64,000 bases of DNA from Flagellimonas sp. MMG031 (lineage in GTDB: Bacteria > Bacteroidota > Bacteroidia > Flavobacteriales > Flavobacteriaceae). The stretch covers positions 1,366,501 to 1,430,500 of the forward strand of contig NZ_CP157804.1 in assembly GCF_040112705.1 (NCBI RefSeq), given 5' to 3'. The position numbers were made by a program, and so were the translations under genes. The notes beneath the pieces were generated by a model that ran no database searches, was not told where the DNA came from, and saw only the letters and a list, made by a program, of their open reading frames with translations. Below, piece by piece: positions 1-64,000 of this stretch (position 1 is the first letter of the stretch; every line of letters begins with the position of its first letter).

Positions 1-513
1 TTGTTGAAATCCGCTATCCGTGACGATGACCCCGTGATTTTTATGGAATCGGAACAGATGTATGGTGACAAAGGTGAAGTGCCCGAAGGGGAATACACCA
101 TTCCATTGGGAGTTGCGGACATTAAAAGGGAAGGAACCGATGTGACTATCGTATCCTTCGGAAAAATAATCAAAGAGGCCTACAAAGCTGCCGAAGAATT
201 GGAGAAGGAGGGCATCAGTTGTGAGATCATCGATTTGCGCACGGTCCGTCCGATGGATCATGAAACCATACTTGCTTCCGTTAAGAAAACCAATAGAATG
301 GTCATTTTGGAAGAGGCTTGGCCTTTTGGCAACGTGGCCACCGAAATCATCTACCATGTTCAGGACAAGGCTTTCGATTATTTGGATGCTCCAATCGTTA
401 AATTGAACACCGCAGATACACCTGCACCTTATTCTCCAGTACTTTTGGCCGAGTGGTTGCCCAACCATGAAGATGTTATCAAGGCTGTTAAGAAAGTGTT
501 ATATAAGCTTTAG
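1..513 (+). CDS. pdhB: Pyruvate dehydrogenase E1 beta subunit, C-terminal part
   Basis: This is the C-terminal half of the thiamine-diphosphate-dependent E1 beta subunit, which with E1 alpha decarboxylates pyruvate for the cytoplasmic pyruvate dehydrogenase complex. The frame is open from base 1, so the true start lies outside the window; 170 residues remain of about 325 usual for the family. The visible part carries the transketolase C-terminal fold with the segments IIDLRTVRPMD and VILEEAWPFGN, typical of 2-oxoacid dehydrogenase beta chains. A strong terminator follows within 25 bases of the stop. A branched-chain 2-oxoacid dehydrogenase beta chain is the main alternative; the motifs fit PDH better. 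Confidence 0.9.
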   Translation: MLKSAIRDDDPVIFMESEQMYGDKGEVPEGEYTIPLGVADIKREGTDVTIVSFGKIIKEAYKAAEELEKEGISCEIIDLRTVRPMDHETILASVKKTNRMVILEEAWPFGNVATEIIYHVQDKAFDYLDAPIVKLNTADTPAPYSPVLLAEWLPNHEDVIKAVKKVLYKL

Positions 514-535
514 AATCATATTTGTACGGTATATT

Positions 536-569
536 AGCCCTGTCAACTTTGTTGACGGGGCTTTTTTTT
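536..569 (+). terminator. Intrinsic terminator after pdhB
   Basis: Arms AGCCCTGTCAAC and GTTGACGGGGCT pair around a TTT loop with one G-T wobble and run into seven T. It ends the pdhB transcript. Confidence 0.85.
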
Positions 570-671
570 AGGGAATATTGTTTTGATTACAAATTAGTTT
601 GAACCAAATTTGACCTAAAGTTGGATGAGACAAACCTATGTCGCTTACCATCATGTCCCTTATTCTTGTCT

Positions 672-3167
672 ATGAAAAGAATCCTTTCCGCTTTTTTTCT
701 ACTATTTATTACCTGCCTTAGCGCACAGACCAAAATCGAAGGTGTGGTTACGGATGAGACCGGTGAACCCATTGCGTTTGCCAATATTATTTTTGTGAAC
801 TCTTCCGAAGGTACCATCACCAACGACAATGGACGCTTTTATTTGGAGTCTGATGAGACCTACGATACCATCAAAGTATCTTTTATAGGGTATGAAACCA
901 AAGAAGTGGTTTTGGAGCAGAAGATAAACTACGGAATGGAAATCATACTGGTGGAATCTGCAGAACAGCTTCAGGAAGTAGTGATCTATACCGGGAAACA
1001 ATCCAAAAAGAACAACCCTGCCATCGATATTTTACGGAAAATTTGGGCGAAAAAACGAGAGAACGGGGTGCGTAAGTTCAACCAATACCAATATGATAAG
1101 TACGAAAAAATAGAGTTCGACCTCAATACTATCGATAGTGCACTGATTAAGAGCAAATTGTTCAAGGGACTGGAGTTTATGTTCGAGGATTTGGATACCT
1201 CTCGAATCACGGGAAAAACATATCTGCCCATCTTTTTGAATGAAACCTTTTCCAAAGTATACGGTGACAATCTCATGGAACGAGAGAAGGAAGATGTACT
1301 GGGGAACAAAAATTCGGGTTTTAGCGGCAATCAGGCCATTACCGCTTTTGTGGAAGACCTCTATTCCGATTATAACATCTATGACAACTACCTTAAATTT
1401 TTCGACAAGAGTTTTACGAGTCCCTTGTCCAAAACGGGAATTGATGTCTACAATTATGTCCTTTCGGATAGTACCTTCATCGATAATAAATGGTGCTATA
1501 ACATCATCTATTATCCCAGAAGAAAGAACGAGCTCACCTTTAAAGGGGACTTTTGGGTGAACGATACCACCTTTGCCATCAAAAAAATCAATATGCAGGT
1601 CACCAAAAGTGCCAACATTAACTGGGTGAAGGAGATTTATATTGAACAGGATTTTGAGGTGGTGAGCGATTCCGTCTTTTTGCTGAAGCGGGATTATATG
1701 CTGAGCGATTTTAGCTTTTCCAAAAAGGAAGAGTCCAGAGGGGTGTACGGAAAACGTACCACTGTTTTTGACAATTATACTTTTAATAATCCCCGTCCCG
1801 AAGCATTTTATAAGGCGGTTGCCGACCCCTACGGCCCGAGGGTATTCTCGCAGGACAGTGTTTTTTGGCAAAATGCGCGCTTGGAAAGTCTCAACGACGA
1901 TGAATCGGGAATCTTTAAGCTATTGGATACCCTTAAGACCGTACCCAAGTTCCGCACCTATTACGACATTGTGAGCATTTTGGGGTCGGGCTATGTCGAA
2001 ATCGATAAGTGGAACCTCGATATTGGTGACATTTACAGCACCTTTGGTTACAACGATGCCGAAGGTATCCGTTTGCGTGCAGGAGCCCGTACCTATTTTG
2101 GTCAGAATGATCTCTGGCGTTTGGAAGGTTATATGGCCTACGGCTTCAATGATAAAAAGTTCAAACACGGATTTTCGGGCAAGTTTCTGTTGGACCGTAA
2201 AAATCGTTTGATTGTTTCAGGGGGCAATCGCAGGGATATTGAACAATTGGGCCTTAGCTTGACCAGTACCAATGATGTATTGGGTCGCAGCATTGCCTCG
2301 TCCTCATTGGTTACAGTGGGTGCCAACGACCGTTTGACCAACATTAACCTTTTCACCCTCAATGTAGAGATGGAACCCGTAAAAAATTTCAGGATCAATG
2401 TTGGGGGATCGTTCCGAACGCTTAGTTCTGCACTGCCGGAAGCATTCAGTCTGGATTACATTGACCTGGATTCGCCAACCGGAATTTCTTCGGAGGTAAG
2501 ACAGTTCGACCTGAATACGACCTTGATCTATACTCCGGGAAAGCGCACCATTGGCTATGGCGTGGAGCGATCGGACATCAACGACAATTATAGTACCCTT
2601 GTGCTCAAATACACCAAAGGTGTGGATGGTTTTCTGGAAAGCGATTTTGACTACGAAAAAGTACAGTTTTCGTATCAGCAACCTTGGCAACTCGGAGGTC
2701 TGGGTAGGCTGACGAGCAGCGTGGAGCTGGGCAAAACCTTTGGTGAGGTGCCTTTGTCCCTTTTGAGCGTGGTACCCGGTAACCAAACCCTGTTTTCGCT
2801 GTATAATACATTCCCCAACCTCGATTTTTATGAATTTGTGACGGATACCTATGCCACTGTGCACTTGGAGCATAATTTTAATGGAAGGTTGTTCTCAAGG
2901 ATTCCTTTGCTCCGCAAACTCAATCTAAGGGAGATTGTGGGGCTAAGAGGAGCTTGGGGCCAATTGTCGGAAGCGAATATTGCTTTGAGCGCACCCACCA
3001 ATATTCCATTGATCGCACCGGACGACCAGATTTACTGGGAATACTCCTTCGGGGTAGGGAACATCTTCAAAATACTTCGTATCGACTTCAATTTTAGGGG
3101 GAATTATCTCGATAATCCAGATGCAAGGGCTTTCGGGATCACGGGATCTTTCGGATTTAGCTTTTAA
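672..3167 (+). CDS. DUF5686 / carboxypeptidase-regulatory-like outer-membrane protein
   Basis: An 831-residue exported protein. The N-terminus MKRILSAFFLLFITCLSAQ is a signal peptide, which selects the ATG at 672 over the upstream frame extension. Residues about 22-100 form a carboxypeptidase-D-like beta-sandwich (KIEGVVTDETGEPIAFANI), the domain that precedes many Bacteroidota outer-membrane receptors. The rest fits the DUF5686 family, ending in aromatic-rich beta strands and a terminal GFSF expected of an outer-membrane barrel. The molecular role of the family is unknown; no TonB plug is evident. It appears monocistronic, between the pdhB terminator and ppa. Confidence 0.8.
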   Translation: MKRILSAFFLLFITCLSAQTKIEGVVTDETGEPIAFANIIFVNSSEGTITNDNGRFYLESDETYDTIKVSFIGYETKEVVLEQKINYGMEIILVESAEQLQEVVIYTGKQSKKNNPAIDILRKIWAKKRENGVRKFNQYQYDKYEKIEFDLNTIDSALIKSKLFKGLEFMFEDLDTSRITGKTYLPIFLNETFSKVYGDNLMEREKEDVLGNKNSGFSGNQAITAFVEDLYSDYNIYDNYLKFFDKSFTSPLSKTGIDVYNYVLSDSTFIDNKWCYNIIYYPRRKNELTFKGDFWVNDTTFAIKKINMQVTKSANINWVKEIYIEQDFEVVSDSVFLLKRDYMLSDFSFSKKEESRGVYGKRTTVFDNYTFNNPRPEAFYKAVADPYGPRVFSQDSVFWQNARLESLNDDESGIFKLLDTLKTVPKFRTYYDIVSILGSGYVEIDKWNLDIGDIYSTFGYNDAEGIRLRAGARTYFGQNDLWRLEGYMAYGFNDKKFKHGFSGKFLLDRKNRLIVSGGNRRDIEQLGLSLTSTNDVLGRSIASSSLVTVGANDRLTNINLFTLNVEMEPVKNFRINVGGSFRTLSSALPEAFSLDYIDLDSPTGISSEVRQFDLNTTLIYTPGKRTIGYGVERSDINDNYSTLVLKYTKGVDGFLESDFDYEKVQFSYQQPWQLGGLGRLTSSVELGKTFGEVPLSLLSVVPGNQTLFSLYNTFPNLDFYEFVTDTYATVHLEHNFNGRLFSRIPLLRKLNLREIVGLRGAWGQLSEANIALSAPTNIPLIAPDDQIYWEYSFGVGNIFKILRIDFNFRGNYLDNPDARAFGITGSFGFSF

Positions 3168-3214
3168 TCAACAGGAAACCCATGATTTATGGGGTCTATT
3201 CCAGTTGTAGTGGT

Positions 3215-3222
3215 TATTTTTG
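3215..3222 (+). promoter_or_regulatory. -7 promoter element of ppa
   Basis: TATTTTTG matches the Bacteroidota -7 consensus TANNTTTG. It predicts a transcript start near 3229, only about 15 bases before the ppa ATG. No clear -33 TTTG is visible at the usual distance. Confidence 0.5.
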
Positions 3223-3243
3223 CACCACAAATTATTTATTGAC

Positions 3244-3771
3244 ATGGCAAAGAAACCACGTGTTACCTTCGATGTACTGGTAGAAATACCCAAAGGAAGC
3301 AGAAATAAGTACGAATACGATTTTACCCTCAACAAAATTAGATTTGACAGGACCCTATTCTCCTCAATGATGTACCCCGGGGACTACGGGTTTATTCCAG
3401 AGACCCTGGCCTTGGATGGCGACCCGCTTGACGTTTTGGTACTTTGTACCGAACCTACCTATCCTATGGTGGTGGTGGAAGTAAAACCCGTTGGCGTTTT
3501 CCACATGACCGATGAGAAAGGTCCCGACGAAAAAATTATTTGCGTTCCCGTTTCCGACCCCATCTGGAGCAAAAGGGACGATATCAGCGAACTGAACCCA
3601 CATCGATTGAAAGAGATCGAACACTTTTTCCAAGTGTACAAGGATTTGGAAGAGAAGAAAGTAGATACCGGTGGATGGGGAGACGTTAACGAAGCCGTTC
3701 AAATCTACCACGAATGTGTAAAGCGCTACGAAGAAAGCGACCACAAAAAAAGACGGGCCTACACCATATAG
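3244..3771 (+). CDS. ppa: Soluble inorganic pyrophosphatase (family I)
   Basis: A 175-residue cytoplasmic enzyme that hydrolyses pyrophosphate released by biosynthesis. The family I core is visible: VEIPKGSRNKYEYD near the N-terminus, YPGDYGFIPETLALDGDPLDVLVL with the metal-binding acidic cluster, and the conserved K-x2-D region before the C-terminus. The ATG at 3244 gives the canonical MAKK start; an in-frame TTG eight codons upstream would overlap the -7 promoter element. The membrane-bound pyrophosphatase hppA follows after a terminator, so the cell carries both a heat-dissipating and an energy-conserving pyrophosphatase side by side. Confidence 0.95.
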   Translation: MAKKPRVTFDVLVEIPKGSRNKYEYDFTLNKIRFDRTLFSSMMYPGDYGFIPETLALDGDPLDVLVLCTEPTYPMVVVEVKPVGVFHMTDEKGPDEKIICVPVSDPIWSKRDDISELNPHRLKEIEHFFQVYKDLEEKKVDTGGWGDVNEAVQIYHECVKRYEESDHKKRRAYTI

Positions 3772-3790
3772 ATTGCCTAAATATAACTTT

Positions 3791-3831
3791 AAAAAAATGC
3801 GCTTTTAATAATCAAAGGCGCATTTTTTTTA
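3791..3831 (+). terminator. Intrinsic terminator after ppa
   Basis: ATGCGC and GCGCAT arms, extended by A and T runs, enclose an AT-rich loop and lead into eight T. The A-rich left side could make it work in both directions. Confidence 0.75.
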
Positions 3832-3887
3832 TTACTTCGTATTTTACTACATTAGCGAGCATTAAAAAATTCTAAATGATCTAACCT

Positions 3888-6290
3888 ATGGATTTAATCG
3901 TAAAATTTTTGCCCGTATTTGGTGTCTTGGCCCTTCTGTATGTATTCATCAAGAACGTATGGATTTCCAAACAAGAGGTCGGGGACGAAAAAATGGCAAG
4001 GATTGCCAAGAACATTGCTGACGGAGCAATGTCATTCTTAAAGGCCGAATATAAAATACTAAGCATTTTCGTGCTTTGTGTGGCCGTGTTGCTTTACTTT
4101 AAAGGGAGTAACGAAGCCGGTTCCAATGGAATGGTAGCCATTTCCTTCGTAGTCGGTGCCATATGTTCAGCCTTGGCTGGATTCATTGGTATGAGGGTAG
4201 CTACCAAGGCCAACGTAAGGACTACCAATGCTGCTAGGACTTCTTTGGGCAAAGCCCTCGAAGTAGCCTTCGCCGGAGGTGCCGTAATGGGACTTGGCGT
4301 TGTGGGACTTGGCGTGTTGGGCTTGAGCGGGCTTTTTATGATCTATAGCGGACAAGGCTGGGAGATTGGCGAAGTGCTGAATGTACTTTCTGGTTTCTCC
4401 CTTGGAGCTTCATCCATAGCCCTTTTTGCGCGTGTAGGTGGTGGTATTTACACCAAAGCTGCCGATGTGGGGGCTGATTTGGTTGGAAAGGTTGAAGCTG
4501 GAATTCCAGAGGATCACCCGTTGAACCCCGCAACCATTGCAGATAACGTTGGGGACAACGTTGGAGATGTTGCCGGTATGGGAGCCGACCTTTTTGAATC
4601 TTATGTAGGTTCTATCATCGGTACCATGGTTTTGGGTGCTGTTTTTGCAGGATTGCCCGAATTTCAGGCTGCTTTTGATGGTCTTGGTGCCGTGTATTTG
4701 CCTTTGGCATTGGCCGCAGTGGGAATCATCATGTCCATTATCGGAACCTTCTTTGTTCGGGTGAAGGATGGCGGAAATCCGCAGACTGCACTGAATATCG
4801 GTGAATTTGGTTCTGCGGGCCTTATGTTGGTCGCTTCCTACTTTATAATCAATGCTATGCTACCAGAAACATGGGTTGAAGGTGGAAAAGAGTTCACTTC
4901 CATGGGCGTTTTCTGGGCGACCATTGCAGGTCTTGTGGCCGGATTGTTAGTAGGAAAAGTAACTGAATATTATACCGGAACAGGAACTAAACCTGTGAAC
5001 TCCATTGTACGTCAATCCGAAACAGGCTCAGCTACAAATATTATTGCTGGACTTGGTGTGGGAATGATGTCCACCGCCATACCTATTATATTGATTGCAG
5101 CCGCTATCTTGGTATCACACTACTTCGCTGGATTGTATGGTATTGCCATCGCAGCAGTAGGAATGTTGGCGAACACTGGAATCCAGTTGGCTGTTGATGC
5201 CTACGGACCCATTTCAGATAACGCAGGAGGTATTGCCGAAATGGCCGAACTTCCTGGAGAGGTTCGTGATAGAACGGATAAATTGGATGCCGTTGGAAAT
5301 ACTACTGCAGCAATTGGAAAAGGTTTTGCGATTGCATCTGCCGCATTAACGGCATTGGCCCTTTTCGCCGCCTTTATGAAAACTGCAGGTGTACAGTCCA
5401 TCGATGTGTCCAGACCCGATATTATGGCTGGATTGTTGATCGGGGGAATGCTTCCCTTCGTATTCTCGGCCCTTTCCATGAACGCGGTGGGAAGAGCTGC
5501 CATGTCCATGATCGAGGAAGTACGCCGACAATTTAAGGATATTCCTGAATTGAAAGCAGCTTTGGAAATCATGCGTAAGTACGATACCGATCTTTCCAAG
5601 GCGAGCAAGGAAGACAGAGCGATTTTTGAAGCTGCCGATGGCAAAGCAGAATATGAAAAATGTGTTGAGATTTCTACGCAGGCATCCATCAAAGAAATGG
5701 TATTGCCCGGATTGTTGGCAATTGCCGTGCCCGTAGCGGTAGGATTTATCGGAGGAGCGGAGATGCTTGGAGGCTTGTTGGCCGGTGTAACCACAGCAGG
5801 TGTTTTGATGGCCATCTTCCAATCGAACGCAGGTGGAGCATGGGACAACGCCAAAAAAACCATTGAAAGTGAAGGACGAAAAGGTAGCGATGCCCACAAG
5901 GCAGCCGTTGTTGGGGATACTGTAGGTGACCCTTTCAAAGATACTTCAGGTCCTTCCTTGAACATTCTACTTAAATTAATGTCTGTTGTGGCACTGGTCA
6001 TTGCCCCTAGTTTGGTAAGTCTTTCCCCAGCAGACGAAGTAAGCATGTTGAAGGAAGATGGTACCATGATTACCATTACCGAAGAGGGAATGAAAGAATC
6101 CAAGATGGTAGAAAAGCAAATCCGTGTGGAGGTAAGCAATACCGCTGACGGAGGTTACAAAGCAGTGGTTACCTCAAGTTCCAATGTAGATGGAGAGTTG
6201 GTGGAAGAAACCAAGGAGTTTACCGCCGATACCAAAGAAGCATTGGATAAACAAATTGAAGCGTATAAGAGTGCCGAGGCAAAGGATTAG
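3888..6290 (+). CDS. hppA: Membrane-bound ion-pumping pyrophosphatase, K+-dependent type
   Basis: An 800-residue polytopic inner-membrane protein that couples pyrophosphate hydrolysis to outward H+ and/or Na+ transport. The catalytic face is clear: [20 protein letters not shown], the [19 protein letters not shown] acidic stretch, and [11 protein letters not shown] with [18 protein letters not shown] near the end. [12 protein letters not shown] has Ala and Gly where K+-independent enzymes carry Lys and Thr, placing it in the K+-dependent class. Whether H+, Na+ or both are pumped cannot be decided by eye. About 85 residues follow the last membrane segment as a charged soluble tail (about 715-800). 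Terminators lie on both sides, so it is likely transcribed alone. Confidence 0.95.
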
Positions 6291-6313
6291 CTCGCGCTTT
6301 ACCGCAAAGCTGG

Positions 6314-6342
6314 AAAAACCACGCCATTGGCGTGGTTTTTTT
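6314..6342 (+). terminator. Intrinsic terminator after hppA
   Basis: CCACGCC and GGCGTGG form a 7-bp stem with an ATT loop, flanked by AAAAA on the left and seven T on the right, so it could also serve the convergent tonB-like gene. Confidence 0.85.
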
Positions 6343-6382
6343 AGTTTACGTAGTTTCTCTTAATGGCTGAACGCCAAAAGTT

Positions 6383-7099
6383 TTAGTTTAATTTGAAGGT
6401 GATGGGAATGGAGTAGGGCACCTTTACCGGTGTACCTCTTTGTTTTCCGGGCTGTAGCTTCGGTAGTTTGGAGATGATACGTGCCGCTTCCTTTTCCAAA
6501 CTTTCATGTGGACCTCGAAGTCTAATGTCACCAATACTTCCATCCTTCTGTACCGTAAAGATGACATTTACACGCCCCTCCAGTCCCATCTCCTGTGCGA
6601 CTTCAGGATATCGGAAGTTCTTGCGAATGTGCTTGAGCATTTGTTCCTGAAAGCATTCTCTTTTCTCCTTTTCGGTGCTTTCGTTTTCGCAGCCCGGAAA
6701 AATAGGGGCATTTTCAATTAGGATAAAGGGAATCTCATCTGGAATATCATCCTCCGCTACTTCAATGGATTCCACATCAGAAATTTCCGTGTCTTGGTCT
6801 ACGTCGGTCGCCTCAATAACCGTCTCTTCCACTTTTTCATCATCCTCTGCAATTTCGATTTTGGGAGGACTTTGGATTTTGGGCTGTGGAGGGTCGGGAA
6901 GTTTCAACTTCAAGAAAGGGGTTTCCTCGATCAAGTCTTCATTCACTTTTACGGCCCCCACGTCCCAGGTATCCTCTGAGTAATAGGTTTTCCAGTTCAA
7001 TGCCAAATAGGCCATTAAAAGTACAAATGTCATCCCCATAAAAAAGTAGAGCATGCTGTTTCGCTTAACATCAAGGTGCGGATTTTTTTTCGGTTCCAT
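6383..7099 (-). CDS. TonB family energy transducer
   Basis: A 238-residue inner-membrane protein predicted to pass proton-motive force to outer-membrane receptors. MEPKKNPHLDVKRN is a common flavobacterial TonB start and picks the ATG at 7099 over a TTG three codons upstream. A single membrane anchor (about residues 16-38) is followed by a Pro/Glu/Val-rich periplasmic stretch (about 65-130) and a TonB C-terminal domain (about 155-238) with YPEVAQEMGLEGRVNVIFTV and VPYSIPITFKLN. No exbBD genes are adjacent, so which system it serves is unknown. Confidence 0.88.
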   Translation of the reverse strand: MEPKKNPHLDVKRNSMLYFFMGMTFVLLMAYLALNWKTYYSEDTWDVGAVKVNEDLIEETPFLKLKLPDPPQPKIQSPPKIEIAEDDEKVEETVIEATDVDQDTEISDVESIEVAEDDIPDEIPFILIENAPIFPGCENESTEKEKRECFQEQMLKHIRKNFRYPEVAQEMGLEGRVNVIFTVQKDGSIGDIRLRGPHESLEKEAARIISKLPKLQPGKQRGTPVKVPYSIPITFKLN

Positions 7100-7305
7100 A
7101 ATTTTCAAAGTTTTTGGCCATAGGCCTAGTTAATAGCAGTGGGTGTATCCCAAGCCTAAACTAGTTTGAAAAATGACGGAAGTAAATCAGGAATGAGTCA
7201 ACGGTACATTTGAATGAGGGAAACAGGGCACACCAGCCTGAAAACGGAGCTCAAACTCAAAGTTGTTGCAATTTGTAAAGGTGTTACGCTGGTATCTAAG
7301 GTAGC

Positions 7306-7923
7306 TTACTCGAACAAACCGTGGATTTCTCCATCGATACGATTGATGACTTCGCCCAAATCTTCAGGATTATCTACAAAATTGATGTTGTCCACATCAA
7401 AAATGAGCAACTTTCCTTTTTGATAGGTGTTTACCCAAGCTTCGTAGCGCTCGTTCAAACGGCTTAGGTAATCAATGGAAATAGAGTTCTCGTACTCACG
7501 TCCGCGTTTATGAATCTGGTTCACCAAATTGGGAATGGTACTACGCAGGTAAATCAAAAGATCGGGCGGCTGGACCAAACTTTCCATCAACTCAAAAAGT
7601 CCTTTGTAATTTTCATAATCCCTGTTGGTCATCAATCCCATGGCATGCAGGTTGGGAGCAAAAATATGGGCATCCTCGTAAATGGTCCTGTCTTGGATAA
7701 CGCTTTTGCCGCTTTCCCTGATCTTTAGGATTTGGCGGTACCTGCTGTTCAAAAAGTAAATCTGAAGGTTAAAGCTCCAGCGCTCCATTTGGGTGTAAAA
7801 GTCATCCAGGTAAGGGTTGTCCACCACATCCTCAAAATGGGCCTCCCACTTGTAATGTTTTGCAAGTAAATTGGTCAACGTAGTCTTTCCGGCCCCGATG
7901 TTGCCTGCCACAGCAATATGCAT
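7306..7923 (-). CDS. Deoxynucleoside kinase
   Basis: A 205-residue cytoplasmic kinase that phosphorylates deoxynucleosides for dNTP salvage. The P-loop GNIGAGKT lies at residues 7-14, the sugar and base pocket includes FEDVVDNPYLDDFY and QDRTIYEDA, and the LID Arg segment is KRGREYE near residue 150. Length fits the dNK/dGK-dAK family. The substrate (deoxyadenosine, deoxyguanosine or broader) cannot be read from the motifs. It sits 120 bases after the response regulator on the same strand and could share its transcript. Confidence 0.88.
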   Translation of the reverse strand: MHIAVAGNIGAGKTTLTNLLAKHYKWEAHFEDVVDNPYLDDFYTQMERWSFNLQIYFLNSRYRQILKIRESGKSVIQDRTIYEDAHIFAPNLHAMGLMTNRDYENYKGLFELMESLVQPPDLLIYLRSTIPNLVNQIHKRGREYENSISIDYLSRLNERYEAWVNTYQKGKLLIFDVDNINFVDNPEDLGEVINRIDGEIHGLFE

Positions 7924-8043
7924 ACGATGTGAATGTTTTGTTGTTGGTGTCTAGGAAAATAGTGGGTACAAGATACAAAGTAATACGGGATATGAAAAAG
8001 TTATTGGATAAAAGGAAAACGATTTGAATGCGGGTTTAAAAGG

Positions 8044-8727
8044 CTATCCGTAAACGAGCTTGTAGCCGTATCCACGTACATTGATGATCTCTACAGAAGG
8101 GTCTTTTTGTAACTTTTTGCGCAATTTGGTGATAAATACATCCATACTTCTTCCATTAAAAAAGTCATCGTTCCCCCATAGTTGATTCAAAACTTGTGAG
8201 CGTTCCACCAAGGTATTGCTATGTTGGGCCAATAATTGCAACAAATGTGCCTCGCGATGCGTTAACTGTACTTTTTCCTCAGTATTGAACTGTAGCGTCT
8301 GCCTCGTAAAATCAAAAGTATATTTCCCAATTTTTATGGGGCCAGAAGTGGTTTGGGTACGGTTGCGCAACAAATTATGAATCCGAACAATCAATTCTTC
8401 CATACTGAATGGCTTTTTGAGGTAATCGTTACCACCAATGGAAAAGCCTTCCACCACATCTTGGGTCTGCGATTTGGCCGTTAAAAAGATAATGGGAATG
8501 TTCGGGTCTATAATTCTAATTTCTTTGGCCAAGGTAAAGCCATCCTTCATCGGCATCATAACATCCAAAACCAACAATTCCGGTTTCTTGTTTTTGAAAA
8601 CTTCCAAGGCTTCTTGGCCATCTTTGCACAGCAAAATTTTGAAGTCCCTTGTTTCCAGACTTTCCTTAATGATCAATCCCAAAGAAGGCTCATCTTCGGC
8701 CAAGAGTATGGTTGTTGGTTCAGACAT
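8044..8727 (-). CDS. OmpR/PhoB-family response regulator
   Basis: A 227-residue two-component output protein. The receiver domain (about 1-120) has the acidic pair AEDE, phospho-acceptor D55 in LLVLDVMMP, the Thr switch in FLTAKS and Lys in LKKPF. A winged-helix DNA-binding domain follows (about 130-227) with the recognition helix near GRSMDVFITKLRKKL and the wing RGYGYKLV. Its start overlaps the end of the partner kinase gene by 8 bases, so the two are translationally linked. Direct TTAAC repeats in front of the kinase gene are a plausible target. Confidence 0.93.
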   Translation of the reverse strand: MSEPTTILLAEDEPSLGLIIKESLETRDFKILLCKDGQEALEVFKNKKPELLVLDVMMPMKDGFTLAKEIRIIDPNIPIIFLTAKSQTQDVVEGFSIGGNDYLKKPFSMEELIVRIHNLLRNRTQTTSGPIKIGKYTFDFTRQTLQFNTEEKVQLTHREAHLLQLLAQHSNTLVERSQVLNQLWGNDDFFNGRSMDVFITKLRKKLQKDPSVEIINVRGYGYKLVYG

Positions 8728-10225
8728 AGGGTATCACAATTTTAAAAGCGGTCTGGTTCTTACCTAAATGTAAGGTAATATCTCCACCATGTGCCTGAAT
8801 GATTTTTTTGGTATGATACAATCCTATGCCATATCCCTTAACATTATGCACGTTACCTTGTGGCACTCTATGGAACTTGTCAAAAATTTTATCCTTGTCG
8901 GACAGTTTTAAGGAAGTTCCATTATCCTGAATGGTAATTTCTATGGATGACTTCGTTTTTTTCAGGAATAGCTGAATGTGGTCACCACCATATTTGACGG
9001 CATTGTCCAGTACATTGTTTAGTGCATTTTCAAAATGAAGGGCATCAATAGGTGCAAATGCCTCCTTTGCTTCCGATTTCAGCGTTATACTTTTGGAGGT
9101 ATTCAATTGATGGTTTTCAGATAATTGTCTTAAAACAGGAACTAGGTCGGCCTCTCTTTTGTTTAAAATTGGGCCGTGCTGATCAAAAGAGGCCGTTTCA
9201 AGTAGTTTCTCGACCATTAGGTTCAACTTGGCCAATTGATCCTTGGACATGCCCACATAGGATTTTGCTTTTTCGGGATCTTTGAGTACGTCGAAATCAG
9301 TGATGCCTTCCAGTGCCGCATGTATCGTGGCGATTGGTGTTTTGAACTCATGGGTAATGTTGGAGATGAAGTCATTTTTAAGTTCCGCCAACTGTTTTTG
9401 TTTATTAATGGTTGCCATGAGATAGAACAGTGACCCAATTACAGCAAGTACTAATATGGTCGATAATAGAATTCCTCCTAAAATACGTTTAAGTACCAGG
9501 GCCTGCACATCTGGAAAAAATACCTCTAACTTGCTGCCCTTTGGTAAAAAGGTAGATCTTGAGGTGGTGGACAAGGCTGCTGTTTGAATAATTTCCGGAT
9601 GATACTTCATTTCCTTTCCCGTTTCGGGCGTGAGCATCAAGCCATACGGAATTTGAATTTTTTTACGCTCCAATTCATTTGTAAACAAGGAATCCATAAC
9701 CCCCATCTCCAAAGAATCCTGAGTTATGGAAAGGATTACTTTCGAGGTCAATAAATCAAAAGTTAAGGGTTTAATGGTATCCCCAATAATCAATGACCCC
9801 GTGCTGTCGTTTTCATGAACCTGCTTATGGGTGTCTGATACGGGCAAAGCAAATTTGGGCAGCGAATCCGGCATTGTGCCCCGAAATAGAGTGAATTTGT
9901 CGGAACGATCTTTAGTAATCGAATCCAATCCACGGAAACCTTTGCTGGACATGTCAATACGTTGAATCAAACTATCGAAAACCCCATTTCCTTCAGAAAA
10001 ATCCTTGGCACCTGCTGAATTCAGGACAATATTAACGGTGTTACGTTGCGCCAAGGTCTCGTAATAGGAGTTTACCGCGTTGTCCAATCCTATTTGTACC
10101 TCATTGATAAGCTGCTGTTTGTTGGTAAGGTAGCTTTTGTAATTCCAGTATACCTGTATGCAAATCGTGGCACCGATTACAATTGCAATCAGGTATACCA
10201 GCCATTTGCCGTTAAACTTTTCCAT
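8720..10225 (-). CDS. Sensor histidine kinase
   Basis: A 501-residue inner-membrane sensor. A first membrane segment (about residues 8-28) and a second (about 243-266) enclose a periplasmic sensor region of roughly 215 residues with no family I recognise. No HAMP domain is apparent. The dimerisation helix carries H292 in NITHEFKTP, and the ATPase domain shows the N box NVLDNAVKYG, a G1-like IQDNG and G2 GYGIGLYHTKKI. It precedes and overlaps its response regulator. The divergent neighbours are a GLPGLI protein and an outer-membrane barrel, which suggests envelope sensing; the signal is unknown. Confidence 0.92.
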   Translation of the reverse strand: MEKFNGKWLVYLIAIVIGATICIQVYWNYKSYLTNKQQLINEVQIGLDNAVNSYYETLAQRNTVNIVLNSAGAKDFSEGNGVFDSLIQRIDMSSKGFRGLDSITKDRSDKFTLFRGTMPDSLPKFALPVSDTHKQVHENDSTGSLIIGDTIKPLTFDLLTSKVILSITQDSLEMGVMDSLFTNELERKKIQIPYGLMLTPETGKEMKYHPEIIQTAALSTTSRSTFLPKGSKLEVFFPDVQALVLKRILGGILLSTILVLAVIGSLFYLMATINKQKQLAELKNDFISNITHEFKTPIATIHAALEGITDFDVLKDPEKAKSYVGMSKDQLAKLNLMVEKLLETASFDQHGPILNKREADLVPVLRQLSENHQLNTSKSITLKSEAKEAFAPIDALHFENALNNVLDNAVKYGGDHIQLFLKKTKSSIEITIQDNGTSLKLSDKDKIFDKFHRVPQGNVHNVKGYGIGLYHTKKIIQAHGGDITLHLGKNQTAFKIVIPYV

Positions 10226-10264
10226 ACGCTAAAATAAGTGCTTAAATCCGCCAAAACCAATCGG

Positions 10265-10290
10265 TTAACACTCGTTAACGTTGCTTAACA
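10265..10290. promoter_or_regulatory. Triple TTAAC direct repeat between divergent operons
   Basis: TTAAC occurs at 10265, 10275 and 10285, exactly one per 10 bases, in the 105-bp gap between the histidine kinase and the GLPGLI gene. Evenly phased direct repeats are the usual binding pattern of OmpR/PhoB-type regulators. A near-consensus -7 box (GATATTTG, 10312-10319) follows at a distance compatible with activation of the rightward operon. Assignment to the adjacent regulator is inference. Confidence 0.5.
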
Positions 10291-10330
10291 CTACCATGCA
10301 CTTCAAAAAAAGATATTTGGAGCATCAAAA

Positions 10331-11218
10331 ATGAATCAAATGAAAACAATAATTACAGTTTTGGTTATGGTGTTGGCACTACCGATAGGTGCCCAAGAAT
10401 TCCAAGGAAAGGCTATTTATCAAAGCAAGACTTCGATCGATATTAAAATTGAGAACGGTAGTATTTCAGAGGATCAAAAGGAACAGATTATGGAAAGTAT
10501 GAAGAAGAGTATGGAGAAAACCTATGAACTTACTTTTGATCGTGCCAGTTCCTTATATCGGGAAGAAGAGCGTTTGGGAACTCCTGGAGCGAGCCAAGGA
10601 GGTGTGTTTACTATGATATCTGGAAGTAGTCAAGGAGAATATTACAAAGACGTGCAGAGCAAAACCTATGTCCACCAGACAGATATGTTTGGAAAACCAT
10701 TTTTGATCAAGGACAGTTTGCGAACTTGGGAGTGGAAATTAAGTTCAGAAACCAAGAAAATCGGTAACTACACCTGTTACAAGGCCACTGCCATCCGTAA
10801 GCCCAACAATATATTTTCAAACAAGGAAAAAAACGAAAGTGAGCAGGACAGTGTGCCACAAGAACAAGATTCTACCCAAGGAAGGTCGTTGTTGTCCAAA
10901 ATAGAAAAGCCGGAAGATAGAATCATAACCGTTTGGTACACCCCCGAAATTCCAATAAGTCAAGGACCTGGACCGTACTGGGGGCTCCCTGGATTGATAT
11001 TGGAAGTAAACACTGGTAGAACAGCAATTCTTTGCAACAAGTTGATTCTAAACCCGGAGAAAAAGGAAGTTGTGGAGGAACCATCAAAAGGGAAAAGGGT
11101 TACCCAGGCCGAATATGATGAGATCATGGCCAAAAAGATGGAGGAAATGGAGAAAAGATGGAAGGCCAATAGCAACCGTAAAGGAGGAAATACCTTTAGC
11201 ATAAAAATACAAGGGTAA
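10331..11218 (+). CDS. GLPGLI family secreted protein
   Basis: A 295-residue exported protein of the Bacteroidota GLPGLI family, named for the motif seen here as YWGLPGLILEV near residue 220. The N-terminus up to IGAQ is a signal peptide; ATG codons at 10331 and 10340 both give acceptable signals. The family has no established biochemical function. Its stop shares one base with the start of the next gene (TAATG), so the pair is an operon and translation is probably coupled. It lies divergent from the two-component system. Confidence 0.88.
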   Translation: MNQMKTIITVLVMVLALPIGAQEFQGKAIYQSKTSIDIKIENGSISEDQKEQIMESMKKSMEKTYELTFDRASSLYREEERLGTPGASQGGVFTMISGSSQGEYYKDVQSKTYVHQTDMFGKPFLIKDSLRTWEWKLSSETKKIGNYTCYKATAIRKPNNIFSNKEKNESEQDSVPQEQDSTQGRSLLSKIEKPEDRIITVWYTPEIPISQGPGPYWGLPGLILEVNTGRTAILCNKLILNPEKKEVVEEPSKGKRVTQAEYDEIMAKKMEEMEKRWKANSNRKGGNTFSIKIQG

Positions 11219-13908
11219 TGGAAAAGTGGTTTGTCCGGCTCGTTTTTCTATGTCTTTGTTTAGGAATTCATGGAATGACCCAAGCACAACAAATAACCGT
11301 TTCTGGTATGGTAAGGGACACCCTCCAACAACCTTTGGATGTGGCCAATGTGGTTGCCATTAACCAGAATGATCAAACTATGGATGGCTTTGGGATCACA
11401 GATGCCTCTGGTAAATATAACATCAAGGTGAAAGCAAACACCAGTTATATTTTTAAGGTGAGCTACTTGGGATTTGAGCCGCAAGAGATCAAACTGGAGG
11501 TAGGAGGGGAAGATATTGAGAGAGATATTACACTTCAACCTAAAATCGCCGACCTGGAAGAAGTTGAGGTGGTCTATGATATTCCTATTTCCATTAAAGG
11601 TGATACCATTGTGTACAATACGGATTCCTTTGTGAGCGGAACTGAAAAAAAGCTGGCTGACGTTTTGGAAAAGTTGCCAGGTATTGAGGTGAATGACCAA
11701 GGGGAAATTAAAGTTGAGGGTAAAAAGGTATCCAAAGTAATGGTGGAAGGAGAGGATTTTTTTGATGGTGATTCCAAATTGGCCTCCAAAAATATTCCCG
11801 CCAACGCTTTGGATAAGGTAGAGGTGCTTCGAAATTATAGCGAAGTCTCTCAATTAAGCGGTGTCACCAATAATGAGGACAACGTTGCCCTAAATATCAA
11901 ACTCAAAGAAGGAAAAAAGAAGTTTTGGTTTGGTGAGATTTCCGGAGGACTTGGTTTTGAAGAGCGCTATGTCGCCCACCCCAAATTGTTTTATTATAGT
12001 CCAAAGTTTAGTTTGAATGTACTTTCCGATATCAACAATATTGGGGAAGTGCCTTTCACCACAATGGACTATTGGAACTTTACCGGTGGCTTAACGGGTG
12101 CAACCCGGGGAACGGGAACCAATTTTAACACGGGGTCGAACGGTCTTGGGCTATCACTAACACAAAATAATCGGGCGCAAGAGATCAATTCAAGGTTCGG
12201 CGCGGTGAATTTTAGTTATAAACCCACAGAATCGTGGCGTTTGAGCGGTTTTGGAATTTATTCCTACAACAATACCCTGATGCAAACGGATGCGCTCAAA
12301 ACATATATTGTCAGCAATCAGACCGAGCTGGCCGAAACCAAAACCGATCAGATTTCCCATTTGGGATTGGCGAAATTTTCATCCAGTTTTAAGCCATCGG
12401 AACGTTTTCAATGGAACCACGATGTGTTATTGAAAATGTCCGATGAGAATGAGGAGATGAATACCCGTTCTATTGCCGACATTACCGATGATATCTTCCA
12501 GCGCAGGGAGCAAACGCCAAGTAGTATCAGACAAAACTTCAATGCGTACTTTACCCTCAACGCGAATCATATTTTTGCTTTGGAGGCCCAACACGAATAC
12601 GCAAATGAGGACCCTTTTTATCAAGCTATTCGGGAACAACAGCCTTTCGTAGGTTTAGTTCCATTTGATCAAGACCAATCCATTTTTAACGTAAACCAAG
12701 AGCAACGGGTAATTACCAATAGATTAGACATCAAACTGAATTATTTTTGGGTAACCGGGCCCAAGAGTAATATCAATTTTACCTTGGGCACATTGCATAG
12801 TGGTCAGCGCTTTAACTCTTCGATCTTTCAGCGATTGGACAATGGGACCGAATTATCGTTTGAAAATGATGAGCTTACCAACGATGTGGAATTTGATTTT
12901 TCCGATGTGTTTATGGGGTTCCATTATAAAATGGTGACAGGAAAATTTACATTCAATCCGGGATTTCACATCCATAATTATGTAGCTTCCAACCAACAAT
13001 TGGGGACAAGGGTACAGGACAAACTCTTTAATTTGGTTCCCGACCTTTTCATTAACTACCAAATAAAAAGATCTGAAAGTCTAAGGTTGAACTATACTAT
13101 AAATCGAAGCTTCACGAACATAAATAATTTGGCAAGGGGCTATGTTTTTAACAATTACAACTCCCTTTTTCAGGGAAATCGGAATTTGGAGAGTGCCCTC
13201 TACCATAATGTATCACTTAACTTTTTTAGTTTCAGTATGTTCAATATGCAGAATATTTATGGGCAATTGAGCTATAGCAAACGAATAGATGCCTTTAAAA
13301 GTAACACCTCCATTGAAGGGATCAATCAAGTGAATAGCACCATAAATTCACAACTGGAAGATGAGACGTTTAACGCATCTGGTAATTTTGATCGGACTTT
13401 TGGTAAAATCAAAGTTTCAAGCGGTGTGGTATTGTCCAATAGCATCACCAACAATGTGGTGAACGGGGCACCGCGAAAATCCACCTCGCTCATGCAAGAT
13501 TATTCGGTCTCCCTGGGAACAAGTTTTGTAAACGCGCCAAATGTGGAGTTGGGGTATCGATACAATATAAACCAATATAAAACAGGAACCGTTTCTTCCA
13601 CATTTTACACGGACAGGCCTTATATAAAATTTGATACGGCGTTTTTAAAGAATTTTATCTTTTTAGCGGATTACAATTATTTTAATTATCGGGACAAAGC
13701 GGGCAATGTGGAAAATAAATTTGGCTTTTTGAATGCGAGTTTATCTTATCAAAAAACGGATAGTAAATGGGAATACAGCATCAACGCTACCAATTTGACC
13801 AACAATCAAGAATTGAATCAGGATAACTATAACGACCTTTTCTTTACCACTTCGGCCTACACCGTTCAACCACGATATGTAGTGTTTAAAATAAAGTACG
13901 AACTGTAA
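11218..13908 (+). CDS. TonB-dependent-receptor-like outer-membrane protein
   Basis: An 896-residue outer-membrane protein. A signal peptide (about 1-23) is followed by a carboxypeptidase-like regulatory domain (about 25-105), a plug-like segment containing LADVLEKLPGIEVNDQGEIK, and a long aromatic-rich barrel. The gap between plug and barrel and the overall style match the outer-membrane receptors that commonly partner GLPGLI proteins in flavobacteria. Neither the substrate nor TonB dependence can be read from the sequence; no TonB box was identified. It is co-transcribed with the upstream GLPGLI gene. Confidence 0.85.
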   Translation: MEKWFVRLVFLCLCLGIHGMTQAQQITVSGMVRDTLQQPLDVANVVAINQNDQTMDGFGITDASGKYNIKVKANTSYIFKVSYLGFEPQEIKLEVGGEDIERDITLQPKIADLEEVEVVYDIPISIKGDTIVYNTDSFVSGTEKKLADVLEKLPGIEVNDQGEIKVEGKKVSKVMVEGEDFFDGDSKLASKNIPANALDKVEVLRNYSEVSQLSGVTNNEDNVALNIKLKEGKKKFWFGEISGGLGFEERYVAHPKLFYYSPKFSLNVLSDINNIGEVPFTTMDYWNFTGGLTGATRGTGTNFNTGSNGLGLSLTQNNRAQEINSRFGAVNFSYKPTESWRLSGFGIYSYNNTLMQTDALKTYIVSNQTELAETKTDQISHLGLAKFSSSFKPSERFQWNHDVLLKMSDENEEMNTRSIADITDDIFQRREQTPSSIRQNFNAYFTLNANHIFALEAQHEYANEDPFYQAIREQQPFVGLVPFDQDQSIFNVNQEQRVITNRLDIKLNYFWVTGPKSNINFTLGTLHSGQRFNSSIFQRLDNGTELSFENDELTNDVEFDFSDVFMGFHYKMVTGKFTFNPGFHIHNYVASNQQLGTRVQDKLFNLVPDLFINYQIKRSESLRLNYTINRSFTNINNLARGYVFNNYNSLFQGNRNLESALYHNVSLNFFSFSMFNMQNIYGQLSYSKRIDAFKSNTSIEGINQVNSTINSQLEDETFNASGNFDRTFGKIKVSSGVVLSNSITNNVVNGAPRKSTSLMQDYSVSLGTSFVNAPNVELGYRYNINQYKTGTVSSTFYTDRPYIKFDTAFLKNFIFLADYNYFNYRDKAGNVENKFGFLNASLSYQKTDSKWEYSINATNLTNNQELNQDNYNDLFFTTSAYTVQPRYVVFKIKYEL

Positions 13909-13929
13909 ATCCAAGTTTTTGCAATTCTT

Positions 13930-13960
13930 TTTGGAAATAAAAGGTTTTCCCATAATTTTG
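13930..13960 (+). promoter_or_regulatory. Promoter of metK leader
   Basis: TTTG at 13930-13933 and TAATTTTG at 13953-13960 are separated by 19 bases, an excellent match to the Bacteroidota primary sigma consensus. The transcript would start near 13966, just before the SAM-II aptamer. Confidence 0.75.
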
Positions 13961-13970
13961 CCCTCGCGAA

Positions 13971-14024
13971 CCGAGGAAGGATTTGACTGATTGCAACCTC
14001 TTTAAAAAATGCTAAAGCAGTTGG
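13971..14024 (+). promoter_or_regulatory. SAM-II riboswitch aptamer, metK leader
   Basis: The segment has the order of conserved parts of a SAM-II aptamer: a P1 arm GAGG, the loop GATTTGACTGATTGCA, the P1 partner CCTC, an A-rich link with TTAAA, then GCTAAAG. ACTG in the loop (13985-13988) can pair with CAGT at 14018-14021, which is the SAM-II pseudoknot. It lies directly downstream of a consensus promoter and 50 bases before metK, whose product makes SAM. The match was made by eye against the known consensus; a covariance search should confirm it. Confidence 0.82.
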
Positions 14025-14058
14025 CCGTTTCCGGTTTACTTCCGTCAAATCCTCCTCG
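13972..14058 (+). promoter_or_regulatory. Alternative long stem overlapping the SAM-II aptamer
   Basis: Bases 13972-13987 and 14044-14058 are reverse complements over 15 bp with one bulged A. The left arm contains P1 and the start of the aptamer loop, so this stem and the SAM-II fold exclude each other. The right arm ends 14 bases before the metK ATG. This fits an expression platform, but which state permits translation cannot be told from sequence. Confidence 0.7.
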
Positions 14059-14072
14059 CTTAAATCAGAAAA

Positions 14073-15326
14073 ATGTCATATTTATTTACATCAGAATCTG
14101 TTAGTGAAGGACATCCGGATAAAATCGCAGATCAAATCAGTGATGCATTATTGGATAATTTTTTGGCCTTTGACCCTGAAAGTAAAGTGGCCTGCGAAAC
14201 CATGGTGACCACCGGACAAGTTGTTTTGGCCGGGGAAGTGAAAAGCCATACCTATGTGGATTTGCAGAGCATTGCCAGAGAGGTGATCAATACAATAGGA
14301 TATAGCAAAGGTGAATATAAGTTCAGCGGGGATTCCTGTGGTGTAATTTCCCTGATTCACGAACAATCGCAGGATATTAACCAAGGCGTAGATCGAGGCA
14401 GCAAAGAAGAGCAAGGGGCAGGTGACCAAGGGATGATGTTCGGCTACGCTACCACTGAAACGTCCAATTATATGCCTTTGGCATTGGACATCTCGCACAA
14501 AATTTTGGAGGTTTTGGCCGATTTGAGACGTGAAGGCACCCGAATTTCATATTTGAGACCTGATGCCAAGGCCCAGGTAACCATTGAATATTCTGATGAT
14601 AATGTTCCTCAACGCATCGATACGATAGTGGTTTCCACTCAGCATGACGAGTTTGATACCGACGAGGCCATGTTGGAGAAAATTAAGAGCGACATCGTCA
14701 ATATCTTGATTCCAGAGGTGAAACAACTGATGCCGGAAAGTATCCAGAAATTGTTCAACGACAATATCAAATACCACATTAATCCAACCGGAAAGTTTGT
14801 GATTGGCGGACCGCACGGAGACGCCGGTCTTACCGGAAGAAAAATCATTGTAGATACATACGGGGGCAAGGGAGCCCATGGAGGTGGAGCCTTTAGCGGA
14901 AAAGACCCGAGCAAAGTGGATAGAAGTGCGGCCTATGCTGCACGCCATATGGCCAAAAACTTGGTGGCCGCAGGGGTCGCAGGGGAAATTTTGGTACAGG
15001 TGAGCTATGCCATAGGAGTGGTAGAACCAACGTCCATTTACGTGGATACGTACAACTCCTCCAACGTGGATATGAGCGATGGTGAAATTGCCAAAAAAGC
15101 TTCCGAGCTCTTTGATATGCGTCCGTTTGCCATTGAGGAACGTTTAAAACTCCGAAATCCAATATACTTAGAAACAGCGGCTTACGGACACATGGGCAAA
15201 GAGCCCAGAACAGTAAACAAGGTTTTTGAATCCCCTTACAATGGGCGTATTGAAAAAGAAGTGGAACTCTTCACTTGGGAAAAATTGGATATGGTGGATA
15301 GGGTAAAGGAGGTCTTTGGCTTATAA
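14073..15326 (+). CDS. metK: S-adenosylmethionine synthase
   Basis: A 417-residue cytoplasmic enzyme making SAM from methionine and ATP. Family signatures are intact: [21 protein letters not shown] at the N-terminus, [12 protein letters not shown] (ATP site), [21 protein letters not shown] and [19 protein letters not shown]. It is somewhat longer than E. coli MetK (384), as usual in Bacteroidota. It is preceded by its own promoter, a SAM-II riboswitch and an alternative stem, and followed by a strong terminator, so it forms a single-gene unit under product feedback. Confidence 0.97.
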
Positions 15327-15346
15327 CCCATCAACATCAATAAAAT

Positions 15347-15377
15347 AAAAAGGGAGCTTTTAGGCTCCTTTTTTTAT
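15347..15377 (+). terminator. Intrinsic terminator after metK
   Basis: AAAAGGGAGC pairs with GCTCCTTTTT around a short TTTTAG loop, ending in a T run. Confidence 0.85.
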
Positions 15378-15431
15378 TGGCATACTCTTCCGAACTTTAG
15401 TAGCTTTAGCCTATCAAAAAAAATTAAACGT

Positions 15432-17366
15432 ATGAGAAGTTCGTTCAGAGTCCTGTTCCTTGGAATGTTTGTGTTGTTTGTCGCGGTTGGTTGTAAAAAG
15501 ACCGTCAAAACACAAACCGAAACGGTAGATACCTATGTCGCCGATAATTACACCAAAAAAGAGATTGACATTGAGATGAGGGACGGTGTTAAACTTCATA
15601 CGACTATTTATTCCCCTAAGGATACCTCAAAAAAGTACCCCATCATCATGCAGCGCACGCCGTACAGTTCCAGACCCTACGGTGAAGGTAACTTTAGAAC
15701 CAAAATCGGACCCAATGAGCATTTGATGAAAGAGGGGAATATTATCGTTTACCAAGATGTAAGAGGACGATGGCTGAGCGAAGGCCATTATGTGAACATG
15801 AGGGCTTACATTCCCAATAAAACCTCCAACGATCAGGTGGATGAGAGCTCTGACACCTACGATACCATTGAATGGTTGGTGAACAACGTGGAGAACAATA
15901 ACGGAAATGTGGGTGTTTGGGGGATTTCTTACCCCGGTTATTATGCGACATATGCTACCGTGGATGCGCATCCAGCGTTAAAGGCCGCCTCCCCCCAAGC
16001 CTGTATCGGTGATTTCTTTTTTGATGATTTTCACCATAATGGAGCCTATTTGTTAAGCTATTTTAGGGCAACCTCGCTCTTCGGGACCCCACGGCCCAAT
16101 GGGGATGCTCCCATCGATACGGCATGGTATACCTTGCCCAGCTTGCCCACGGAGGACCAATATCAGTTCTTTTTGGATGCAGGTCCTTTGAAAAATCTCG
16201 ATTACTTTTTTGAATACGAAACTGCAGATACCCCAACAATGCGACCAGAAGGTGTAACCGATGATTTCTTTTGGAACGAACTCAAGGAGCATCCGAATTA
16301 TGATGAAATGTGGCAGAGCAGGGGACTGATCCAACATTTAAAGAATGTAAAGAGCAGTGTGGCCACCATGATCGTAGGCGGCTGGTTTGATGCCGAGGAC
16401 CTATACGGCCCGCTGGAAACCTACAAAAACATAGAACAATACAACAAGGACAATTACAATACCATGGTGTTCGGACCTTGGGACCATGGCGCTTGGGCGC
16501 GGGACAAAGTGCGCAATGCCGTAGGCAATTATTATTTTGGAGATTCCATTTCATTATTTTATCAAAAGGAAATTGAGACCAAGTTTTTCAATCACTTTTT
16601 GAAAGGGGAGGGAGACAAGGATTCTGGCCTGCCCGAAGCATATGTGTTCGATTCAGGAAAGAAGGAATGGAAAAAATATGATACATGGCCACCAAAGAAT
16701 GCCACCAAACAGACCATGTACCTTTCTGACAATCAAGAACTCACCACCGAACAAAAAGAAATCAAGGGAATCCAGTTTATCAGCGACGTTAAGAAGCCCG
16801 TTCCGTACTCCGAAGATGTAAAAACGGTGTTTACCCCACGTAAATACATGACGGACGATCAGCGTTTTGCGGCCCGTCGTTCTGATGTGTTGGTTTTTGA
16901 AACCGATGTCATGGAAGAAGATTTTACGCTGGCGGGAGATATCATGGCCAAATTGAAAGTGGCAACCACGGGCACTGCTGCCGACTGGATCGTAAAGGTC
17001 ATTGATGTACACCCACCGGATGCCGAGACCAATGAAGAAATGCAGGACCACCTGAAATTGAGCAATTACCATTTAATGGTGAGGAGCGAGGTGCTTCGCG
17101 GCAGGTTCCGAAATAGCTTTTCCGAACCGGAGCCCTTCACGCCCAACGAGAAAACCGATGTAAACATTAAGCTTCAAGATGTGTTCCATACCATTAAAAA
17201 GGGACACAAATTGCAGATTCAGGTACAGAGCACCTGGTTCCCGCTTATTGATTTAAATCCACAAACCTACGTGGACAACATCTTTAAGGCGGACGAATCC
17301 GATTTCAAGACACAGACCCATACCGTGTTTACCGATTCCAATATTGAGTTTACGGTATTGAAATAA
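15432..17366 (+). CDS. CocE/NonD-family hydrolase (S15-type), lipoprotein
   Basis: A 644-residue alpha/beta hydrolase of the X-Pro dipeptidyl-peptidase/cocaine esterase family. A signal peptide ending AVGC suggests a lipid-anchored exported protein, so it would act in the periplasm or at the outer membrane. The catalytic domain begins near residue 45 (EIDIEMRDGVKLHTTIY); the nucleophile elbow is GVWGISYPGYYATYA near residue 162, and a C-terminal jelly-roll domain follows from about residue 470. Members cleave acyl esters, amides or N-terminal X-Pro dipeptides; the substrate here is unknown. It sits between the metK terminator and the SAM-I leader and appears unrelated to methionine synthesis. 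Confidence 0.88.
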   Translation: MRSSFRVLFLGMFVLFVAVGCKKTVKTQTETVDTYVADNYTKKEIDIEMRDGVKLHTTIYSPKDTSKKYPIIMQRTPYSSRPYGEGNFRTKIGPNEHLMKEGNIIVYQDVRGRWLSEGHYVNMRAYIPNKTSNDQVDESSDTYDTIEWLVNNVENNNGNVGVWGISYPGYYATYATVDAHPALKAASPQACIGDFFFDDFHHNGAYLLSYFRATSLFGTPRPNGDAPIDTAWYTLPSLPTEDQYQFFLDAGPLKNLDYFFEYETADTPTMRPEGVTDDFFWNELKEHPNYDEMWQSRGLIQHLKNVKSSVATMIVGGWFDAEDLYGPLETYKNIEQYNKDNYNTMVFGPWDHGAWARDKVRNAVGNYYFGDSISLFYQKEIETKFFNHFLKGEGDKDSGLPEAYVFDSGKKEWKKYDTWPPKNATKQTMYLSDNQELTTEQKEIKGIQFISDVKKPVPYSEDVKTVFTPRKYMTDDQRFAARRSDVLVFETDVMEEDFTLAGDIMAKLKVATTGTAADWIVKVIDVHPPDAETNEEMQDHLKLSNYHLMVRSEVLRGRFRNSFSEPEPFTPNEKTDVNIKLQDVFHTIKKGHKLQIQVQSTWFPLIDLNPQTYVDNIFKADESDFKTQTHTVFTDSNIEFTVLK

Positions 17367-17433
17367 AAAGCTATTGGTGAGGTCGATTTTTGAAAATTTC
17401 CCAAAAGATTAGGAAAATCGACCTTTCCATCTG

Positions 17434-17441
17434 TATATTTG
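17434..17441 (+). promoter_or_regulatory. -7 element before the first SAM-I riboswitch
   Basis: TATATTTG fits TANNTTTG and would start transcription about 20 bases before the aptamer. No clear -33 partner was found at the expected spacing. Confidence 0.5.
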
Positions 17442-17468
17442 TCCACGAAGTTCAAATATGTATTGTAA

Positions 17469-17568
17469 GTTATCAAGAAAGGTGGAGGGAATAGACCCTT
17501 TGAAGCCTTAGCAACCCTTGACGCTTGTCGAGAAGGTGCTACATTCTATCCCACAGGGAATAGATAAC
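17469..17568 (+). promoter_or_regulatory. SAM-I riboswitch of the metX-thrA fusion gene
   Basis: The leader has the S-box core AGAAAGGTGGAGGGA, CCCTTTGAAGCC, TTAGCAACCCT and GAAGGTGCTA. P1 is closed by GTTATC at 17469-17474 and GATAAC at 17563-17568. A compact P4 is formed by the CTATCCC and GGGAATAG arms. The aptamer ends about 80 bases before the coding start; a GGCC-CTTG-GGCC hairpin near 17622 lies close to the start codon, but no convincing terminator is present, so control of translation is more likely. Confidence 0.93.
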
Positions 17569-17648
17569 ATCACGGGTAGTTTCTGCCATCTTTTCTTATA
17601 ACCTTATTTTTTAGTAATCATCGGCCCTTGGGCCTATCACTTTTTTGT

Positions 17649-20600
17649 ATGGATTTAAGGCATTTGGCCATATCGGATTTTAAAACAGCAACCGGGTCTG
17701 TTCAGGACATAGAATTGTCCTATCAGGTCTTTGGGAAACCCTTGCACACGGCACCGATTGTTTTGGTAAATCACGCACTTACCGGCAATTCCAATGTGGC
17801 AGGAAAAGATGGATGGTGGTCCGATTTGATCGGGGAAGGAAAATGTATCGATACGGACACATACACCATTTTGTCCTTTAACATTCCGGGCAATGGTTTC
17901 GATGGTTTTGTGATCGATAACTACAAGGATTTTGTCGCCGCCGATATAGCAAGGATATTTTTATGGGGATTGAAGGAACTCGAGATTGCAAAGTTGTTCG
18001 CTATTATAGGTGGCTCATTGGGAGGTGGAATCGCTTGGGAAATGGCAGCTCTCAACCCAAACATTACGGAACATTTGATTCCGGTGGCATCCGATTGGAA
18101 ATCCACGGACTGGCTCATTGCCAATTGTCAGATTCAGGAACAATTCTTGGTCAATTCCAAACAGCCTGTGCACGATGCACGCATGCATGCGATGTTGTGT
18201 TACCGTACTCCGGAATCCTTTAAAGAACGATTTAAAAGAAGCACCAACGAAGAACTCAAGGTGTTCAATGTGGAATCCTGGTTGATGCACCACGGTAAAA
18301 AATTACAGGAGCGTTTCCAATTGTCCGCCTATAAGTTGATGAACCAACTATTAAAGTCCATCGACATTACCCGGAACGGTGAAGAAGCCTTTAAGGCGTT
18401 GCAGGAGAGCGATACCAAAATCCATATCATTGGGGTCAATTCCGATCTATTCTTTACTGCCGAGGAGAACAAGGAAACCTTTAAGCGATTGGCACAGGCG
18501 AATACAAATGTGACCTATGGGGAGGTACAATCCGTGCATGGACATGATGCTTTTTTGATGGAGTTTGAACAACTGGAAAAGTTGTTGGAGACCGTTTTTC
18601 AGCAAAATACGGAGCGAATCAAAATTTTGAAGTTTGGCGGAAAGTCGTTGGCCAATGGGGAGGGAATTGACCGAGTGTTGAACATCATCCATAAAAGATT
18701 TGACGAGAAAGAACACTTTGCCGTGGTGGTATCCGCCCGTGGAAAAGCTACGGACCAGCTGGAGAGCTTGTTGGAAAAGGCGTCCAAAGGCGCAGACTTT
18801 GATACAGACCTAAAAAAGTTTGTCGACTATCAAAAGAACAATTTCGATGGCGTAGACCTTTCAGAAGAACTGGCTACAATTGAAAAGATACTGAGAGGCG
18901 TCGCCTTAACGGGTGATTACAGTTTAAAGACCAAGGATGAGGTGCTATCTTTTGGCGAATTGTTGTCCGCCAAATATGTAACCGCTGCGCTCAATGCCAG
19001 GGGATTAAAGGCAAAGCTTTTTGATTCGAGGAAGTTGATCACTACGGACGATAACTATAGCAATGCAGAGGTGGACCAAGGCACATCCAAGGAAAATGTG
19101 CTCCGCTATTTCCATGAACTGGAAAAAGATACCATTCCCATTGTTACTGGGTTTATCGGTTCCAACCGGGATGGCTCTACAACAACCTTGGGCAGAAATG
19201 GAAGCAATTATTCTGCTGCCCTTTTGGCCAACTTTTTGGATGCGGGCGAGTTGATCAATTATACCCATGTGGACGGTATTTTTACCGCCAATCCGGATTT
19301 GGTGGAAGATGCCCGCTTGATCGATGTGATATCCTACGGAGAAGCCAACGAATTGGCCAACTTTGGGGCAAATATTTTGCATGCGAAGACCATTATTCCC
19401 CTTATTGAAAAAAACATACCCTTACGCATTTGCAATACCTTTAATGATGATAACCAAGGGACATTAATCGGTCCAAAGACCGATAACGGCGGAATCAAAT
19501 CCCTTTCCGTACTGGACCATATGGCACTCATCAATTTGGAGGGCAGGGGATTGCTCGGTAAAGTGGGGGTGGACATGCGAATTTTCAGGGCCTTGGGCCA
19601 AAATGGAATTAGTGTGGGCATTGTGTCACAGGGTTCCTCCGAAAGGGGGATTGGCTTGGTGGTCGATGCCTCCGAGGCGGATAAGGCCAAAAAAGTGCTC
19701 GACCAAGAGTTCGAAACCGATTATTCCTCCCAGGATATCAATCAGATTTCCGTAGTTAAGGATGTTTCGGTCATTTCCATCGTGGGAATGGACCTGAGCA
19801 GCTTCCACAAACCCTTTAATGCCTTGGCCAAAAACCAGATTATTCCGTTGTTGTTTAATAATACGGTTACGGGCAAGAACGTGAGCATGGTGGTCAAAAA
19901 ATCTGATTTGAACAAAGCCATCAATGTCATTCATGGACAGATTTTCGGTATTGCCAAAAAAATCAATCTGGCCCTCTTTGGGCATGGTAATGTGGGAGGT
20001 ACGTTGATTAGCCAAATATTGGATTCAAAAAACAACATTGAGGAGCGAAAAGGTATCGACCTAAAGGTGTTTGCCGTAGCCAATTCCAGAAAGGTACTTC
20101 TAGATGCTTCGGGCGTGGGATCGGATTGGAAAGAACGTTTGGAAAAGGAAGGTCAGCCCTATCAACTGGAAGACATTACTGCCTTTGCCAAAAAGTACCA
20201 TTTGGAGAACTTGATCGCCGTGGACAATACGGCGAGCAAAACTTTTGTGGAGCAATATGAGCCGTTGATAGCCCATGGTTTTGATTTGGTCTCTTCGAAC
20301 AAGATTGCCAATACCCTGAGCTTTGAGAAATACAGGTCCATACGAAAATGCTTGGACAAAAATCAAAAACAATACCTCTACGAAACCAATGTTGGTGCAG
20401 GTCTTCCCTTGATAGATACCATCAAACTATTGCACCTTTCCGGGGAGAACATTACAAGAATCAAAGGCGTGTTTTCGGGGTCACTGTCCTACATTTTCAA
20501 TACCTTTTCTGGTAAGGACGTGGCATTTTCCGAAATTGTTAGGGAAGCGATGCAAAAAGGCTTTACGGAACCCGACCCAAGGGAAGATTTGTCAGGTAAT

Positions 20601-21032
20601 GATGTGGGACGAAAATTGTTGATTTTGGCCCGTGAGTTGGATCTTCAAAATGAGTTTTCCGACATCAGTGTGCAAAACCTGATTCCCGAAGAACTTCAGA
20701 CCTTGGAGTTTGAACAGTTTATGGAGCGCATTGATGAAATGGACCATAACTACAAGGGAATCAAGGATAGCCAAGAATCGGGTCACGTGTTGCGTTATGT
20801 GGGCGATTTGCATGGCGATTTGCAGCAGGATAAGGGGATTTTAGAGGTGAAATTGGTTTCCGTACCTAAAGAAAGTGCTTTGGGACAGGTAAAAGGTTCG
20901 GATTCCATTATCGAAATTTATACAGAATCTTACGGAGAACAGCCCTTGGTGATTCAAGGCGCTGGCGCCGGCGCCGCGGTGACAGCGAGAGGCGTCTTCG
21001 GGGATATTTTACGGATAGCGGAGAAAGTGTAG
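17649..21032 (+). CDS. Fusion: homoserine O-acetyltransferase / aspartokinase / homoserine dehydrogenase
   Basis: A 1127-residue protein joining three activities of methionine synthesis. Residues about 1-315 are a MetX-type alpha/beta hydrolase with nucleophile S123 in IIGGSLGGG and the acid and base in NSDLFF and VHGHDAF. Residues about 325-770 are an aspartokinase starting KFGGKSLANGEG with TLGRNGSNYSAALL and ACT regulatory repeats. Residues about 771-1127 are a homoserine dehydrogenase with the NADPH motif FGHGNVGG. The aspartate-semialdehyde dehydrogenase step between kinase and dehydrogenase is not included. The ATG at 17649 replaces a TTG seven codons upstream. A SAM-I riboswitch precedes it, so the whole protein is likely repressed by SAM. 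All three catalytic cores look intact. Confidence 0.92.
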   Translation: MDLRHLAISDFKTATGSVQDIELSYQVFGKPLHTAPIVLVNHALTGNSNVAGKDGWWSDLIGEGKCIDTDTYTILSFNIPGNGFDGFVIDNYKDFVAADIARIFLWGLKELEIAKLFAIIGGSLGGGIAWEMAALNPNITEHLIPVASDWKSTDWLIANCQIQEQFLVNSKQPVHDARMHAMLCYRTPESFKERFKRSTNEELKVFNVESWLMHHGKKLQERFQLSAYKLMNQLLKSIDITRNGEEAFKALQESDTKIHIIGVNSDLFFTAEENKETFKRLAQANTNVTYGEVQSVHGHDAFLMEFEQLEKLLETVFQQNTERIKILKFGGKSLANGEGIDRVLNIIHKRFDEKEHFAVVVSARGKATDQLESLLEKASKGADFDTDLKKFVDYQKNNFDGVDLSEELATIEKILRGVALTGDYSLKTKDEVLSFGELLSAKYVTAALNARGLKAKLFDSRKLITTDDNYSNAEVDQGTSKENVLRYFHELEKDTIPIVTGFIGSNRDGSTTTLGRNGSNYSAALLANFLDAGELINYTHVDGIFTANPDLVEDARLIDVISYGEANELANFGANILHAKTIIPLIEKNIPLRICNTFNDDNQGTLIGPKTDNGGIKSLSVLDHMALINLEGRGLLGKVGVDMRIFRALGQNGISVGIVSQGSSERGIGLVVDASEADKAKKVLDQEFETDYSSQDINQISVVKDVSVISIVGMDLSSFHKPFNALAKNQIIPLLFNNTVTGKNVSMVVKKSDLNKAINVIHGQIFGIAKKINLALFGHGNVGGTLISQILDSKNNIEERKGIDLKVFAVANSRKVLLDASGVGSDWKERLEKEGQPYQLEDITAFAKKYHLENLIAVDNTASKTFVEQYEPLIAHGFDLVSSNKIANTLSFEKYRSIRKCLDKNQKQYLYETNVGAGLPLIDTIKLLHLSGENITRIKGVFSGSLSYIFNTFSGKDVAFSEIVREAMQKGFTEPDPREDLSGNDVGRKLLILARELDLQNEFSDISVQNLIPEELQTLEFEQFMERIDEMDHNYKGIKDSQESGHVLRYVGDLHGDLQQDKGILEVKLVSVPKESALGQVKGSDSIIEIYTESYGEQPLVIQGAGAGAAVTARGVFGDILRIAEKV

Positions 21033-21074
21033 TTTGAGCATGTTTCAAAGCAAAGAAATGAGTTATTATATGCA

Positions 21075-21186
21075 GTGGATAAGCGTAGTCGAAATAGCTA
21101 GTTGAAAAAATCGTAAAGGTGGTTGAGCACAGTCGAAATAGTTGATTCAAATAATCGTTACGGTGGCTGAGCGTAGTCGAAGCCAC
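21075..21186 (+). repeat. Three-unit array with 44-bp period, last unit an exact palindromic element
   Basis: Units start at 21075, 21119 and 21163, exactly 44 bases apart. Each begins GTGG and contains an AGC..AGTCGAA core; the first two continue with related AT-rich tails ending near AATCGT. The last unit (21163-21186) is a 24-base near-palindrome with GTGGCT and AGCCAC arms, and it is repeated perfectly in inverted orientation at 21511-21534. The array fills the space between the metX fusion gene and the GIY-YIG gene. A degenerate fourth unit may overlap the metX fusion stop near 21032. Confidence 0.8.
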
Positions 21187-21194
21187 ACTGAAAA

Positions 21195-21509
21195 ATGAAA
21201 GGATACCTCTACATATTGGAATGCACAGATGGAAGTTACTACACCGGCAGCACTATTGATTTGCAGAAACGAATAAATGAACATCATAATGGCCAAGGTG
21301 CAAATCATACGAAGAAAAGATTGCCGATTAAGTTGGTATATGTAGAAGAGTATTTAAATATTGCGACGGCTTTTGAACGTGAAAAACAAATTCAGGGATG
21401 GTCGAGAGCAAAGAAGGAAGCATTGATAACTGGAGATTTTGATGCGCTACCAAATTTGTCCGAGTGCAAAAACGAGACGAATTTTAAATATTATAAGGAG
21501 AAAAAATAA
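21195..21509 (+). CDS. Stand-alone GIY-YIG endonuclease domain protein
   Basis: A 104-residue protein consisting of a single GIY-YIG nuclease domain, similar in style to the YhbQ/URI group. The GIY equivalent is GYLYIL (residues 3-8), the YIG equivalent is YYTG (16-19), and the likely catalytic Arg and Glu are R26 in DLQKRINEH and E63 in EREKQIQGW. No DNA-binding or partner domain is attached. Its ATG lies 8 bases after a 24-base palindrome, and an exact inverted copy begins one base after its stop, so the gene is tightly boxed by terminal inverted repeats. It interrupts the methionine genes but has no obvious role there. Mobility or repeat processing is inference. Confidence 0.9.
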   Translation: MKGYLYILECTDGSYYTGSTIDLQKRINEHHNGQGANHTKKRLPIKLVYVEEYLNIATAFEREKQIQGWSRAKKEALITGDFDALPNLSECKNETNFKYYKEKK

Positions 21510-21510
21510 A

Positions 21511-21534
21511 GTGGCTTCGACTACGCTCAGCCAC
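21511..21534 (-). repeat. Inverted 24-bp copy closing the GIY-YIG unit
   Basis: This is identical over all 24 bases to the reverse complement of 21163-21186. With that copy it bounds a 372-base unit that holds nothing but the nuclease gene. Being nearly palindromic itself, it could also fold as a hairpin at the 3' end of the transcript. Confidence 0.9.
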
Positions 21535-21551
21535 CGAAAAAAGTAAAGACA

Positions 21552-22718
21552 ATGAAAGACAAAAAATTCGAAACAAAAGCCATACGCACACAAATGGAGC
21601 GCAGTCAAAATTTGGAGCATTCCAGCCCTATTTACATGACTTCCAGCTTTGTTTTTGAGGATGCCGAAGATATGCGTGCGTCTTTTGCAGAAGAAAAGGA
21701 ACGAAATATTTACTCCAGATATTCCAACCCCAACTCCTCCGAGTTGATCGATAGGGTTTGCCAAATGGAGGGAGCGGAAAGCGGTTTTGCCTACGCCTCG
21801 GGTATGGCAGCGGTTTTTTCGACCTTGGCCGCACTGTTGGATGCAGGGGATCATGTGGTTTCGTCCAAAAGTATTTTTGGTTCTACCCATACCCTGTTCA
21901 CCCAGTTTTTTCCGAAATGGAATATCGAAAGCAGTTATTTTGATGCCAATGACCTTTCGGAAATCGAAGGATTGATTCGGCCCAATACCAAAATTCTTTA
22001 CGCAGAAACTCCCACAAACCCTGGGGTGGACGTCCTGGATTTGGAGGAACTGTCTCGAATAGCCAAGAAACACGGCCTCATTTTTATTGTTGATAACTGT
22101 TTTGCGACACCCTATTTACAACAACCCATAAAATTTGGTGCGGATTTGGTCATCCACTCCGGTACCAAACTAATGGACGGTCAAGGAAGGGTCTTGGCTG
22201 GTATCACCGTAGGTAGCGGAGCATTGATGGATAAGGTTTATCGCTTTTCCCGAATAACCGGTCCGGCATTGTCGCCCTTCAACGCCTGGGTGCTATCCAG
22301 AAGTTTGGAAACCTTGGCGATCCGTGTGGATAGGCATTGCGAAAACGCCCTGAAATTGGCTACCTACCTGGAAGGCCATGATAAAATTGAATGGGTAAAA
22401 TACCCATTTTTGAAGTCACACCCCAAATACGAAATAGCCAAAAAGCAGATGAAAGCAGGAGGCTGTGTAGTTGCCTTTGAAGTGAAGGGAGGCCTGGAAG
22501 CTGGTCGGAATTTTTTCGATAGCATCCAACTGTTGTCCCTCTCCGCCAACTTGGGCGATGCTCGAAGCATTGTTACGCACCCTGCATCCACCACTCACAG
22601 TAAACTGACCACCGAAGAGCGCAATGCCGTTGGTATTTCTGATGGAATGGTTCGGGTGTCGGTAGGTCTGGAACACATTGACGACATTATAGCGGACATC
22701 GCCCAAGCATTGGGCTAA
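21552..22718 (+). CDS. O-acetylhomoserine sulfhydrylase (Cys/Met PLP family)
   Basis: A 388-residue PLP enzyme that replaces the acyl group of activated homoserine, most likely with sulfide, giving homocysteine. It has the family features YSRYSNPNSSELIDRVCQMEG, the cofactor-stacking YAETPTNPG, the Asp in FIVDNCFATP and the PLP lysine in VIHSGTKLMDGQGRV. The neighbouring MetX activity makes O-acetylhomoserine, so sulfhydrylation of that ester is the best assignment; MetZ-type or cystathionine gamma-synthase activity cannot be excluded from motifs. It lies 17 bases after the GIY-YIG unit. Confidence 0.88.
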   Translation: MKDKKFETKAIRTQMERSQNLEHSSPIYMTSSFVFEDAEDMRASFAEEKERNIYSRYSNPNSSELIDRVCQMEGAESGFAYASGMAAVFSTLAALLDAGDHVVSSKSIFGSTHTLFTQFFPKWNIESSYFDANDLSEIEGLIRPNTKILYAETPTNPGVDVLDLEELSRIAKKHGLIFIVDNCFATPYLQQPIKFGADLVIHSGTKLMDGQGRVLAGITVGSGALMDKVYRFSRITGPALSPFNAWVLSRSLETLAIRVDRHCENALKLATYLEGHDKIEWVKYPFLKSHPKYEIAKKQMKAGGCVVAFEVKGGLEAGRNFFDSIQLLSLSANLGDARSIVTHPASTTHSKLTTEERNAVGISDGMVRVSVGLEHIDDIIADIAQALG

Positions 22719-22773
22719 TCTTTCTGGCGGCGGGTTTTGTCCATGCAGTGTTAATTTTCCCTATCTTCGTAAG

Positions 22774-23181
22774 ATGCTCTCCAAGAAGACAAAATACGGA
22801 CTTAAGGCACTTACCTATCTCGCAAGGGTCGAGGGACGGGAACCTGTTCAGATTGCCGAGATCGCCAAGTGCGAGAACATTTCCCAAAAATTCTTGGAAA
22901 GTATTTTACTTACCCTAAGACGCAATGGACTGTTGGGCTCCAAAAAAGGAAAGGGTGGTGGATATTATTTGATCAAAGACCCCAAAGAAATCCACATGAC
23001 TACCGTGATGCGGGTTTTGGAAGGACCGATAGCCATGGTGCCCTGCGTAAGCCTGAATTTCTACGAAAAATGTGACGATTGTCCCGATGAGGAAGAATGT
23101 TCCGTTCACAAACTTATGCTTCAAGTACGTGATAGCGCCTTGGATGTTTACCGCAATAACTCCCTCGCCGATTTACTTTGA
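22774..23181 (+). CDS. Rrf2 family transcriptional regulator
   Basis: A 135-residue winged-helix regulator. The DNA-binding part is visible from LSKKTKYGLKALTYLA to KGKGGGYYL. The distal region carries four cysteines, C91, C100, C103 and C109, compared with three in the Fe-S regulator IscR, so a cluster or thiol sensor is possible. It stands directly before the sulfate assimilation genes, and a 17-base palindrome lies at their predicted transcript start, which makes it the likely local regulator of sulfur uptake into cysteine and methionine. Effector and sign of control are unknown. Confidence 0.9.
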   Translation: MLSKKTKYGLKALTYLARVEGREPVQIAEIAKCENISQKFLESILLTLRRNGLLGSKKGKGGGYYLIKDPKEIHMTTVMRVLEGPIAMVPCVSLNFYEKCDDCPDEEECSVHKLMLQVRDSALDVYRNNSLADLL

Positions 23182-23287
23182 TAAGTTATTGATCCATCTA
23201 TTTTCTTGAATTCGAAATCCCTAAAAATTCATCTTTATTTTCGATAATCTACTAAAACTATGGGGTAAACTGAAATTTAAGATAGAA

Positions 23288-23344
23288 TTTGCTTTTCGTT
23301 CCCAAAATAAAGTTTACTTTTGAAATTCCTACTAAATCAGTAGG
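23288..23344 (+). promoter_or_regulatory. Promoter and palindromic operator of the sulfate assimilation genes
   Basis: TTTG at 23288-23291 and TACTTTTG at 23315-23322 form a Bacteroidota promoter with long (23-base) spacing. The perfect inverted repeat CCTACT-AAATC-AGTAGG (23328-23344) covers the predicted start site, where a bound repressor would block transcription. The adjacent Rrf2 protein is the natural candidate. Confidence 0.65.
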
Positions 23345-23361
23345 ATAATAAAGGAGCAAAA

Positions 23362-23625
23362 ATGATAACCGATCAATTGATTTTAAAAGGCGAAAAACAG
23401 CAGAGCACTTACACAAAAGATAGTGCTTCCGAAAGTCCCAAGCGGAGTATAGTAAAGTCGATTAGCTGGCGAATAGTTGGCACTTTGGATACCATCATTA
23501 TTTCATGGATTGTAACCGGTACCCTAAGTCTTGCGTTTTCAATTGGTTTGGTGGAATTGGTCACCAAAATGGTGCTTTATTTTTTTCATGAACGAATTTG
23601 GAACTCCATCAAGTGGGGTAAATAA
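23362..23625 (+). CDS. DUF2061 small membrane protein
   Basis: An 87-residue protein of the DUF2061 family. After a polar 27-residue lead, SIVKSISWRIVGTLDTIIISWIV begins the first of two membrane segments, and the second ends at the FHERIWNSIKWGK signature. No biochemical function is established. It is the first gene of the sulfate assimilation cluster, 11 bases before cysH and just after the palindromic operator, so a part in sulfate or sulfite handling is plausible by context only. Confidence 0.85.
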   Translation: MITDQLILKGEKQQSTYTKDSASESPKRSIVKSISWRIVGTLDTIIISWIVTGTLSLAFSIGLVELVTKMVLYFFHERIWNSIKWGK

Positions 23626-23636
23626 AATAGTAGGCA

Positions 23637-24260
23637 ATGGCATTGACACAAGAAGAGATTCAGAATTTGAACCGTCAATTTAAGGGCATTCCACCAGAGG
23701 AAATCATCTCATGGGCCATTAACCATGGTAAAACACCTGTGGTCACCACCAATTTTAGACCGTATGAAGTGGCCATCCTTCATGCGGTAACCGAAGTTGA
23801 TGCCAATATCCCGGTAATTTGGTGCGATACGGGCTACAATACGCCCCAAACCTATAAACATGCGGAAGAGCTGATTTCCCGATTGGGACTCAATGTTAAG
23901 CTCTATGTACCCAAACAAACAAGCGCTCATCGCGACGCTGTTATGGGTATCCCACAAATCGATGACCCCTTGCACGAAGAATTTACGGAGCAGGTAAAAT
24001 TGGAACCCTTCCGTAGGGCGATGGAAGAACATAAACCTGATGTATGGTTCACTAACCTGCGAAAAGGCCAGACCGCTCATCGTGATTCCTTGGATGTATT
24101 GAGTCTGAGCAAAGATGGCGTGCTGAAAGTAAGTCCTTTTTATCATTGGAGCGAAACCCAATTGGATGCTTACCTAAAAGCCCGCCAATTGCCTAACGAG
24201 CACAAATATTTTGATCCAACTAAAGTCTTGGCAAATCGTGAATGCGGTTTGCATACCTAA
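23637..24260 (+). CDS. cysH: Phosphoadenylyl-sulfate (PAPS/APS) reductase
   Basis: A 207-residue cytoplasmic enzyme reducing activated sulfate to sulfite with thioredoxin or glutaredoxin. The adenylyl-pyrophosphatase-like fold is recognisable in VVTTNFRPYEVAILH and VIWCDTGYNTPQTY, and the catalytic cysteine is C203 in the terminal ECGLHT. The paired-cysteine motifs that hold the 4Fe-4S cluster of APS reductases are absent, which argues for PAPS; yet no APS kinase lies in the window, so the substrate is open. It is second in the sulfate operon, followed by a palindromic repeat and cysD. Confidence 0.88.
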   Translation: MALTQEEIQNLNRQFKGIPPEEIISWAINHGKTPVVTTNFRPYEVAILHAVTEVDANIPVIWCDTGYNTPQTYKHAEELISRLGLNVKLYVPKQTSAHRDAVMGIPQIDDPLHEEFTEQVKLEPFRRAMEEHKPDVWFTNLRKGQTAHRDSLDVLSLSKDGVLKVSPFYHWSETQLDAYLKARQLPNEHKYFDPTKVLANRECGLHT

Positions 24261-24273
24261 AGAAAGTATGAAT

Positions 24274-24323
24274 TGTCACCTCGAGCCTGCCTTTGTCGCC
24301 AGACAGGCGCAGTCGAGAGGTTA
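24274..24323 (+). repeat. Palindromic element (CCTCGA type) between cysH and cysD
   Basis: It starts TGTCACCTCGAG, carries an inner GCCTGCC...CAGGC pair and ends AGTCGAGAGGTTA, so it folds as a two-tier hairpin. Similar copies lie at 29523, 34047 and 36843. It ends 15 bases before the TTG start of cysD. Confidence 0.7.
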
Positions 24324-24338
24324 AAATAGAAATAAGCT

Positions 24339-25284
24339 TTGAGCACACTCACAGAAGAAATCAAAAAACCACAAACCTCGAACGGAGTCGATAGACCAAG
24401 TGCCAATGCGTTGGAGCACGAGGCCATTTACATCATGCGAGAGGTTGCAGCACAGTTTGAAAAGCCTGTTCTGTTGTTTTCCGGTGGAAAAGTCCATCAC
24501 CTTGGTGCGTTTGGCACAAAAAGCATTTTGGCCGGCCAAAATTCCATTCCCATTGATGCATATCGATACAGGCCACAACTTTCCCGAAACCATTGAATTT
24601 AGGGATAGGTTAGTGGAAGAATTGGGTGTGGAATTGATTGTTCGAAATGTTCAGGATTCCATCGATGAGGGAAAAGTGGTAGAGGAAACCGGAAAGTACG
24701 CCAGCAGGAATATGCTTCAAACAACAACTTTGTTGGATGCCATAGAAGAATTTAAGTTTGACGCCTGTATCGGGGGTGCCCGAAGGGATGAGGAAAAGGC
24801 AAGGGCCAAGGAGCGTATTTTTTCGGTCCGGGACGATTTTGGCCAATGGGATGAGAAAAACCAGCGCCCCGAACTTTTTGATATGCTCAACGGGCAAATC
24901 GAAATGGGACAGAACGTCCGCGTATTCCCGATCAGCAACTGGACCGAACTTGATGTGTGGAGCTATATCCAAAAGGAAAACATCGAAATACCATCCATTT
25001 ATTTCGCTCACAAACGAAAAACCTTCCTTCGGGATGGACTGATATGGTCTGCGGAAGATGAGGTTGTTTTTAGGGCCGAGGATGAAAAAGTGGAAGAGCG
25101 GATGGTACGCTTTAGGACCGTTGGTGATATGAGTTGTACCGCGGCCGTGGAATCACATGCCGATACCATAGACAAGGTGGTCTCAGAAATCAGGGACTCC
25201 AGAATTTCTGAACGTGGTGCCCGAATCGACGATAAGCGCTCCGAAGCGGCAATGGAAAAGCGCAAACAACAAGGATATTTCTAA
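24339..25284 (+). pseudogene. cysD: Sulfate adenylyltransferase subunit 2, frameshifted in the ATP loop
   Basis: The two reading frames together encode CysD, which with CysN makes APS from sulfate and ATP. The first frame (TTG start at 24339) runs to the PP-loop as FSGGK and then loses sense. From 24493 a second frame continues with SITLVRLAQKAFW, MHIDTGHNFPE and the complete remainder through RKQQGYF at 25284. Family members read SGGKDS here, so two bases are missing between 24492 and 24493, removing the loop Asp and shifting the frame. The rest is well conserved and shows no other damage. It may be a sequencing error, a very recent mutation or, less likely, recoding. If real, no active CysD is made from this copy. 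Confidence 0.85.
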
Positions 25285-25331
25285 AAGATAAAAAGTCAAT
25301 TCCACTTGGTGGAAAAACAAAAGATAAAGCA

Positions 25332-26579
25332 TTGGAAGTTTTAAAGATAGCAACAGCAGGTAGTGTTGATGATGGTAAGAGTACCTTGATCGGAAGATTA
25401 TTGTACGACACCAAATCCATGACAGACGATAAATTGGAAGCCATCGAGCGGACCAGTAAACAAAAAGGGTACGATTATCTCGATTTTTCATTGGCGACCG
25501 ACGGATTGGTGGCCGAAAGGGAGCAGGGTATCACCATAGATGTGGCCCACATTTACTTTTCCACCCCATCCAAAAGTTACATTATCGCCGATACCCCTGG
25601 CCATGTGGAATACACTAGGAACATGGTTACGGGAGCTTCGACATCACAGGCGTCCATTATTTTGATCGATGCACGAAAAGGTGTTATCGAACAGACGCAT
25701 CGCCACTTTTTTATCAATAATCTGTTACGGATTAAGGATGTAATCGTGGCCATCAACAAAATGGATCTGGTCGATTTTTCGGAGGAAACTTATACTAAGA
25801 TCAAGTCCGATTTTCAGGAATTGATGAAAAAGAGAGATTACCAAGACCAGAATATCACCTTTATTCCAGTGAGTGCACTAAAGGGTGACAATGTGGTGAA
25901 TCGTTCCGAAAATATGCCCTGGTACAGCGGTCAAACCCTTTTGGAACATTTGGAGGAACTGGACCAGAAAGATATTTACAACACGGGAACGCCGCGTTTT
26001 CCGGTGCAGTACGTTATCCGTCCCAAAACGGAGGATTTCCACGATTTTCGTGGATTTGCAGGAAAAGTGTATGGCGGAGAGCTCAATGTGGGCGACGAAG
26101 TTGTGGTGTTGCCATCGATGACCAAATCCAGGATAAAGGACATTTATTTTTATGATAAACAGTACAAAACGGCTCCAAGAAGGTCTTCGGTGACCATTAC
26201 ATTGGAAGATGAGGTCAACGTAAGCCGTGGGGATATGCTGGTCAAGGTAGGTGACTTGCCCACAATTGATAAACAACTGACGGCGACGGTATCGTGGATG
26301 GATAGTGCCAGTTTCACTCCCGGAGGTAAGTATGTGCTTCAACATGGTGTAAACAAGGTGTTGGCCAAAGTGGATGCCATTGAGCACAAAATCCATCCAG
26401 ACTACTCTGGTATCGAGGAAAATGTGTCTTCACTGCAGATGAACGATATTGCCAAGGTGCGGTTAAGGCTCAACAAGCCTATTTTTTATGATAAGTTCAA
26501 GGATCACCGAACCAATGGCTCCTTTATCATTATTGATAGCCGCACGAACAATACAGCAGGTGTTGGATTTATAGAATAA
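25332..26579 (+). CDS. cysN: Sulfate adenylyltransferase subunit 1 (GTPase)
   Basis: A 415-residue elongation-factor-like GTPase that drives APS formation by CysD. G motifs are complete: GSVDDGKST at about residues 10-18, DTPGH and NKMD; beta-barrel domains follow from about residue 225. It lacks a fused APS kinase domain. No in-frame ATG precedes the conserved MEVLKIATAG stretch, so a TTG at 25332 is the likely start. It follows cysD by 47 bases and would lose its partner if the cysD lesion is genuine. Confidence 0.93.
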   Translation: MEVLKIATAGSVDDGKSTLIGRLLYDTKSMTDDKLEAIERTSKQKGYDYLDFSLATDGLVAEREQGITIDVAHIYFSTPSKSYIIADTPGHVEYTRNMVTGASTSQASIILIDARKGVIEQTHRHFFINNLLRIKDVIVAINKMDLVDFSEETYTKIKSDFQELMKKRDYQDQNITFIPVSALKGDNVVNRSENMPWYSGQTLLEHLEELDQKDIYNTGTPRFPVQYVIRPKTEDFHDFRGFAGKVYGGELNVGDEVVVLPSMTKSRIKDIYFYDKQYKTAPRRSSVTITLEDEVNVSRGDMLVKVGDLPTIDKQLTATVSWMDSASFTPGGKYVLQHGVNKVLAKVDAIEHKIHPDYSGIEENVSSLQMNDIAKVRLRLNKPIFYDKFKDHRTNGSFIIIDSRTNNTAGVGFIE

Positions 26580-26653
26580 TTCTCTTTTGTCTAGCAAGGG
26601 AGAAGGGGCGTTTTTTTACATAAAATCTATAAAACAGATAGGAAAACTAGATT

Positions 26654-28744
26654 ATGCAAAGCTTTAGAACAGAAATAGAAAACCCGGTGGTTGAGAAGGA
26701 CATCATCGAATTGGAGAAGAAGATTCGTCAGTTCAAAGGTGGTGAAATGGATGAGGAAAAATTCCGTAGCCTGCGTTTGGCACGTGGGGTATATGGACAA
26801 CGCCAGCCTGGGGTTCAGATGATTCGAATCAAGTTGCCCTACGGAAAAGTCACATCCAACCAATTACTCCGTATTGCCGATGTTTCCGATGAGTATTCCA
26901 GAGGAAGGTTGCATATCACCACCCGACAGGATATCCAAATCCATTATGTCGATTTGGAACGCACTCCAGAACTTTGGGCCCAGTTGGAAAAAGACAAGGT
27001 TACCCTAAGGGAAGCCTGTGGAAACACAGTGCGGAACGTAACTGCCAGCGAAACAGCCGGAATCGATGTGGACGAGCCCTTTGATGTTTCTCCCTACGCC
27101 CAGGCCGTTTTTGAGTATTTTCTTAGGAATCCCATAGGACAGGAAATGGGAAGGAAGTTTAAGGTCTCCTTCTCCGCAAGCGATGCCGACACCGGACTTT
27201 CCTACATGCACGACCTAGGCTTTATTGCCAAGGAAAAGGAGGGTGAAAGAGGTTTTAAGGTAATGCTCGGAGGTGGATTAGGTTCACAGCCGCGGCATGC
27301 CGATGAACTATACAGCTTTTTGCGCACCGACAAAATCATCCCGTTGATGGAAGGAGTCATCCGTGTGTTCGATAGATACGGGGAACGAAAAAGTAGGGCA
27401 AAGGCTCGAATGAAGTTCTTGCTGAAGGATTTGGGTCTCGATGGTTTCAAAAAATTGCTGGAAGAAGAACAATTGGCGATTCCACATCATACCTATCCCA
27501 TCGAAATCGATAGTTATCCTGAAGTGAAGGTGGCCGAGGTAGAAACGCCAAAAGTGGTTATTGAGGATAAACAAGCCTTTGAGGCCTGGAAATCCACCAA
27601 TTTGGTGCCCCAAAAACAAGAGGGCTTTGTGGCTATCGGCATCAAGGTACTTTTGGGAGATTTCTATACCGACAAGGCACGCGAACTGGCCCAATTGGTT
27701 CAGGACTTTGCGGCCGGAGAGATTCGTTTGTCGCTCAGACAAAATATTTTGATTCCCTACGTGAAGGAGGAATTGGTTCCCTTCTTTTATCAGGAACTTC
27801 AAAAACTTGGTTTTGCCGAAGCGGGATACAACAAAGCATTGGACATAACCGCTTGTCCCGGCACCGATACCTGTAATCTGGGTATTGCCAGCAGTACCGG
27901 AATCGCAGCCGAACTCGAAAGGGTCATCAAAGCGGAATATCCACAATACATCAAAAATCCAGATGTTGTCATCAAGATCAGCGGGTGCATGAATGCTTGC
28001 GGACAGCATAATATGGCACATATCGGTTTCCAAGGAATGTCCGTGCGTACCAAGGATAAGTTGGTTGCACCTGCACTTCAGGTGTTGTTGGGTGGTGGAA
28101 ATTTTGGTGATGGTAGGGCCAGATTCGCGGATAAAGTAGCCAAAATACCAAGCAAAAGAGGGCCGCAAGCACTACGTCTTATTTTGGATGACTTTGAAGC
28201 CAATGGAAATGGAGCGTCGTTCACCGATTATTACGAGGAAAAAGGGCAGCTTTATTTCTACGATTTCCTAAAGCCATTAACCGATGTTGACAACCTCACC
28301 CAAGATGATTTTATTGATTGGGGGAACGAAGAAAAATATAAAAAGGAGATAGGTATTGGGGAATGCGCTGGGGTTATTGTAGATCTTGTGGCCACGCTCT
28401 TCCTAGAAAGTCAAGAGAAGATTGACAACGCAGAAGAAGCTATCCAAGAAGGTAAATGGGCAGCCAGTATTTACTATTCCTATCAATCCATAGTCAATTC
28501 TGCCAAGGCTTTATTGACAGCCGAAAAAGTAAAGACCAATACCCATGCCAGTATCGTCAAGGATTTTGATGAACTGTATGTGGAATCAGGAAAAATAGCC
28601 TTTGAGGGCGGGTTTGCCAATATAGCCCTTCAATTGAATAAGAACGAACCGTCTGAAGCCTTTGCAAAATCCTATGTGCAAGATGCCAAGGAGGTATTGC
28701 AGCGATTGGAAGCGTTCAGGAAAATGGAGCTGGAACATGCATAG
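26654..28744 (+). CDS. Sulfite (nitrite) reductase with C-terminal HEPN-like domain
   Basis: A 696-residue siroheme and 4Fe-4S enzyme; by context it reduces sulfite to sulfide with electrons from ferredoxin. Two ferredoxin-like and catalytic repeats fill about residues 1-545. Cluster and siroheme ligands are C401, C407, C445 and C449 (CPGTDTC and CMNAC). Substrate-side arginines are seen in HITTRQDIQ and RLSLRQNI. The last 140 residues form an extra helical domain with EEAIQEGKWAASIYYSYQS and AKALL, resembling HEPN domains. Sulfite over nitrite is inferred from the neighbours cysHDN, cobA and a ferredoxin reductase. It overlaps cobA by 8 bases. Confidence 0.9.
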   Translation: MQSFRTEIENPVVEKDIIELEKKIRQFKGGEMDEEKFRSLRLARGVYGQRQPGVQMIRIKLPYGKVTSNQLLRIADVSDEYSRGRLHITTRQDIQIHYVDLERTPELWAQLEKDKVTLREACGNTVRNVTASETAGIDVDEPFDVSPYAQAVFEYFLRNPIGQEMGRKFKVSFSASDADTGLSYMHDLGFIAKEKEGERGFKVMLGGGLGSQPRHADELYSFLRTDKIIPLMEGVIRVFDRYGERKSRAKARMKFLLKDLGLDGFKKLLEEEQLAIPHHTYPIEIDSYPEVKVAEVETPKVVIEDKQAFEAWKSTNLVPQKQEGFVAIGIKVLLGDFYTDKARELAQLVQDFAAGEIRLSLRQNILIPYVKEELVPFFYQELQKLGFAEAGYNKALDITACPGTDTCNLGIASSTGIAAELERVIKAEYPQYIKNPDVVIKISGCMNACGQHNMAHIGFQGMSVRTKDKLVAPALQVLLGGGNFGDGRARFADKVAKIPSKRGPQALRLILDDFEANGNGASFTDYYEEKGQLYFYDFLKPLTDVDNLTQDDFIDWGNEEKYKKEIGIGECAGVIVDLVATLFLESQEKIDNAEEAIQEGKWAASIYYSYQSIVNSAKALLTAEKVKTNTHASIVKDFDELYVESGKIAFEGGFANIALQLNKNEPSEAFAKSYVQDAKEVLQRLEAFRKMELEHA

Positions 28745-29513
28745 AGGAAAGTTGACCGTAGTGGGCGCAGGTCCAGGAGATGTGGATTTGATAACGCTCA
28801 AAGGGGTGAAAGCGCTGCAAAATGCCGATGTGGTACTGTACGACGCTTTGGTGTCCAACGAACTATTGGAATATGCTCCCAAAGCCGAAAAAATATTTGT
28901 AGGCAAACGCAAAGGATGTTACTCGTACCAACAAGCCCAAATCAATGATTTGATTGTGGAACGCGCGACGCTGGGATTGCACGTGGTCCGATTAAAGGGG
29001 GGAGACCCTTTCGTTTTTGGAAGGGGAGCCGAAGAAATGGAGCATGCCGCAGCCTTTGGGGTGGAAGTGGATGTGGTTCCAGGTATTTCGTCTTCATTGT
29101 CCGTACCCGCTTCACAAAACATTCCGGTCACCAAAAGGGGAGCAGCGGAAAGTTTTTGGGTAATCACGGGGACCACGAAAGAACATAAATTATCCAACGA
29201 TGTGGCTTTGGCAGCCAAATCAAATGCCACCGTGGTCATACTTATGGGAATGTCCAAACTTGGGGAAATCATGCAGCTTTTCAAAAAGGAAGGTAAAGAG
29301 GATACCCCAGTGGCCATTATTCAAAACGGAACCACGGAACACGAAAAAATAGGAATTGGCACTGTTGCTTCCATTGAGAACAAGGCAAGGGAGCAGCAGT
29401 TGTCCAACCCAGCCATCATTGTAATTGGAGAGGTGGTCCACCATCGTCAGAACATATTGGATATCCAACATAGATATCAGCATCAGGAAATAAAATGGCA
29501 CGAAAAAGTTTAG
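28737..29513 (+). CDS. cobA: Uroporphyrinogen-III C-methyltransferase
   Basis: A 258-residue SAM-dependent enzyme making precorrin-2, the precursor of siroheme for the preceding reductase. Signatures are VVGAGPGDVDLITLKG at the start, VRLKGGDPFVFGRGAEE and VVPGISSSLSVPA. The ATG at 28737 gives the conserved N-terminus and overlaps the reductase stop, pointing to coupled translation; the longer upstream frame merely reads through the reductase gene. The dehydrogenase/ferrochelatase part found in fused CysG enzymes is missing and no separate gene for it is in the window. Confidence 0.94.
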   Translation: MHRGKLTVVGAGPGDVDLITLKGVKALQNADVVLYDALVSNELLEYAPKAEKIFVGKRKGCYSYQQAQINDLIVERATLGLHVVRLKGGDPFVFGRGAEEMEHAAAFGVEVDVVPGISSSLSVPASQNIPVTKRGAAESFWVITGTTKEHKLSNDVALAAKSNATVVILMGMSKLGEIMQLFKKEGKEDTPVAIIQNGTTEHEKIGIGTVASIENKAREQQLSNPAIIVIGEVVHHRQNILDIQHRYQHQEIKWHEKV

Positions 29514-29522
29514 TCAAAATGT

Positions 29523-29562
29523 AAGCTCAAGAAGTCGGCTGCGGCAGGCATGCAGTAGAGAG
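29523..29562 (+). repeat. Degenerate palindromic element between cobA and the ferredoxin reductase gene
   Basis: GCTC and GAGC ends enclose an inner CTGCGGCAGGC. Its right side, with CAGGC, GCAGT, GAGAG and TTAAAAT in order, aligns with the element at 24274 and its right flank, so it looks like a decayed copy. It ends 17 bases before the next ATG. Confidence 0.5.
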
Positions 29563-29579
29563 CATTTAAAATTAGAATT

Positions 29580-30641
29580 ATGATCAAAACAGATATCATT
29601 ATCATAGGAGCCGGTCCAACCGGACTGTTTACCGTTTTTGAAGCAGGATTGCTCAAGTTGAAATGTCATTTAATAGATGCCTTGGCACAGCCTGGCGGGC
29701 AATGTTCCGAGATATATCCAAAGAAGCCCATTTACGATATCCCTGCCTATCCGGAGATTTTGGCGGGTACTTTGGTGGATAAGCTCATGGAGCAAATAAA
29801 GCCTTTTGAGCCCGGTTTCACCTTGGGCGAGCGTGCGGAGACTTTGGACAAACAAGAAGACGGTTCCTTTATCGTGACCACGAACAAGGGAACCCAGCAT
29901 CATGCTCCCGTTGTGGTCATTGCGGGCGGTTTGGGCTCGTTTGAACCCAGAAAGCCCCTTATTCCCAACATTGAACTTTTTGAAAGCAAAGGGGTGGAAT
30001 ATATGATCAAGGACCCGGAGCAGTTCCGGGACAAAAAAGTGGTCATATCCGGTGGTGGCGATTCTGCCTTGGATTGGGCCATTTTCTTGGCCGATGTGGC
30101 TTCGGAAGTTTCTTTGGTACACCGAAGAAACGAGTTCCGAGGAGCGCTGGATTCGGTTGAAAAGGCACGCGAACTCGCCAAACTGGGCAAGATTCAACTC
30201 TACACCAAGGCGGAAGTAAAAGAAATACACGGAAAGGAAGATTTGCATGCAGTGGTCATTGAATACAACGATGGTGAAAAGGAATCCACCTATGTGGAAA
30301 CCGATTACTTTATCCCGCTGTTCGGACTCTCCCCAAAATTGGGGCCATTGGGCAACTGGGGGTTGGAAATCGAGAAAAACGCCATCAAGGTGAACAATGC
30401 CAAGGATTATCAGACCAACATCCCAGGGGTATTTGCCATTGGAGATGTGAATACCTATCCGGGCAAACTCAAGTTGATCCTGTCCGGGTTCCACGAAGCG
30501 GCCGTGATGTGCCAATATGCGTATCAAATCATCAACCCCGATAAAAGATTTGTGATGAAGTATACCACCGTTGGGGGCGTACAAGGGTTTGATGGTTCCA
30601 AAAAAGAGGCCAAAAAAGAAGTGGTGCAGAGCATCAACTAA
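29580..30641 (+). CDS. Ferredoxin-NADP+ reductase, thioredoxin-reductase-like
   Basis: A 353-residue flavoprotein. The FAD motif is IIGAGPTGLFTVFEAG (about 7-22), the NADPH motif is VVISGGGDSALDWAIFLA, and GVFAIGDVNTYPGK closes the FAD site. The redox CxxC of true thioredoxin reductases is absent, matching the YumC-type ferredoxin reductases. As the last gene of the sulfate cluster it is the likely source of reduced ferredoxin for sulfite reductase. A terminator follows. Confidence 0.87.
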   Translation: MIKTDIIIIGAGPTGLFTVFEAGLLKLKCHLIDALAQPGGQCSEIYPKKPIYDIPAYPEILAGTLVDKLMEQIKPFEPGFTLGERAETLDKQEDGSFIVTTNKGTQHHAPVVVIAGGLGSFEPRKPLIPNIELFESKGVEYMIKDPEQFRDKKVVISGGGDSALDWAIFLADVASEVSLVHRRNEFRGALDSVEKARELAKLGKIQLYTKAEVKEIHGKEDLHAVVIEYNDGEKESTYVETDYFIPLFGLSPKLGPLGNWGLEIEKNAIKVNNAKDYQTNIPGVFAIGDVNTYPGKLKLILSGFHEAAVMCQYAYQIINPDKRFVMKYTTVGGVQGFDGSKKEAKKEVVQSIN

Positions 30642-30666
30642 GAAAATTAGTTGTTTTTAGAAGCGA

Positions 30667-30701
30667 AAAGCCTTCCGAAAGCGATTTTGGGAGGTTTTTT
30701 T
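30667..30701 (+). terminator. Terminator at the end of the sulfate assimilation genes
   Basis: CCTTCC and GGGAGG arms (one T-G pair), 12-base loop, then seven T. Confidence 0.7.
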
Positions 30702-30758
30702 GTTTTTGACTGGAGAGTACCGTTTCTTTGCAGTTCAGTTCATGTATAAATTGAAAGT

Positions 30759-30908
30759 GTTATCAAGAAAGGTGGAGGGATTGGACCCTTTGAAGCCTTA
30801 GCAACCCTCGTCTTCGAGAAGGTGCTACATTCTACCCCGGTCCGCAATTTGTTTGGGGGCCACATGGAGCGTATTCATACCTAACATGGGTATAGGGGGA
30901 AGGATAAC
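30759..30908 (+). promoter_or_regulatory. SAM-I riboswitch of the metH genes, with enlarged P4
   Basis: The core matches the first SAM-I leader: AAGAAAGGTGGAGGGA, GACCCTTTGAAGCC, TTAGCAACCCT and GAAGGTGCTACATTCTA. P1 is closed by GTTATC (30759-30764) and GATAAC (30903-30908). P4 is much longer, with an ACCCC/GGGGG base and an inner ATACC-TAACAT-GGGTAT hairpin. It fills most of the 341-base gap before the metH N-terminal gene, which otherwise holds only the upstream terminator and about 75 bases of leader with no recognised feature. Confidence 0.9.
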
Positions 30909-30982
30909 GAAACGCATACCGCAACGTATCCACACACTTTTCTTGATTTCGCCACATCCTTCTTTTGAAGGAAAATGATGTT

Positions 30983-31984
30983 ATGGGAAAAATTGAAGAC
31001 ATATTGAAACAACGGATTTTGGTGCTGGATGGAGCCATGGGTACCATGTTGCAGCGCTACAAATTCAAGGAAGCCGATTTTAGGGGTGAACGGTTCAAGG
31101 ATTGGCCCAGTGATCTGCAGGGCAACAACGACCTGTTATCCTTGACCCAATCCGATGCGGTGAAGGAAGTCCACCGCAAGTTTTTGGAAGCGGGGGCGGA
31201 CATCATCGAAACCAACACCTTTTCTGGGACCACCATAGCCATGGCCGATTATGGCATGGAAGAATTGGTCTACGAACTGAACTATGAGTCGGCGAAGCTT
31301 GCCAAGGAAGTGGCCCAAGAGTTTACCGATAAAAATCCCGATAAACCGAGGTTTGTGGCGGGTAGTATTGGGCCTACCAACAAAACGGCCAGCATGTCGC
31401 CCGATGTGAACGACCCGGGTTTCCGCGCTATTTCCTTTGATGAGCTACGTATAGCGTACAAACAACAAATCGAAGCCCTTCTCGATGGTGGTGCCGATAT
31501 TTTGTTGGTGGAGACTATTTTTGATACCCTAAATGCAAAAGCAGCACTTTTTGCCATTGAAGAGGTGAAGGAAGAACGAAACATCAATGTGCCAGTGATG
31601 GTCAGTGGAACCATAACCGATGCTTCGGGCAGAACATTATCCGGTCAGACTGCCGAAGCATTTCTCATCTCTATTTCGCACATTCCCATTTTGTCCGTAG
31701 GTTTCAATTGCGCTTTGGGAGCCAAACAGTTGGTGCCTCATTTGGAGGTGGTGTCGGCAAAATCGGAATTTGCCATATCCGCCCACCCTAATGCGGGATT
31801 GCCCAATGCCTTTGGGGAATATGATGAAACACCCGAACAAATGGCCGTTCAAATAAAAGAGTACGTAGAAAAAGGATTGGTGAACATCGTGGGCGGTTGT
31901 TGCGGTACCACTCCGGAACATATCAAAGCCATTGCAGAAGTCGTAAAGAATTATGAACCTCGAAAAGTTTTGACGCACGCATAG
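30983..31984 (+). CDS. metH: Methionine synthase, homocysteine-binding part
   Basis: A 333-residue protein equal to the first module of MetH, a zinc-dependent homocysteine S-methyltransferase barrel. [10 protein letters not shown] starts the fold, and the zinc cysteines lie in FNCALGA and [11 protein letters not shown]. The ATG at 30983 fits the usual start; a TTG six codons earlier is less likely. The rest of MetH is in the next gene, 9 bases on, so the enzyme is split into two polypeptides made from one SAM-I-controlled transcript. Confidence 0.93.
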
Positions 31985-31993
31985 CGAAGGCCT

Positions 31994-34723
31994 ATGACAA
32001 CGAATAAAGAACAACGATACCTAAAATTATCGGGTCTTGAGCCCTTGGTCGTCACCCCGGAAAGTAATTTCATCAATGTGGGGGAACGGACCAATGTGGC
32101 AGGTTCCAAACGTTTTTTAAGGCTCATCAAAGAAGGAAAATTCGATGAAGCCTTGGATATCGCCCGCGAACAAGTGGAGGGTGGGGCCCAGATCATCGAC
32201 ATCAATATGGATGATGGCCTTATTGATGGAAAGGAAGCCATGGTCAGATTTTTGAATTTGATTGTTTCCGAACCCGATATTGCCCGTGTTCCCATCATGA
32301 TTGACAGTTCCAAATGGGAAATTATCGAAGCCGGTCTTCAAGTAGTGCAGGGGAAATGTGTGGTCAACTCTATCAGCTTGAAAGAAGGCAAGGAAGAGTT
32401 TATCCATCATGCCAAATTGATTAAGCGATATGGTGCAGCCGTAATCGTAATGGCTTTTGATGAGGTAGGGCAAGCTGACAACTACGAACGTCGCATCGAG
32501 ATTGCGAAGCGTTCTTACGATATTTTGGTCAACGAGGTGAATTTCCCTCCAGAGGATATCATCTTTGACCTAAACATTTTTCCCGTGGCTACGGGTATGG
32601 ACGAACACAGAAACAACGCCATCGATTTTATCGAGGCCACACGCTGGGTCCGGGAAAACCTGCCCTATTGCAGCGTGAGTGGTGGTGTGAGCAATGTATC
32701 TTTCTCCTTTAGGGGGAACAACCCCGTTCGTGAGGCCATGCACTCCGCCTTTTTGTTCCATGCCATCAAAGCTGGAATGAACATGGGTATCGTAAACCCG
32801 ACCATGTTGGAGGTGTACGATGATATCCCAAAGGATTTATTGGAGCACGTGGAGGATGTACTGCTCTACAGGCGCGACGATGCTACCGAACGATTGCTCG
32901 AATTTGCAGAGACCGTTGTGGGAACAGCCAAGGAAAGCAAGGTCGATTTGTCTTGGCGGCAAGACCCGCTCCAGGATCGGATTACCCGAGCTTTGGTGAA
33001 GGGCATTGACCAATATATCATCGAAGATGTGGAGGAGGCCCGCCAACAGGCAGCCAAACCTTTGGAAGTCATCGAGGGCAACTTGATGACGGGAATGAAT
33101 GTAGTAGGTGATCTGTTCGGCAGCGGAAAAATGTTTTTGCCCCAAGTGGTCAAATCCGCCCGTGTGATGAAAAAGGCCGTAGCTTATTTGACACCCTATA
33201 TTGAGGCTTCCAAAGACAAGAATGCAAAGGCAGCCGGAAAAATATTGATGGCCACCGTTAAGGGTGATGTGCACGACATCGGAAAGAATATCGTAAGCGT
33301 GGTCCTGGCTTGCAACAATTATGAAATTGTGGATTTGGGCGTGATGGTTCCTCCAGAGAAAATCATCAACAAGGCAAGGGAAGAGCAAGTAGATATTATT
33401 GGGTTGAGCGGTCTTATTACGCCCTCATTGGATGAAATGGTGTTCTTGGCCAAGGAGATGGAACGCCAAAACTTTGATGTTCCCCTTTTGATAGGTGGCG
33501 CCACCACAAGTAAGGCACACACGGCGGTAAAAATCGACCCACAATACAGTCAATCCGTGGTGCATGTCAACGATGCTTCTAGGGCCGTTACCGTGGTGGG
33601 TGATTTGCTTCAGGAAGAAACCTCGGCCAACTATAAAAAGTCCATCAAACTGGATTACGAAAGTTTTAGGGAGAAGTTTCTAAAACGTGGCAAGCAAAAG
33701 GAATATTTAACCTTGGATCAGGCTCGGGAAAACAAGCTTCAAATCGATTGGAAGCCATCGGACATCAAAAAGCCAAACCAATTGGGTATTGAGGTATGGG
33801 ACGATTTTGACTTGAAACAACTGGTAGATTTTATCGATTGGTCCCCATTTTTTAGAAGTTGGGATTTGCATGGCAAGTATCCCGATATCTTAAACGATGA
33901 AGTGGTTGGCGAGCAGGCCAAGGAACTTTTTAAGGATGCGAAGGTCCTGCTCCAACGGATTTTGGACGAGAAGTTGTTGAAGGCCAAGGCTATTTTTGGA
34001 TTGTTTCCGGCCAACCAAGTCAACGAAGATGATATTGAAGTGCACTTGTCACCTCGATCGCAATCGAGAGGGAATGAATCTGATGCGCTAGAAACGACAA
34101 AAGATGCAACCTTCCTGTTTAGGACCCTTCGCCAGCAAACCAAAAAACGGGCTGGGGTACCCAATATCGCCTTGGCGGATTTCGTGGCGCCAAAAGCATC
34201 TGGAATTCAGGATTATATCGGTTGTTTTTGTGTAAGCACAGGATTTGGAACACAGGAATTGGCCGCGGAGTTCGAAAAGAACCACGATGATTACAACTCA
34301 ATCATGATCAAAGCTTTGGCGGATAGGTTTGCCGAGGCGTTTGCTGAATATCTTCACAAAGAGGTACGTACCAAACACTGGGGCTATGCCGTTGACGAGA
34401 ATTTGGACAACGATGAATTGATCAAGGAAAAGTACCGTGGCATCCGACCGGCACCTGGCTATCCTGCCTGTCCCGATCATTTGGAAAAGCTCACCATTTG
34501 GGAAATGATGCAGGTGGAGGAAAGAATAGGGGTAAAACTCACCGATAGTCTGGCCATGTGGCCCGCTGCCAGTGTCAGTGGGTATTATTTTGCACATCCC
34601 GAGGCCAAGTATTTTGGTTTGGGAAAAATAAAACAGGACCAAGTACAGGATTTTGCCGAACGAAAACATATAACTTTGGAGAAAGCCCAAAAATGGCTAG
34701 CTCCCAATATTGTTGATGAATAA
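31994..34723 (+). CDS. metH: Methionine synthase, folate, cobalamin and activation modules
   Basis: A 909-residue protein with the remaining MetH modules: a pterin-binding barrel (about 15-320, [16 protein letters not shown]), cobalamin cap and binding domains (about 340-590) with lower-ligand H427 in DVHDIGKN, and the SAM-dependent activation domain (about 640-909; [12 protein letters not shown] and [11 protein letters not shown]). It transfers methyl from methyltetrahydrofolate to cob(I)alamin and works with the upstream homocysteine module. A palindromic repeat is read in frame near residues 685-693, encoding LSPRSQSRG in a linker. metF starts 3 bases after the stop. Confidence 0.94.
34047..34072 (+). 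repeat. Short palindromic element inside metH
   Basis: TGTCACCTCGA, a short TCGCAA centre and TCGAGAGG repeat the outer arms of the elements at 24274 and 36843 without their inner part. It sits in the coding frame between the cobalamin and activation modules and keeps the reading frame open. Confidence 0.65.
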
Positions 34724-34726
34724 CCG

Positions 34727-35680
34727 ATGAAGATTACCGACCACATAAAAAAGGCGAACGGCGAAACCCTTTTCAGTTTTGAAATTGTGCCGCCCGTAAA
34801 AGGAAAGAGCATTCAGGAACTGTACAACAACATCGACCCTTTGATGGAATTCAAACCTCCGTTCATTGATGTGACGACCTCTCGCGAGGAATACATCTAT
34901 AAGGAAAAAGATGGTCTGTTGGACAAAAAACTGATTCGTACCCGTCCCGGGACCTTGGGCATTTGCGCTTCATTAAAGCACAAGTATGATGTGGATACCG
35001 TTCCCCACGTGCTGTGTGGGGGATTTACCAAAGAGGAGACGGAGTATTTGCTGGTGGACTGCCAATATCTGGAGATTGAAAACGTGATGGCCTTGCGCGG
35101 AGATGCAAGAAAAGAAGAAAAGTATTTTACTCCCACCAAAGGTGGACATCAATATGCGACAGAGTTGGTTGCACAAATTCAGAACATCAATAAAGGAAAT
35201 TATCTGCACGAAACTTTTGAGTCAAGCGAGTTGACCAGTTTTTGTATCGGTGTGGCAGGGTACCCTGAAAAACACATGGAAGCCCCATCGCTTCAATCTG
35301 ATCTTAAACGTTTAAAGGAGAAGGTGGACTTGGGAGCGGATTATGTGGTCACCCAGATGTTTTTTGATAATAAAAAATTCTTCGCTTTCGTAGAAGCGGC
35401 CCGAGAAATGGGAATAGACGTGCCCATTATTCCGGGTATCAAACCGATTGCCGTAAAAAAACACCTTCATTTATTGCCTCAAGTGTTTCGGGTGGATATT
35501 CCGCAAGAACTCATTGATGCAGTAGAGGCCTGCAAGGACAACAAGGAAGTTCGCAAAGTGGGTGTGGAATGGGCCATTCAACAATCCAAGGAACTTCGGG
35601 AAGCAGGAGTGCCCGTGTTGCATTACTACTCCATGGGTAAATCGGATAATATCATGGACATAGCTCGGGAACTTTTTTAA
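34727..35680 (+). CDS. metF: 5,10-methylenetetrahydrofolate reductase
   Basis: A 317-residue FAD enzyme that supplies methyltetrahydrofolate to MetH. FSFEIVPPVKG near the start, the conserved region NVMALRGDARKEEK, and the segment GADYVVTQMFFDNKKF are family hallmarks. It is 3 bases after metH, so it belongs to the same SAM-I-controlled operon. Confidence 0.95.
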   Translation: MKITDHIKKANGETLFSFEIVPPVKGKSIQELYNNIDPLMEFKPPFIDVTTSREEYIYKEKDGLLDKKLIRTRPGTLGICASLKHKYDVDTVPHVLCGGFTKEETEYLLVDCQYLEIENVMALRGDARKEEKYFTPTKGGHQYATELVAQIQNINKGNYLHETFESSELTSFCIGVAGYPEKHMEAPSLQSDLKRLKEKVDLGADYVVTQMFFDNKKFFAFVEAAREMGIDVPIIPGIKPIAVKKHLHLLPQVFRVDIPQELIDAVEACKDNKEVRKVGVEWAIQQSKELREAGVPVLHYYSMGKSDNIMDIARELF

Positions 35681-35699
35681 TTTCCTACTTTAGCGTCCC

Positions 35700-36800
35700 A
35701 TGAAGCACCTACTGTACTTGGTATTTCTGTTGTTTTTTTGCTTTGGATTTGCCCAAGACGGTGACATTCCCAAGAAATATACCATGGATATCAGCCAATT
35801 TTATGGTTCCATTCTTCTGCACAATCCGGATATTTCCCATTTGATTACCAATCACCCCGGCGGGGTTATTATCGGTTTCAACAGGAAACGATTCGGGCAC
35901 GAAGATTGGGAAGCCGATTTGGGCTATCCCGATACCGGTTTTTCGTTTGTCTATCAGGATATGAACAATCCAACCCTGGGTAAGCATTTTGGATTATATG
36001 CGCATTATAATTTTTATTTCTTCAAACGGAACTTGCAGTTTAGGGTCGCGCAGGGTATCTCGTATAACACCAATCCGTACGATAGGACCGAAAACTTTAG
36101 GAACAATGCCTACGGTACCCATTTGTTGAGTTCCACCATGTTGATGTTCAACTATCACAAAGAGAACATTTTGGCTGGACTGGGCTTTAAGGCTGGGATT
36201 TCCCTGTTACATTACTCCAATGCCAATTTTAAGGCGCCCAACACCTCCACCAATACGATGGCTTTCAATTTTGGGCTCACGTATGATCTGAACCAAGCCG
36301 TAGAACTGGACTATTTGGAACCTGAGCCCAAGGAAAAAATCAAGGAGCCCATCCGATATAATTTGGTGCTTCGTGGCGGGGTCAATGAGAGCGATGTCAT
36401 CAACATGGGGCAATATGGCTTTGCCATAGTTTCGGCCTATGCCGATAAACGATTGGGCAATCGCAGTGCCATTCAACTGGGAACCGATATCTTCTTTTCA
36501 AATTTTTTAAAGGAATTGATACGCTATCAGTCCATTTCTTTTCCCGAACTTGAAGTAGCCCCCGATACGGATTATAAAAGGGTAGGGGTTTTTATAGGCC
36601 ATGAACTGTTTGTGAACAAATTGAGCGTGGTGACCCAATTGGGGTATTATGTATATTATCCCTTTGATTTTGAAGGCAGAGTATACAATCGGATAGGGTT
36701 GAAACGGTATTTTGGGGATACTGTTTTTGGTGCCGTGACCCTTAAATCGCATGGGGCGAAAGCAGAGGCCATTGAATTTGGAATAGGAATCAGGTTATAG
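35700..36800 (+). CDS. PagL-like lipid A deacylase / acyloxyacyl hydrolase
   Basis: A 366-residue protein with a signal peptide (MKHLLYLVFLLFFCFGFAQ) and a beta-rich, aromatic body expected of an outer-membrane barrel. LLHYSNANFKAPN near residue 170 resembles the His-Ser catalytic motif of PagL, which removes the 3-O acyl chain of lipid A. It is larger than PagL (about 170 residues), with about 110 extra C-terminal residues. It starts 19 bases after metF and could be transcribed from its own TACTTTAG box near 35688. Confidence 0.75.
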   Translation: MKHLLYLVFLLFFCFGFAQDGDIPKKYTMDISQFYGSILLHNPDISHLITNHPGGVIIGFNRKRFGHEDWEADLGYPDTGFSFVYQDMNNPTLGKHFGLYAHYNFYFFKRNLQFRVAQGISYNTNPYDRTENFRNNAYGTHLLSSTMLMFNYHKENILAGLGFKAGISLLHYSNANFKAPNTSTNTMAFNFGLTYDLNQAVELDYLEPEPKEKIKEPIRYNLVLRGGVNESDVINMGQYGFAIVSAYADKRLGNRSAIQLGTDIFFSNFLKELIRYQSISFPELEVAPDTDYKRVGVFIGHELFVNKLSVVTQLGYYVYYPFDFEGRVYNRIGLKRYFGDTVFGAVTLKSHGAKAEAIEFGIGIRL

Positions 36801-36807
36801 TATAGCG

Positions 36808-37632
36808 ATGTTGGAATCAAGAAGTTTATCTCCGTTAAAGAATGTCACCTCGAGTGCCCGCTTGGGCTACGGACAGGTAGTGGAGAGGTGCTTTTTGTTT
36901 GTAATTTCTCTGATACTGGTTTCTTGCAACGGTGACAATGTTCCCGACTGCTTCCAAAACGCCGGTGATCTGGTGCGCCGACCCATCGAAGTGTCGGATT
37001 TTAGCAAGATTACTGTTTTTGAAAACCTCAATTTGGTCGTTAAACAGGGTGAAGCATATAGCGTTGAAGTGGAAACAGGGGAATATTTGCTCAACGAGGT
37101 TTCTGCTGTGGTAGAGGACGACCGTCTCATTCTACGGAACGAAAATGGCTGCAATTTTGTACGCGACTACGGGCTGACCACAATTTATGTGACTGCTCCC
37201 AACCTCACCGACATACGCAGCAGCACCGGACTTTTAATTTCAAGTGATGGGGTGTTGACATACCCCAACCTCAATCTGGTTGCCGAAAGTTTTAATAATC
37301 CCGAAGCTGACACTACGGGTGGTTCTTTTGATATCCACCTTAGTGCTACCAACGTGAGGATTGTGGTGAACGGTATTGCTTATTTTAAACTTCGTGGGGA
37401 AACGGAAAATTTTACTGTTAGTGTTGCAGCTGGAGATTCAAGAATAGAAGCTGAAAATCTAGTTTCGGAAAATGTAAATGTCAATCACCGAGGGTCCAAT
37501 GACGTTTTTGTGAATCCGCAGCAACGCTTATCGGGCGTTATTCGGGGGACGGGCAATGTAATAAGCGTTAATACACCACCAGAAGTCGATGTGGAAGAAA
37601 TTTTCAATGGTCGATTGATTTTTGAGGATTGA
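36808..37632 (+). CDS. Head-GIN domain (DUF2807) lipoprotein, start disturbed by a repeat
   Basis: A protein with a lipoprotein signal ending LILVSC followed by a DUF2807 adhesin-like beta-helix (IEVSDFSKITVFENLNLVVKQG). The function of the family is unknown. The ATG at 36808 gives 274 residues, but about 16 of the first 28 come from a palindromic element (36843-36889) and are not signal-like. A GTG at 36880 would give a compact 16-residue lipoprotein signal and is the better biological start. It is 7 bases after the deacylase gene. Confidence 0.75.
   Translation: MLESRSLSPLKNVTSSARLGYGQVVERCFLFVISLILVSCNGDNVPDCFQNAGDLVRRPIEVSDFSKITVFENLNLVVKQGEAYSVEVETGEYLLNEVSAVVEDDRLILRNENGCNFVRDYGLTTIYVTAPNLTDIRSSTGLLISSDGVLTYPNLNLVAESFNNPEADTTGGSFDIHLSATNVRIVVNGIAYFKLRGETENFTVSVAAGDSRIEAENLVSENVNVNHRGSNDVFVNPQQRLSGVIRGTGNVISVNTPPEVDVEEIFNGRLIFED
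36843..36889 (+). repeat. Palindromic element (CCTCGA type) at the 5' end of the GIN lipoprotein gene
   Basis: It begins TGTCACCTCGAG like the copy at 24274, has an inner GCCC-GCTT-GGGC hairpin, and ends GACAGG, AGT and GAGAGGT. The left 12 bases are identical between the two copies. Confidence 0.7.
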
Positions 37633-37688
37633 CATTGATCTTCTAAAAACATCATTTTTCTCTTTATTTTCGATATTCAAACTGACTC

Positions 37689-38795
37689 TTGGGAAATTTA
37701 GTTTCACATATTAAAAATTTCTTTGCACCTCTTCCAAAGGTCCAACCTTTGAACGGACTTGTTGGATGGCAAAAGGCAGATGCGCTATTCCACAATTTGG
37801 TCGCAGAAAAAAAAGTGCCAGGATTGGCAGTGTCCATCTTGGAAGATGGGCAAACCATTCTCGAAAAAGGATATGGCTTCGCCAATTTGGAAAAACGAAA
37901 AAAGGTACATCCCAAACGTACGGTTTTCCGCATCGCAAGTATTTCTAAGTGTATTACCGCGCTCGCACTGGGTAAAATGGTGGAAGATGGTGTGTTGGAT
38001 TTGGATGAATCCTTTTATACTTACGTGCCTTACTTTCCACAAAAAAAGTATGATTTCACACTTAGGCAATTGGCCAGCCACACCGCTGGTATTCGAGGCT
38101 ATCGGGGAAAGGAATATGCTTTGAATCAGGATTTGTCCATTAAAGAGGGTATTGAAGTCTTTAAAGATGACCCACTATTTTTTGAACCCGGGACCAGTTA
38201 TCTGTATAATAGCTTTGATTTTGTATTGTTGTCCTTGGCCATGCAAGAAGCCAGTGGAATTCCATTTCAGCAGTATGTAGATGAGCGTATTTTGATGCCG
38301 TTGGGGTTGGAAAGCACTTTTCCACCACCAGAAAATGTCATTTTGAGCACCCAAAAGCGGTCCGTGCAGAAAGCTGAGAACATAGCCCAATTCTACACCA
38401 AAAGGGCATTAGGTTTTACAAAGGCAGTTGAGGTAAACAATACTTACAAACTGGCAGGCGGTGGCTATTTGTCCACCTGCGAGGATGTGGGCAAATTGGG
38501 ACAGGCCATCATGGAACAAAAGTTGCTCAAAGAAGCGACCTATGAAGAATTGTTGACTTCAACGATCATTGACGGTAAACCGACCTATTATGGATTGGGA
38601 TTTCAAGTGAGCCAAGATGCTAAAGGGAGGCCCTTTGTGGGTCACGTGGGCAATAGCGTTGGCGCATACACCAACCTTTTCGTGTATCCGAAGCACAAAA
38701 AGGTAATTGCTGTTTTGATGAATTGTACCGACCCCAAGGTGCAGCCAATTTTGGATGAAGCAATCAACGCTCTTTTTGAGCATCCAACCGTTTAG
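37689..38795 (+). CDS. Class C beta-lactamase-related serine hydrolase
   Basis: A 368-residue serine hydrolase of the beta-lactamase/DD-peptidase fold. Catalytic elements are SISK (S-x-x-K), YNS in SYLYNSFDFVLL and the HVG box in VGHVGNSVGAY in place of KTG, which resembles LACTB and esterase-type members rather than true beta-lactamases. No signal peptide is evident, so it may be cytoplasmic. No usable ATG precedes the conserved part, so the TTG at 37689 is the likely start. Its stop overlaps that of the convergent decarboxylase gene. The substrate is unknown. Confidence 0.85.
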   Translation: MGNLVSHIKNFFAPLPKVQPLNGLVGWQKADALFHNLVAEKKVPGLAVSILEDGQTILEKGYGFANLEKRKKVHPKRTVFRIASISKCITALALGKMVEDGVLDLDESFYTYVPYFPQKKYDFTLRQLASHTAGIRGYRGKEYALNQDLSIKEGIEVFKDDPLFFEPGTSYLYNSFDFVLLSLAMQEASGIPFQQYVDERILMPLGLESTFPPPENVILSTQKRSVQKAENIAQFYTKRALGFTKAVEVNNTYKLAGGGYLSTCEDVGKLGQAIMEQKLLKEATYEELLTSTIIDGKPTYYGLGFQVSQDAKGRPFVGHVGNSVGAYTNLFVYPKHKKVIAVLMNCTDPKVQPILDEAINALFEHPTV

Positions 38796-40243
38796 ACCTT
38801 GCTAGCCAGCTGCTCTTCAATTTCAAGAGCATAGGTTTTGCACAAATCAAAAGTATCGGTGATGTCTTTCATGGTAGTTCGCGGGTTGATGAGGCACATT
38901 CGCAATACCACTTGGCCATTCAAAATGGTAGTGACAAGCATGGCCTTGCGCGACTCCATCACTTTTCCGGAAATGTATTGGTTGATGCTGTCCAACTCCT
39001 TCTCAGAGTACGTTTTGTTGATGGGGTTGTACCTAAAATTGATGACCGCCAAGGTGGCCGGGTACACCACTTCCCAACTTTTGCTGCCGCGAAGCATGGT
39101 TTCCACTTCTTCGGCCAAATCGATGTTGTAGGTAATGGCATCTCGGAACTCCTTCAAACCAAAGGTTTTTAAGGACATATAAAATTTTAAGGCCCTAAAT
39201 CTTCGGGTCAGTTGGATACCATGATCGTAAAAATTGATTTCCGAGGTATTGCCTTCGATGTCCCTTAAATATTCGGGCTTTTCGGTAAAGGTGTGACTCA
39301 GGTTTTTATGGTTTCGCACCAAGAGGCACCCCATTTCGTACGGCTGAAAGAACCATTTATGTGGATCTACGGTCAAGGAGTCGGCCTTTTCGATACCTTT
39401 CATAGCTTGCTTGCCCTTTTGTGATAAGATGGCCGCTCCTCCGTAAGCACCATCAATATGGTACCAGATATCCTCTTTCTTGCAGATTTTTCCCAATTCT
39501 ACCAAGGGGTCAACAGTTCCGGTATTGGTGGTTCCCGCTGTCGCTATCAAACAGAATGGTTGAAGACCCTCCAGCCTATCCTTGGCAATACAGTTTTTCA
39601 GTTTGTTCACGGAAAACTTGAGTTCGTTGTCGGTAGGGATGATTCTAATCTGTTCCTTTTTGAAACCGAGTGCACGAATGGCTTTGATATTGGAAGAATG
39701 TGCCTGATCGGAAAGGTAGATGACGGCTTTTGAAAAGTCATCGCCACATTTGATCCTGCGAGCTGTGACCACTGCGGTGAGGTTGGCCATGGAGCCACCA
39801 CTGGTAAAAATACCGCCGCCCTTTTTCTTGGGAAAACCAAAAATCTTCAACAGCCATTGAATGGTAACAATTTCCAGCTCCGCTGCTGCCGGACTGGCTG
39901 CCCATCCTCCAGAAAAAATATTGTAGCCTGTTGCCAAGGCATCAGCCATTACACTGATATAATTACTGGGACCGGGAACAAAGGAAAATGATTTGGGGTG
40001 GGCCATATTGGCACTATTGGTCATCACCTTTTCCAAAACAAAGTGCAGTACCTGCGATGGGTCGGAACCCTCTTCGGGAGCCTCCTCCAAAAACAAAGAG
40101 TCCATTTCTTTGCGGGAGCCGGAAGCTACGGGCATTTTGTCTGCTTGTGTGGCATAGTGTTCCACAATGGCATCAACAACCTGATACCCGTATTTTTGCA
40201 TTTCCTCTTTTGAAAGTTCCAATCTGGCACTGTTCTTCTTCAT
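38792..40243 (-). CDS. PLP-dependent decarboxylase (group II, aromatic amino acid type)
   Basis: A 483-residue PLP enzyme. The lysine that binds PLP is in SLTVDPHKWFFQP, the cofactor Asp/His region is IWYHIDGAYGGAA, and GGSMANLTA contacts phosphate. The whole is typical of aromatic L-amino acid, glutamate or diaminobutyrate decarboxylases; the aromatic class fits best, though the substrate cannot be fixed. No partner gene is nearby. Confidence 0.87.
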   Translation of the reverse strand: MKKNSARLELSKEEMQKYGYQVVDAIVEHYATQADKMPVASGSRKEMDSLFLEEAPEEGSDPSQVLHFVLEKVMTNSANMAHPKSFSFVPGPSNYISVMADALATGYNIFSGGWAASPAAAELEIVTIQWLLKIFGFPKKKGGGIFTSGGSMANLTAVVTARRIKCGDDFSKAVIYLSDQAHSSNIKAIRALGFKKEQIRIIPTDNELKFSVNKLKNCIAKDRLEGLQPFCLIATAGTTNTGTVDPLVELGKICKKEDIWYHIDGAYGGAAILSQKGKQAMKGIEKADSLTVDPHKWFFQPYEMGCLLVRNHKNLSHTFTEKPEYLRDIEGNTSEINFYDHGIQLTRRFRALKFYMSLKTFGLKEFRDAITYNIDLAEEVETMLRGSKSWEVVYPATLAVINFRYNPINKTYSEKELDSINQYISGKVMESRKAMLVTTILNGQVVLRMCLINPRTTMKDITDTFDLCKTYALEIEEQLASKV

Positions 40244-40339
40244 ATGTCCAATATCTTCTGGACTGCAAAAGTACCATATTTGGAACGGTTTTCCATCTGA
40301 TTCGGAGGTCTTCTGCCCACAAATCGGGCAACAGGAAAA

Positions 40340-41233
40340 CTAAGAAGTAAGTTCGGTGAAAAGGCTTTCGAGGTTTTTGTTTTTTCTGCTGAGTTGGAGT
40401 GTCTTTAATTTATTGTCGTGTGCAAAATCAAAAACAGCAGGCCGCATGTCCTTGGAAGTGCCAAAAGTGATTTCGTAGATAAAACCACCGGTATTTTTTA
40501 CTTTGGAAACATCAGGTAGTTGTTGCAGTAACTGTTCCTCCACCCGATAGTCAAATTCCACTTCGATGATTTGTTCTTCTGCCTCGCGAAGTTCCTCGAG
40601 CTTTTTATCGGCCACCAATTGCCCTTTGTTGATGATGATCACACGGTCGCAAACGGCTTCTACTTCCTTCATGATATGTGTGGAAAGCAAAATGGTCTTT
40701 TCCTTTCCTATCTCGCGAATCAATTTTCGGATTTCGATCAATTGGTTGGGATCAAGCCCTGTGGTGGGCTCATCCAAAATAAGGACTTCGGGATTGTGCA
40801 GCAAGGCCGCCGCAAGACCAACCCGTTGACGGTATCCTTTGGATAACTGACCTATTTTTTTATGCGCTTCTGGGGTTAACCCGGTTTGTTCGATTACCTC
40901 TTGGATTTTGGATTTATCCACCTGATATACATCTGCATTAAAGGCCAAATATTCCTTCACGTACATTTCAAGATATAGTGGGTTGTGTTCTGGAAGGTAC
41001 CCGATACTTTGTTGAACGGATTTTTCATCGTTCAATACATCAAATCCGTTTACGGCCGCCTCCCCTTGGTCTGCCTTGTAATAGGTGGTCAAAATCCGCA
41101 TCATGGTAGATTTCCCGGCACCGTTAGGGCCTAGAAAACCAACAACTTCCCCTTTGTTGATGCTAAAAGAGACATTGTCCAATGCCTTTTGTGTACCAAA
41201 GGTTTTTGTAATGTTCTGAACAGTGATGGACAT
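40340..41233 (-). CDS. gldA: Gliding-motility ABC transporter ATP-binding protein
   Basis: A 297-residue ABC ATPase with Walker A GPNGAGKST, signature QLSKGYRQRVGLAAAL, Walker B LILDEPTTGLD and the H loop LLSTHI. The N-terminus MSITVQNITKTFGTQKALDNVSF and the length match GldA, which with GldF and GldG forms an inner-membrane transporter linked to gliding and type IX secretion in flavobacteria. gldFG are not in the window. A TATTTTTG -7 box on this strand lies at 41254-41261, about 20 bases before the start. Confidence 0.88.
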   Translation of the reverse strand: MSITVQNITKTFGTQKALDNVSFSINKGEVVGFLGPNGAGKSTMMRILTTYYKADQGEAAVNGFDVLNDEKSVQQSIGYLPEHNPLYLEMYVKEYLAFNADVYQVDKSKIQEVIEQTGLTPEAHKKIGQLSKGYRQRVGLAAALLHNPEVLILDEPTTGLDPNQLIEIRKLIREIGKEKTILLSTHIMKEVEAVCDRVIIINKGQLVADKKLEELREAEEQIIEVEFDYRVEEQLLQQLPDVSKVKNTGGFIYEITFGTSKDMRPAVFDFAHDNKLKTLQLSRKNKNLESLFTELTS

Positions 41234-41476
41234 TCCGTTGAATTCTTTGATTTCAAAAATACACTTTTAGTCATTGTAAACCTTACATTTCAAAAACCAA
41301 AAAATGAGACGACGCTTTTATGGAAATTAATGGAAGCATCAGTATTCGTAAAAAAGTATCATTTCTATAAAATAATGTGCAGCGAAAATGTCTTTTTTGA
41401 AAAAAATCAAAAAAAATTTGGGAATCTCTGGGTCTTTCCAATTGAATACCTAAATTAGCCGACAATTAACAACAAG

Positions 41477-41557
41477 ATGACAAATACGTATTTCTGGAAC
41501 CGTTTTTATTTTTACTTCTTTTTTGAGAGGGAGCGGGACTGTTATAGATACGTTTAA
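41477..41557 (+). CDS. Phe/Tyr-rich leader peptide of the aromatic operon
   Basis: A 26-codon frame, ATG to TAA, with six Phe, five Tyr and one Trp. The core RFYFYFFFE (41501-41527) has seven aromatic codons in a run of seven. It begins in an A-rich context, its last third contains the left arm of an antiterminator, and a terminator lies 18 bases after its stop. This is the layout of a classical attenuator peptide for phenylalanine and tyrosine synthesis, and the operon that follows makes both amino acids. The 468-base gap from gldA to pheA also contains a palindromic element near 41647; I see nothing in about 41265-41440. Confidence 0.85.
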   Translation: MTNTYFWNRFYFYFFFERERDCYRYV

Positions 41558-41603
41558 AGTATAACCACTATATAAAGTCCCGATACATCGGGGCTTTTTT
41601 TTT
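41534..41603 (+). terminator. Attenuator: antiterminator and terminator before pheA
   Basis: The terminator is AGTCCCG (41576-41582) with CGGGGCT (41589-41595), loop ATACAT, then nine T. The competing stem pairs CGGGACT (41534-41540), inside the leader peptide frame, with the same AGTCCCG, and is extended by GTTATA (41541-41546) with TATAAC (41560-41565). A ribosome stalled at the aromatic run leaves CGGGACT free and lets the antiterminator form; a ribosome reaching the stop covers it and allows termination. Confidence 0.85.
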
Positions 41604-41646
41604 GAATGAAATCCAAGTTGGCAACAGCCAATTTGATGATTGAATT

Positions 41647-41686
41647 CATCCCGAACTGCTGCCGGCAGGCAAGGTGTTTCGGAATC
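41647..41686 (+). repeat. Palindromic element between attenuator and pheA
   Basis: CCCGAA and TTTCGG ends enclose an inner GCTGCCGGCAGGC palindrome. The inner part resembles the inner GCCTGCC/CAGGC of the CCTCGA-type elements, but the outer arms differ. It ends 16 bases before the pheA ATG. Confidence 0.5.
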
Positions 41687-41701
41687 TAACATACAAAAAG
41701 A

Positions 41702-42529
41702 ATGTCTTTAAAAGTCGCCATACAAGGAATCAAAGGATCGAACCATCATCAAGTGGCCATCGATTTTTTTGGAGAAGGAATTGAACTATTGGAATGCAAT
41801 TCCTTTGATGCGGTAATCGACAGTTTGTTGGTAGGTGCGGCTGATAAGGGCATTATGGCCATTGAGAATTCCATAGCGGGGTCCATTATACCCAATTACA
41901 ATTTAGTGTACCATAATAATATCCACGTAATCGGGGAACATTACTTGAACATCCATCACAACCTTATGGTGATGAAGGGAAAAACCTTTGATGATATTCA
42001 AGAGGTACATTCGCACCCGATGGCGTTATTGCAGTGCAAGGAGTTTTTCAAAGCCCATCCGCAGATCAAACTGGTAGAAAGTGTGGATACCGCAGAGACA
42101 GCTAAACGCATCAAAGAAGGTCGGTTATCTAATATTGCTGCTATTGCTCCTAAAATGGCTGCAGAATTATACGGATTGGATATAATTGCGGATAATATCC
42201 AGACGATTGTAAATAATTCAACAAGATTTATCATCCTAAAAAAGCAGAACAAAGTACTCCCGGAGGAGGAAATCAATAAAGCATCCCTACGGTTTATCAC
42301 CGATCACAAAAGAGGGAGTTTGGCCACTGTGTTGAACGTGATGAGCGATTGCAACATGAACCTGACCAAAATCCAGTCGTTGCCCGTGATCGAGACTCCT
42401 TGGAAATATGCCTTTTTTGTGGATGTCACTTTTGATGAATACGAGCACTTTGCCAAAACCAAATCCTTAATGCAGATCATGGCAGAGGATTTCAAGGTAT
42501 TGGGAGAATATAAAAATGCATTGTTGTAA
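41702..42529 (+). CDS. pheA: Prephenate dehydratase
   Basis: A 275-residue cytoplasmic enzyme converting prephenate to phenylpyruvate. The substrate-site motif is NNSTRFIIL, with IMAIENSIAGSI upstream, and a C-terminal ACT domain (about 195-275, GSLATVLNVMSDCNMNLTKIQS) should bind Phe for feedback control. No chorismate mutase domain is attached; that activity is in the fused DAHP synthase at the operon end. It is the first gene after the Phe/Tyr attenuator and its stop overlaps the next start (TAATG). Confidence 0.95.
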   Translation: MSLKVAIQGIKGSNHHQVAIDFFGEGIELLECNSFDAVIDSLLVGAADKGIMAIENSIAGSIIPNYNLVYHNNIHVIGEHYLNIHHNLMVMKGKTFDDIQEVHSHPMALLQCKEFFKAHPQIKLVESVDTAETAKRIKEGRLSNIAAIAPKMAAELYGLDIIADNIQTIVNNSTRFIILKKQNKVLPEEEINKASLRFITDHKRGSLATVLNVMSDCNMNLTKIQSLPVIETPWKYAFFVDVTFDEYEHFAKTKSLMQIMAEDFKVLGEYKNALL

Positions 42530-43671
42530 TGGTAACAGCTGATCGGTTAAATAGTGTAAAGGAATACTACTTCTCTACCAAATTGAGAGAGGTTAGGGGA
42601 TTGATGGCCCAAGGGAAGCCCATCATTAATATGGGGATAGGCAGTCCAGATTTGGCACCATCGCCTCAGGTATTGGAAACGCTTCGGAATTCCATTATCG
42701 ATGCTGGTGCGCACCAATACCAAAGCTATCAGGGTTTGCCACAATTGAGGAAGGCCATTGCCGATTTTTATCAGCAAAAGTTCGAAGTAGCAGTGGAGCC
42801 AGATTCTGAAATTTTGCCATTAATGGGGTCTAAAGAGGGCATCATGCATATCAGCATGGCTTTTTTGAACGAAGGTGATGAGGTGTTGCTTCCCAACCCA
42901 GGGTATCCTACCTATGCATCCGTGACCAATTTAGTGGGGGGTGTACCGGTCACTTACGACCTAAAGGAGGAAAAGGGCTGGTTTCCCGATTTGGACGAAC
43001 TGGCTAAAAAGGACCTCTCCAAAGTAAAATTGATGTGGGTCAGCTATCCGCATATGCCAACGGGCGCCACCGCCACCATGGAACAATTGGAATCTTTGGT
43101 GGATTTTGCCAAAAGGAACAACATGCTATTGGTGAACGACAATCCGTACAGCTTTGTGCTATCCAACAATCCAACCAGTATTTTGTCCATTGAGGGAGCA
43201 AAAGAACATACCTTGGAACTCAATAGTTTGAGCAAGACCTTCAACATGGCCGGATGGCGTGTGGGGATGGTGCTGGGCAGTGCAGCCCATATCACGGCAA
43301 TTTTGAAAGTAAAGAGCAATATGGATTCGGGGATGTTCTATGGCATTCAAATGGGGGCGATTGCTGCTTTGCAAAGTGGCCCTGAATGGTTCGAGGCCTT
43401 GGATAGGGTGTATTCTACAAGACGCGAACTGATGTTTGAATTGGCGGATACATTAGGATGTACTTACGATAAAAATGCGGTGGGAATGTTTGTTTGGTGC
43501 AAACTGCCGAAAGGGGCTTTGCCATCCGAGGAATTTATAGACCAGATCTTGTACGATAAGGACATATTTATTGCGCCAGGTACCATTTTTGGTAGCAATG
43601 GTGAGGGCTACATCAGGTTTTCGCTATGTGTGAAAGAAGAAAAGATCAAAGAAGCCATTGCAAGATTTTAA
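42529..43671 (+). CDS. Aromatic/aspartate-type aminotransferase
   Basis: A 380-residue class I PLP aminotransferase. The PLP lysine is in SLSKTFNMAGWRVG; NMGIGSPDLAPS and the NPGYPTY segment bind substrate and cofactor. Its place between pheA and tyrA suggests it aminates phenylpyruvate and hydroxyphenylpyruvate; motifs alone would also allow aspartate or LL-diaminopimelate activity. It overlaps the pheA stop by one base, so translation is coupled. Confidence 0.88.
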   Translation: MVTADRLNSVKEYYFSTKLREVRGLMAQGKPIINMGIGSPDLAPSPQVLETLRNSIIDAGAHQYQSYQGLPQLRKAIADFYQQKFEVAVEPDSEILPLMGSKEGIMHISMAFLNEGDEVLLPNPGYPTYASVTNLVGGVPVTYDLKEEKGWFPDLDELAKKDLSKVKLMWVSYPHMPTGATATMEQLESLVDFAKRNNMLLVNDNPYSFVLSNNPTSILSIEGAKEHTLELNSLSKTFNMAGWRVGMVLGSAAHITAILKVKSNMDSGMFYGIQMGAIAALQSGPEWFEALDRVYSTRRELMFELADTLGCTYDKNAVGMFVWCKLPKGALPSEEFIDQILYDKDIFIAPGTIFGSNGEGYIRFSLCVKEEKIKEAIARF

Positions 43672-43674
43672 GAT

Positions 43675-44541
43675 ATGAGAGTAGTCATTATAGGAGTTGG
43701 ATTGATTGGTGGTTCTTTTGCAAAGGATGTAAAAAAACTACATCCCGAAGCGGAAATTATTGGTGTGGACACAAGTGATGCCCATCTCGATGAGGCCTTA
43801 CAACTCGAGATAATCGATAAAAAAGGAAAGGGAACCTGGGATTCGCTGGCTACGGCAGATTTGGTCTACGTGAGCATTCCTGTAAACGTATTGGTCAACG
43901 AATTGCCCAAGATATTGGATGCTGCAGGCGATGAAACCGTGGTAATGGACGCTGGCTCCACCAAACGTTTGATCTGTGAGCAGGTCGCCGAGCACCCAAA
44001 GCGAAGGAACTTTATGGCCTGTCACCCTATCGCTGGAACGGAGTTTTCAGGTCCCACAGCAGCTTTGGAGGGGTTGTACGCTGGCAAAACAATGATTATT
44101 TGCGAGGTGGAGAAAACGGCATTCAAGCTTCAAGAAAAGGCATTGGCCATTTTTCAGGATATCGGAATGCGAATCCGGTATATGAATCCCGAAGCGCACG
44201 ATAAACATATCGCCTACGTCTCCCATTTATCACACATTAGCTCTTTTATGTTGGGAAAGACAGTTATTGAGAAGGAGAAAAATGAGCGTGATATTTTTGA
44301 CATGGCGGGAAGTGGTTTTGAGAGCACCGTTCGCTTGGCGAAAAGTTCGCCCGATATGTGGACCCCCATTTTTGAACAGAACAAGGACAATGTGGTGGAA
44401 ACTTTGGAGGAGTACATTCAGAACCTTACGGCTTTCAAACAACTGATTTTGGACAACGATTTTGAGCATGTCCATCAAGAAATGAGCAATACCAATAGAA
44501 TAAAACAAATATTAAAAGGAATACCACTTACAAAAAAATAG
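43675..44541 (+). CDS. tyrA: Prephenate dehydrogenase
   Basis: A 288-residue NAD(P)-dependent enzyme making 4-hydroxyphenylpyruvate for tyrosine. The nucleotide motif GVGLIGGSFAKDV starts at residue 6; MACHPIAGTEFSGP and HDKHIAYVSHLSH contain the conserved active-site His residues. The length suits a single-domain dehydrogenase with no ACT or mutase part. It follows the aminotransferase by 3 bases. Confidence 0.94.
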   Translation: MRVVIIGVGLIGGSFAKDVKKLHPEAEIIGVDTSDAHLDEALQLEIIDKKGKGTWDSLATADLVYVSIPVNVLVNELPKILDAAGDETVVMDAGSTKRLICEQVAEHPKRRNFMACHPIAGTEFSGPTAALEGLYAGKTMIICEVEKTAFKLQEKALAIFQDIGMRIRYMNPEAHDKHIAYVSHLSHISSFMLGKTVIEKEKNERDIFDMAGSGFESTVRLAKSSPDMWTPIFEQNKDNVVETLEEYIQNLTAFKQLILDNDFEHVHQEMSNTNRIKQILKGIPLTKK

Positions 44542-44549
44542 GACGTATT

Positions 44550-45632
44550 ATGGAAAACAAAAAGGAAATGAGGAAATGGTTGGATGACATGAACTTGGGT
44601 CATCCCTTGGTGGTAGCGGGACCGTGCAGTGCGGAAACCGAGGACCAAGTGTTAAAAATAGCACACGAGCTAAAGGATACCGATGTGAGCTATTACCGTG
44701 CCGGAATCTGGAAACCAAGAACGCGTCCAGGAAACTTTGAGGGAGTTGGGGCCATTGGTTTGAAGTGGTTGCAGAAAGTAAAGGAAGAAACCGGGCTGAA
44801 AACTGCTACGGAAGTGGCCAACAGGGCTCACGTGGACTTGGCTTTGGAACACGACGTAGATTTGCTGTGGATCGGGGCACGTTCCACCGTAAGCCCATTC
44901 ATTGTCCAAGAAATAGCGGATGCGTTGGAAGGGACGGATAAAGTTGTTTTGGTTAAGAATCCCGTTAACCCGGACCTCTCGCTTTGGTTGGGAGCTGTGG
45001 AAAGGTTGTCCTCCGCCAATATTGAAAAGTTGGGTGTGATCCACAGAGGATTCTCAACCTACGAAAAAACCAAATACCGGAATATTCCAGAATGGCAATT
45101 GGCCATCGAATTGCAGACCAAATTCCCTGATTTGCCCATCATTAACGACCCAAGCCATATTACCGGAAAACGCGACATGGTCTTTGATGTATCGCAAACC
45201 GCATTGGATCTCAATTTTGATGGATTGATGATAGAGACGCATTACGATCCGGACAATGCCTGGAGTGATGCTGCACAACAGGTTACCCCTAAAACATTGG
45301 TGCAAATCATGAAAGACCTTAGAATCCGAAAAGAAACCGATGAAGAAGCGGAATACAATAACAGTTTGAGTAACCTTAGGGCACAAATCGATGTGCTGGA
45401 CAACCAATTGATCGATCTTTTGGGCAAGCGAATGAAGGTTGCCGATGGTATTGGCGAATTGAAAAAACAACGAAACGTAGCCGTACTTCAAAGCAACCGT
45501 TGGAACGCTATTCTGGGCAACATGATCTTGGAAGGCGAGCAGCGAGGTTTGAGCGAAGAGTTTGTTTTGAAAATGTTCAAGGCGATTCACCAAGAATCCA
45601 TCAACCACCAAGAAAAAATCATCAACGCCTAG
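44550..45632 (+). CDS. DAHP synthase fused to C-terminal chorismate mutase
   Basis: A 360-residue bifunctional enzyme. Residues about 1-262 are a type I beta DAHP synthase (VVAGPCSAET, YRAGIWKPRTRPG, INDPSHITGKRD), the entry step of the shikimate pathway. Residues about 272-355 are an AroQ-type chorismate mutase (LRAQIDVLDNQLIDLLGKRM). Having the mutase at the C-terminus matches enzymes characterised from Prevotella, in contrast to the N-terminal fusions of Bacillus. In those, mutase ligands control synthase activity. It completes a four-gene operon that makes both Phe and Tyr, and a strong terminator follows. Confidence 0.93.
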   Translation: MENKKEMRKWLDDMNLGHPLVVAGPCSAETEDQVLKIAHELKDTDVSYYRAGIWKPRTRPGNFEGVGAIGLKWLQKVKEETGLKTATEVANRAHVDLALEHDVDLLWIGARSTVSPFIVQEIADALEGTDKVVLVKNPVNPDLSLWLGAVERLSSANIEKLGVIHRGFSTYEKTKYRNIPEWQLAIELQTKFPDLPIINDPSHITGKRDMVFDVSQTALDLNFDGLMIETHYDPDNAWSDAAQQVTPKTLVQIMKDLRIRKETDEEAEYNNSLSNLRAQIDVLDNQLIDLLGKRMKVADGIGELKKQRNVAVLQSNRWNAILGNMILEGEQRGLSEEFVLKMFKAIHQESINHQEKIINA

Positions 45633-45661
45633 GCGGATTTTTCATCAGGTTGATTGCAAAG

Positions 45662-45709
45662 ACTGTTTGTGGCCCCGATAAATTCGGGTCTGCAAACAGT
45701 TTTTTTTGT
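45662..45709 (+). terminator. Terminator at the end of the aromatic operon
   Basis: ACTGTTTG and CAAACAGT form the outer stem, CCGA and TCGG an inner one, followed by eight T. Confidence 0.85.
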
Positions 45710-45765
45710 TTCAAACTGTAACAAAACGAAAGAAAGGGTATCTTTTAAGGGTAAAACACGCTATC

Positions 45766-46440
45766 ATGAAAAAATTATACACACTTGGAATGCTCTTGCT
45801 TCCCTTGGTCATGTTTTCGCAACGAATCATTGATACCGAGGTAGGTGAATTCAACAAAATCAAGGTTTTTGATTTGATCGAGGTCAATTTGATCCAATCC
45901 GATGAGAACAAAATTATGATCAAAGGATGGAATGTGGACGATATCAAATGGACCAACAAAAATGGAACTTTGAAGCTGCGCATGCAGTTGGACAAAAAGT
46001 TTCAGGGCGAGGACACCATGATTGAGGTCTATTACACCGATTTGGATGTCATCGACGGCAACGAAGGTGCCCAGATTACCTGTAACGAGATGGTGCAGAA
46101 AAGCAAAATTGAATTGCGTGCCCAAGAAGGTGCCACCATCCGTATTGGAATGGATGTGGATTATGCCGACATACGTGCGGTTACGGGCGGTATCGTGAAA
46201 GCTTCAGGTTTGGCCAAAAACCAAACCGTTGTCATAAACACCGGCGGTATTTTTGAAGGTAGGGAACTACGCACCAGTACCACAGATGTAAAGATTTCCG
46301 CAGGCGGCGAGGCCGATGTATTTGCTTCCGAGCTGGTGGATGTCAATGTTAGGGCAGGAGGCGATGTACACGTTTACGGAAATCCGCAAACGGTGAACAA
46401 AAGAACCTTTGTGGGCGGAAGGGTCTACATTAAGAATTAA
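45766..46440 (+). CDS. Head-GIN domain (DUF2807) secreted protein
   Basis: A 224-residue exported protein. The signal MKKLYTLGMLLLPLVMFSQ selects the ATG at 45766 over an upstream non-ATG extension. The body is a DUF2807 beta-helix with repeats such as GEFNKIKVFDLIEVNLIQSDENK and a tail VGGRVYIKN. It is the second head-GIN protein of the window and lacks a lipobox, unlike the one near 37 kb. No function is known. Confidence 0.8.
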   Translation: MKKLYTLGMLLLPLVMFSQRIIDTEVGEFNKIKVFDLIEVNLIQSDENKIMIKGWNVDDIKWTNKNGTLKLRMQLDKKFQGEDTMIEVYYTDLDVIDGNEGAQITCNEMVQKSKIELRAQEGATIRIGMDVDYADIRAVTGGIVKASGLAKNQTVVINTGGIFEGRELRTSTTDVKISAGGEADVFASELVDVNVRAGGDVHVYGNPQTVNKRTFVGGRVYIKN

Positions 46441-46457
46441 TGAAGCTTGTTGTCTAC

Positions 46458-46490
46458 AAAAAAAGCCCTCCAAAACTTGGAGGGCTTTTT
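46458..46490. terminator. Bidirectional terminator
   Basis: AAAAAGCCCTCCAA and TTGGAGGGCTTTTT pair with a 3-base loop; A and T runs on both sides let it serve both convergent genes. Confidence 0.9.
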
Positions 46491-46512
46491 AGTTTTATAT
46501 CGGTCGGTAAGG

Positions 46513-46953
46513 TTATTTTCTAAAAATATATCGGGTAATGAAAATTCCCTGTCCATCCCCTTTTCCGCCTTCACTCTCCACACCACTTACCACAAAGGCC
46601 AGTTCCCATCCGTTGGAAATCATATCGTTGATCATGGAAGTGATCACGGCATCGTTGGCTGCGATATTCTGGAATCGGATACCACCGAGGTTATAGAAGT
46701 TCAAAAGTTTGGTCTCCTCAAAATTCTTCACACGGATTTCACTTCGATCAGACTTGTTTCGTGTGTTGTCGTCTTCCGTTTGTACAGTGGTAAATTCCTT
46801 ATAATCTTTCTCTTCCAAAGCGTTGATGATTCTGGATCTTCCCAAACCATTGGGGACGATGGATTCAACACTGGTAATAACCCGGTACTGCTGCGCACTC
46901 ATGGTAAAACTTGCTGCAAACATGACCACAGCAGCCAAAATGATTTTTTTCAT
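46513..46953 (-). CDS. Hypothetical secreted protein
   Basis: A 146-residue protein with a clear signal peptide (MKKIILAAVVMFAASFTMSAQ). The mature part ends GWELAFVVSGVE and FITRYIFRK; the GWEL segment recalls small DUF4177-like domains, but I do not recognise a family with confidence. No cysteines or catalytic motif stand out in the mature part. It is monocistronic, divergent from rsgA and convergent with the head-GIN gene. Confidence 0.7.
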   Translation of the reverse strand: MKKIILAAVVMFAASFTMSAQQYRVITSVESIVPNGLGRSRIINALEEKDYKEFTTVQTEDDNTRNKSDRSEIRVKNFEETKLLNFYNLGGIRFQNIAANDAVITSMINDMISNGWELAFVVSGVESEGGKGDGQGIFITRYIFRK

Positions 46954-47048
46954 AATAGATTAAGTTAATGATTGTTAAAACTATTGATAAAGATATATAA
47001 CGAAGAAGATGGAATATTGTTTCTTTGTAATCAAAATATAAACAAAAA

Positions 47049-47981
47049 GTGAACGGAACTGTTTATAAATCAACGGGAAGCTGGTACACCGTAAAATCCT
47101 CGGAGGGAGTATTTTATGAGTGCCGAATCAAAGGAAAGTTCCGTACCCAGGGTATTAAAAGCACCAATCCCGTTGCCGTGGGGGATATGGTCGAGTTCGA
47201 GTTGGAAACGATTGGCGATGAAACTGTTGGGATAATTTCAGCTATCCAAGATCGAAAAAACTATATTGTCCGTAAATCAGTGAAGCTTTCCAAGCAGACC
47301 CATATTATTGCCGCCAACTTGGACCAGGTATTTTTATTGATCACTTTGAACAATCCACCAACCTTTACCAGTTTTATCGATCGCTTTTTGGTGACCGCCG
47401 AGGCTTACGACATACCCGTGGTGCTGCTGTTTAACAAGATGGATGTTTACACGGATGAGGAACGGTTCGAAGTTGCCTGGTTAATGGATCTATATACCAA
47501 AATAGGGTACACATGCCTTCAGATTGAAGCCAAACAGGGCAAGAATGTAGATAAGGTAAGGGAACTGATGCTTGGCAAAACCAGCATGTTCGCTGGGCAC
47601 TCGGGGGTGGGCAAGTCAACTTTGGTCAATGCCTTGGAACCCGGACTGCAACTCAAGACCGCGGAGATTTCCGAGCAACACATGCAGGGACAGCACACCA
47701 CCACTTTTGCCGAGATGTACGATCTTTCTTTTGATGCCCGTATCATTGACACGCCTGGTATCAAAGGTTTTGGCATTGTGGATATGGAGAAAGAAGAAAT
47801 TGGAGACTATTTTCCCGAGTTTTTTGCATTAAAATCCGAATGTAAGTTCAATAATTGTCTCCATTTGGACGAACCTAAATGTGCCATAAAGGAAGCTTTG
47901 GAACGTGATGCAATAGCCGCCAGCCGTTACCGAAGCTATGTTCAGATGATAACTGGGGAAGAAGATCAAACATATAGGTAG
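47049..47981 (+). CDS. rsgA: Ribosome small-subunit GTPase
   Basis: A 310-residue circularly permuted GTPase that helps mature the 30S subunit. An OB fold (about 1-70) precedes the GTPase domain, where G4 (LLFNKMD) comes before G1 (GHSGVGKST) and G3 (DTPGIKG). The C-terminal zinc site is CKFNNCLHLDEPKC. The best start is a GTG at 47049. dtd follows 8 bases after the stop. Confidence 0.95.
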   Translation: MNGTVYKSTGSWYTVKSSEGVFYECRIKGKFRTQGIKSTNPVAVGDMVEFELETIGDETVGIISAIQDRKNYIVRKSVKLSKQTHIIAANLDQVFLLITLNNPPTFTSFIDRFLVTAEAYDIPVVLLFNKMDVYTDEERFEVAWLMDLYTKIGYTCLQIEAKQGKNVDKVRELMLGKTSMFAGHSGVGKSTLVNALEPGLQLKTAEISEQHMQGQHTTTFAEMYDLSFDARIIDTPGIKGFGIVDMEKEEIGDYFPEFFALKSECKFNNCLHLDEPKCAIKEALERDAIAASRYRSYVQMITGEEDQTYR

Positions 47982-47989
47982 GGATTATT

Positions 47990-48442
47990 ATGAGAGCTGT
48001 ATTGCAAAGAGTATCCAAAGCAAGTGTTACAGTAGATGGTCAGGTCGTTTCCTCCATCGGGGACGGTCTCTTGGTATTATTGGGGATTGAGGATGCCGAT
48101 GGCCAAGAGGATGTGGAATGGTTAGCCAACAAGATGGTGAACCTACGCATCTTCAATGATGAAAATAATGTGATGAACCGATCGGTGGTGGATATTGACG
48201 GAGAAATTATAGTGGTAAGCCAATTTACCCTGCATGCCCAGACCAAAAAGGGAAACAGACCTTCCTACATCAAAGCGGCGAAACCTGAGGTTGCGATTCC
48301 CACGTATGAAGGATTTGTAGCGGTTTTGGAGCAAAAGCTTGGAAAGAAGGTGGGTACAGGTATTTTTGGGGCCGACATGAAAGTGGAACTTTTGAATGAT
48401 GGTCCGGTGACCATAATAATTGACACAAAAAATAAAGAATAA
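47990..48442 (+). CDS. dtd: D-aminoacyl-tRNA deacylase
   Basis: A 150-residue proofreading enzyme that removes D-amino acids from tRNA. MRAVLQRVSKASV, the SQFTLHA motif and the C-terminal NDGPVT gatekeeping motif are all present. It is in an operon with rsgA. Confidence 0.96.
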   Translation: MRAVLQRVSKASVTVDGQVVSSIGDGLLVLLGIEDADGQEDVEWLANKMVNLRIFNDENNVMNRSVVDIDGEIIVVSQFTLHAQTKKGNRPSYIKAAKPEVAIPTYEGFVAVLEQKLGKKVGTGIFGADMKVELLNDGPVTIIIDTKNKE

Positions 48443-48470
48443 GTGCTTTTTATCGAAAAAAAGCTCGTTA

Positions 48471-48521
48471 TTGTAGGAAATTAACCACTTTAGCGTTGTC
48501 CTAAAAAACGATTTCCTACAA
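48471..48521. repeat. 11-bp inverted repeat before the first DUF3857 gene
   Basis: TTGTAGGAAAT (48471-48481) and ATTTCCTACAA (48511-48521) are perfect complements separated by 29 bases that contain a CACTTTAG -7-like box. The right arm ends 3 bases before the ATG. A match of this size is expected about once in such a window by chance. Confidence 0.35.
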
Positions 48522-48524
48522 CCA

Positions 48525-50426
48525 ATGCGATTTTATTTTCTATTCCTCTCAACCTTACTTTTTCAGTATTCATTTTCCCAAGATTACAGTCTAACATCCA
48601 TCCCCAAAGAACTATTGGATAATGCCGATGCCGTAGTTCGTTTGGATAAAATGGATGTAGTTGTCGAAGCTCTGGACAAGATGACCATAACCAGCAAGCG
48701 TGTCGTCACCGTTCTTAACGAAAATGGGGATGAGCATGTACATGCTTTTGCCTTCTATGAAAAAAATGACAAGGTTTCCGACTTGGAGGCCATTGTTTAT
48801 AATGCGAGTGGTGAGGAAATCAAAAAAATCAAGAAAAGGGATTTTTTGGACCAAAGTGCCATTAGTGGGGGAACGCTCTATTCCGATTCAAGGGTTTTGG
48901 TCATGCGTTATACCCCTTCACAATATCCTTATACCATCGAATTTAGTAAAGTCTATACAACTCCTAACACCGCTTTTGCCCCGAATTGGTCCTTTTTGGA
49001 TGATTATCGGGTGGGTACCGAGAGAAGTGAGTTTTCCTTTACCGTGGAGAACGGCATACCCTTCAGACATAAGGAAGTGAATTTTGGTGACTATGGGATT
49101 GCTGCGAAAGAAATGAACAATGGCATTTCGTACGAGGCTAAAAACTTGGTGCCCATGGAGCGGGAACCATTATCCCCATCGTTTCGCAATCTTGTACCCC
49201 AAGTAAAAATCGCTATGAACGAGTTTCATTTGGAGGGAGTCAATGGTAGGGCCACCACTTGGCAGGAGTTGGGCAAGTGGATGAATGATGAGTTGTTGGC
49301 GGGCAGGGATGAGTTGTCCGAAGCCACGATTACTCATGTGAAAAACTTGGTAAAAGACATATCCGATCCTTTGGAGAAGACCAGGATCGTGTACGATTAT
49401 GTACAGGAAAATACCAGATACATCAGTGTTCAGCTCGGAATAGGCGGTTGGATGCCCATCAGTGCATCAGATGTAGACCGCGTAAAGTATGGAGACTGCA
49501 AGGGGCTTACCAATTATACCAAGGCACTGCTGAAGGCTGTAGGGGTCGAGTCCTATTACACAGTTGTACATGCTGGCAGGCAGATCAGACATTTGGACAA
49601 GGATTTTCCTTCTATCCAAGGGAACCATGTTTTTTTAAACGTACCCTTGGAGAACGATGAAATTTGGTTGGAGTGTACCAGCCAAACCACTCCCGTAAAC
49701 CATTTAGGGACGTTTACCGATAATAGAAATGTACTAAAAATAACCCCACAGGGTGGAGAATTGGTGCGGACCAAAAGAAATCCAGATGAAGAAAATTATC
49801 AACTTACCAAGGCAGATGTTCAAGTGGGAAACCAACGGAATGTAACCGGACATGTACAAATATTCTCAAGGGGATCCCAGTACGACCAAAAATATTGGCG
49901 AACCACAAACACACGATCGGAGCAGGAGGAATTTTACAAATCATACTGGAGCTACGTTCAAGATTTGCAGCTTGGAGAGGTAGCCTATCAGAATAATGAA
50001 GATAAGATCGAATTTCTGGAAACGGTTGATTTTAAGGCCGACAATTACCTTTCCAGTGCGGGTGACAAACTCTTGTTCGCACCCAACATTTCCAACAGAA
50101 ATTTGGGGGTTCCCGATAGAGTTAGAAACAGAAAAATGCCGCTGATCATTTCTAGGGGATATTTGGATGAGGATGAGTTTACCATCCGTTTGCCCGAAGG
50201 CTATGTTGTGGAAACCTTGATACTTCCCATAGAAGAAGATACCAAGTTTGGTTCCTATGCCGTATCTGTTGAGCCAAAAGAACCTGGGGTCCTTGTCTAT
50301 AAAAGACGACTGCTCATCAAATCAGGAGAGTATCCAAAGGAAGATTATAAACTATATCGGGATTTTAGAAAGAAGGTCGCCGGATATGACAACGCAAAAA
50401 TCGTTTTAAGTAAAAAGAAGTCATGA
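48525..50426 (+). CDS. DUF3857/transglutaminase-like exported protein, Cys retained
   Basis: A 633-residue protein with signal peptide (to SFSQ). An N-terminal DUF3857 beta domain (about 45-210) is followed by a transglutaminase-like core in which C325 (VKYGDCKGLTNY) keeps the catalytic position and GNHVFLNV supplies the likely His. A beta-rich tail follows. It is the first of three tandem paralogs and the only one with the Cys. Family function is unknown; a periplasmic or surface role is inferred. Confidence 0.85.
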   Translation: MRFYFLFLSTLLFQYSFSQDYSLTSIPKELLDNADAVVRLDKMDVVVEALDKMTITSKRVVTVLNENGDEHVHAFAFYEKNDKVSDLEAIVYNASGEEIKKIKKRDFLDQSAISGGTLYSDSRVLVMRYTPSQYPYTIEFSKVYTTPNTAFAPNWSFLDDYRVGTERSEFSFTVENGIPFRHKEVNFGDYGIAAKEMNNGISYEAKNLVPMEREPLSPSFRNLVPQVKIAMNEFHLEGVNGRATTWQELGKWMNDELLAGRDELSEATITHVKNLVKDISDPLEKTRIVYDYVQENTRYISVQLGIGGWMPISASDVDRVKYGDCKGLTNYTKALLKAVGVESYYTVVHAGRQIRHLDKDFPSIQGNHVFLNVPLENDEIWLECTSQTTPVNHLGTFTDNRNVLKITPQGGELVRTKRNPDEENYQLTKADVQVGNQRNVTGHVQIFSRGSQYDQKYWRTTNTRSEQEEFYKSYWSYVQDLQLGEVAYQNNEDKIEFLETVDFKADNYLSSAGDKLLFAPNISNRNLGVPDRVRNRKMPLIISRGYLDEDEFTIRLPEGYVVETLILPIEEDTKFGSYAVSVEPKEPGVLVYKRRLLIKSGEYPKEDYKLYRDFRKKVAGYDNAKIVLSKKKS

Positions 50427-52435
50427 AATTAAGATTGTTTTTTCTGCTTTTGCTGGCTCAGCAAGCAGTGGTAAGTGCCAAAGAAGTAAAATTTGGAAAA
50501 GTGTCCGAAGAGGAGGTATCAGCAACACAACATGCCCTCTATCCAGAGGCCAATGCGGCCATATTGCACAAAAATGAATGGGTACGTTACAATTATCAGT
50601 ATGAAACAGGCTGGAGCCTTGTGAGAGAGGTGCATTACCGGATTAAAATCTACAACAAGGAGGGGTTTGATTGGGCCACCCTTCAAGTTCCACTATATGC
50701 AGGAGGTACCAATAAGGAGGATATTTCCAGTATAAAAGGGTTTACCTATAATATGGTGAATGGAAAAGTTGTGGATACCAAATTGAAGAATGACGGTGTT
50801 TTTATTGAAGAAGTAAACGAATACAGGAACAAGGCCTCCATCACCATGCCAGAAGTTAAGGAAGGTAGTGTGTTGGACATTGAGTATAAAATTGTATCTC
50901 CCATGTACTGGAGTATCGATGAGTTCAAATTTCAATATGATATTCCCGTGGACGATGTAGAAATACGATTGGAGATTCCGGAGTATTTTTACTTTAAGCA
51001 ATATAGCAGGGGATTTCATGCCATCAAGTTTGATCAATCCAATGAAAATAGAACGATTAATGTTTCCTATAGAAGCTCTGATCAAACGGGCAGCCTAGGG
51101 AGAACCACACGAACAAGTGGGACCCTAAACTTTTTGGAAAACATCTATACCATGAAAGCTTCCGGTATTCCTGCACTGCTGGAGGAAAAATATACCAGCA
51201 ATATCAACAATTTTAGAACATCGATAAAATTTGAACTGGCTTCTACCCGTTTTCCGAACCAACCATTTAAAAACTACAGTTTAACCTGGGAGGATGTGGC
51301 CAAATCCATTTACGACTACGACAGTTTTGGAGATGAGCTGAACAGGAAAAACTATTTTGATGATGATGTAGACCAAGTTCTAAATGGGCTTTCATCCGAT
51401 TCAGAGAAGGCAATGGCCCTATTCCAGTTTGTAAAGAACAAAATGAACTGGGATAATTTTGTAGGTGTGGGCTGCAGCAGCCAAGGCATTCGTAAAGCTT
51501 ATAAAGAAGGCAAGGGCAATGTGGCCGAAATCAATCTGATGCTGATAGCCATGCTTCGGTATGCCGGATTGCAAGCAGATCCTGTATTGGTCAGTACAAG
51601 ATCACATGGCATCCCTTTACTGCCTACCAGCGATGGCTTCAATTATGTAGTGGCAGGGCTCCAGCTCGATAATGGCTTTGTACTTTTGGATGCGACCGAA
51701 AAAAATGCATTTCCCGATGTGCTGCCCATGCGTGCGCTGAACTGGTTTGGCAGACTGATTAAAGAAGACGGTACTTCTGTTCAAGTAGATCTTACCCCAA
51801 AAACAAAATCACTCGATGCTGTTATGATGAGCGTTGACCTAAACGATGATGGTTCCATTCATGGCAGGTACCGTCAGCAGTATACCGCAAACAATGCCTT
51901 TATTTTTAGGAACAATTTTGGGGAAGGCTCCGAGGATTCATATTTGGATGAGCTGGAAAAGAGGTATGGCGACCTGGAAATTTCGGATTTTGAACTCCAA
52001 AATCAAGACGACTTGTCCAAACCCGTTGTCCAAACGTTCAGCTATAGCAAAGAATCAGCTTATGAGGAAATAGCAGGGAAACTATACCTATCACCTCTTT
52101 TTTATCTCACTACCAGTGAAAACCCCTTCAAAACGGAAAAGAGGGAGTTCCCTATCGATTACGGATATCCTTGGACGGATAAATACTTGATTACCATCAA
52201 TATTCCCGAAGGATATGCTGTAGAGTCAATCCCGGAACCCATTGCGGTTGCCCTTCCCGAAAACATGGGACAGTTTAAGTACATCATATCTGCCGAAAAC
52301 AATATCATTAACGCCCGTGTAGAAACGGAACTTAACACCCATGTGATTCCAGCCAGTTATTATCCAGATTTAAAGGAGTTTTACGGTCATATCGTGAAAA
52401 AGGAAGCTGAAAAAGTAATCCTTACCAAACTGTAG
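50423..52435 (+). CDS. DUF3857/transglutaminase-like exported protein, Cys lost
   Basis: A 670-residue paralog of the preceding protein, overlapping it by 4 bases. It has a signal peptide (to VVSA), DUF3857 domain and transglutaminase-like fold, but the segment aligned to GDCKG reads GNVAEIN, with A368 where the catalytic Cys belongs. STRSHGIP follows as in the third copy. It is probably a non-catalytic relative, perhaps binding a ligand or partner. Confidence 0.83.
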   Translation: MKLRLFFLLLLAQQAVVSAKEVKFGKVSEEEVSATQHALYPEANAAILHKNEWVRYNYQYETGWSLVREVHYRIKIYNKEGFDWATLQVPLYAGGTNKEDISSIKGFTYNMVNGKVVDTKLKNDGVFIEEVNEYRNKASITMPEVKEGSVLDIEYKIVSPMYWSIDEFKFQYDIPVDDVEIRLEIPEYFYFKQYSRGFHAIKFDQSNENRTINVSYRSSDQTGSLGRTTRTSGTLNFLENIYTMKASGIPALLEEKYTSNINNFRTSIKFELASTRFPNQPFKNYSLTWEDVAKSIYDYDSFGDELNRKNYFDDDVDQVLNGLSSDSEKAMALFQFVKNKMNWDNFVGVGCSSQGIRKAYKEGKGNVAEINLMLIAMLRYAGLQADPVLVSTRSHGIPLLPTSDGFNYVVAGLQLDNGFVLLDATEKNAFPDVLPMRALNWFGRLIKEDGTSVQVDLTPKTKSLDAVMMSVDLNDDGSIHGRYRQQYTANNAFIFRNNFGEGSEDSYLDELEKRYGDLEISDFELQNQDDLSKPVVQTFSYSKESAYEEIAGKLYLSPLFYLTTSENPFKTEKREFPIDYGYPWTDKYLITINIPEGYAVESIPEPIAVALPENMGQFKYIISAENNIINARVETELNTHVIPASYYPDLKEFYGHIVKKEAEKVILTKL

Positions 52436-52442
52436 CACACCT

Positions 52443-54404
52443 ATGAAAAAAATAGGTATTCTCTTGCTGCTTCTGCAGCATATGGTTTTGCAGGGACAGC
52501 AATTGGAATTTGGGGAACTGACCATTTTCGAATCTGCATTCAAGACCTATGAAAAGGACACGACCGCCCATGCAGTGTATCTTTTTGAAAAAGGAGACAA
52601 TTTCTTTGAGGTTAGGCGAGGGTATGTCTGGTTGATAAAAAAGTATCATGCCAAAATCAAGATATTGGACAAAAAGGGGTTTTCGGAGGCAGATATCCGT
52701 ATTCCGTACTACCATTCCGATACGGGTACTGAAGAGGTAAACGATATTAGAGCCATAACCCATACAGATGGCTTAAAGCACATTGTGATGGACAATAATA
52801 TATTTGATGCCGAAGTCAACGAACATTGGTCGGAGAAAAGATTTACCTTTTCCAATGTGCAGGAAGGATCTATTTTGGAATTTACTTATGAAGTTCAGTC
52901 CCCATTTTTTTACAACTTAAACGGATGGGATTTCCAAGATGACATTCCCAAGGTTTACACGGAGTATAATGCTAAGATCCCTGGGAACTACAGTTATAAC
53001 CGATCTTTATTTGGAAACCTGCCCTTAACGGTAAATGAAGCAACAATAAAGGAGAATTGCTTTAGTATTCCCAATGTCAACAAACAAGCGGACTGCGAGG
53101 TGCTCAAGTATGTTATGGAAGATGTGCCTGCTTTTAAAAGTGACGAGGAATATATGCTTGCCGCTTCTAATTATCAATCTCGTTTGGAGTTTGAGCTATC
53201 CGAATACCTGAGCTTTCGGGGCGTTAAAGAGCGGTATACCAAATCTTGGAAAGATGTTGATAAGGAATTTAGATCAGATCGTGATATCGGTGGGCAACTT
53301 AGAAAAAAGAATTATTTTGAAAGAAACGTACCAATAGACATTATCACTGGTGCGGAGGAAGAGTCGGAAAAGGCAATCAATCTCTACAACTTTGTGAAAT
53401 CCCATTATTCCTGGAACGGAAAGTTTGGAATCTTTCGGGACAATAACGTGAAAAAAGCATTTGACGAGGGTGTTGGCAACGTAGCGGAAATCAACATTAC
53501 TTTGATCAATCTGCTCAATGCTGCAGGAATGGATGCCGATTTGATGTTGCTCTCCACAAGGGCTCACGGGCTTCCAAAAAGAAGCCATCCAGTAATGTCG
53601 GATTTTAATTATGTAATTGCCAAACTCGATATTGACGGAACCACATATCTTTTGGATGCCACGGAAAAACAGCTTCCCTTCGGAATGCTTCCCTACCGTT
53701 GCCTAAACTACTATGGAAGGGTTATGGACCTCGATGGGGAAAGTTATTGGTACGACATCGAATCGCCCAAAGGGAATAGCAAGGAAGTGATGCTCCAGCT
53801 TGACCTAAATTTAGATGAGGGCACTGCGCGAGGAACTTTTGATGAGATGTCCCGAGGATATGAAGCCTACTTCAAAAGAAACCATTTATCAAGTATTACC
53901 AATCAGCAATATTTGGATGAGGTGGAAAAGAATACCAATGGTGACTTTTACATAGATCAATATGAGCTGGATGCCGAGAAATCCAATGATAATTTGTTAA
54001 TGGAACATTTTAGCTTCGAGTTGGAAAACTTGGATACCTCTACTAGCATTTATTTTAACCCGTTTTTGATTCGCTTTTTCCAAAGTAACCCTTTCAAAAG
54101 CTCAGAGAGGAACTACCCTGTCGATTTTGGGTACCTTCGCAATTACAAGTACATGGCCAACATTACCATACCTAAAGGTTATCGGGTGAAGAGCCTTCCA
54201 GAAAACAACAACTTGGCACTTCCGGGAGGGAGCGGAGTGCTTAGGTTCAACTGTTCTACATCCGAGAAAAATGTCATCATTTTCTTTAACCTTCAATTGC
54301 GTTCAACACAATACAAAAGTGAGGGCTATTTATTTATAAAAGAGTTGTTTGAACAGGCTGTGACCAGCATCAACCAAAGTTATTTGGTGTTTGAAAAGGT
54401 CTAA
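52443..54404 (+). CDS. DUF3857/transglutaminase-like exported protein, Cys lost
   Basis: A 653-residue third paralog, 7 bases after the second. It has a signal peptide (to LQGQ), and shares GNVAEIN (A348 at the catalytic position), STRAHGLP and YLLDATEK with the second copy, so these two are closer to each other than to the first. The three genes clearly form one operon. Confidence 0.83.
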   Translation: MKKIGILLLLLQHMVLQGQQLEFGELTIFESAFKTYEKDTTAHAVYLFEKGDNFFEVRRGYVWLIKKYHAKIKILDKKGFSEADIRIPYYHSDTGTEEVNDIRAITHTDGLKHIVMDNNIFDAEVNEHWSEKRFTFSNVQEGSILEFTYEVQSPFFYNLNGWDFQDDIPKVYTEYNAKIPGNYSYNRSLFGNLPLTVNEATIKENCFSIPNVNKQADCEVLKYVMEDVPAFKSDEEYMLAASNYQSRLEFELSEYLSFRGVKERYTKSWKDVDKEFRSDRDIGGQLRKKNYFERNVPIDIITGAEEESEKAINLYNFVKSHYSWNGKFGIFRDNNVKKAFDEGVGNVAEINITLINLLNAAGMDADLMLLSTRAHGLPKRSHPVMSDFNYVIAKLDIDGTTYLLDATEKQLPFGMLPYRCLNYYGRVMDLDGESYWYDIESPKGNSKEVMLQLDLNLDEGTARGTFDEMSRGYEAYFKRNHLSSITNQQYLDEVEKNTNGDFYIDQYELDAEKSNDNLLMEHFSFELENLDTSTSIYFNPFLIRFFQSNPFKSSERNYPVDFGYLRNYKYMANITIPKGYRVKSLPENNNLALPGGSGVLRFNCSTSEKNVIIFFNLQLRSTQYKSEGYLFIKELFEQAVTSINQSYLVFEKV

Positions 54405-54425
54405 AAGAGTATTGTTAGTACCTTA

Positions 54426-54776
54426 GTGCAGATTTTAAATTCCTCTGAGGTGAACATAGAAAATGCACAAAAAGCGGTTGATGAATGGATCAAAAACCAC
54501 GGGGTCCGATACTTTAACGAACTGACCAATATGGCCCAGCTCACCGAAGAGGTGGGAGAGGTGGCACGAATAATCGCCAGACGCTATGGTGAACAAAGCG
54601 AAAAGGAATCCGACAAGGCCAAAGATTTAGGGGAAGAACTCGCCGATGTGGTCTTTGTGGTACTTTGTTTGGCCAATCAAACGGGCATCGACCTGCAAAA
54701 GGCTTTTGATAAAAAGTTGGACCTAAAGACCGAACGTGACCACGACCGTCATCAAAATAACAAAAAGCTCAAATAA
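54426..54776 (+). CDS. MazG-like nucleotide pyrophosphohydrolase
   Basis: A 116-residue all-helical house-cleaning NTPase. The metal site is in LTEEVGEVARIIARRYGEQ and the second acidic pair in LGEELADVVFVVLCLA, as in MazG-type enzymes. A GTG at 54426 is the likely start. It lies 21 bases after the third DUF3857 gene and may share its transcript. Confidence 0.87.
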   Translation: MQILNSSEVNIENAQKAVDEWIKNHGVRYFNELTNMAQLTEEVGEVARIIARRYGEQSEKESDKAKDLGEELADVVFVVLCLANQTGIDLQKAFDKKLDLKTERDHDRHQNNKKLK

Positions 54777-54789
54777 AGTTGGCCCGCTG

Positions 54790-54812
54790 ACAGGACATTA
54801 GGCCTGTTTTTT
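54790..54812 (+). terminator. Weak intrinsic terminator
   Basis: ACAGG and CCTGT with an 8-base loop and five or six T, between the MazG-like gene and aroA. It overlaps the possible aroA leader. Confidence 0.45.
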
Positions 54813-54818
54813 CTAGTT

Positions 54819-56075
54819 TTGACCATTCATGCAAACCCAAACGAATTGAAACTCCAACTTTCAGCACCCGACCACAAAAAAATCCAAAAGTCCATTGCCA
54901 TTACCGGCTCCAAGAGCGAAACCAACCGTTCCTTGTTGTTGCAGGCACTGTTTCCCAATATCAAAATTGAGAACCTTTCCAATTCGGATGATGGAGAAGT
55001 CATGCAGAAAGGATTGGGCAAATCCGAAGGTACAGTGGACATTCACCACGCAGGAACGGCCATGCGTTTTTTAACCGCCTATTTTGCTTCGCAAGAAGGT
55101 AAGCACGTTACCTTAACGGGTTCAGAACGGATGCAGGAACGACCTATCCAAGTTTTGGTCGAAGCGTTGCGTTCCTTGGGTGCGGATATCGAATACCTAA
55201 AGGAGGAAGGCTACCCTCCCTTGAACATCAAAGGGAAAACATTGGAAAAAAGTACAGTTTCACTACCGGCAAATATCAGCAGTCAATACATTTCAGCCTT
55301 GTTGCTGATTGCCCCGAGCCTGAAAAACGGCCTAAAGTTGGAACTGGTAGGGAAGATTACATCGGTACCCTATATCAAAATGACCCTGGCCCTGTTGGAA
55401 CAAATCGGGGTTGAAACGACTTTTGAAGGAAACAAAATCACCGTTGCACCCCAAAAAGCTGTTGCCGATACTACCTTGGTGGTAGAATCCGACTGGAGTT
55501 CCGCCAGTTATTTTTACAGCATAGCGGCCCTCTGCGAAGCAGGCTCGGAGATTCAACTGGCTTCCTACAAAAAGAATTCCCTGCAAGGTGATAGCATTTT
55601 GGCCGAAATCTATACAAGTTTCGGAGTTGAGACCTCTTTTTCCAACAACTCCATTGTGCTGAAAAAAAACAACGAACCCATTACTAATTACTTGGAGTAC
55701 GACTTGTCCAATGCCCCGGATATTGCACAGACCATTGCTGTGACCTGTTTGGGATTAGGCATAGGTTGTCATTTGACTGGATTGCACACCCTGCCCATAA
55801 AGGAAACGGACCGATTGGCCGCATTGCAGACCGAATTGGGTAAGTTTGGGGCCAAAGTGGAAATTGATGCCGAGAGCTTGACCCTTCACCCGCAAAACAA
55901 ATTGAAACCAGAGGTTTCGGTCGATACCTATAACGATCATCGAATGGCGATGGCCTTTGGACCACTGGCCCTCAAGGCTGATTTTACCGTGAACGATGCC
56001 GAAGTGGTTTCCAAATCCTATCCCGATTTTTGGAGCGACCTAAAGACGCTTGGATTCCTGGTCCAAGAATTGTAA
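54819..56075 (+). CDS. aroA: EPSP synthase (3-phosphoshikimate 1-carboxyvinyltransferase)
   Basis: A 418-residue shikimate-pathway enzyme. TGSKSETNRSLLLQAL at the N-terminus, HHAGTAMRFLTAYFA, and KETDRLAALQTELGKFGA with YNDHRMAMA near the C-terminus mark the active site. No in-frame ATG precedes the conserved part; TTG codons at 54819 and 54846 are both possible starts. It lies about 9 kb from the Phe/Tyr operon and shows no attenuator of its own. Confidence 0.93.
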   Translation: MTIHANPNELKLQLSAPDHKKIQKSIAITGSKSETNRSLLLQALFPNIKIENLSNSDDGEVMQKGLGKSEGTVDIHHAGTAMRFLTAYFASQEGKHVTLTGSERMQERPIQVLVEALRSLGADIEYLKEEGYPPLNIKGKTLEKSTVSLPANISSQYISALLLIAPSLKNGLKLELVGKITSVPYIKMTLALLEQIGVETTFEGNKITVAPQKAVADTTLVVESDWSSASYFYSIAALCEAGSEIQLASYKKNSLQGDSILAEIYTSFGVETSFSNNSIVLKKNNEPITNYLEYDLSNAPDIAQTIAVTCLGLGIGCHLTGLHTLPIKETDRLAALQTELGKFGAKVEIDAESLTLHPQNKLKPEVSVDTYNDHRMAMAFGPLALKADFTVNDAEVVSKSYPDFWSDLKTLGFLVQEL

Positions 56076-56098
56076 TCCACATTTAATCATCAAATTAC

Positions 56099-56130
56099 TT
56101 GACATCCGCTATGGGTAGGTTGTATATTTG
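56099..56130 (+). promoter_or_regulatory. Promoter of queA
   Basis: TTG at 56099-56101 and TATATTTG at 56123-56130 are 21 bases apart. The start would be near 56137. No preQ1 riboswitch fold was seen in the short leader. Confidence 0.6.
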
Positions 56131-56163
56131 CCCCTCTTTTAAAAAAATCGAAAAAAAGTCCAC

Positions 56164-57213
56164 ATGAAATTATCAAACTTCAATTTTGAATTGCCTAAAG
56201 AGTTATTGGCAGAATATCCTGCGGAACACAGGGACGAATCCAGACTAATGGTGGTTCACCGTGATAGCGGAAAAATTGAACATAAAATGTTCAAAGACCT
56301 TGTCGATTATTTTGATGAAGACGATGTCTTGGTCTTGAACAACACTAAGGTATTTCCAGCCCGACTTTTTGGAAACAAGGAAAAAACAGGAGCGCGTATC
56401 GAGGTTTTCTTGTTGAGGGAACTAAACCAAGAACAGCGTTTGTGGGATGTGTTGGTAGATCCAGCAAGGAAGATCCGTATCGGTAACAAACTGTATTTCG
56501 GGGAGGACGAAAGTTTGGTGGCCGAGGTGATCGATAACACCACATCAAGAGGTAGGACCCTACGCTTTCTTTACGATGGCTCTTATACCGATTTTAGAAG
56601 AAAATTGAGGGAATTGGGAGAAACCCCACTTCCAAAATACATCAAAAGGGAGGTCACACCAGAAGATGAGGAACGCTACCAGACCATTTATGCCAAGCAT
56701 GAAGGTGCCGTAGCCGCCCCAACTGCAGGACTTCATTTTTCCAAGCATTTGCTCAAGCGATTGGAAATTAAAGGTATCAACTTTGCCGAGGTTACCCTTC
56801 ACGTAGGATTGGGGACTTTTAACCCGGTTGAGGTGGAAGACCTGTCCAAGCACAAAATGGATAGCGAGGAATTGGTCATTGATGAAAAGGCCACCGAAAT
56901 CGTAAATACAGCTAAAGCCAATAAAAGAAAAGTTTGCGCTGTGGGGACCACGGTGATGAGAAGTTTGGAAAGTGCCGTTTCATCCGAGCATACGTTGAAT
57001 ACCTTTGAGGGCTGGACCAACAAGTTCATTTTTCCTCCTTACGAATTCAGCATCGCGAATTGCATGGTGACCAACTTTCACTTGCCAAAATCCACCTTAT
57101 TGATGATGATTTCGGCATTTATGGGGCACGACCTCATGAAAAAGGCCTACAAACAAGCCATTTTGGAAGGTTACCGCTTCTATTCCTACGGGGATGCCAT
57201 GCTGATTCTGTAA
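56164..57213 (+). CDS. queA: tRNA preQ1 ribosyltransferase-isomerase
   Basis: A 349-residue enzyme adding the ribosyl part of SAM to preQ1 in tRNA on the route to queuosine. [32 protein letters not shown] and [17 protein letters not shown] are family signatures. It has its own promoter and terminator. Confidence 0.95.
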
Positions 57214-57234
57214 AACGGAATATTCATAAAACAG

Positions 57235-57269
57235 AAATCCCGCTCGCTTATGGCCAGCGGGATTTTTTC
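57235..57269 (+). terminator. Intrinsic terminator after queA
   Basis: AAATCCCGCT and AGCGGGATTT with an 11-base loop and a T run. Confidence 0.85.
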
Positions 57270-57286
57270 TTGCTTATCTTTAACTA

Positions 57287-58327
57287 GTGGAAGTCAAAAA
57301 AAAGGACATACGGGCATTGACCAAGGAGCAGCTCCGCAATTTTTTTGTGGGGCAGGGCGATAAAGCATTCCGGGGCAACCAAGTTTATGAATGGTTGTGG
57401 CAAAAGTCTGCCCACGATTTTGATGCCATGACCAACATCTCCAAGGAAACCCGTAAAATGTTGGAGGATAATTTCGTGATCAACCACATTCGGGTGGACC
57501 AAATGCAGCGCAGTTCGGATGGTACCATAAAAAATGCGGTGCGTTTGCACGATGGTCTGGTCGTGGAGTCCGTTCTGATACCTACCGAAACCCGCACCAC
57601 GGCATGTGTTTCCAGTCAAGTGGGCTGTAGTTTGGATTGCCGATTTTGTGCTACCGCACGTTTAAAGCGGATGCGAAACCTGAATCCCGATGAAATCTAC
57701 GATCAAGTGGTGGCGATAGATAACGAGAGCCGATTGTATTTTGACCGTCCGTTAAGCAACATCGTTTTTATGGGGATGGGTGAACCCTTGATGAACTACA
57801 ACAACGTGCTCAAGGCGATTGATAAGATTACATCGCCCGAGGGACTCGGTATGTCTCCGAAGCGCATTGTGGTTTCGACCTCCGGCGTACCCAAAATCAT
57901 AAAAAAAATGGCAGATGAAGAGGTGAAATTCGGTTTGGCCGTATCCTTACACTCTGCGATAGACGAGGTTCGCACCTCCATCATGCCCTTTAATGCCACA
58001 TTTCCTTTGAAAGATTTACGGGAATCCTTGGAATATTGGTACAGCAAGACCAAAAACAGGATTACCTACGAATATGTGGTGTGGAAAGGAATCAACGATA
58101 CCCAAGAAGCAGCCGATGCCTTGGTCAAGTTCTGCAAGTTTGCCCCTTCAAAAGTAAATTTGATAGAGTACAACCCCATTGATGACGGCGAGTTTCAACA
58201 AGCCTCCAATCAAGCGGTGGAAATGTACCAAAATACCTTGGAACGCAACGGAATCACGGTCACCATCCGCAGATCTCGTGGAAAGGATATCGATGCCGCC
58301 TGTGGTCAGCTAGCAAACAAGAGCTAG
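57287..58327 (+). CDS. rlmN: Dual-specificity 23S rRNA/tRNA adenine-C2 methyltransferase
   Basis: A 346-residue radical SAM enzyme that methylates A2503 of 23S rRNA and A37 of some tRNAs. The 4Fe-4S motif is CSLDCRFC near residue 113. The second catalytic Cys lies in the C-terminal DAACGQL. The start is a GTG at 57287, giving MEVKKKDIRALTKEQL. Confidence 0.95.
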   Translation: MEVKKKDIRALTKEQLRNFFVGQGDKAFRGNQVYEWLWQKSAHDFDAMTNISKETRKMLEDNFVINHIRVDQMQRSSDGTIKNAVRLHDGLVVESVLIPTETRTTACVSSQVGCSLDCRFCATARLKRMRNLNPDEIYDQVVAIDNESRLYFDRPLSNIVFMGMGEPLMNYNNVLKAIDKITSPEGLGMSPKRIVVSTSGVPKIIKKMADEEVKFGLAVSLHSAIDEVRTSIMPFNATFPLKDLRESLEYWYSKTKNRITYEYVVWKGINDTQEAADALVKFCKFAPSKVNLIEYNPIDDGEFQQASNQAVEMYQNTLERNGITVTIRRSRGKDIDAACGQLANKS

Positions 58328-58505
58328 TTTTGAGACAAGGGACAGGAGATATATTGTTTTTCCACTTTTGCCCTTCATCCTGGACCTTCATTCCCTGCAA
58401 ATCATCGATAGTTTGAGGACTGTATCTTAAAACTCGGATTTCATTCCATCAACTCTTTCATTTTCCCTACTTTTAGGGTTTCAAAACCAAACACCACCCG
58501 TTACG

Positions 58506-59480
58506 TTGAAAATCGTTTCGCAGATAAGGGAGCCCATTGAAAATGAGATGCAGCTTTTCGAGGAAAAATTCCTCAAGTCCATGTCCTCCAAAGTCGCATT
58601 GTTCAACAGGATTACCTATTACATAGTCAACAGAAAGGGCAAGCAAATGCGCCCGATGTTTGTTTTTTTGACCGCCAAATTGTTGAACGGCGAAGTCAAC
58701 GAACGGACCTACACTGGAGCTTCCATTATTGAGTTGATACATACTGCAAGCTTGGTTCATGACGATGTAGTGGACGATAGCAACAAGCGCAGGGGCTTTT
58801 TCTCCATCAATGCCCTTTGGAAAAACAAAATTGCCGTTTTGGTGGGGGATTTTCTGTTTTCCAAAGGCCTTTTGGTCTCTTTGGAAGGCAAGAACTATGA
58901 TTTATTGCACATTATTTCCAATGCCGTTCGCGATATGAGCGAAGGGGAACTCCTCCAAATCGAAAAGGCAAGACTTTTGGATATTACGGAAGAGGTGTAT
59001 TATGATATCATCCGGCAAAAGACCGCCACTTTGATTGCAGCCTGTTGCAGCATGGGAGCCTGTTCCGTGCGTCCCGATTCGGAAGAAGTGGAAACCTTTC
59101 GGAAATTCGGGGAACTCTGCGGCATGGCGTTTCAAATAAAGGATGACCTTTTTGACTACGGCGCCGAAAAAATCGGGAAACCTACTGGAATCGATATCAA
59201 GGAACAAAAAATGACCCTTCCTTTGATCTATGCCTTAAACCAGAGTGATAAGGAAAAGAAAAAGTGGTTGATCAACTCCATCAAAAAACACAATAAGGAC
59301 AAAAAGCGCGTCAAGGAAGTCATTGCCTATGTGAAGGAAAAAGGTGGACTGGATTATGCCGTGGTGAAGATGTTGGAATTTAAGGATGAAGCCTTGGCCA
59401 TTTTGGACAATTATCCCGATTCCGAATACAAAAGTGCCCTCAAACTTATGGTCAACTACGTGGTAGACCGAAAAAAATAA
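58506..59480 (+). CDS. Polyprenyl diphosphate synthase
   Basis: A 324-residue trans-prenyltransferase. The first Asp-rich motif is HDDVVDD and the second KDDLFDYG. Residues before the first motif (ASIIELIHTASLVH) lack bulky aromatic blockers, which favours a long product such as the menaquinone side chain, but length cannot be fixed. A TTG at 58506 is the likely start. The 178 bases before it hold a CCCTACTTTTAGGG promoter-like palindrome and nothing else I recognise. Confidence 0.9.
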   Translation: MKIVSQIREPIENEMQLFEEKFLKSMSSKVALFNRITYYIVNRKGKQMRPMFVFLTAKLLNGEVNERTYTGASIIELIHTASLVHDDVVDDSNKRRGFFSINALWKNKIAVLVGDFLFSKGLLVSLEGKNYDLLHIISNAVRDMSEGELLQIEKARLLDITEEVYYDIIRQKTATLIAACCSMGACSVRPDSEEVETFRKFGELCGMAFQIKDDLFDYGAEKIGKPTGIDIKEQKMTLPLIYALNQSDKEKKKWLINSIKKHNKDKKRVKEVIAYVKEKGGLDYAVVKMLEFKDEALAILDNYPDSEYKSALKLMVNYVVDRKK

Positions 59481-59509
59481 TTTTTAATAAATTGAAAATC
59501 AATATTTTA

Positions 59510-59530
59510 CTGAAAATTTTTAATTTTCAG
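59510..59530. repeat. AT-rich perfect palindrome before the sigma factor gene
   Basis: CTGAAAATT and AATTTTCAG are separated by TTT. It could be a weak terminator for the prenyl synthase or an operator; nothing decides between them. Confidence 0.4.
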
Positions 59531-59592
59531 GCAACTATTTGTGTTTGTATCCCGTCTCTATTAATAGAAGCACTTTTGTAAACCAAACTTTT

Positions 59593-60171
59593 TTGAAAAT
59601 CATTACGCTACATAGCAACGAAAAGCAGTTGATCAAGAAATCGATCAAGGGAGACCCACAGGCCCAAAAGGAGCTCTACGATAGATTTTCGCCTAAAATG
59701 CTGAGCGTTTGCAGGCAGTACATTATGGACCTGCATTTTGCCGAGGACGTGATGATCAATGGATTCGTTAAGGTATTCAACCATTTAAGTTCTTATCAAT
59801 TTAAGGGCAGTTTTGAAGGTTGGATTCGAACCATTATGGTGCGGGAAAGCATTTCCTATTTGCGGAAAAGACAGTTTGTGGTTTACGATGAGGAAGCCAT
59901 GGAAGAAACAAAAGACATTGATTTTGGACAGAATAACGGTCTTTTGGATGTTGAGTATGTGCAGCATTTGATCGATGGACTGCCCGAAGGTTATAAAGCG
60001 GTGTTTTTGTTGTATGCCATGGAAGGGTACGGGCACAAGGAAATCGCCGATATGCTCGAAATCTCCGAAGGCACGTCAAAATCACAACTGTTCAAGGCCC
60101 GAAAGATGCTTCAGGAAAATTTGAATTTAAAAGGAATGTCGCCCAAATCACAATCGGCGAACAAACAATAA
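59593..60171 (+). CDS. ECF-type RNA polymerase sigma factor
   Basis: A 192-residue sigma-70 family factor. Region 2 is visible in AQKELYDRFSPKMLSVCRQYI and FAEDVMINGFVKVFNHL, region 4 in LPEGYKAVFLLYAMEGYGHKEIADML and EGTSKSQLFKARKML. The frame stays open upstream to 59539; the TTG at 59593 gives a usual-length start. A -33/-7 pair with CACTTTTG at 59571-59578 is possible. It is 5 bases before a membrane protein that looks like its anti-sigma factor. Confidence 0.9.
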   Translation: MKIITLHSNEKQLIKKSIKGDPQAQKELYDRFSPKMLSVCRQYIMDLHFAEDVMINGFVKVFNHLSSYQFKGSFEGWIRTIMVRESISYLRKRQFVVYDEEAMEETKDIDFGQNNGLLDVEYVQHLIDGLPEGYKAVFLLYAMEGYGHKEIADMLEISEGTSKSQLFKARKMLQENLNLKGMSPKSQSANKQ

Positions 60172-60176
60172 GGGAT

Positions 60177-60899
60177 ATGGATAAATTGGAAAAACATATC
60201 AAGGAAAAACTGGAGGAGCGAACCATTGCACCGTCCGAAGGTGCTTGGGATAAGATTGCTTCACAGGTCAAAGGACCTTCGCCCAAAAGGAGAACCCCTT
60301 GGTTGCTATATGCCGTCGCCGCCAGTGTGGTGGGTGTGGTATTGGTGTCGGTTTTCTTTTTCACGAACGAGTCACCCAGAGTAGAGGAAAACCAAGTAGT
60401 GGAAACGGCAACAAAACCCGAAACCACGATTGAGCCCGAACAAAATACCAATGTCGAACCTCTTGAGGAATCAATGGAAGTTGTTGGGATTGAGGTTGAC
60501 TCCAAGATTGCCGAGATAGAGGAGCCTTTGAATCTCGAGCAGCCTTTTTCCAACGATAGGATAGCGGAGGAAGAAACCAAAACCCCATTAAAGGATGAAA
60601 TTTTAATCAACTCGGATGCGTTGATTGCCCAAAAAGTGGAAGAAGTGGTGGCACAGGTGGAACTGATGGAGCATGCGCATCAGGATGTGACCGATGCCGA
60701 GGTAGACTCCCTTTTGAGGGCGGCCCAACGCCAAATCTTAACGGATAAGTTGTTCACGGAAAGCGGCTCTGTAGATGCCATGGCACTGCTGGCCGAAGTG
60801 GAAGACGAGCTGGACGAAACGTTCCGTGACCAAATTTTTGATGCGCTCAAATCAGGTTACCTAAAATTACGTACTGCGGTGGCAGACCGAAATCAGTAG
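60177..60899 (+). CDS. Putative anti-sigma factor, single-pass membrane protein
   Basis: A 240-residue protein with a short cytoplasmic lead (1-40, EKHIKEKLEERTIAPSEGAW), one membrane helix (about 42-63) and an acidic Glu/Thr/Val-rich periplasmic region. This arrangement, directly after an ECF sigma gene, is typical of anti-sigma factors, although I see no zinc HxxxCxxC motif. The Glu-rich part has low complexity; the last 50 residues are predicted helical. The role is inferred from position and topology. Confidence 0.7.
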   Translation: MDKLEKHIKEKLEERTIAPSEGAWDKIASQVKGPSPKRRTPWLLYAVAASVVGVVLVSVFFFTNESPRVEENQVVETATKPETTIEPEQNTNVEPLEESMEVVGIEVDSKIAEIEEPLNLEQPFSNDRIAEEETKTPLKDEILINSDALIAQKVEEVVAQVELMEHAHQDVTDAEVDSLLRAAQRQILTDKLFTESGSVDAMALLAEVEDELDETFRDQIFDALKSGYLKLRTAVADRNQ

Positions 60900-60919
60900 A
60901 ATTATTCATCAATCAAGTC

Positions 60920-60966
60920 AAACCTCTTACAACTTCCTGCCCAAACGGCAGGAAGGAGGGAGGTTT
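60920..60966 (+). repeat. Two-tier hairpin before the outer-membrane gene
   Basis: CTTCCTGCC and GGCAGGAAG form a 9-bp stem with a 5-base loop, and AAACCTC with GAGGTTT form an outer 7-bp stem. No T run follows, and it ends 17 bases before the next ATG. It may be an mRNA-level control or another intergenic palindrome. Confidence 0.65.
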
Positions 60967-60983
60967 ATAATCCAAAAACAATC

Positions 60984-62054
60984 ATGAAAACAATTGCATT
61001 TTATTCAACCATCTTAATCTTGTTCCTTGGTTCCGTAGCGGCTTTTGGACAAGAAGATTATCAACGGAAAATTGAAGCGTTGAAGTTGGAAAAACAGCGC
61101 ATCATTGAACAAGAGAAAGAAGCCCTGAAATTGGAGGTAAGGGATATCAACCAGCGTTTGGACAATGGGGATATCACTGAAAACGAAGCTAGGGTTTTGA
61201 AGGAAGAAGTGGCCAAACAACGAGCCCTGAACATTGAAAATCGCGTGGCCATTATCGATAATAGAATTGCCTTGCTGGAACGAAACAAAGGGGAGGTGTT
61301 GACCTTAGCCGAAACGGATACCATTTATGATGATTGGGGACGTTTGGGTATTCTTATCGATGGCAAACCGATTATCAGCTTTAGACGAAATCCAAGAAAA
61401 CGCGAGATTAAATACGATAGGCGAACGTATTCCGATTTTGTCATGGCCGTTGGTTTAAACAATGCTTTGATTGAAGGGCAGTCCTTGAACGATAACCCCT
61501 ATAAAGTTGGAGGAAGCCGTTTTTTTGAAATGGGCTGGCAATGGCGTACCAGGGTCTTTAAAAATTCCAATTGGCTTCGGTTCAATTATGGTTTTTCTTT
61601 TCAGTTCAATGGCCTAAAACCTGACGGGAACCGAATCTTTGTTCAAGAGGGAAACCAAACCGTTTTGGAGGAATTCGAATTTGATTTGGATAAATCCAAG
61701 TTCCGAATGGACAATCTAGTTTTTCCCGTTCATTTTGAAGTTGGTCCCTCGCGATTACGAAAAACGGAGCGTAGCATGCGATACTCCATCAGAGATCAAT
61801 TTAGACTTGGTTTTGGGGGCTACGGCGGATTCAACCTTGGCACTCGTCAAAAATTAAAGTACAATCGCGATGGCGAAAATGTAAAGGACAAGCTCAAAAG
61901 GGATTACAACAGTAGCGACCTTATCTATGGTGTGAGCGGATACATGGGTTTCGATGGGGTGTTGCTTTACATCAAATATGATTTGAACCCAATTTTCAAG
62001 GATGCGGAAATCAAACAAAACAATATATCACTGGGCCTTCGGTTTGATATATAA
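60984..62054 (+). CDS. Putative outer-membrane beta-barrel protein with N-terminal coiled coil
   Basis: A 356-residue exported protein. The signal MKTIAFYSTILILFLGSVAAFG is followed by a charged heptad-rich helix (about 24-110), then a beta-strand region with aromatic pairs such as MGWQWRTRVF and the terminal LGLRFDI expected of an outer-membrane barrel. I do not recognise a named family. It completes an ECF sigma/anti-sigma/envelope triad, with a strong hairpin before it and a terminator after it. Confidence 0.75.
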   Translation: MKTIAFYSTILILFLGSVAAFGQEDYQRKIEALKLEKQRIIEQEKEALKLEVRDINQRLDNGDITENEARVLKEEVAKQRALNIENRVAIIDNRIALLERNKGEVLTLAETDTIYDDWGRLGILIDGKPIISFRRNPRKREIKYDRRTYSDFVMAVGLNNALIEGQSLNDNPYKVGGSRFFEMGWQWRTRVFKNSNWLRFNYGFSFQFNGLKPDGNRIFVQEGNQTVLEEFEFDLDKSKFRMDNLVFPVHFEVGPSRLRKTERSMRYSIRDQFRLGFGGYGGFNLGTRQKLKYNRDGENVKDKLKRDYNSSDLIYGVSGYMGFDGVLLYIKYDLNPIFKDAEIKQNNISLGLRFDI

Positions 62055-62073
62055 CCACTCCAATGGGTTAGCC

Positions 62074-62100
62074 AACGGTCGGGTTTCCCGGCCGTTTTTT
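62074..62100. terminator. Terminator shared by convergent genes
   Basis: ACGGTCGGG and CCCGGCCGT pair around TTT and run into T residues that overlap the stop of the minus-strand gene. Confidence 0.8.
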
Positions 62101-62341
62101 ATTTCAGTAGGGCCTGTTCCATTTCTGGCGTAAAATCTTCCTTGTAGTAGACTTTTTTGCAGTGGGAACATTCCGCATAGCGGATATTATTGATCGTAAA
62201 TAGCGGAATCCAGAACAAATGGGCATAGTTGGGCTGTGCCACTGCTGTCAATGTCCCAGTTTGGTTGCAATAGGGGCAAGTTGCGTGGGTAAGTACCTTG
62301 GTCTCTTTTTTGCCGGGTCGTGTTCCAAAGAATAGAATCAT
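62099..62341 (-). CDS. Small zinc-ribbon protein
   Basis: An 80-residue protein with two knuckles, CPYC (residues 22-25) and CSHC about 36 residues on, that should bind one zinc ion. Between them lies a hydrophobic stretch with HLFWIPLF. This fits the zinc-ribbon (zf-like) family common in Bacteroidota; no function is known. Confidence 0.8.
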   Translation of the reverse strand: MILFFGTRPGKKETKVLTHATCPYCNQTGTLTAVAQPNYAHLFWIPLFTINNIRYAECSHCKKVYYKEDFTPEMEQALLK

Positions 62342-62446
62342 GGCTACTGGATGTTGATATGTTCAAAATTAGCGTTTCCCAAATGATTAAAGAAAAATGA
62401 ATTTCGTTTTTAATTATTTTCTACATTCGCCCACATTTTTGAAGCA

Positions 62447-63076
62447 TTGAACGCCTATCACGGTTTGGAGGATTGGTTGTCCTGGATGGATGACATCTCC
62501 AGTAAGGATTATGTGATTATCGACCACTTTCTAAGGGACGAGCTGTATACGGAGATCAAAACTTTTTTTCTCGGTAAGCTGCCCAGTTTTAAGGAAGCGG
62601 GAATAGGTGCCCATGCCGATCATCAAATCGACACGAAAATACGGGGGGATTTCACCTATTGGTTGGACAGGAACCGTGACGCCCGATTAACGGGCTATTG
62701 GGACCTTTTGGATGAGACGATGCATATTTTCAACCGATATTGCTACCTCAGTCTGTCGGGATATGAATTCCATTTGGCCCATTACCCATCGGGTGGTCAT
62801 TACGATAAGCATTTGGACCAGTTCGAAAACCGTAACAACCGGATGATTTCCATGATCATCTATTTGAACGATGACTGGAAACAAGGGGATGGTGGCGAGC
62901 TCGAAATCTTCGAAAAAGATGGTTCCAGTTTTTTGGTAGAGCCATTGGCGGGCCGCTGTGTTATGTTTAAAAGTGCCGAAGTGCCCCATGCAGTGCTCAA
63001 GGCCCACAAAAGTAGATTTAGCCTTACGGGATGGTTGTTGCACCAACCCTCTTCGGTGGGCAAATTGTTCGTATGA
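62447..63076 (+). CDS. 2OG-Fe(II) oxygenase (prolyl 4-hydroxylase-like)
   Basis: A 209-residue double-stranded beta-helix dioxygenase. Iron ligands are H and D in GGHYDKHLDQ and the distal His in AEVPHAV; the 2-oxoglutarate anchor is the Arg of KSRFSLTGW. The likely start is a TTG at 62447. The substrate is unknown; related small proteins hydroxylate proline in ribosomal or other proteins. Its stop TGA and the stop of the opposite gene share the palindrome TGATCA. Confidence 0.87.
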   Translation: MNAYHGLEDWLSWMDDISSKDYVIIDHFLRDELYTEIKTFFLGKLPSFKEAGIGAHADHQIDTKIRGDFTYWLDRNRDARLTGYWDLLDETMHIFNRYCYLSLSGYEFHLAHYPSGGHYDKHLDQFENRNNRMISMIIYLNDDWKQGDGGELEIFEKDGSSFLVEPLAGRCVMFKSAEVPHAVLKAHKSRFSLTGWLLHQPSSVGKLFV

Positions 63077-63388
63077 TCAATCCTTTTTGTACGGAATCTG
63101 TTTAATGAGTTCCTCGTTTTGCCCACTGGTGGCGCTATAGGACATCACCATGGTGCCCTTGGTGCCGTCCTTTGCCTCAATGGCAAATACAGTAGACTGA
63201 TCGCCCGGATTGGTCATTCCCTCAAACCGATAGGAATCGATAATCTGTAGGTCATCAGGCTGATACTCCCTTTTGGAATAGAGTGCCTTAATGCACGTTT
63301 CGTCGGCCTCAAAATCCTCTTTATATCCGTCCTCTTGTGTCAATGTATTTATTGCTTCTGAAAGTGTTGTAAAACTATGTCTGTCCAT
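63077..63388 (-). CDS. Conserved hypothetical protein
   Basis: A 103-residue cytoplasmic protein with segments SFTTLSEAINTLTQEDGY and SYRFEGMTNPGDQSTVFAIE. Homologous small flavobacterial proteins are, to my memory, often labelled as phosphoribosylpyrophosphate synthetase, but no PRPP motif is visible, so that name should not be used. It starts 9 bases after the flavodoxin gene, forming a likely two-gene operon. Confidence 0.7.
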   Translation of the reverse strand: MDRHSFTTLSEAINTLTQEDGYKEDFEADETCIKALYSKREYQPDDLQIIDSYRFEGMTNPGDQSTVFAIEAKDGTKGTMVMSYSATSGQNEELIKQIPYKKD

Positions 63389-63397
63389 ATATGTTGA

Positions 63398-63931
63398 TTA
63401 TGTTTTTAATCGGTTCGAAAAACTGAGGACCTGTTCCTTGACTTTGGTCCAATCCGTGTATTCATGGTCTTTGTCCGTATCCACGGACCCTCCTTCTTTT
63501 TTGGCAATGGAACGCATGATCAGTTTTTTGAAATAATTATATTTTGTGTATTTCAAAGCTCCGGCGATATGCCAAACGGTCGCAGTGTTCCATTGCATTT
63601 CTTTCAAAAAGTCCTCGGCTACCTGCGTTATCTCTTCGTGTTCCTCTTTAATGGAAGATGCCATGGCCATACTCACTGAAAAAAAAGCTGTGGGCATGCT
63701 ATTCAAGGTATCTAAATGCTCTAGCACATAATCCTTGATCAAGGTGTTGTACTTCTGCACATGTACGGAGCTCCCGATAAGGGCAGCGTCAAAATCGTTC
63801 GGGGCAGGAGGTTCCTCCACAGCGTTGGCAATAGCTACTTGATGGCCTTCCTCCTGAAGGACCTGTTCCATAAACCGGGCAATTTTTCGCGTTTGCCCTT
63901 CCACGGTGCCATAAATGATTAATATTTTCAT
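63398..63931 (-). CDS. Flavodoxin-like protein, HemG type
   Basis: A 177-residue flavodoxin fold protein. The FMN phosphate loop is YGTVEGQTRKIA (residues 7-18) and the second FMN loop includes IGSSVHVQKYN, followed by FFSVSMA; these match menaquinone-dependent protoporphyrinogen IX oxidase (HemG). A role in heme synthesis is plausible but unproven; no other heme genes are nearby. Confidence 0.8.
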   Translation of the reverse strand: MKILIIYGTVEGQTRKIARFMEQVLQEEGHQVAIANAVEEPPAPNDFDAALIGSSVHVQKYNTLIKDYVLEHLDTLNSMPTAFFSVSMAMASSIKEEHEEITQVAEDFLKEMQWNTATVWHIAGALKYTKYNYFKKLIMRSIAKKEGGSVDTDKDHEYTDWTKVKEQVLSFSNRLKT

Positions 63932-64000
63932 GAGAACTTAGGTATTGGTTAAACTTCCCTAAGTTCTTGAATATCTCCTTTAAGTTACATGATTTTGGTC

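Follow-up and report, generated by a model that had tools for sequence, protein, structure and literature searches.

A small GIY-YIG nuclease gene enclosed by inverted palindromic repeats in Flagellimonas: a candidate REP-like element

Described repeat systems and the Flagellimonas locus

Many bacterial genomes are rich in short palindromes, of which only the RAYT-linked ones are known to have a widely accepted enzyme. The closest published system known to us is the Ssn family: a study in Nat Commun (2025) reportedly presents GIY-YIG site-specific single-strand nucleases, among them Neisseria Ssn with its NTS repeat, and thousands of homologs with targets of their own. Ssn is reportedly linked to transformation. 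The likeness, a small GIY-YIG protein tied to its own dispersed short repeat, extends by association only to the window (the whole stretch of 64,000 nucleotides analysed, from Flagellimonas sp. MMG031). Set beside Ssn, the window element presents a gene sealed between inverted copies, with a TGAG-loop-CGAA core carrying a GGT tag, as well as empty and occupied sites within one genus and a tested match between palindrome type and protein clade.

The RAYT/REPIN system (REPtron) comprises an enzyme gene between inverted palindromes, palindromes dispersed singly and in inverted pairs, and a match between palindrome and enzyme, all of which recur here. The difference lies in the enzyme, which in the window is a GIY-YIG protein and not a Y1/HUH tyrosine transposase. 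A profile search for Y1_Tnp (PF01797) finds no match in the window's genome, and on that ground a RAYT origin of the repeats there is rejected.

The CGTC-tagged REPs (Di Nocera et al. 2013, PMC3733652) are dispersed palindromes of 20-40 bp, often arranged as inverted dimers, and that paper describes them as having no dedicated transposase. G. forsetii is named there among the CGTC-positive species, and the term GIY is absent from the main text. The systems share dispersed palindromes and inverted dimers. Palindromes of several GIY clades bear a CGTC/TGTC tag, those of the T1 and T3 clades for the most part; it precedes 19/21 GIY-side copies of palindrome type T3, 73/95 of T1, 17/28 of T4 and, under a stricter pattern, 17/85 of T2. 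The window type, in contrast, is tagged GGT (47/52 copies at the genus loci) rather than CGTC/TGTC, and its 6-bp stem with a 12-nt open region differs from the 8-9 bp stem and 4-5 nt loop of CGTC REPs. Among the titles listed in a literature search, outside whose scope most subscription journals and all preprints fall, none concerns GIY-YIG genes flanked by dispersed palindromes; the accessible parts of a Moraxella paper (PMC9465073) and of a GIY-YIG phylogenomics paper (PMC1564403) have no bearing on the pairing of gene and palindrome.

Inside the window, the arms at 21163-21186 (GTGGCTGAGCGTAGTCGAAGCCAC) and 21511-21534 are, by direct sequence comparison, exact reverse complements over 24 bp, and with their flanks the arm-to-arm match extends to 29 nt at 97%. 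The sole content between them is a 104-aa GIY-YIG ORF at 21195-21509, separated from the left arm by 8 nt and from the right arm by 1 nt. Both points, together with the nearly palindromic form of each arm, had been claimed in an earlier note on this DNA and are borne out; on folding, each arm gives a 6-bp GTGGCT/AGCCAC stem with a 12-nt open region. The features along the window are:

17467..17570, + strand: SAM (S-box) riboswitch just upstream of 17628 (Rfam); context, outside the element
17628..21032, + strand: upstream gene, an abhydrolase (metX-like)/aspartokinase/homoserine dehydrogenase fusion
21075..21093, + strand: decayed direct palindrome copy, core TAAGCGTAGTCGAA
21119..21137, + strand: decayed direct palindrome copy, core TGAGCACAGTCGAA
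21163..21186, + strand: left palindromic repeat, GGT-tagged, with a 6-bp stem around the core TGAGCGTAGTCGAA (sequence match, folding, tag count)
21195..21509, + strand: 104-aa single-domain GIY-YIG nuclease (PF01541, E 2e-18; aligned relatives; AlphaFold2 model)
21511..21534, - strand: right palindromic repeat, an exact inverted copy of the left arm, starting one base past the stop codon
21552..22718, + strand: downstream gene, a Cys/Met metabolism PLP-dependent enzyme

The two decayed direct copies, which the earlier note had missed, lie to the left of the element at a spacing of 44 bp. The fold energy of the arm stands at z of about -1.9 against shuffles, 11 and 6 of 200 shuffles being equally good on the two strands. 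In a set of four folded sequences, the window arm's two strands modestly beat their shuffles and two other palindromes do not do so at all; energies computed for individual copies offer weak evidence of a hairpin. With up to 3 mismatches allowed, the 24-mer has 0 matches in shuffles of the window, and the two-arm arrangement is no accident.

The dispersed repeat and the GIY-YIG protein

Throughout the genome, searched as a single contig of 3.76 Mb, the 14-nt core TGAGCGNAGTCGAA occurs in 51 exact copies, against 0 for a reversed-pattern control, and at 74 places with at most one mismatch. The full 24-mer recurs at 5 places elsewhere, always with 2-3 mismatches. The frequency of the core outside this locus speaks against an accidental arrangement, which the earlier note had tied to absence of the repeat from the rest of the genome. 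Among the 74 places, the window locus is the sole +/- pair enclosing 100-1000 bp; one -/+ pair elsewhere (51749/52267) also encloses a span of that size.

The three base pairs flanking the core covary, each being Watson-Crick in 50/51 copies and realized by several pair types: T-A 26 and C-G 24 in the first pair, G-C 22, A-T 15 and C-G 12 in the second, and G-C 24, C-G 20 and T-A 5 in the third. Pairing fades beyond the third flanking pair, and the core itself is constant by definition. In 98% of the copies the arms reach at least 3 bp; exchanging arms among copies lowers this share to 20%, and it is therefore pairing that is conserved and not sequence alone. The copies avoid coding sequence: long ORFs hold 7/51 of them but 72% of positions drawn at random from these loci. 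Ahead of the stem, the tag GTCA is found in 16/51 copies and GGT in 14/51, the window gene's own arms carrying GGT.

In the same genome PF01541 has 13 matching places, and at ten of these the frame measures 94-155 aa. A palindrome that is related to the window's but distinct from it, GGTCGAGCGCAGTCGAGACC, encloses the gene at C1:3304597 in inverted copies, two on each side, and the genes at 2371174 (L105) and 3735149 (L100) have T2- and T4-type palindromes, respectively, on both sides. The gene at 2488329 has imperfect arms of the CTTGT-loop type, its neighbours being hisA/hisF-like as judged by eye. One further locus (L014) shows a single palindrome copy about 120 bp away, and at another (L015) none was seen.

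Three small GIY-YIG genes of this genome stand in tandem at C1:510163-511105 (L012, L013, L017), parted by AAAAGCACCTCACAAATGAGGTGCTTTT palindromes. Palindromes nested exactly in the loops of other palindromes were also observed, in 7 distinct cases with four outer stems (L221, L003, L036, L038, L040, L042; own genome). Such exact insertions may mark the loop as the site where DNA opens, or may alternatively descend from one composite.

The GIY-YIG catalytic domain is defined by a conserved Tyr, Tyr, Arg and Glu that serve as catalytic residues. In the window protein, PF01541 covers residues 2-74 (E 2e-18), leaving a single GIY-YIG domain, and Y6, Y16, R26, H30 and E63 are among the positions invariant across 30 aligned relatives; the domain and the four catalytic residues place it within the GIY-YIG superfamily. 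By sequence, its solved relatives are the UPF0213 proteins 1zg2 and 1ywl, small stand-alone GIY-YIG proteins of the same fold and size. These two are also the best fold matches in a search that used an AlphaFold2 model of moderate confidence (pLDDT 77); at E 0.001 that search returns only the two UPF0213 structures and then Slx1, and no link to repeats appears among its matches. The gene is under purifying selection, with a median pN/pS of 0.14 over 36 pairs of nine orthologs, whose synonymous sites are near saturation.

Several other identities were considered and rejected. The single 104-aa domain without extra domains (NUMODs) argues against a GIY-YIG homing endonuclease, and the group I intron endonuclease model scores 19.8 bits, far below its cut-off of 56.05. 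Between 17000 and 23500 no intron-type RNA was found, Rfam matching the SAM riboswitch only. An anti-phage defence role is rejected with 0 PADLOC families matched, and a phage gene with no match among the PHROGs.

Relatives across the family, beyond it and within the genus

The family survey took in 149 genomes, one per genus and the window's own included, with window-protein matches at E 1e-10. Relatives are present in 61 of the 149, and the fetched loci hold 108 genes, or 106 after duplicate removal, which still cover all 61 genomes. With palindrome patterns that were chosen from those very loci, the same palindrome type lies on both sides of 55/106 genes and on one side of 28/106, none of the listed types being found at 23/106; control windows in the same loci give both sides in 2, one side in 10 and none in 184 of 196. 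In 37 of the 55 two-sided cases the copies closest to the gene are oriented + to its left and - to its right, the other orders accounting for 8, 7 and 3 (18/55). A pattern-free comparison of 250-bp flanks yields an inverted score of at least 16 at 25/106 loci, against 1.0 expected with swapped flanks; the direct-repeat scores at the 106 loci stem partly from tandem gene copies and carry no swapped-flank control. The neighbouring genes mostly differ, a homologous neighbour being shared by 90/5499 locus pairs, 22 of these on both sides, and by none that involve the window locus. The earlier note had asked whether homologs are consistently flanked by inverted copies and had held that orthologs at varied loci without repeats would speak for accident; relatives at varied loci do carry flanking repeats, on both sides in about half of the cases.

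The type of palindrome follows the protein. On the protein tree, types T1-T4 require 6 changes against 36.1 when shuffled, with 0/200 shuffles as low, in a count that takes in 78/106 rows, leaves five unlabelled rows outside the groups and uses a tree with many weak forks. As gene and flanks are inherited together, the match between type and clade shows lasting linkage and is by itself no proof of recognition. Inside the window clade, loop type is weakly clustered (12 changes against 15.7, 1/200 shuffles), and coevolution at this level was rejected as a weak signal, from a tree that included a frameshifted row (L284) with a very long branch.

A separate scan of named genomes, which may overlap in species with the family survey, found at least 575 relatives, of which the best 80 were kept. 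The closest among the matches listed belong to Muricauda/Allomuricauda/Flagellimonas, followed by Arenibacter, Winogradskyella, Flavobacterium and Aquimarina. The best 80 of at least 575 also include Planktothrix (Cyanobacteriota), Candidatus Kuenenia (Planctomycetota), Aggregatibacter kilianii (Gammaproteobacteria) and Chitinispirillaceae (Fibrobacterota), along with Laspinema, a Nostocales genome, Sulfurovum and Ignavibacteriales, several of these distant relatives being MAGs in which contigs may be misbinned. At the 75 loci with enough flank among these best 80, a hairpin with a 3-bp stem and a TGAG..CGAA core lies within 250 bp of 68 and on both sides of 37, against at least one hairpin in 12/270 control windows. 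A direct-repeat score of at least 20 is reached at 22/75 loci, against 1.7 with the swapped-flank control. In A. kilianii strain PN_528, inverted arms of 37 nt that have a CTTGT loop and two mismatches enclose the gene.

The number of repeats rises with the presence of the matching gene. Outside GIY loci, T1 copies have a median of 20 in the 29 genomes with a T1-clade gene against 1 in the 120 without (p 1.8e-10), and T2 repeats a median of 6 in 22 genomes with a T2-clade gene against 1 in 127 without (p 8e-5), the clades being read off the protein tree and the tests ignoring phylogeny. The association also crosses types over all 149 genomes: higher T1 counts accompany window-clade (p 0.001), T2-clade (p 0.001) and T3-clade genes (p 0.006), and higher T2 counts accompany T1-clade (p 0.002) and T4-clade genes (p 0.02). 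Part of the link therefore joins repeat-rich genomes to GIY genes in general. A narrower test was limited to the 59 genomes in which at least one of five clades is represented and examined the T1, T2 and window clades. In that subset the number of T1 copies is higher with a T1-clade gene (p 5e-4), the values for the T2 and window clades being 0.53 and 0.2; for T2 copies the rise goes with the T2 clade (p 0.007), against 0.25 for the T1 clade and 0.96 for the window clade. Among these 59 genomes the link between repeat and gene looks specific for the three clades tested. Within the genus, T1-type copies have a median of 53 with the gene (n=18) against 28.5 without (n=42; p 0.004). Some genomes commonly hold inverted pairs at a spacing of about 40 bp; in one of them (G125), the 26 of 29 places that are listed include six such pairs.

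Of the 149 genomes, 14 hold at least 15 T1 copies although neither a T1-clade nor a window-clade gene is found at E 1e-10. These 14 together have 76 PF01541 matches, and all frames below 200 aa were inspected, at 30 loci (some with longer frames), at 12 more and at L077 and L143. The sole T1-flanked match is a decayed GIY copy with stops, L346 in genome G127, with T1 on both sides, which suggests gene loss in repeat-rich genomes for G127 only. In G080 (51 T1 copies) and G097 (19), the PF01541 search finds no small GIY-YIG match at all, which may reflect a lost partner or another source. The 14 repeat-rich genomes without an intact matching gene indicate that repeats persist, and may arise, without it. 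Y1_Tnp is present in 58/149 family genomes, making another enzyme possible in some.

Within the genus, the downstream gene was found in 42/59 relatives searched, and the best 30 loci (the window's own and 29 of the same genus) were inspected. The met-operon junction holds the GIY gene and hairpins in 9 of these, no insert in 20 and only an inverted hairpin pair in 1 (L163); empty sites at the same locus, which the earlier note had proposed to look for, thus exist. The gap measured from the end of the upstream frame is 2-5 bp in 18 empty sites and 35 and 48 bp in the other two. In 16/20 empty sites the upstream stop overlaps the downstream start (ATGA in 10, TAATG in 6), and the element therefore parts two closely coupled genes.

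Close orthologs (at least 68% identity) are present in 18/60 genus genomes. With 17/18 adjoining the same upstream gene, and one (G181) on that gene's other, upstream side, the element behaves within the genus as a conserved resident more than as a freely jumping one. Presence and absence on the flanking-gene tree take 8 changes against 7.9 when shuffled, showing no clustering, and gene divergence tracks that of the downstream host gene (rho 0.77), a pattern as for descent with losses. Strongly supported branches force at least 6 of these changes, among them sister pairs with 99-100% support. The hairpins beside genus orthologs are retained with compensating stem changes. Taken together, the genus data agree with a long-established resident that has time and again been lost, replaced or regained as a clean unit, losses and gains being indistinguishable here.

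Proposed activity and competing explanations

The locus is probably a self-contained REP-like element, consisting of a small GIY-YIG endonuclease gene and two inverted copies of a hairpin that its protein would bind, cut and disperse. These three activities are what we infer from evidence that is correlation throughout. The protein would bind and nick the hairpin in single-stranded or extruded DNA, as during replication, repair or DNA uptake, with the nick at or near the conserved TGAG-loop-CGAA core. Through breaks and their repair, hairpins, pairs of hairpins and at times the entire gene unit could be copied or removed, the route of spread being repair copying, recombination or true transposition. 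The expected outcome would be dispersed hairpins, with the gene persisting as a source copy. The earlier note had proposed a system parallel to REP/RAYT, with a GIY-YIG nuclease in the place of the Y1 transposase, and had called it undescribed. The substitution holds by association, through flanking, type-clade match, dispersal, empty sites and the missing Y1 match; the word 'undescribed' is too strong in view of the reported Ssn family and of the CGTC REPs published in 2013.

A different reading makes the nuclease a servant of its host: as in Ssn, it would cut the repeat in ssDNA and tune uptake or recombination, and the repeats would be kept as marks and not as selfish elements. Strong purifying selection (pN/pS 0.14), the compensating stem changes in hairpins kept across the genus, the long residence at one place (17/18) and the mostly intergenic position of the hairpins all agree with such a role. 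A mobile unit nevertheless accounts better for the patchy presence (61/149 genomes), the empty and occupied sites in sister species, the several gene copies per genome with differing palindrome types and the spread over phyla, which makes the host-serving role rather unlikely. Should something else spread the palindromes, be it a Y1/RAYT transposase or general repair, the GIY-YIG gene would only hitch-hike between two of them. The Y1_Tnp matches in 58/149 family genomes and the 14 T1-rich genomes without an intact T1- or window-clade gene point that way; this is nonetheless improbable given that the window's own genome has 51 copies yet no Y1_Tnp match, that palindrome type follows GIY clade and that two sets of GIY loci have flanking palindromes far in excess of control.

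The palindromes could also be expression signals of the small gene, such as terminators or RNA-stability hairpins, and bear no relation to the protein's activity. They do lie tight against the gene, 8 nt ahead of it and one base behind it, and copies elsewhere are mostly intergenic. The terminator reading is rejected, however, as 20900-21700 contains no terminator-like site, the upstream copy and the inverted order are left unexplained, and the dependence of type on protein clade and the genome-wide copies also speak against it, so that expression signals have little to commend them as an account. That a common intergenic hairpin came to lie on both sides of one gene by chance is hardly credible, even with a core as frequent as it is in this genome: the window locus holds the only +/- pair enclosing 100-1000 bp among 74 places, 55/106 relatives are two-sided against 2/196 in the control, and the named set contradicts chance as well (68/75 against 12/270 in the best 80 of at least 575).

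Beyond this locus, the REP-like element may be one instance of a wider class, a proposal made tentatively and falling a little short of probable. GIY-YIG nucleases would be the missing partners of the REP class that takes in the CGTC REPs and their GGT-tagged cousins. As autonomous elements of gene plus hairpin, they would cut and disperse hairpins of their own, parallel RAYT/REPIN without a tyrosine transposase and cross phyla as a unit. The pairing spans the Flavobacteriaceae and beyond, and lends itself to a direct and cheap test. The small GIY-YIG genes with their type-matched palindromes also form a natural nuclease-target series from which hairpin specificity could be learned.

Variants of the gene itself were observed among the relatives. 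Small GIY-YIG genes occur in tandem duplicate, with repeats around them, at L052/L081 and L110. In L239 (3001-4305) and L257 (NF040656, E about 1e-129), the GIY-YIG frame continues in frame into a GYDIA-family GHMP kinase, and the same run-on was judged by eye in L247 and L056. The linker in L239 and L247 repeats RLRSA.EN, resembling a translated palindrome.
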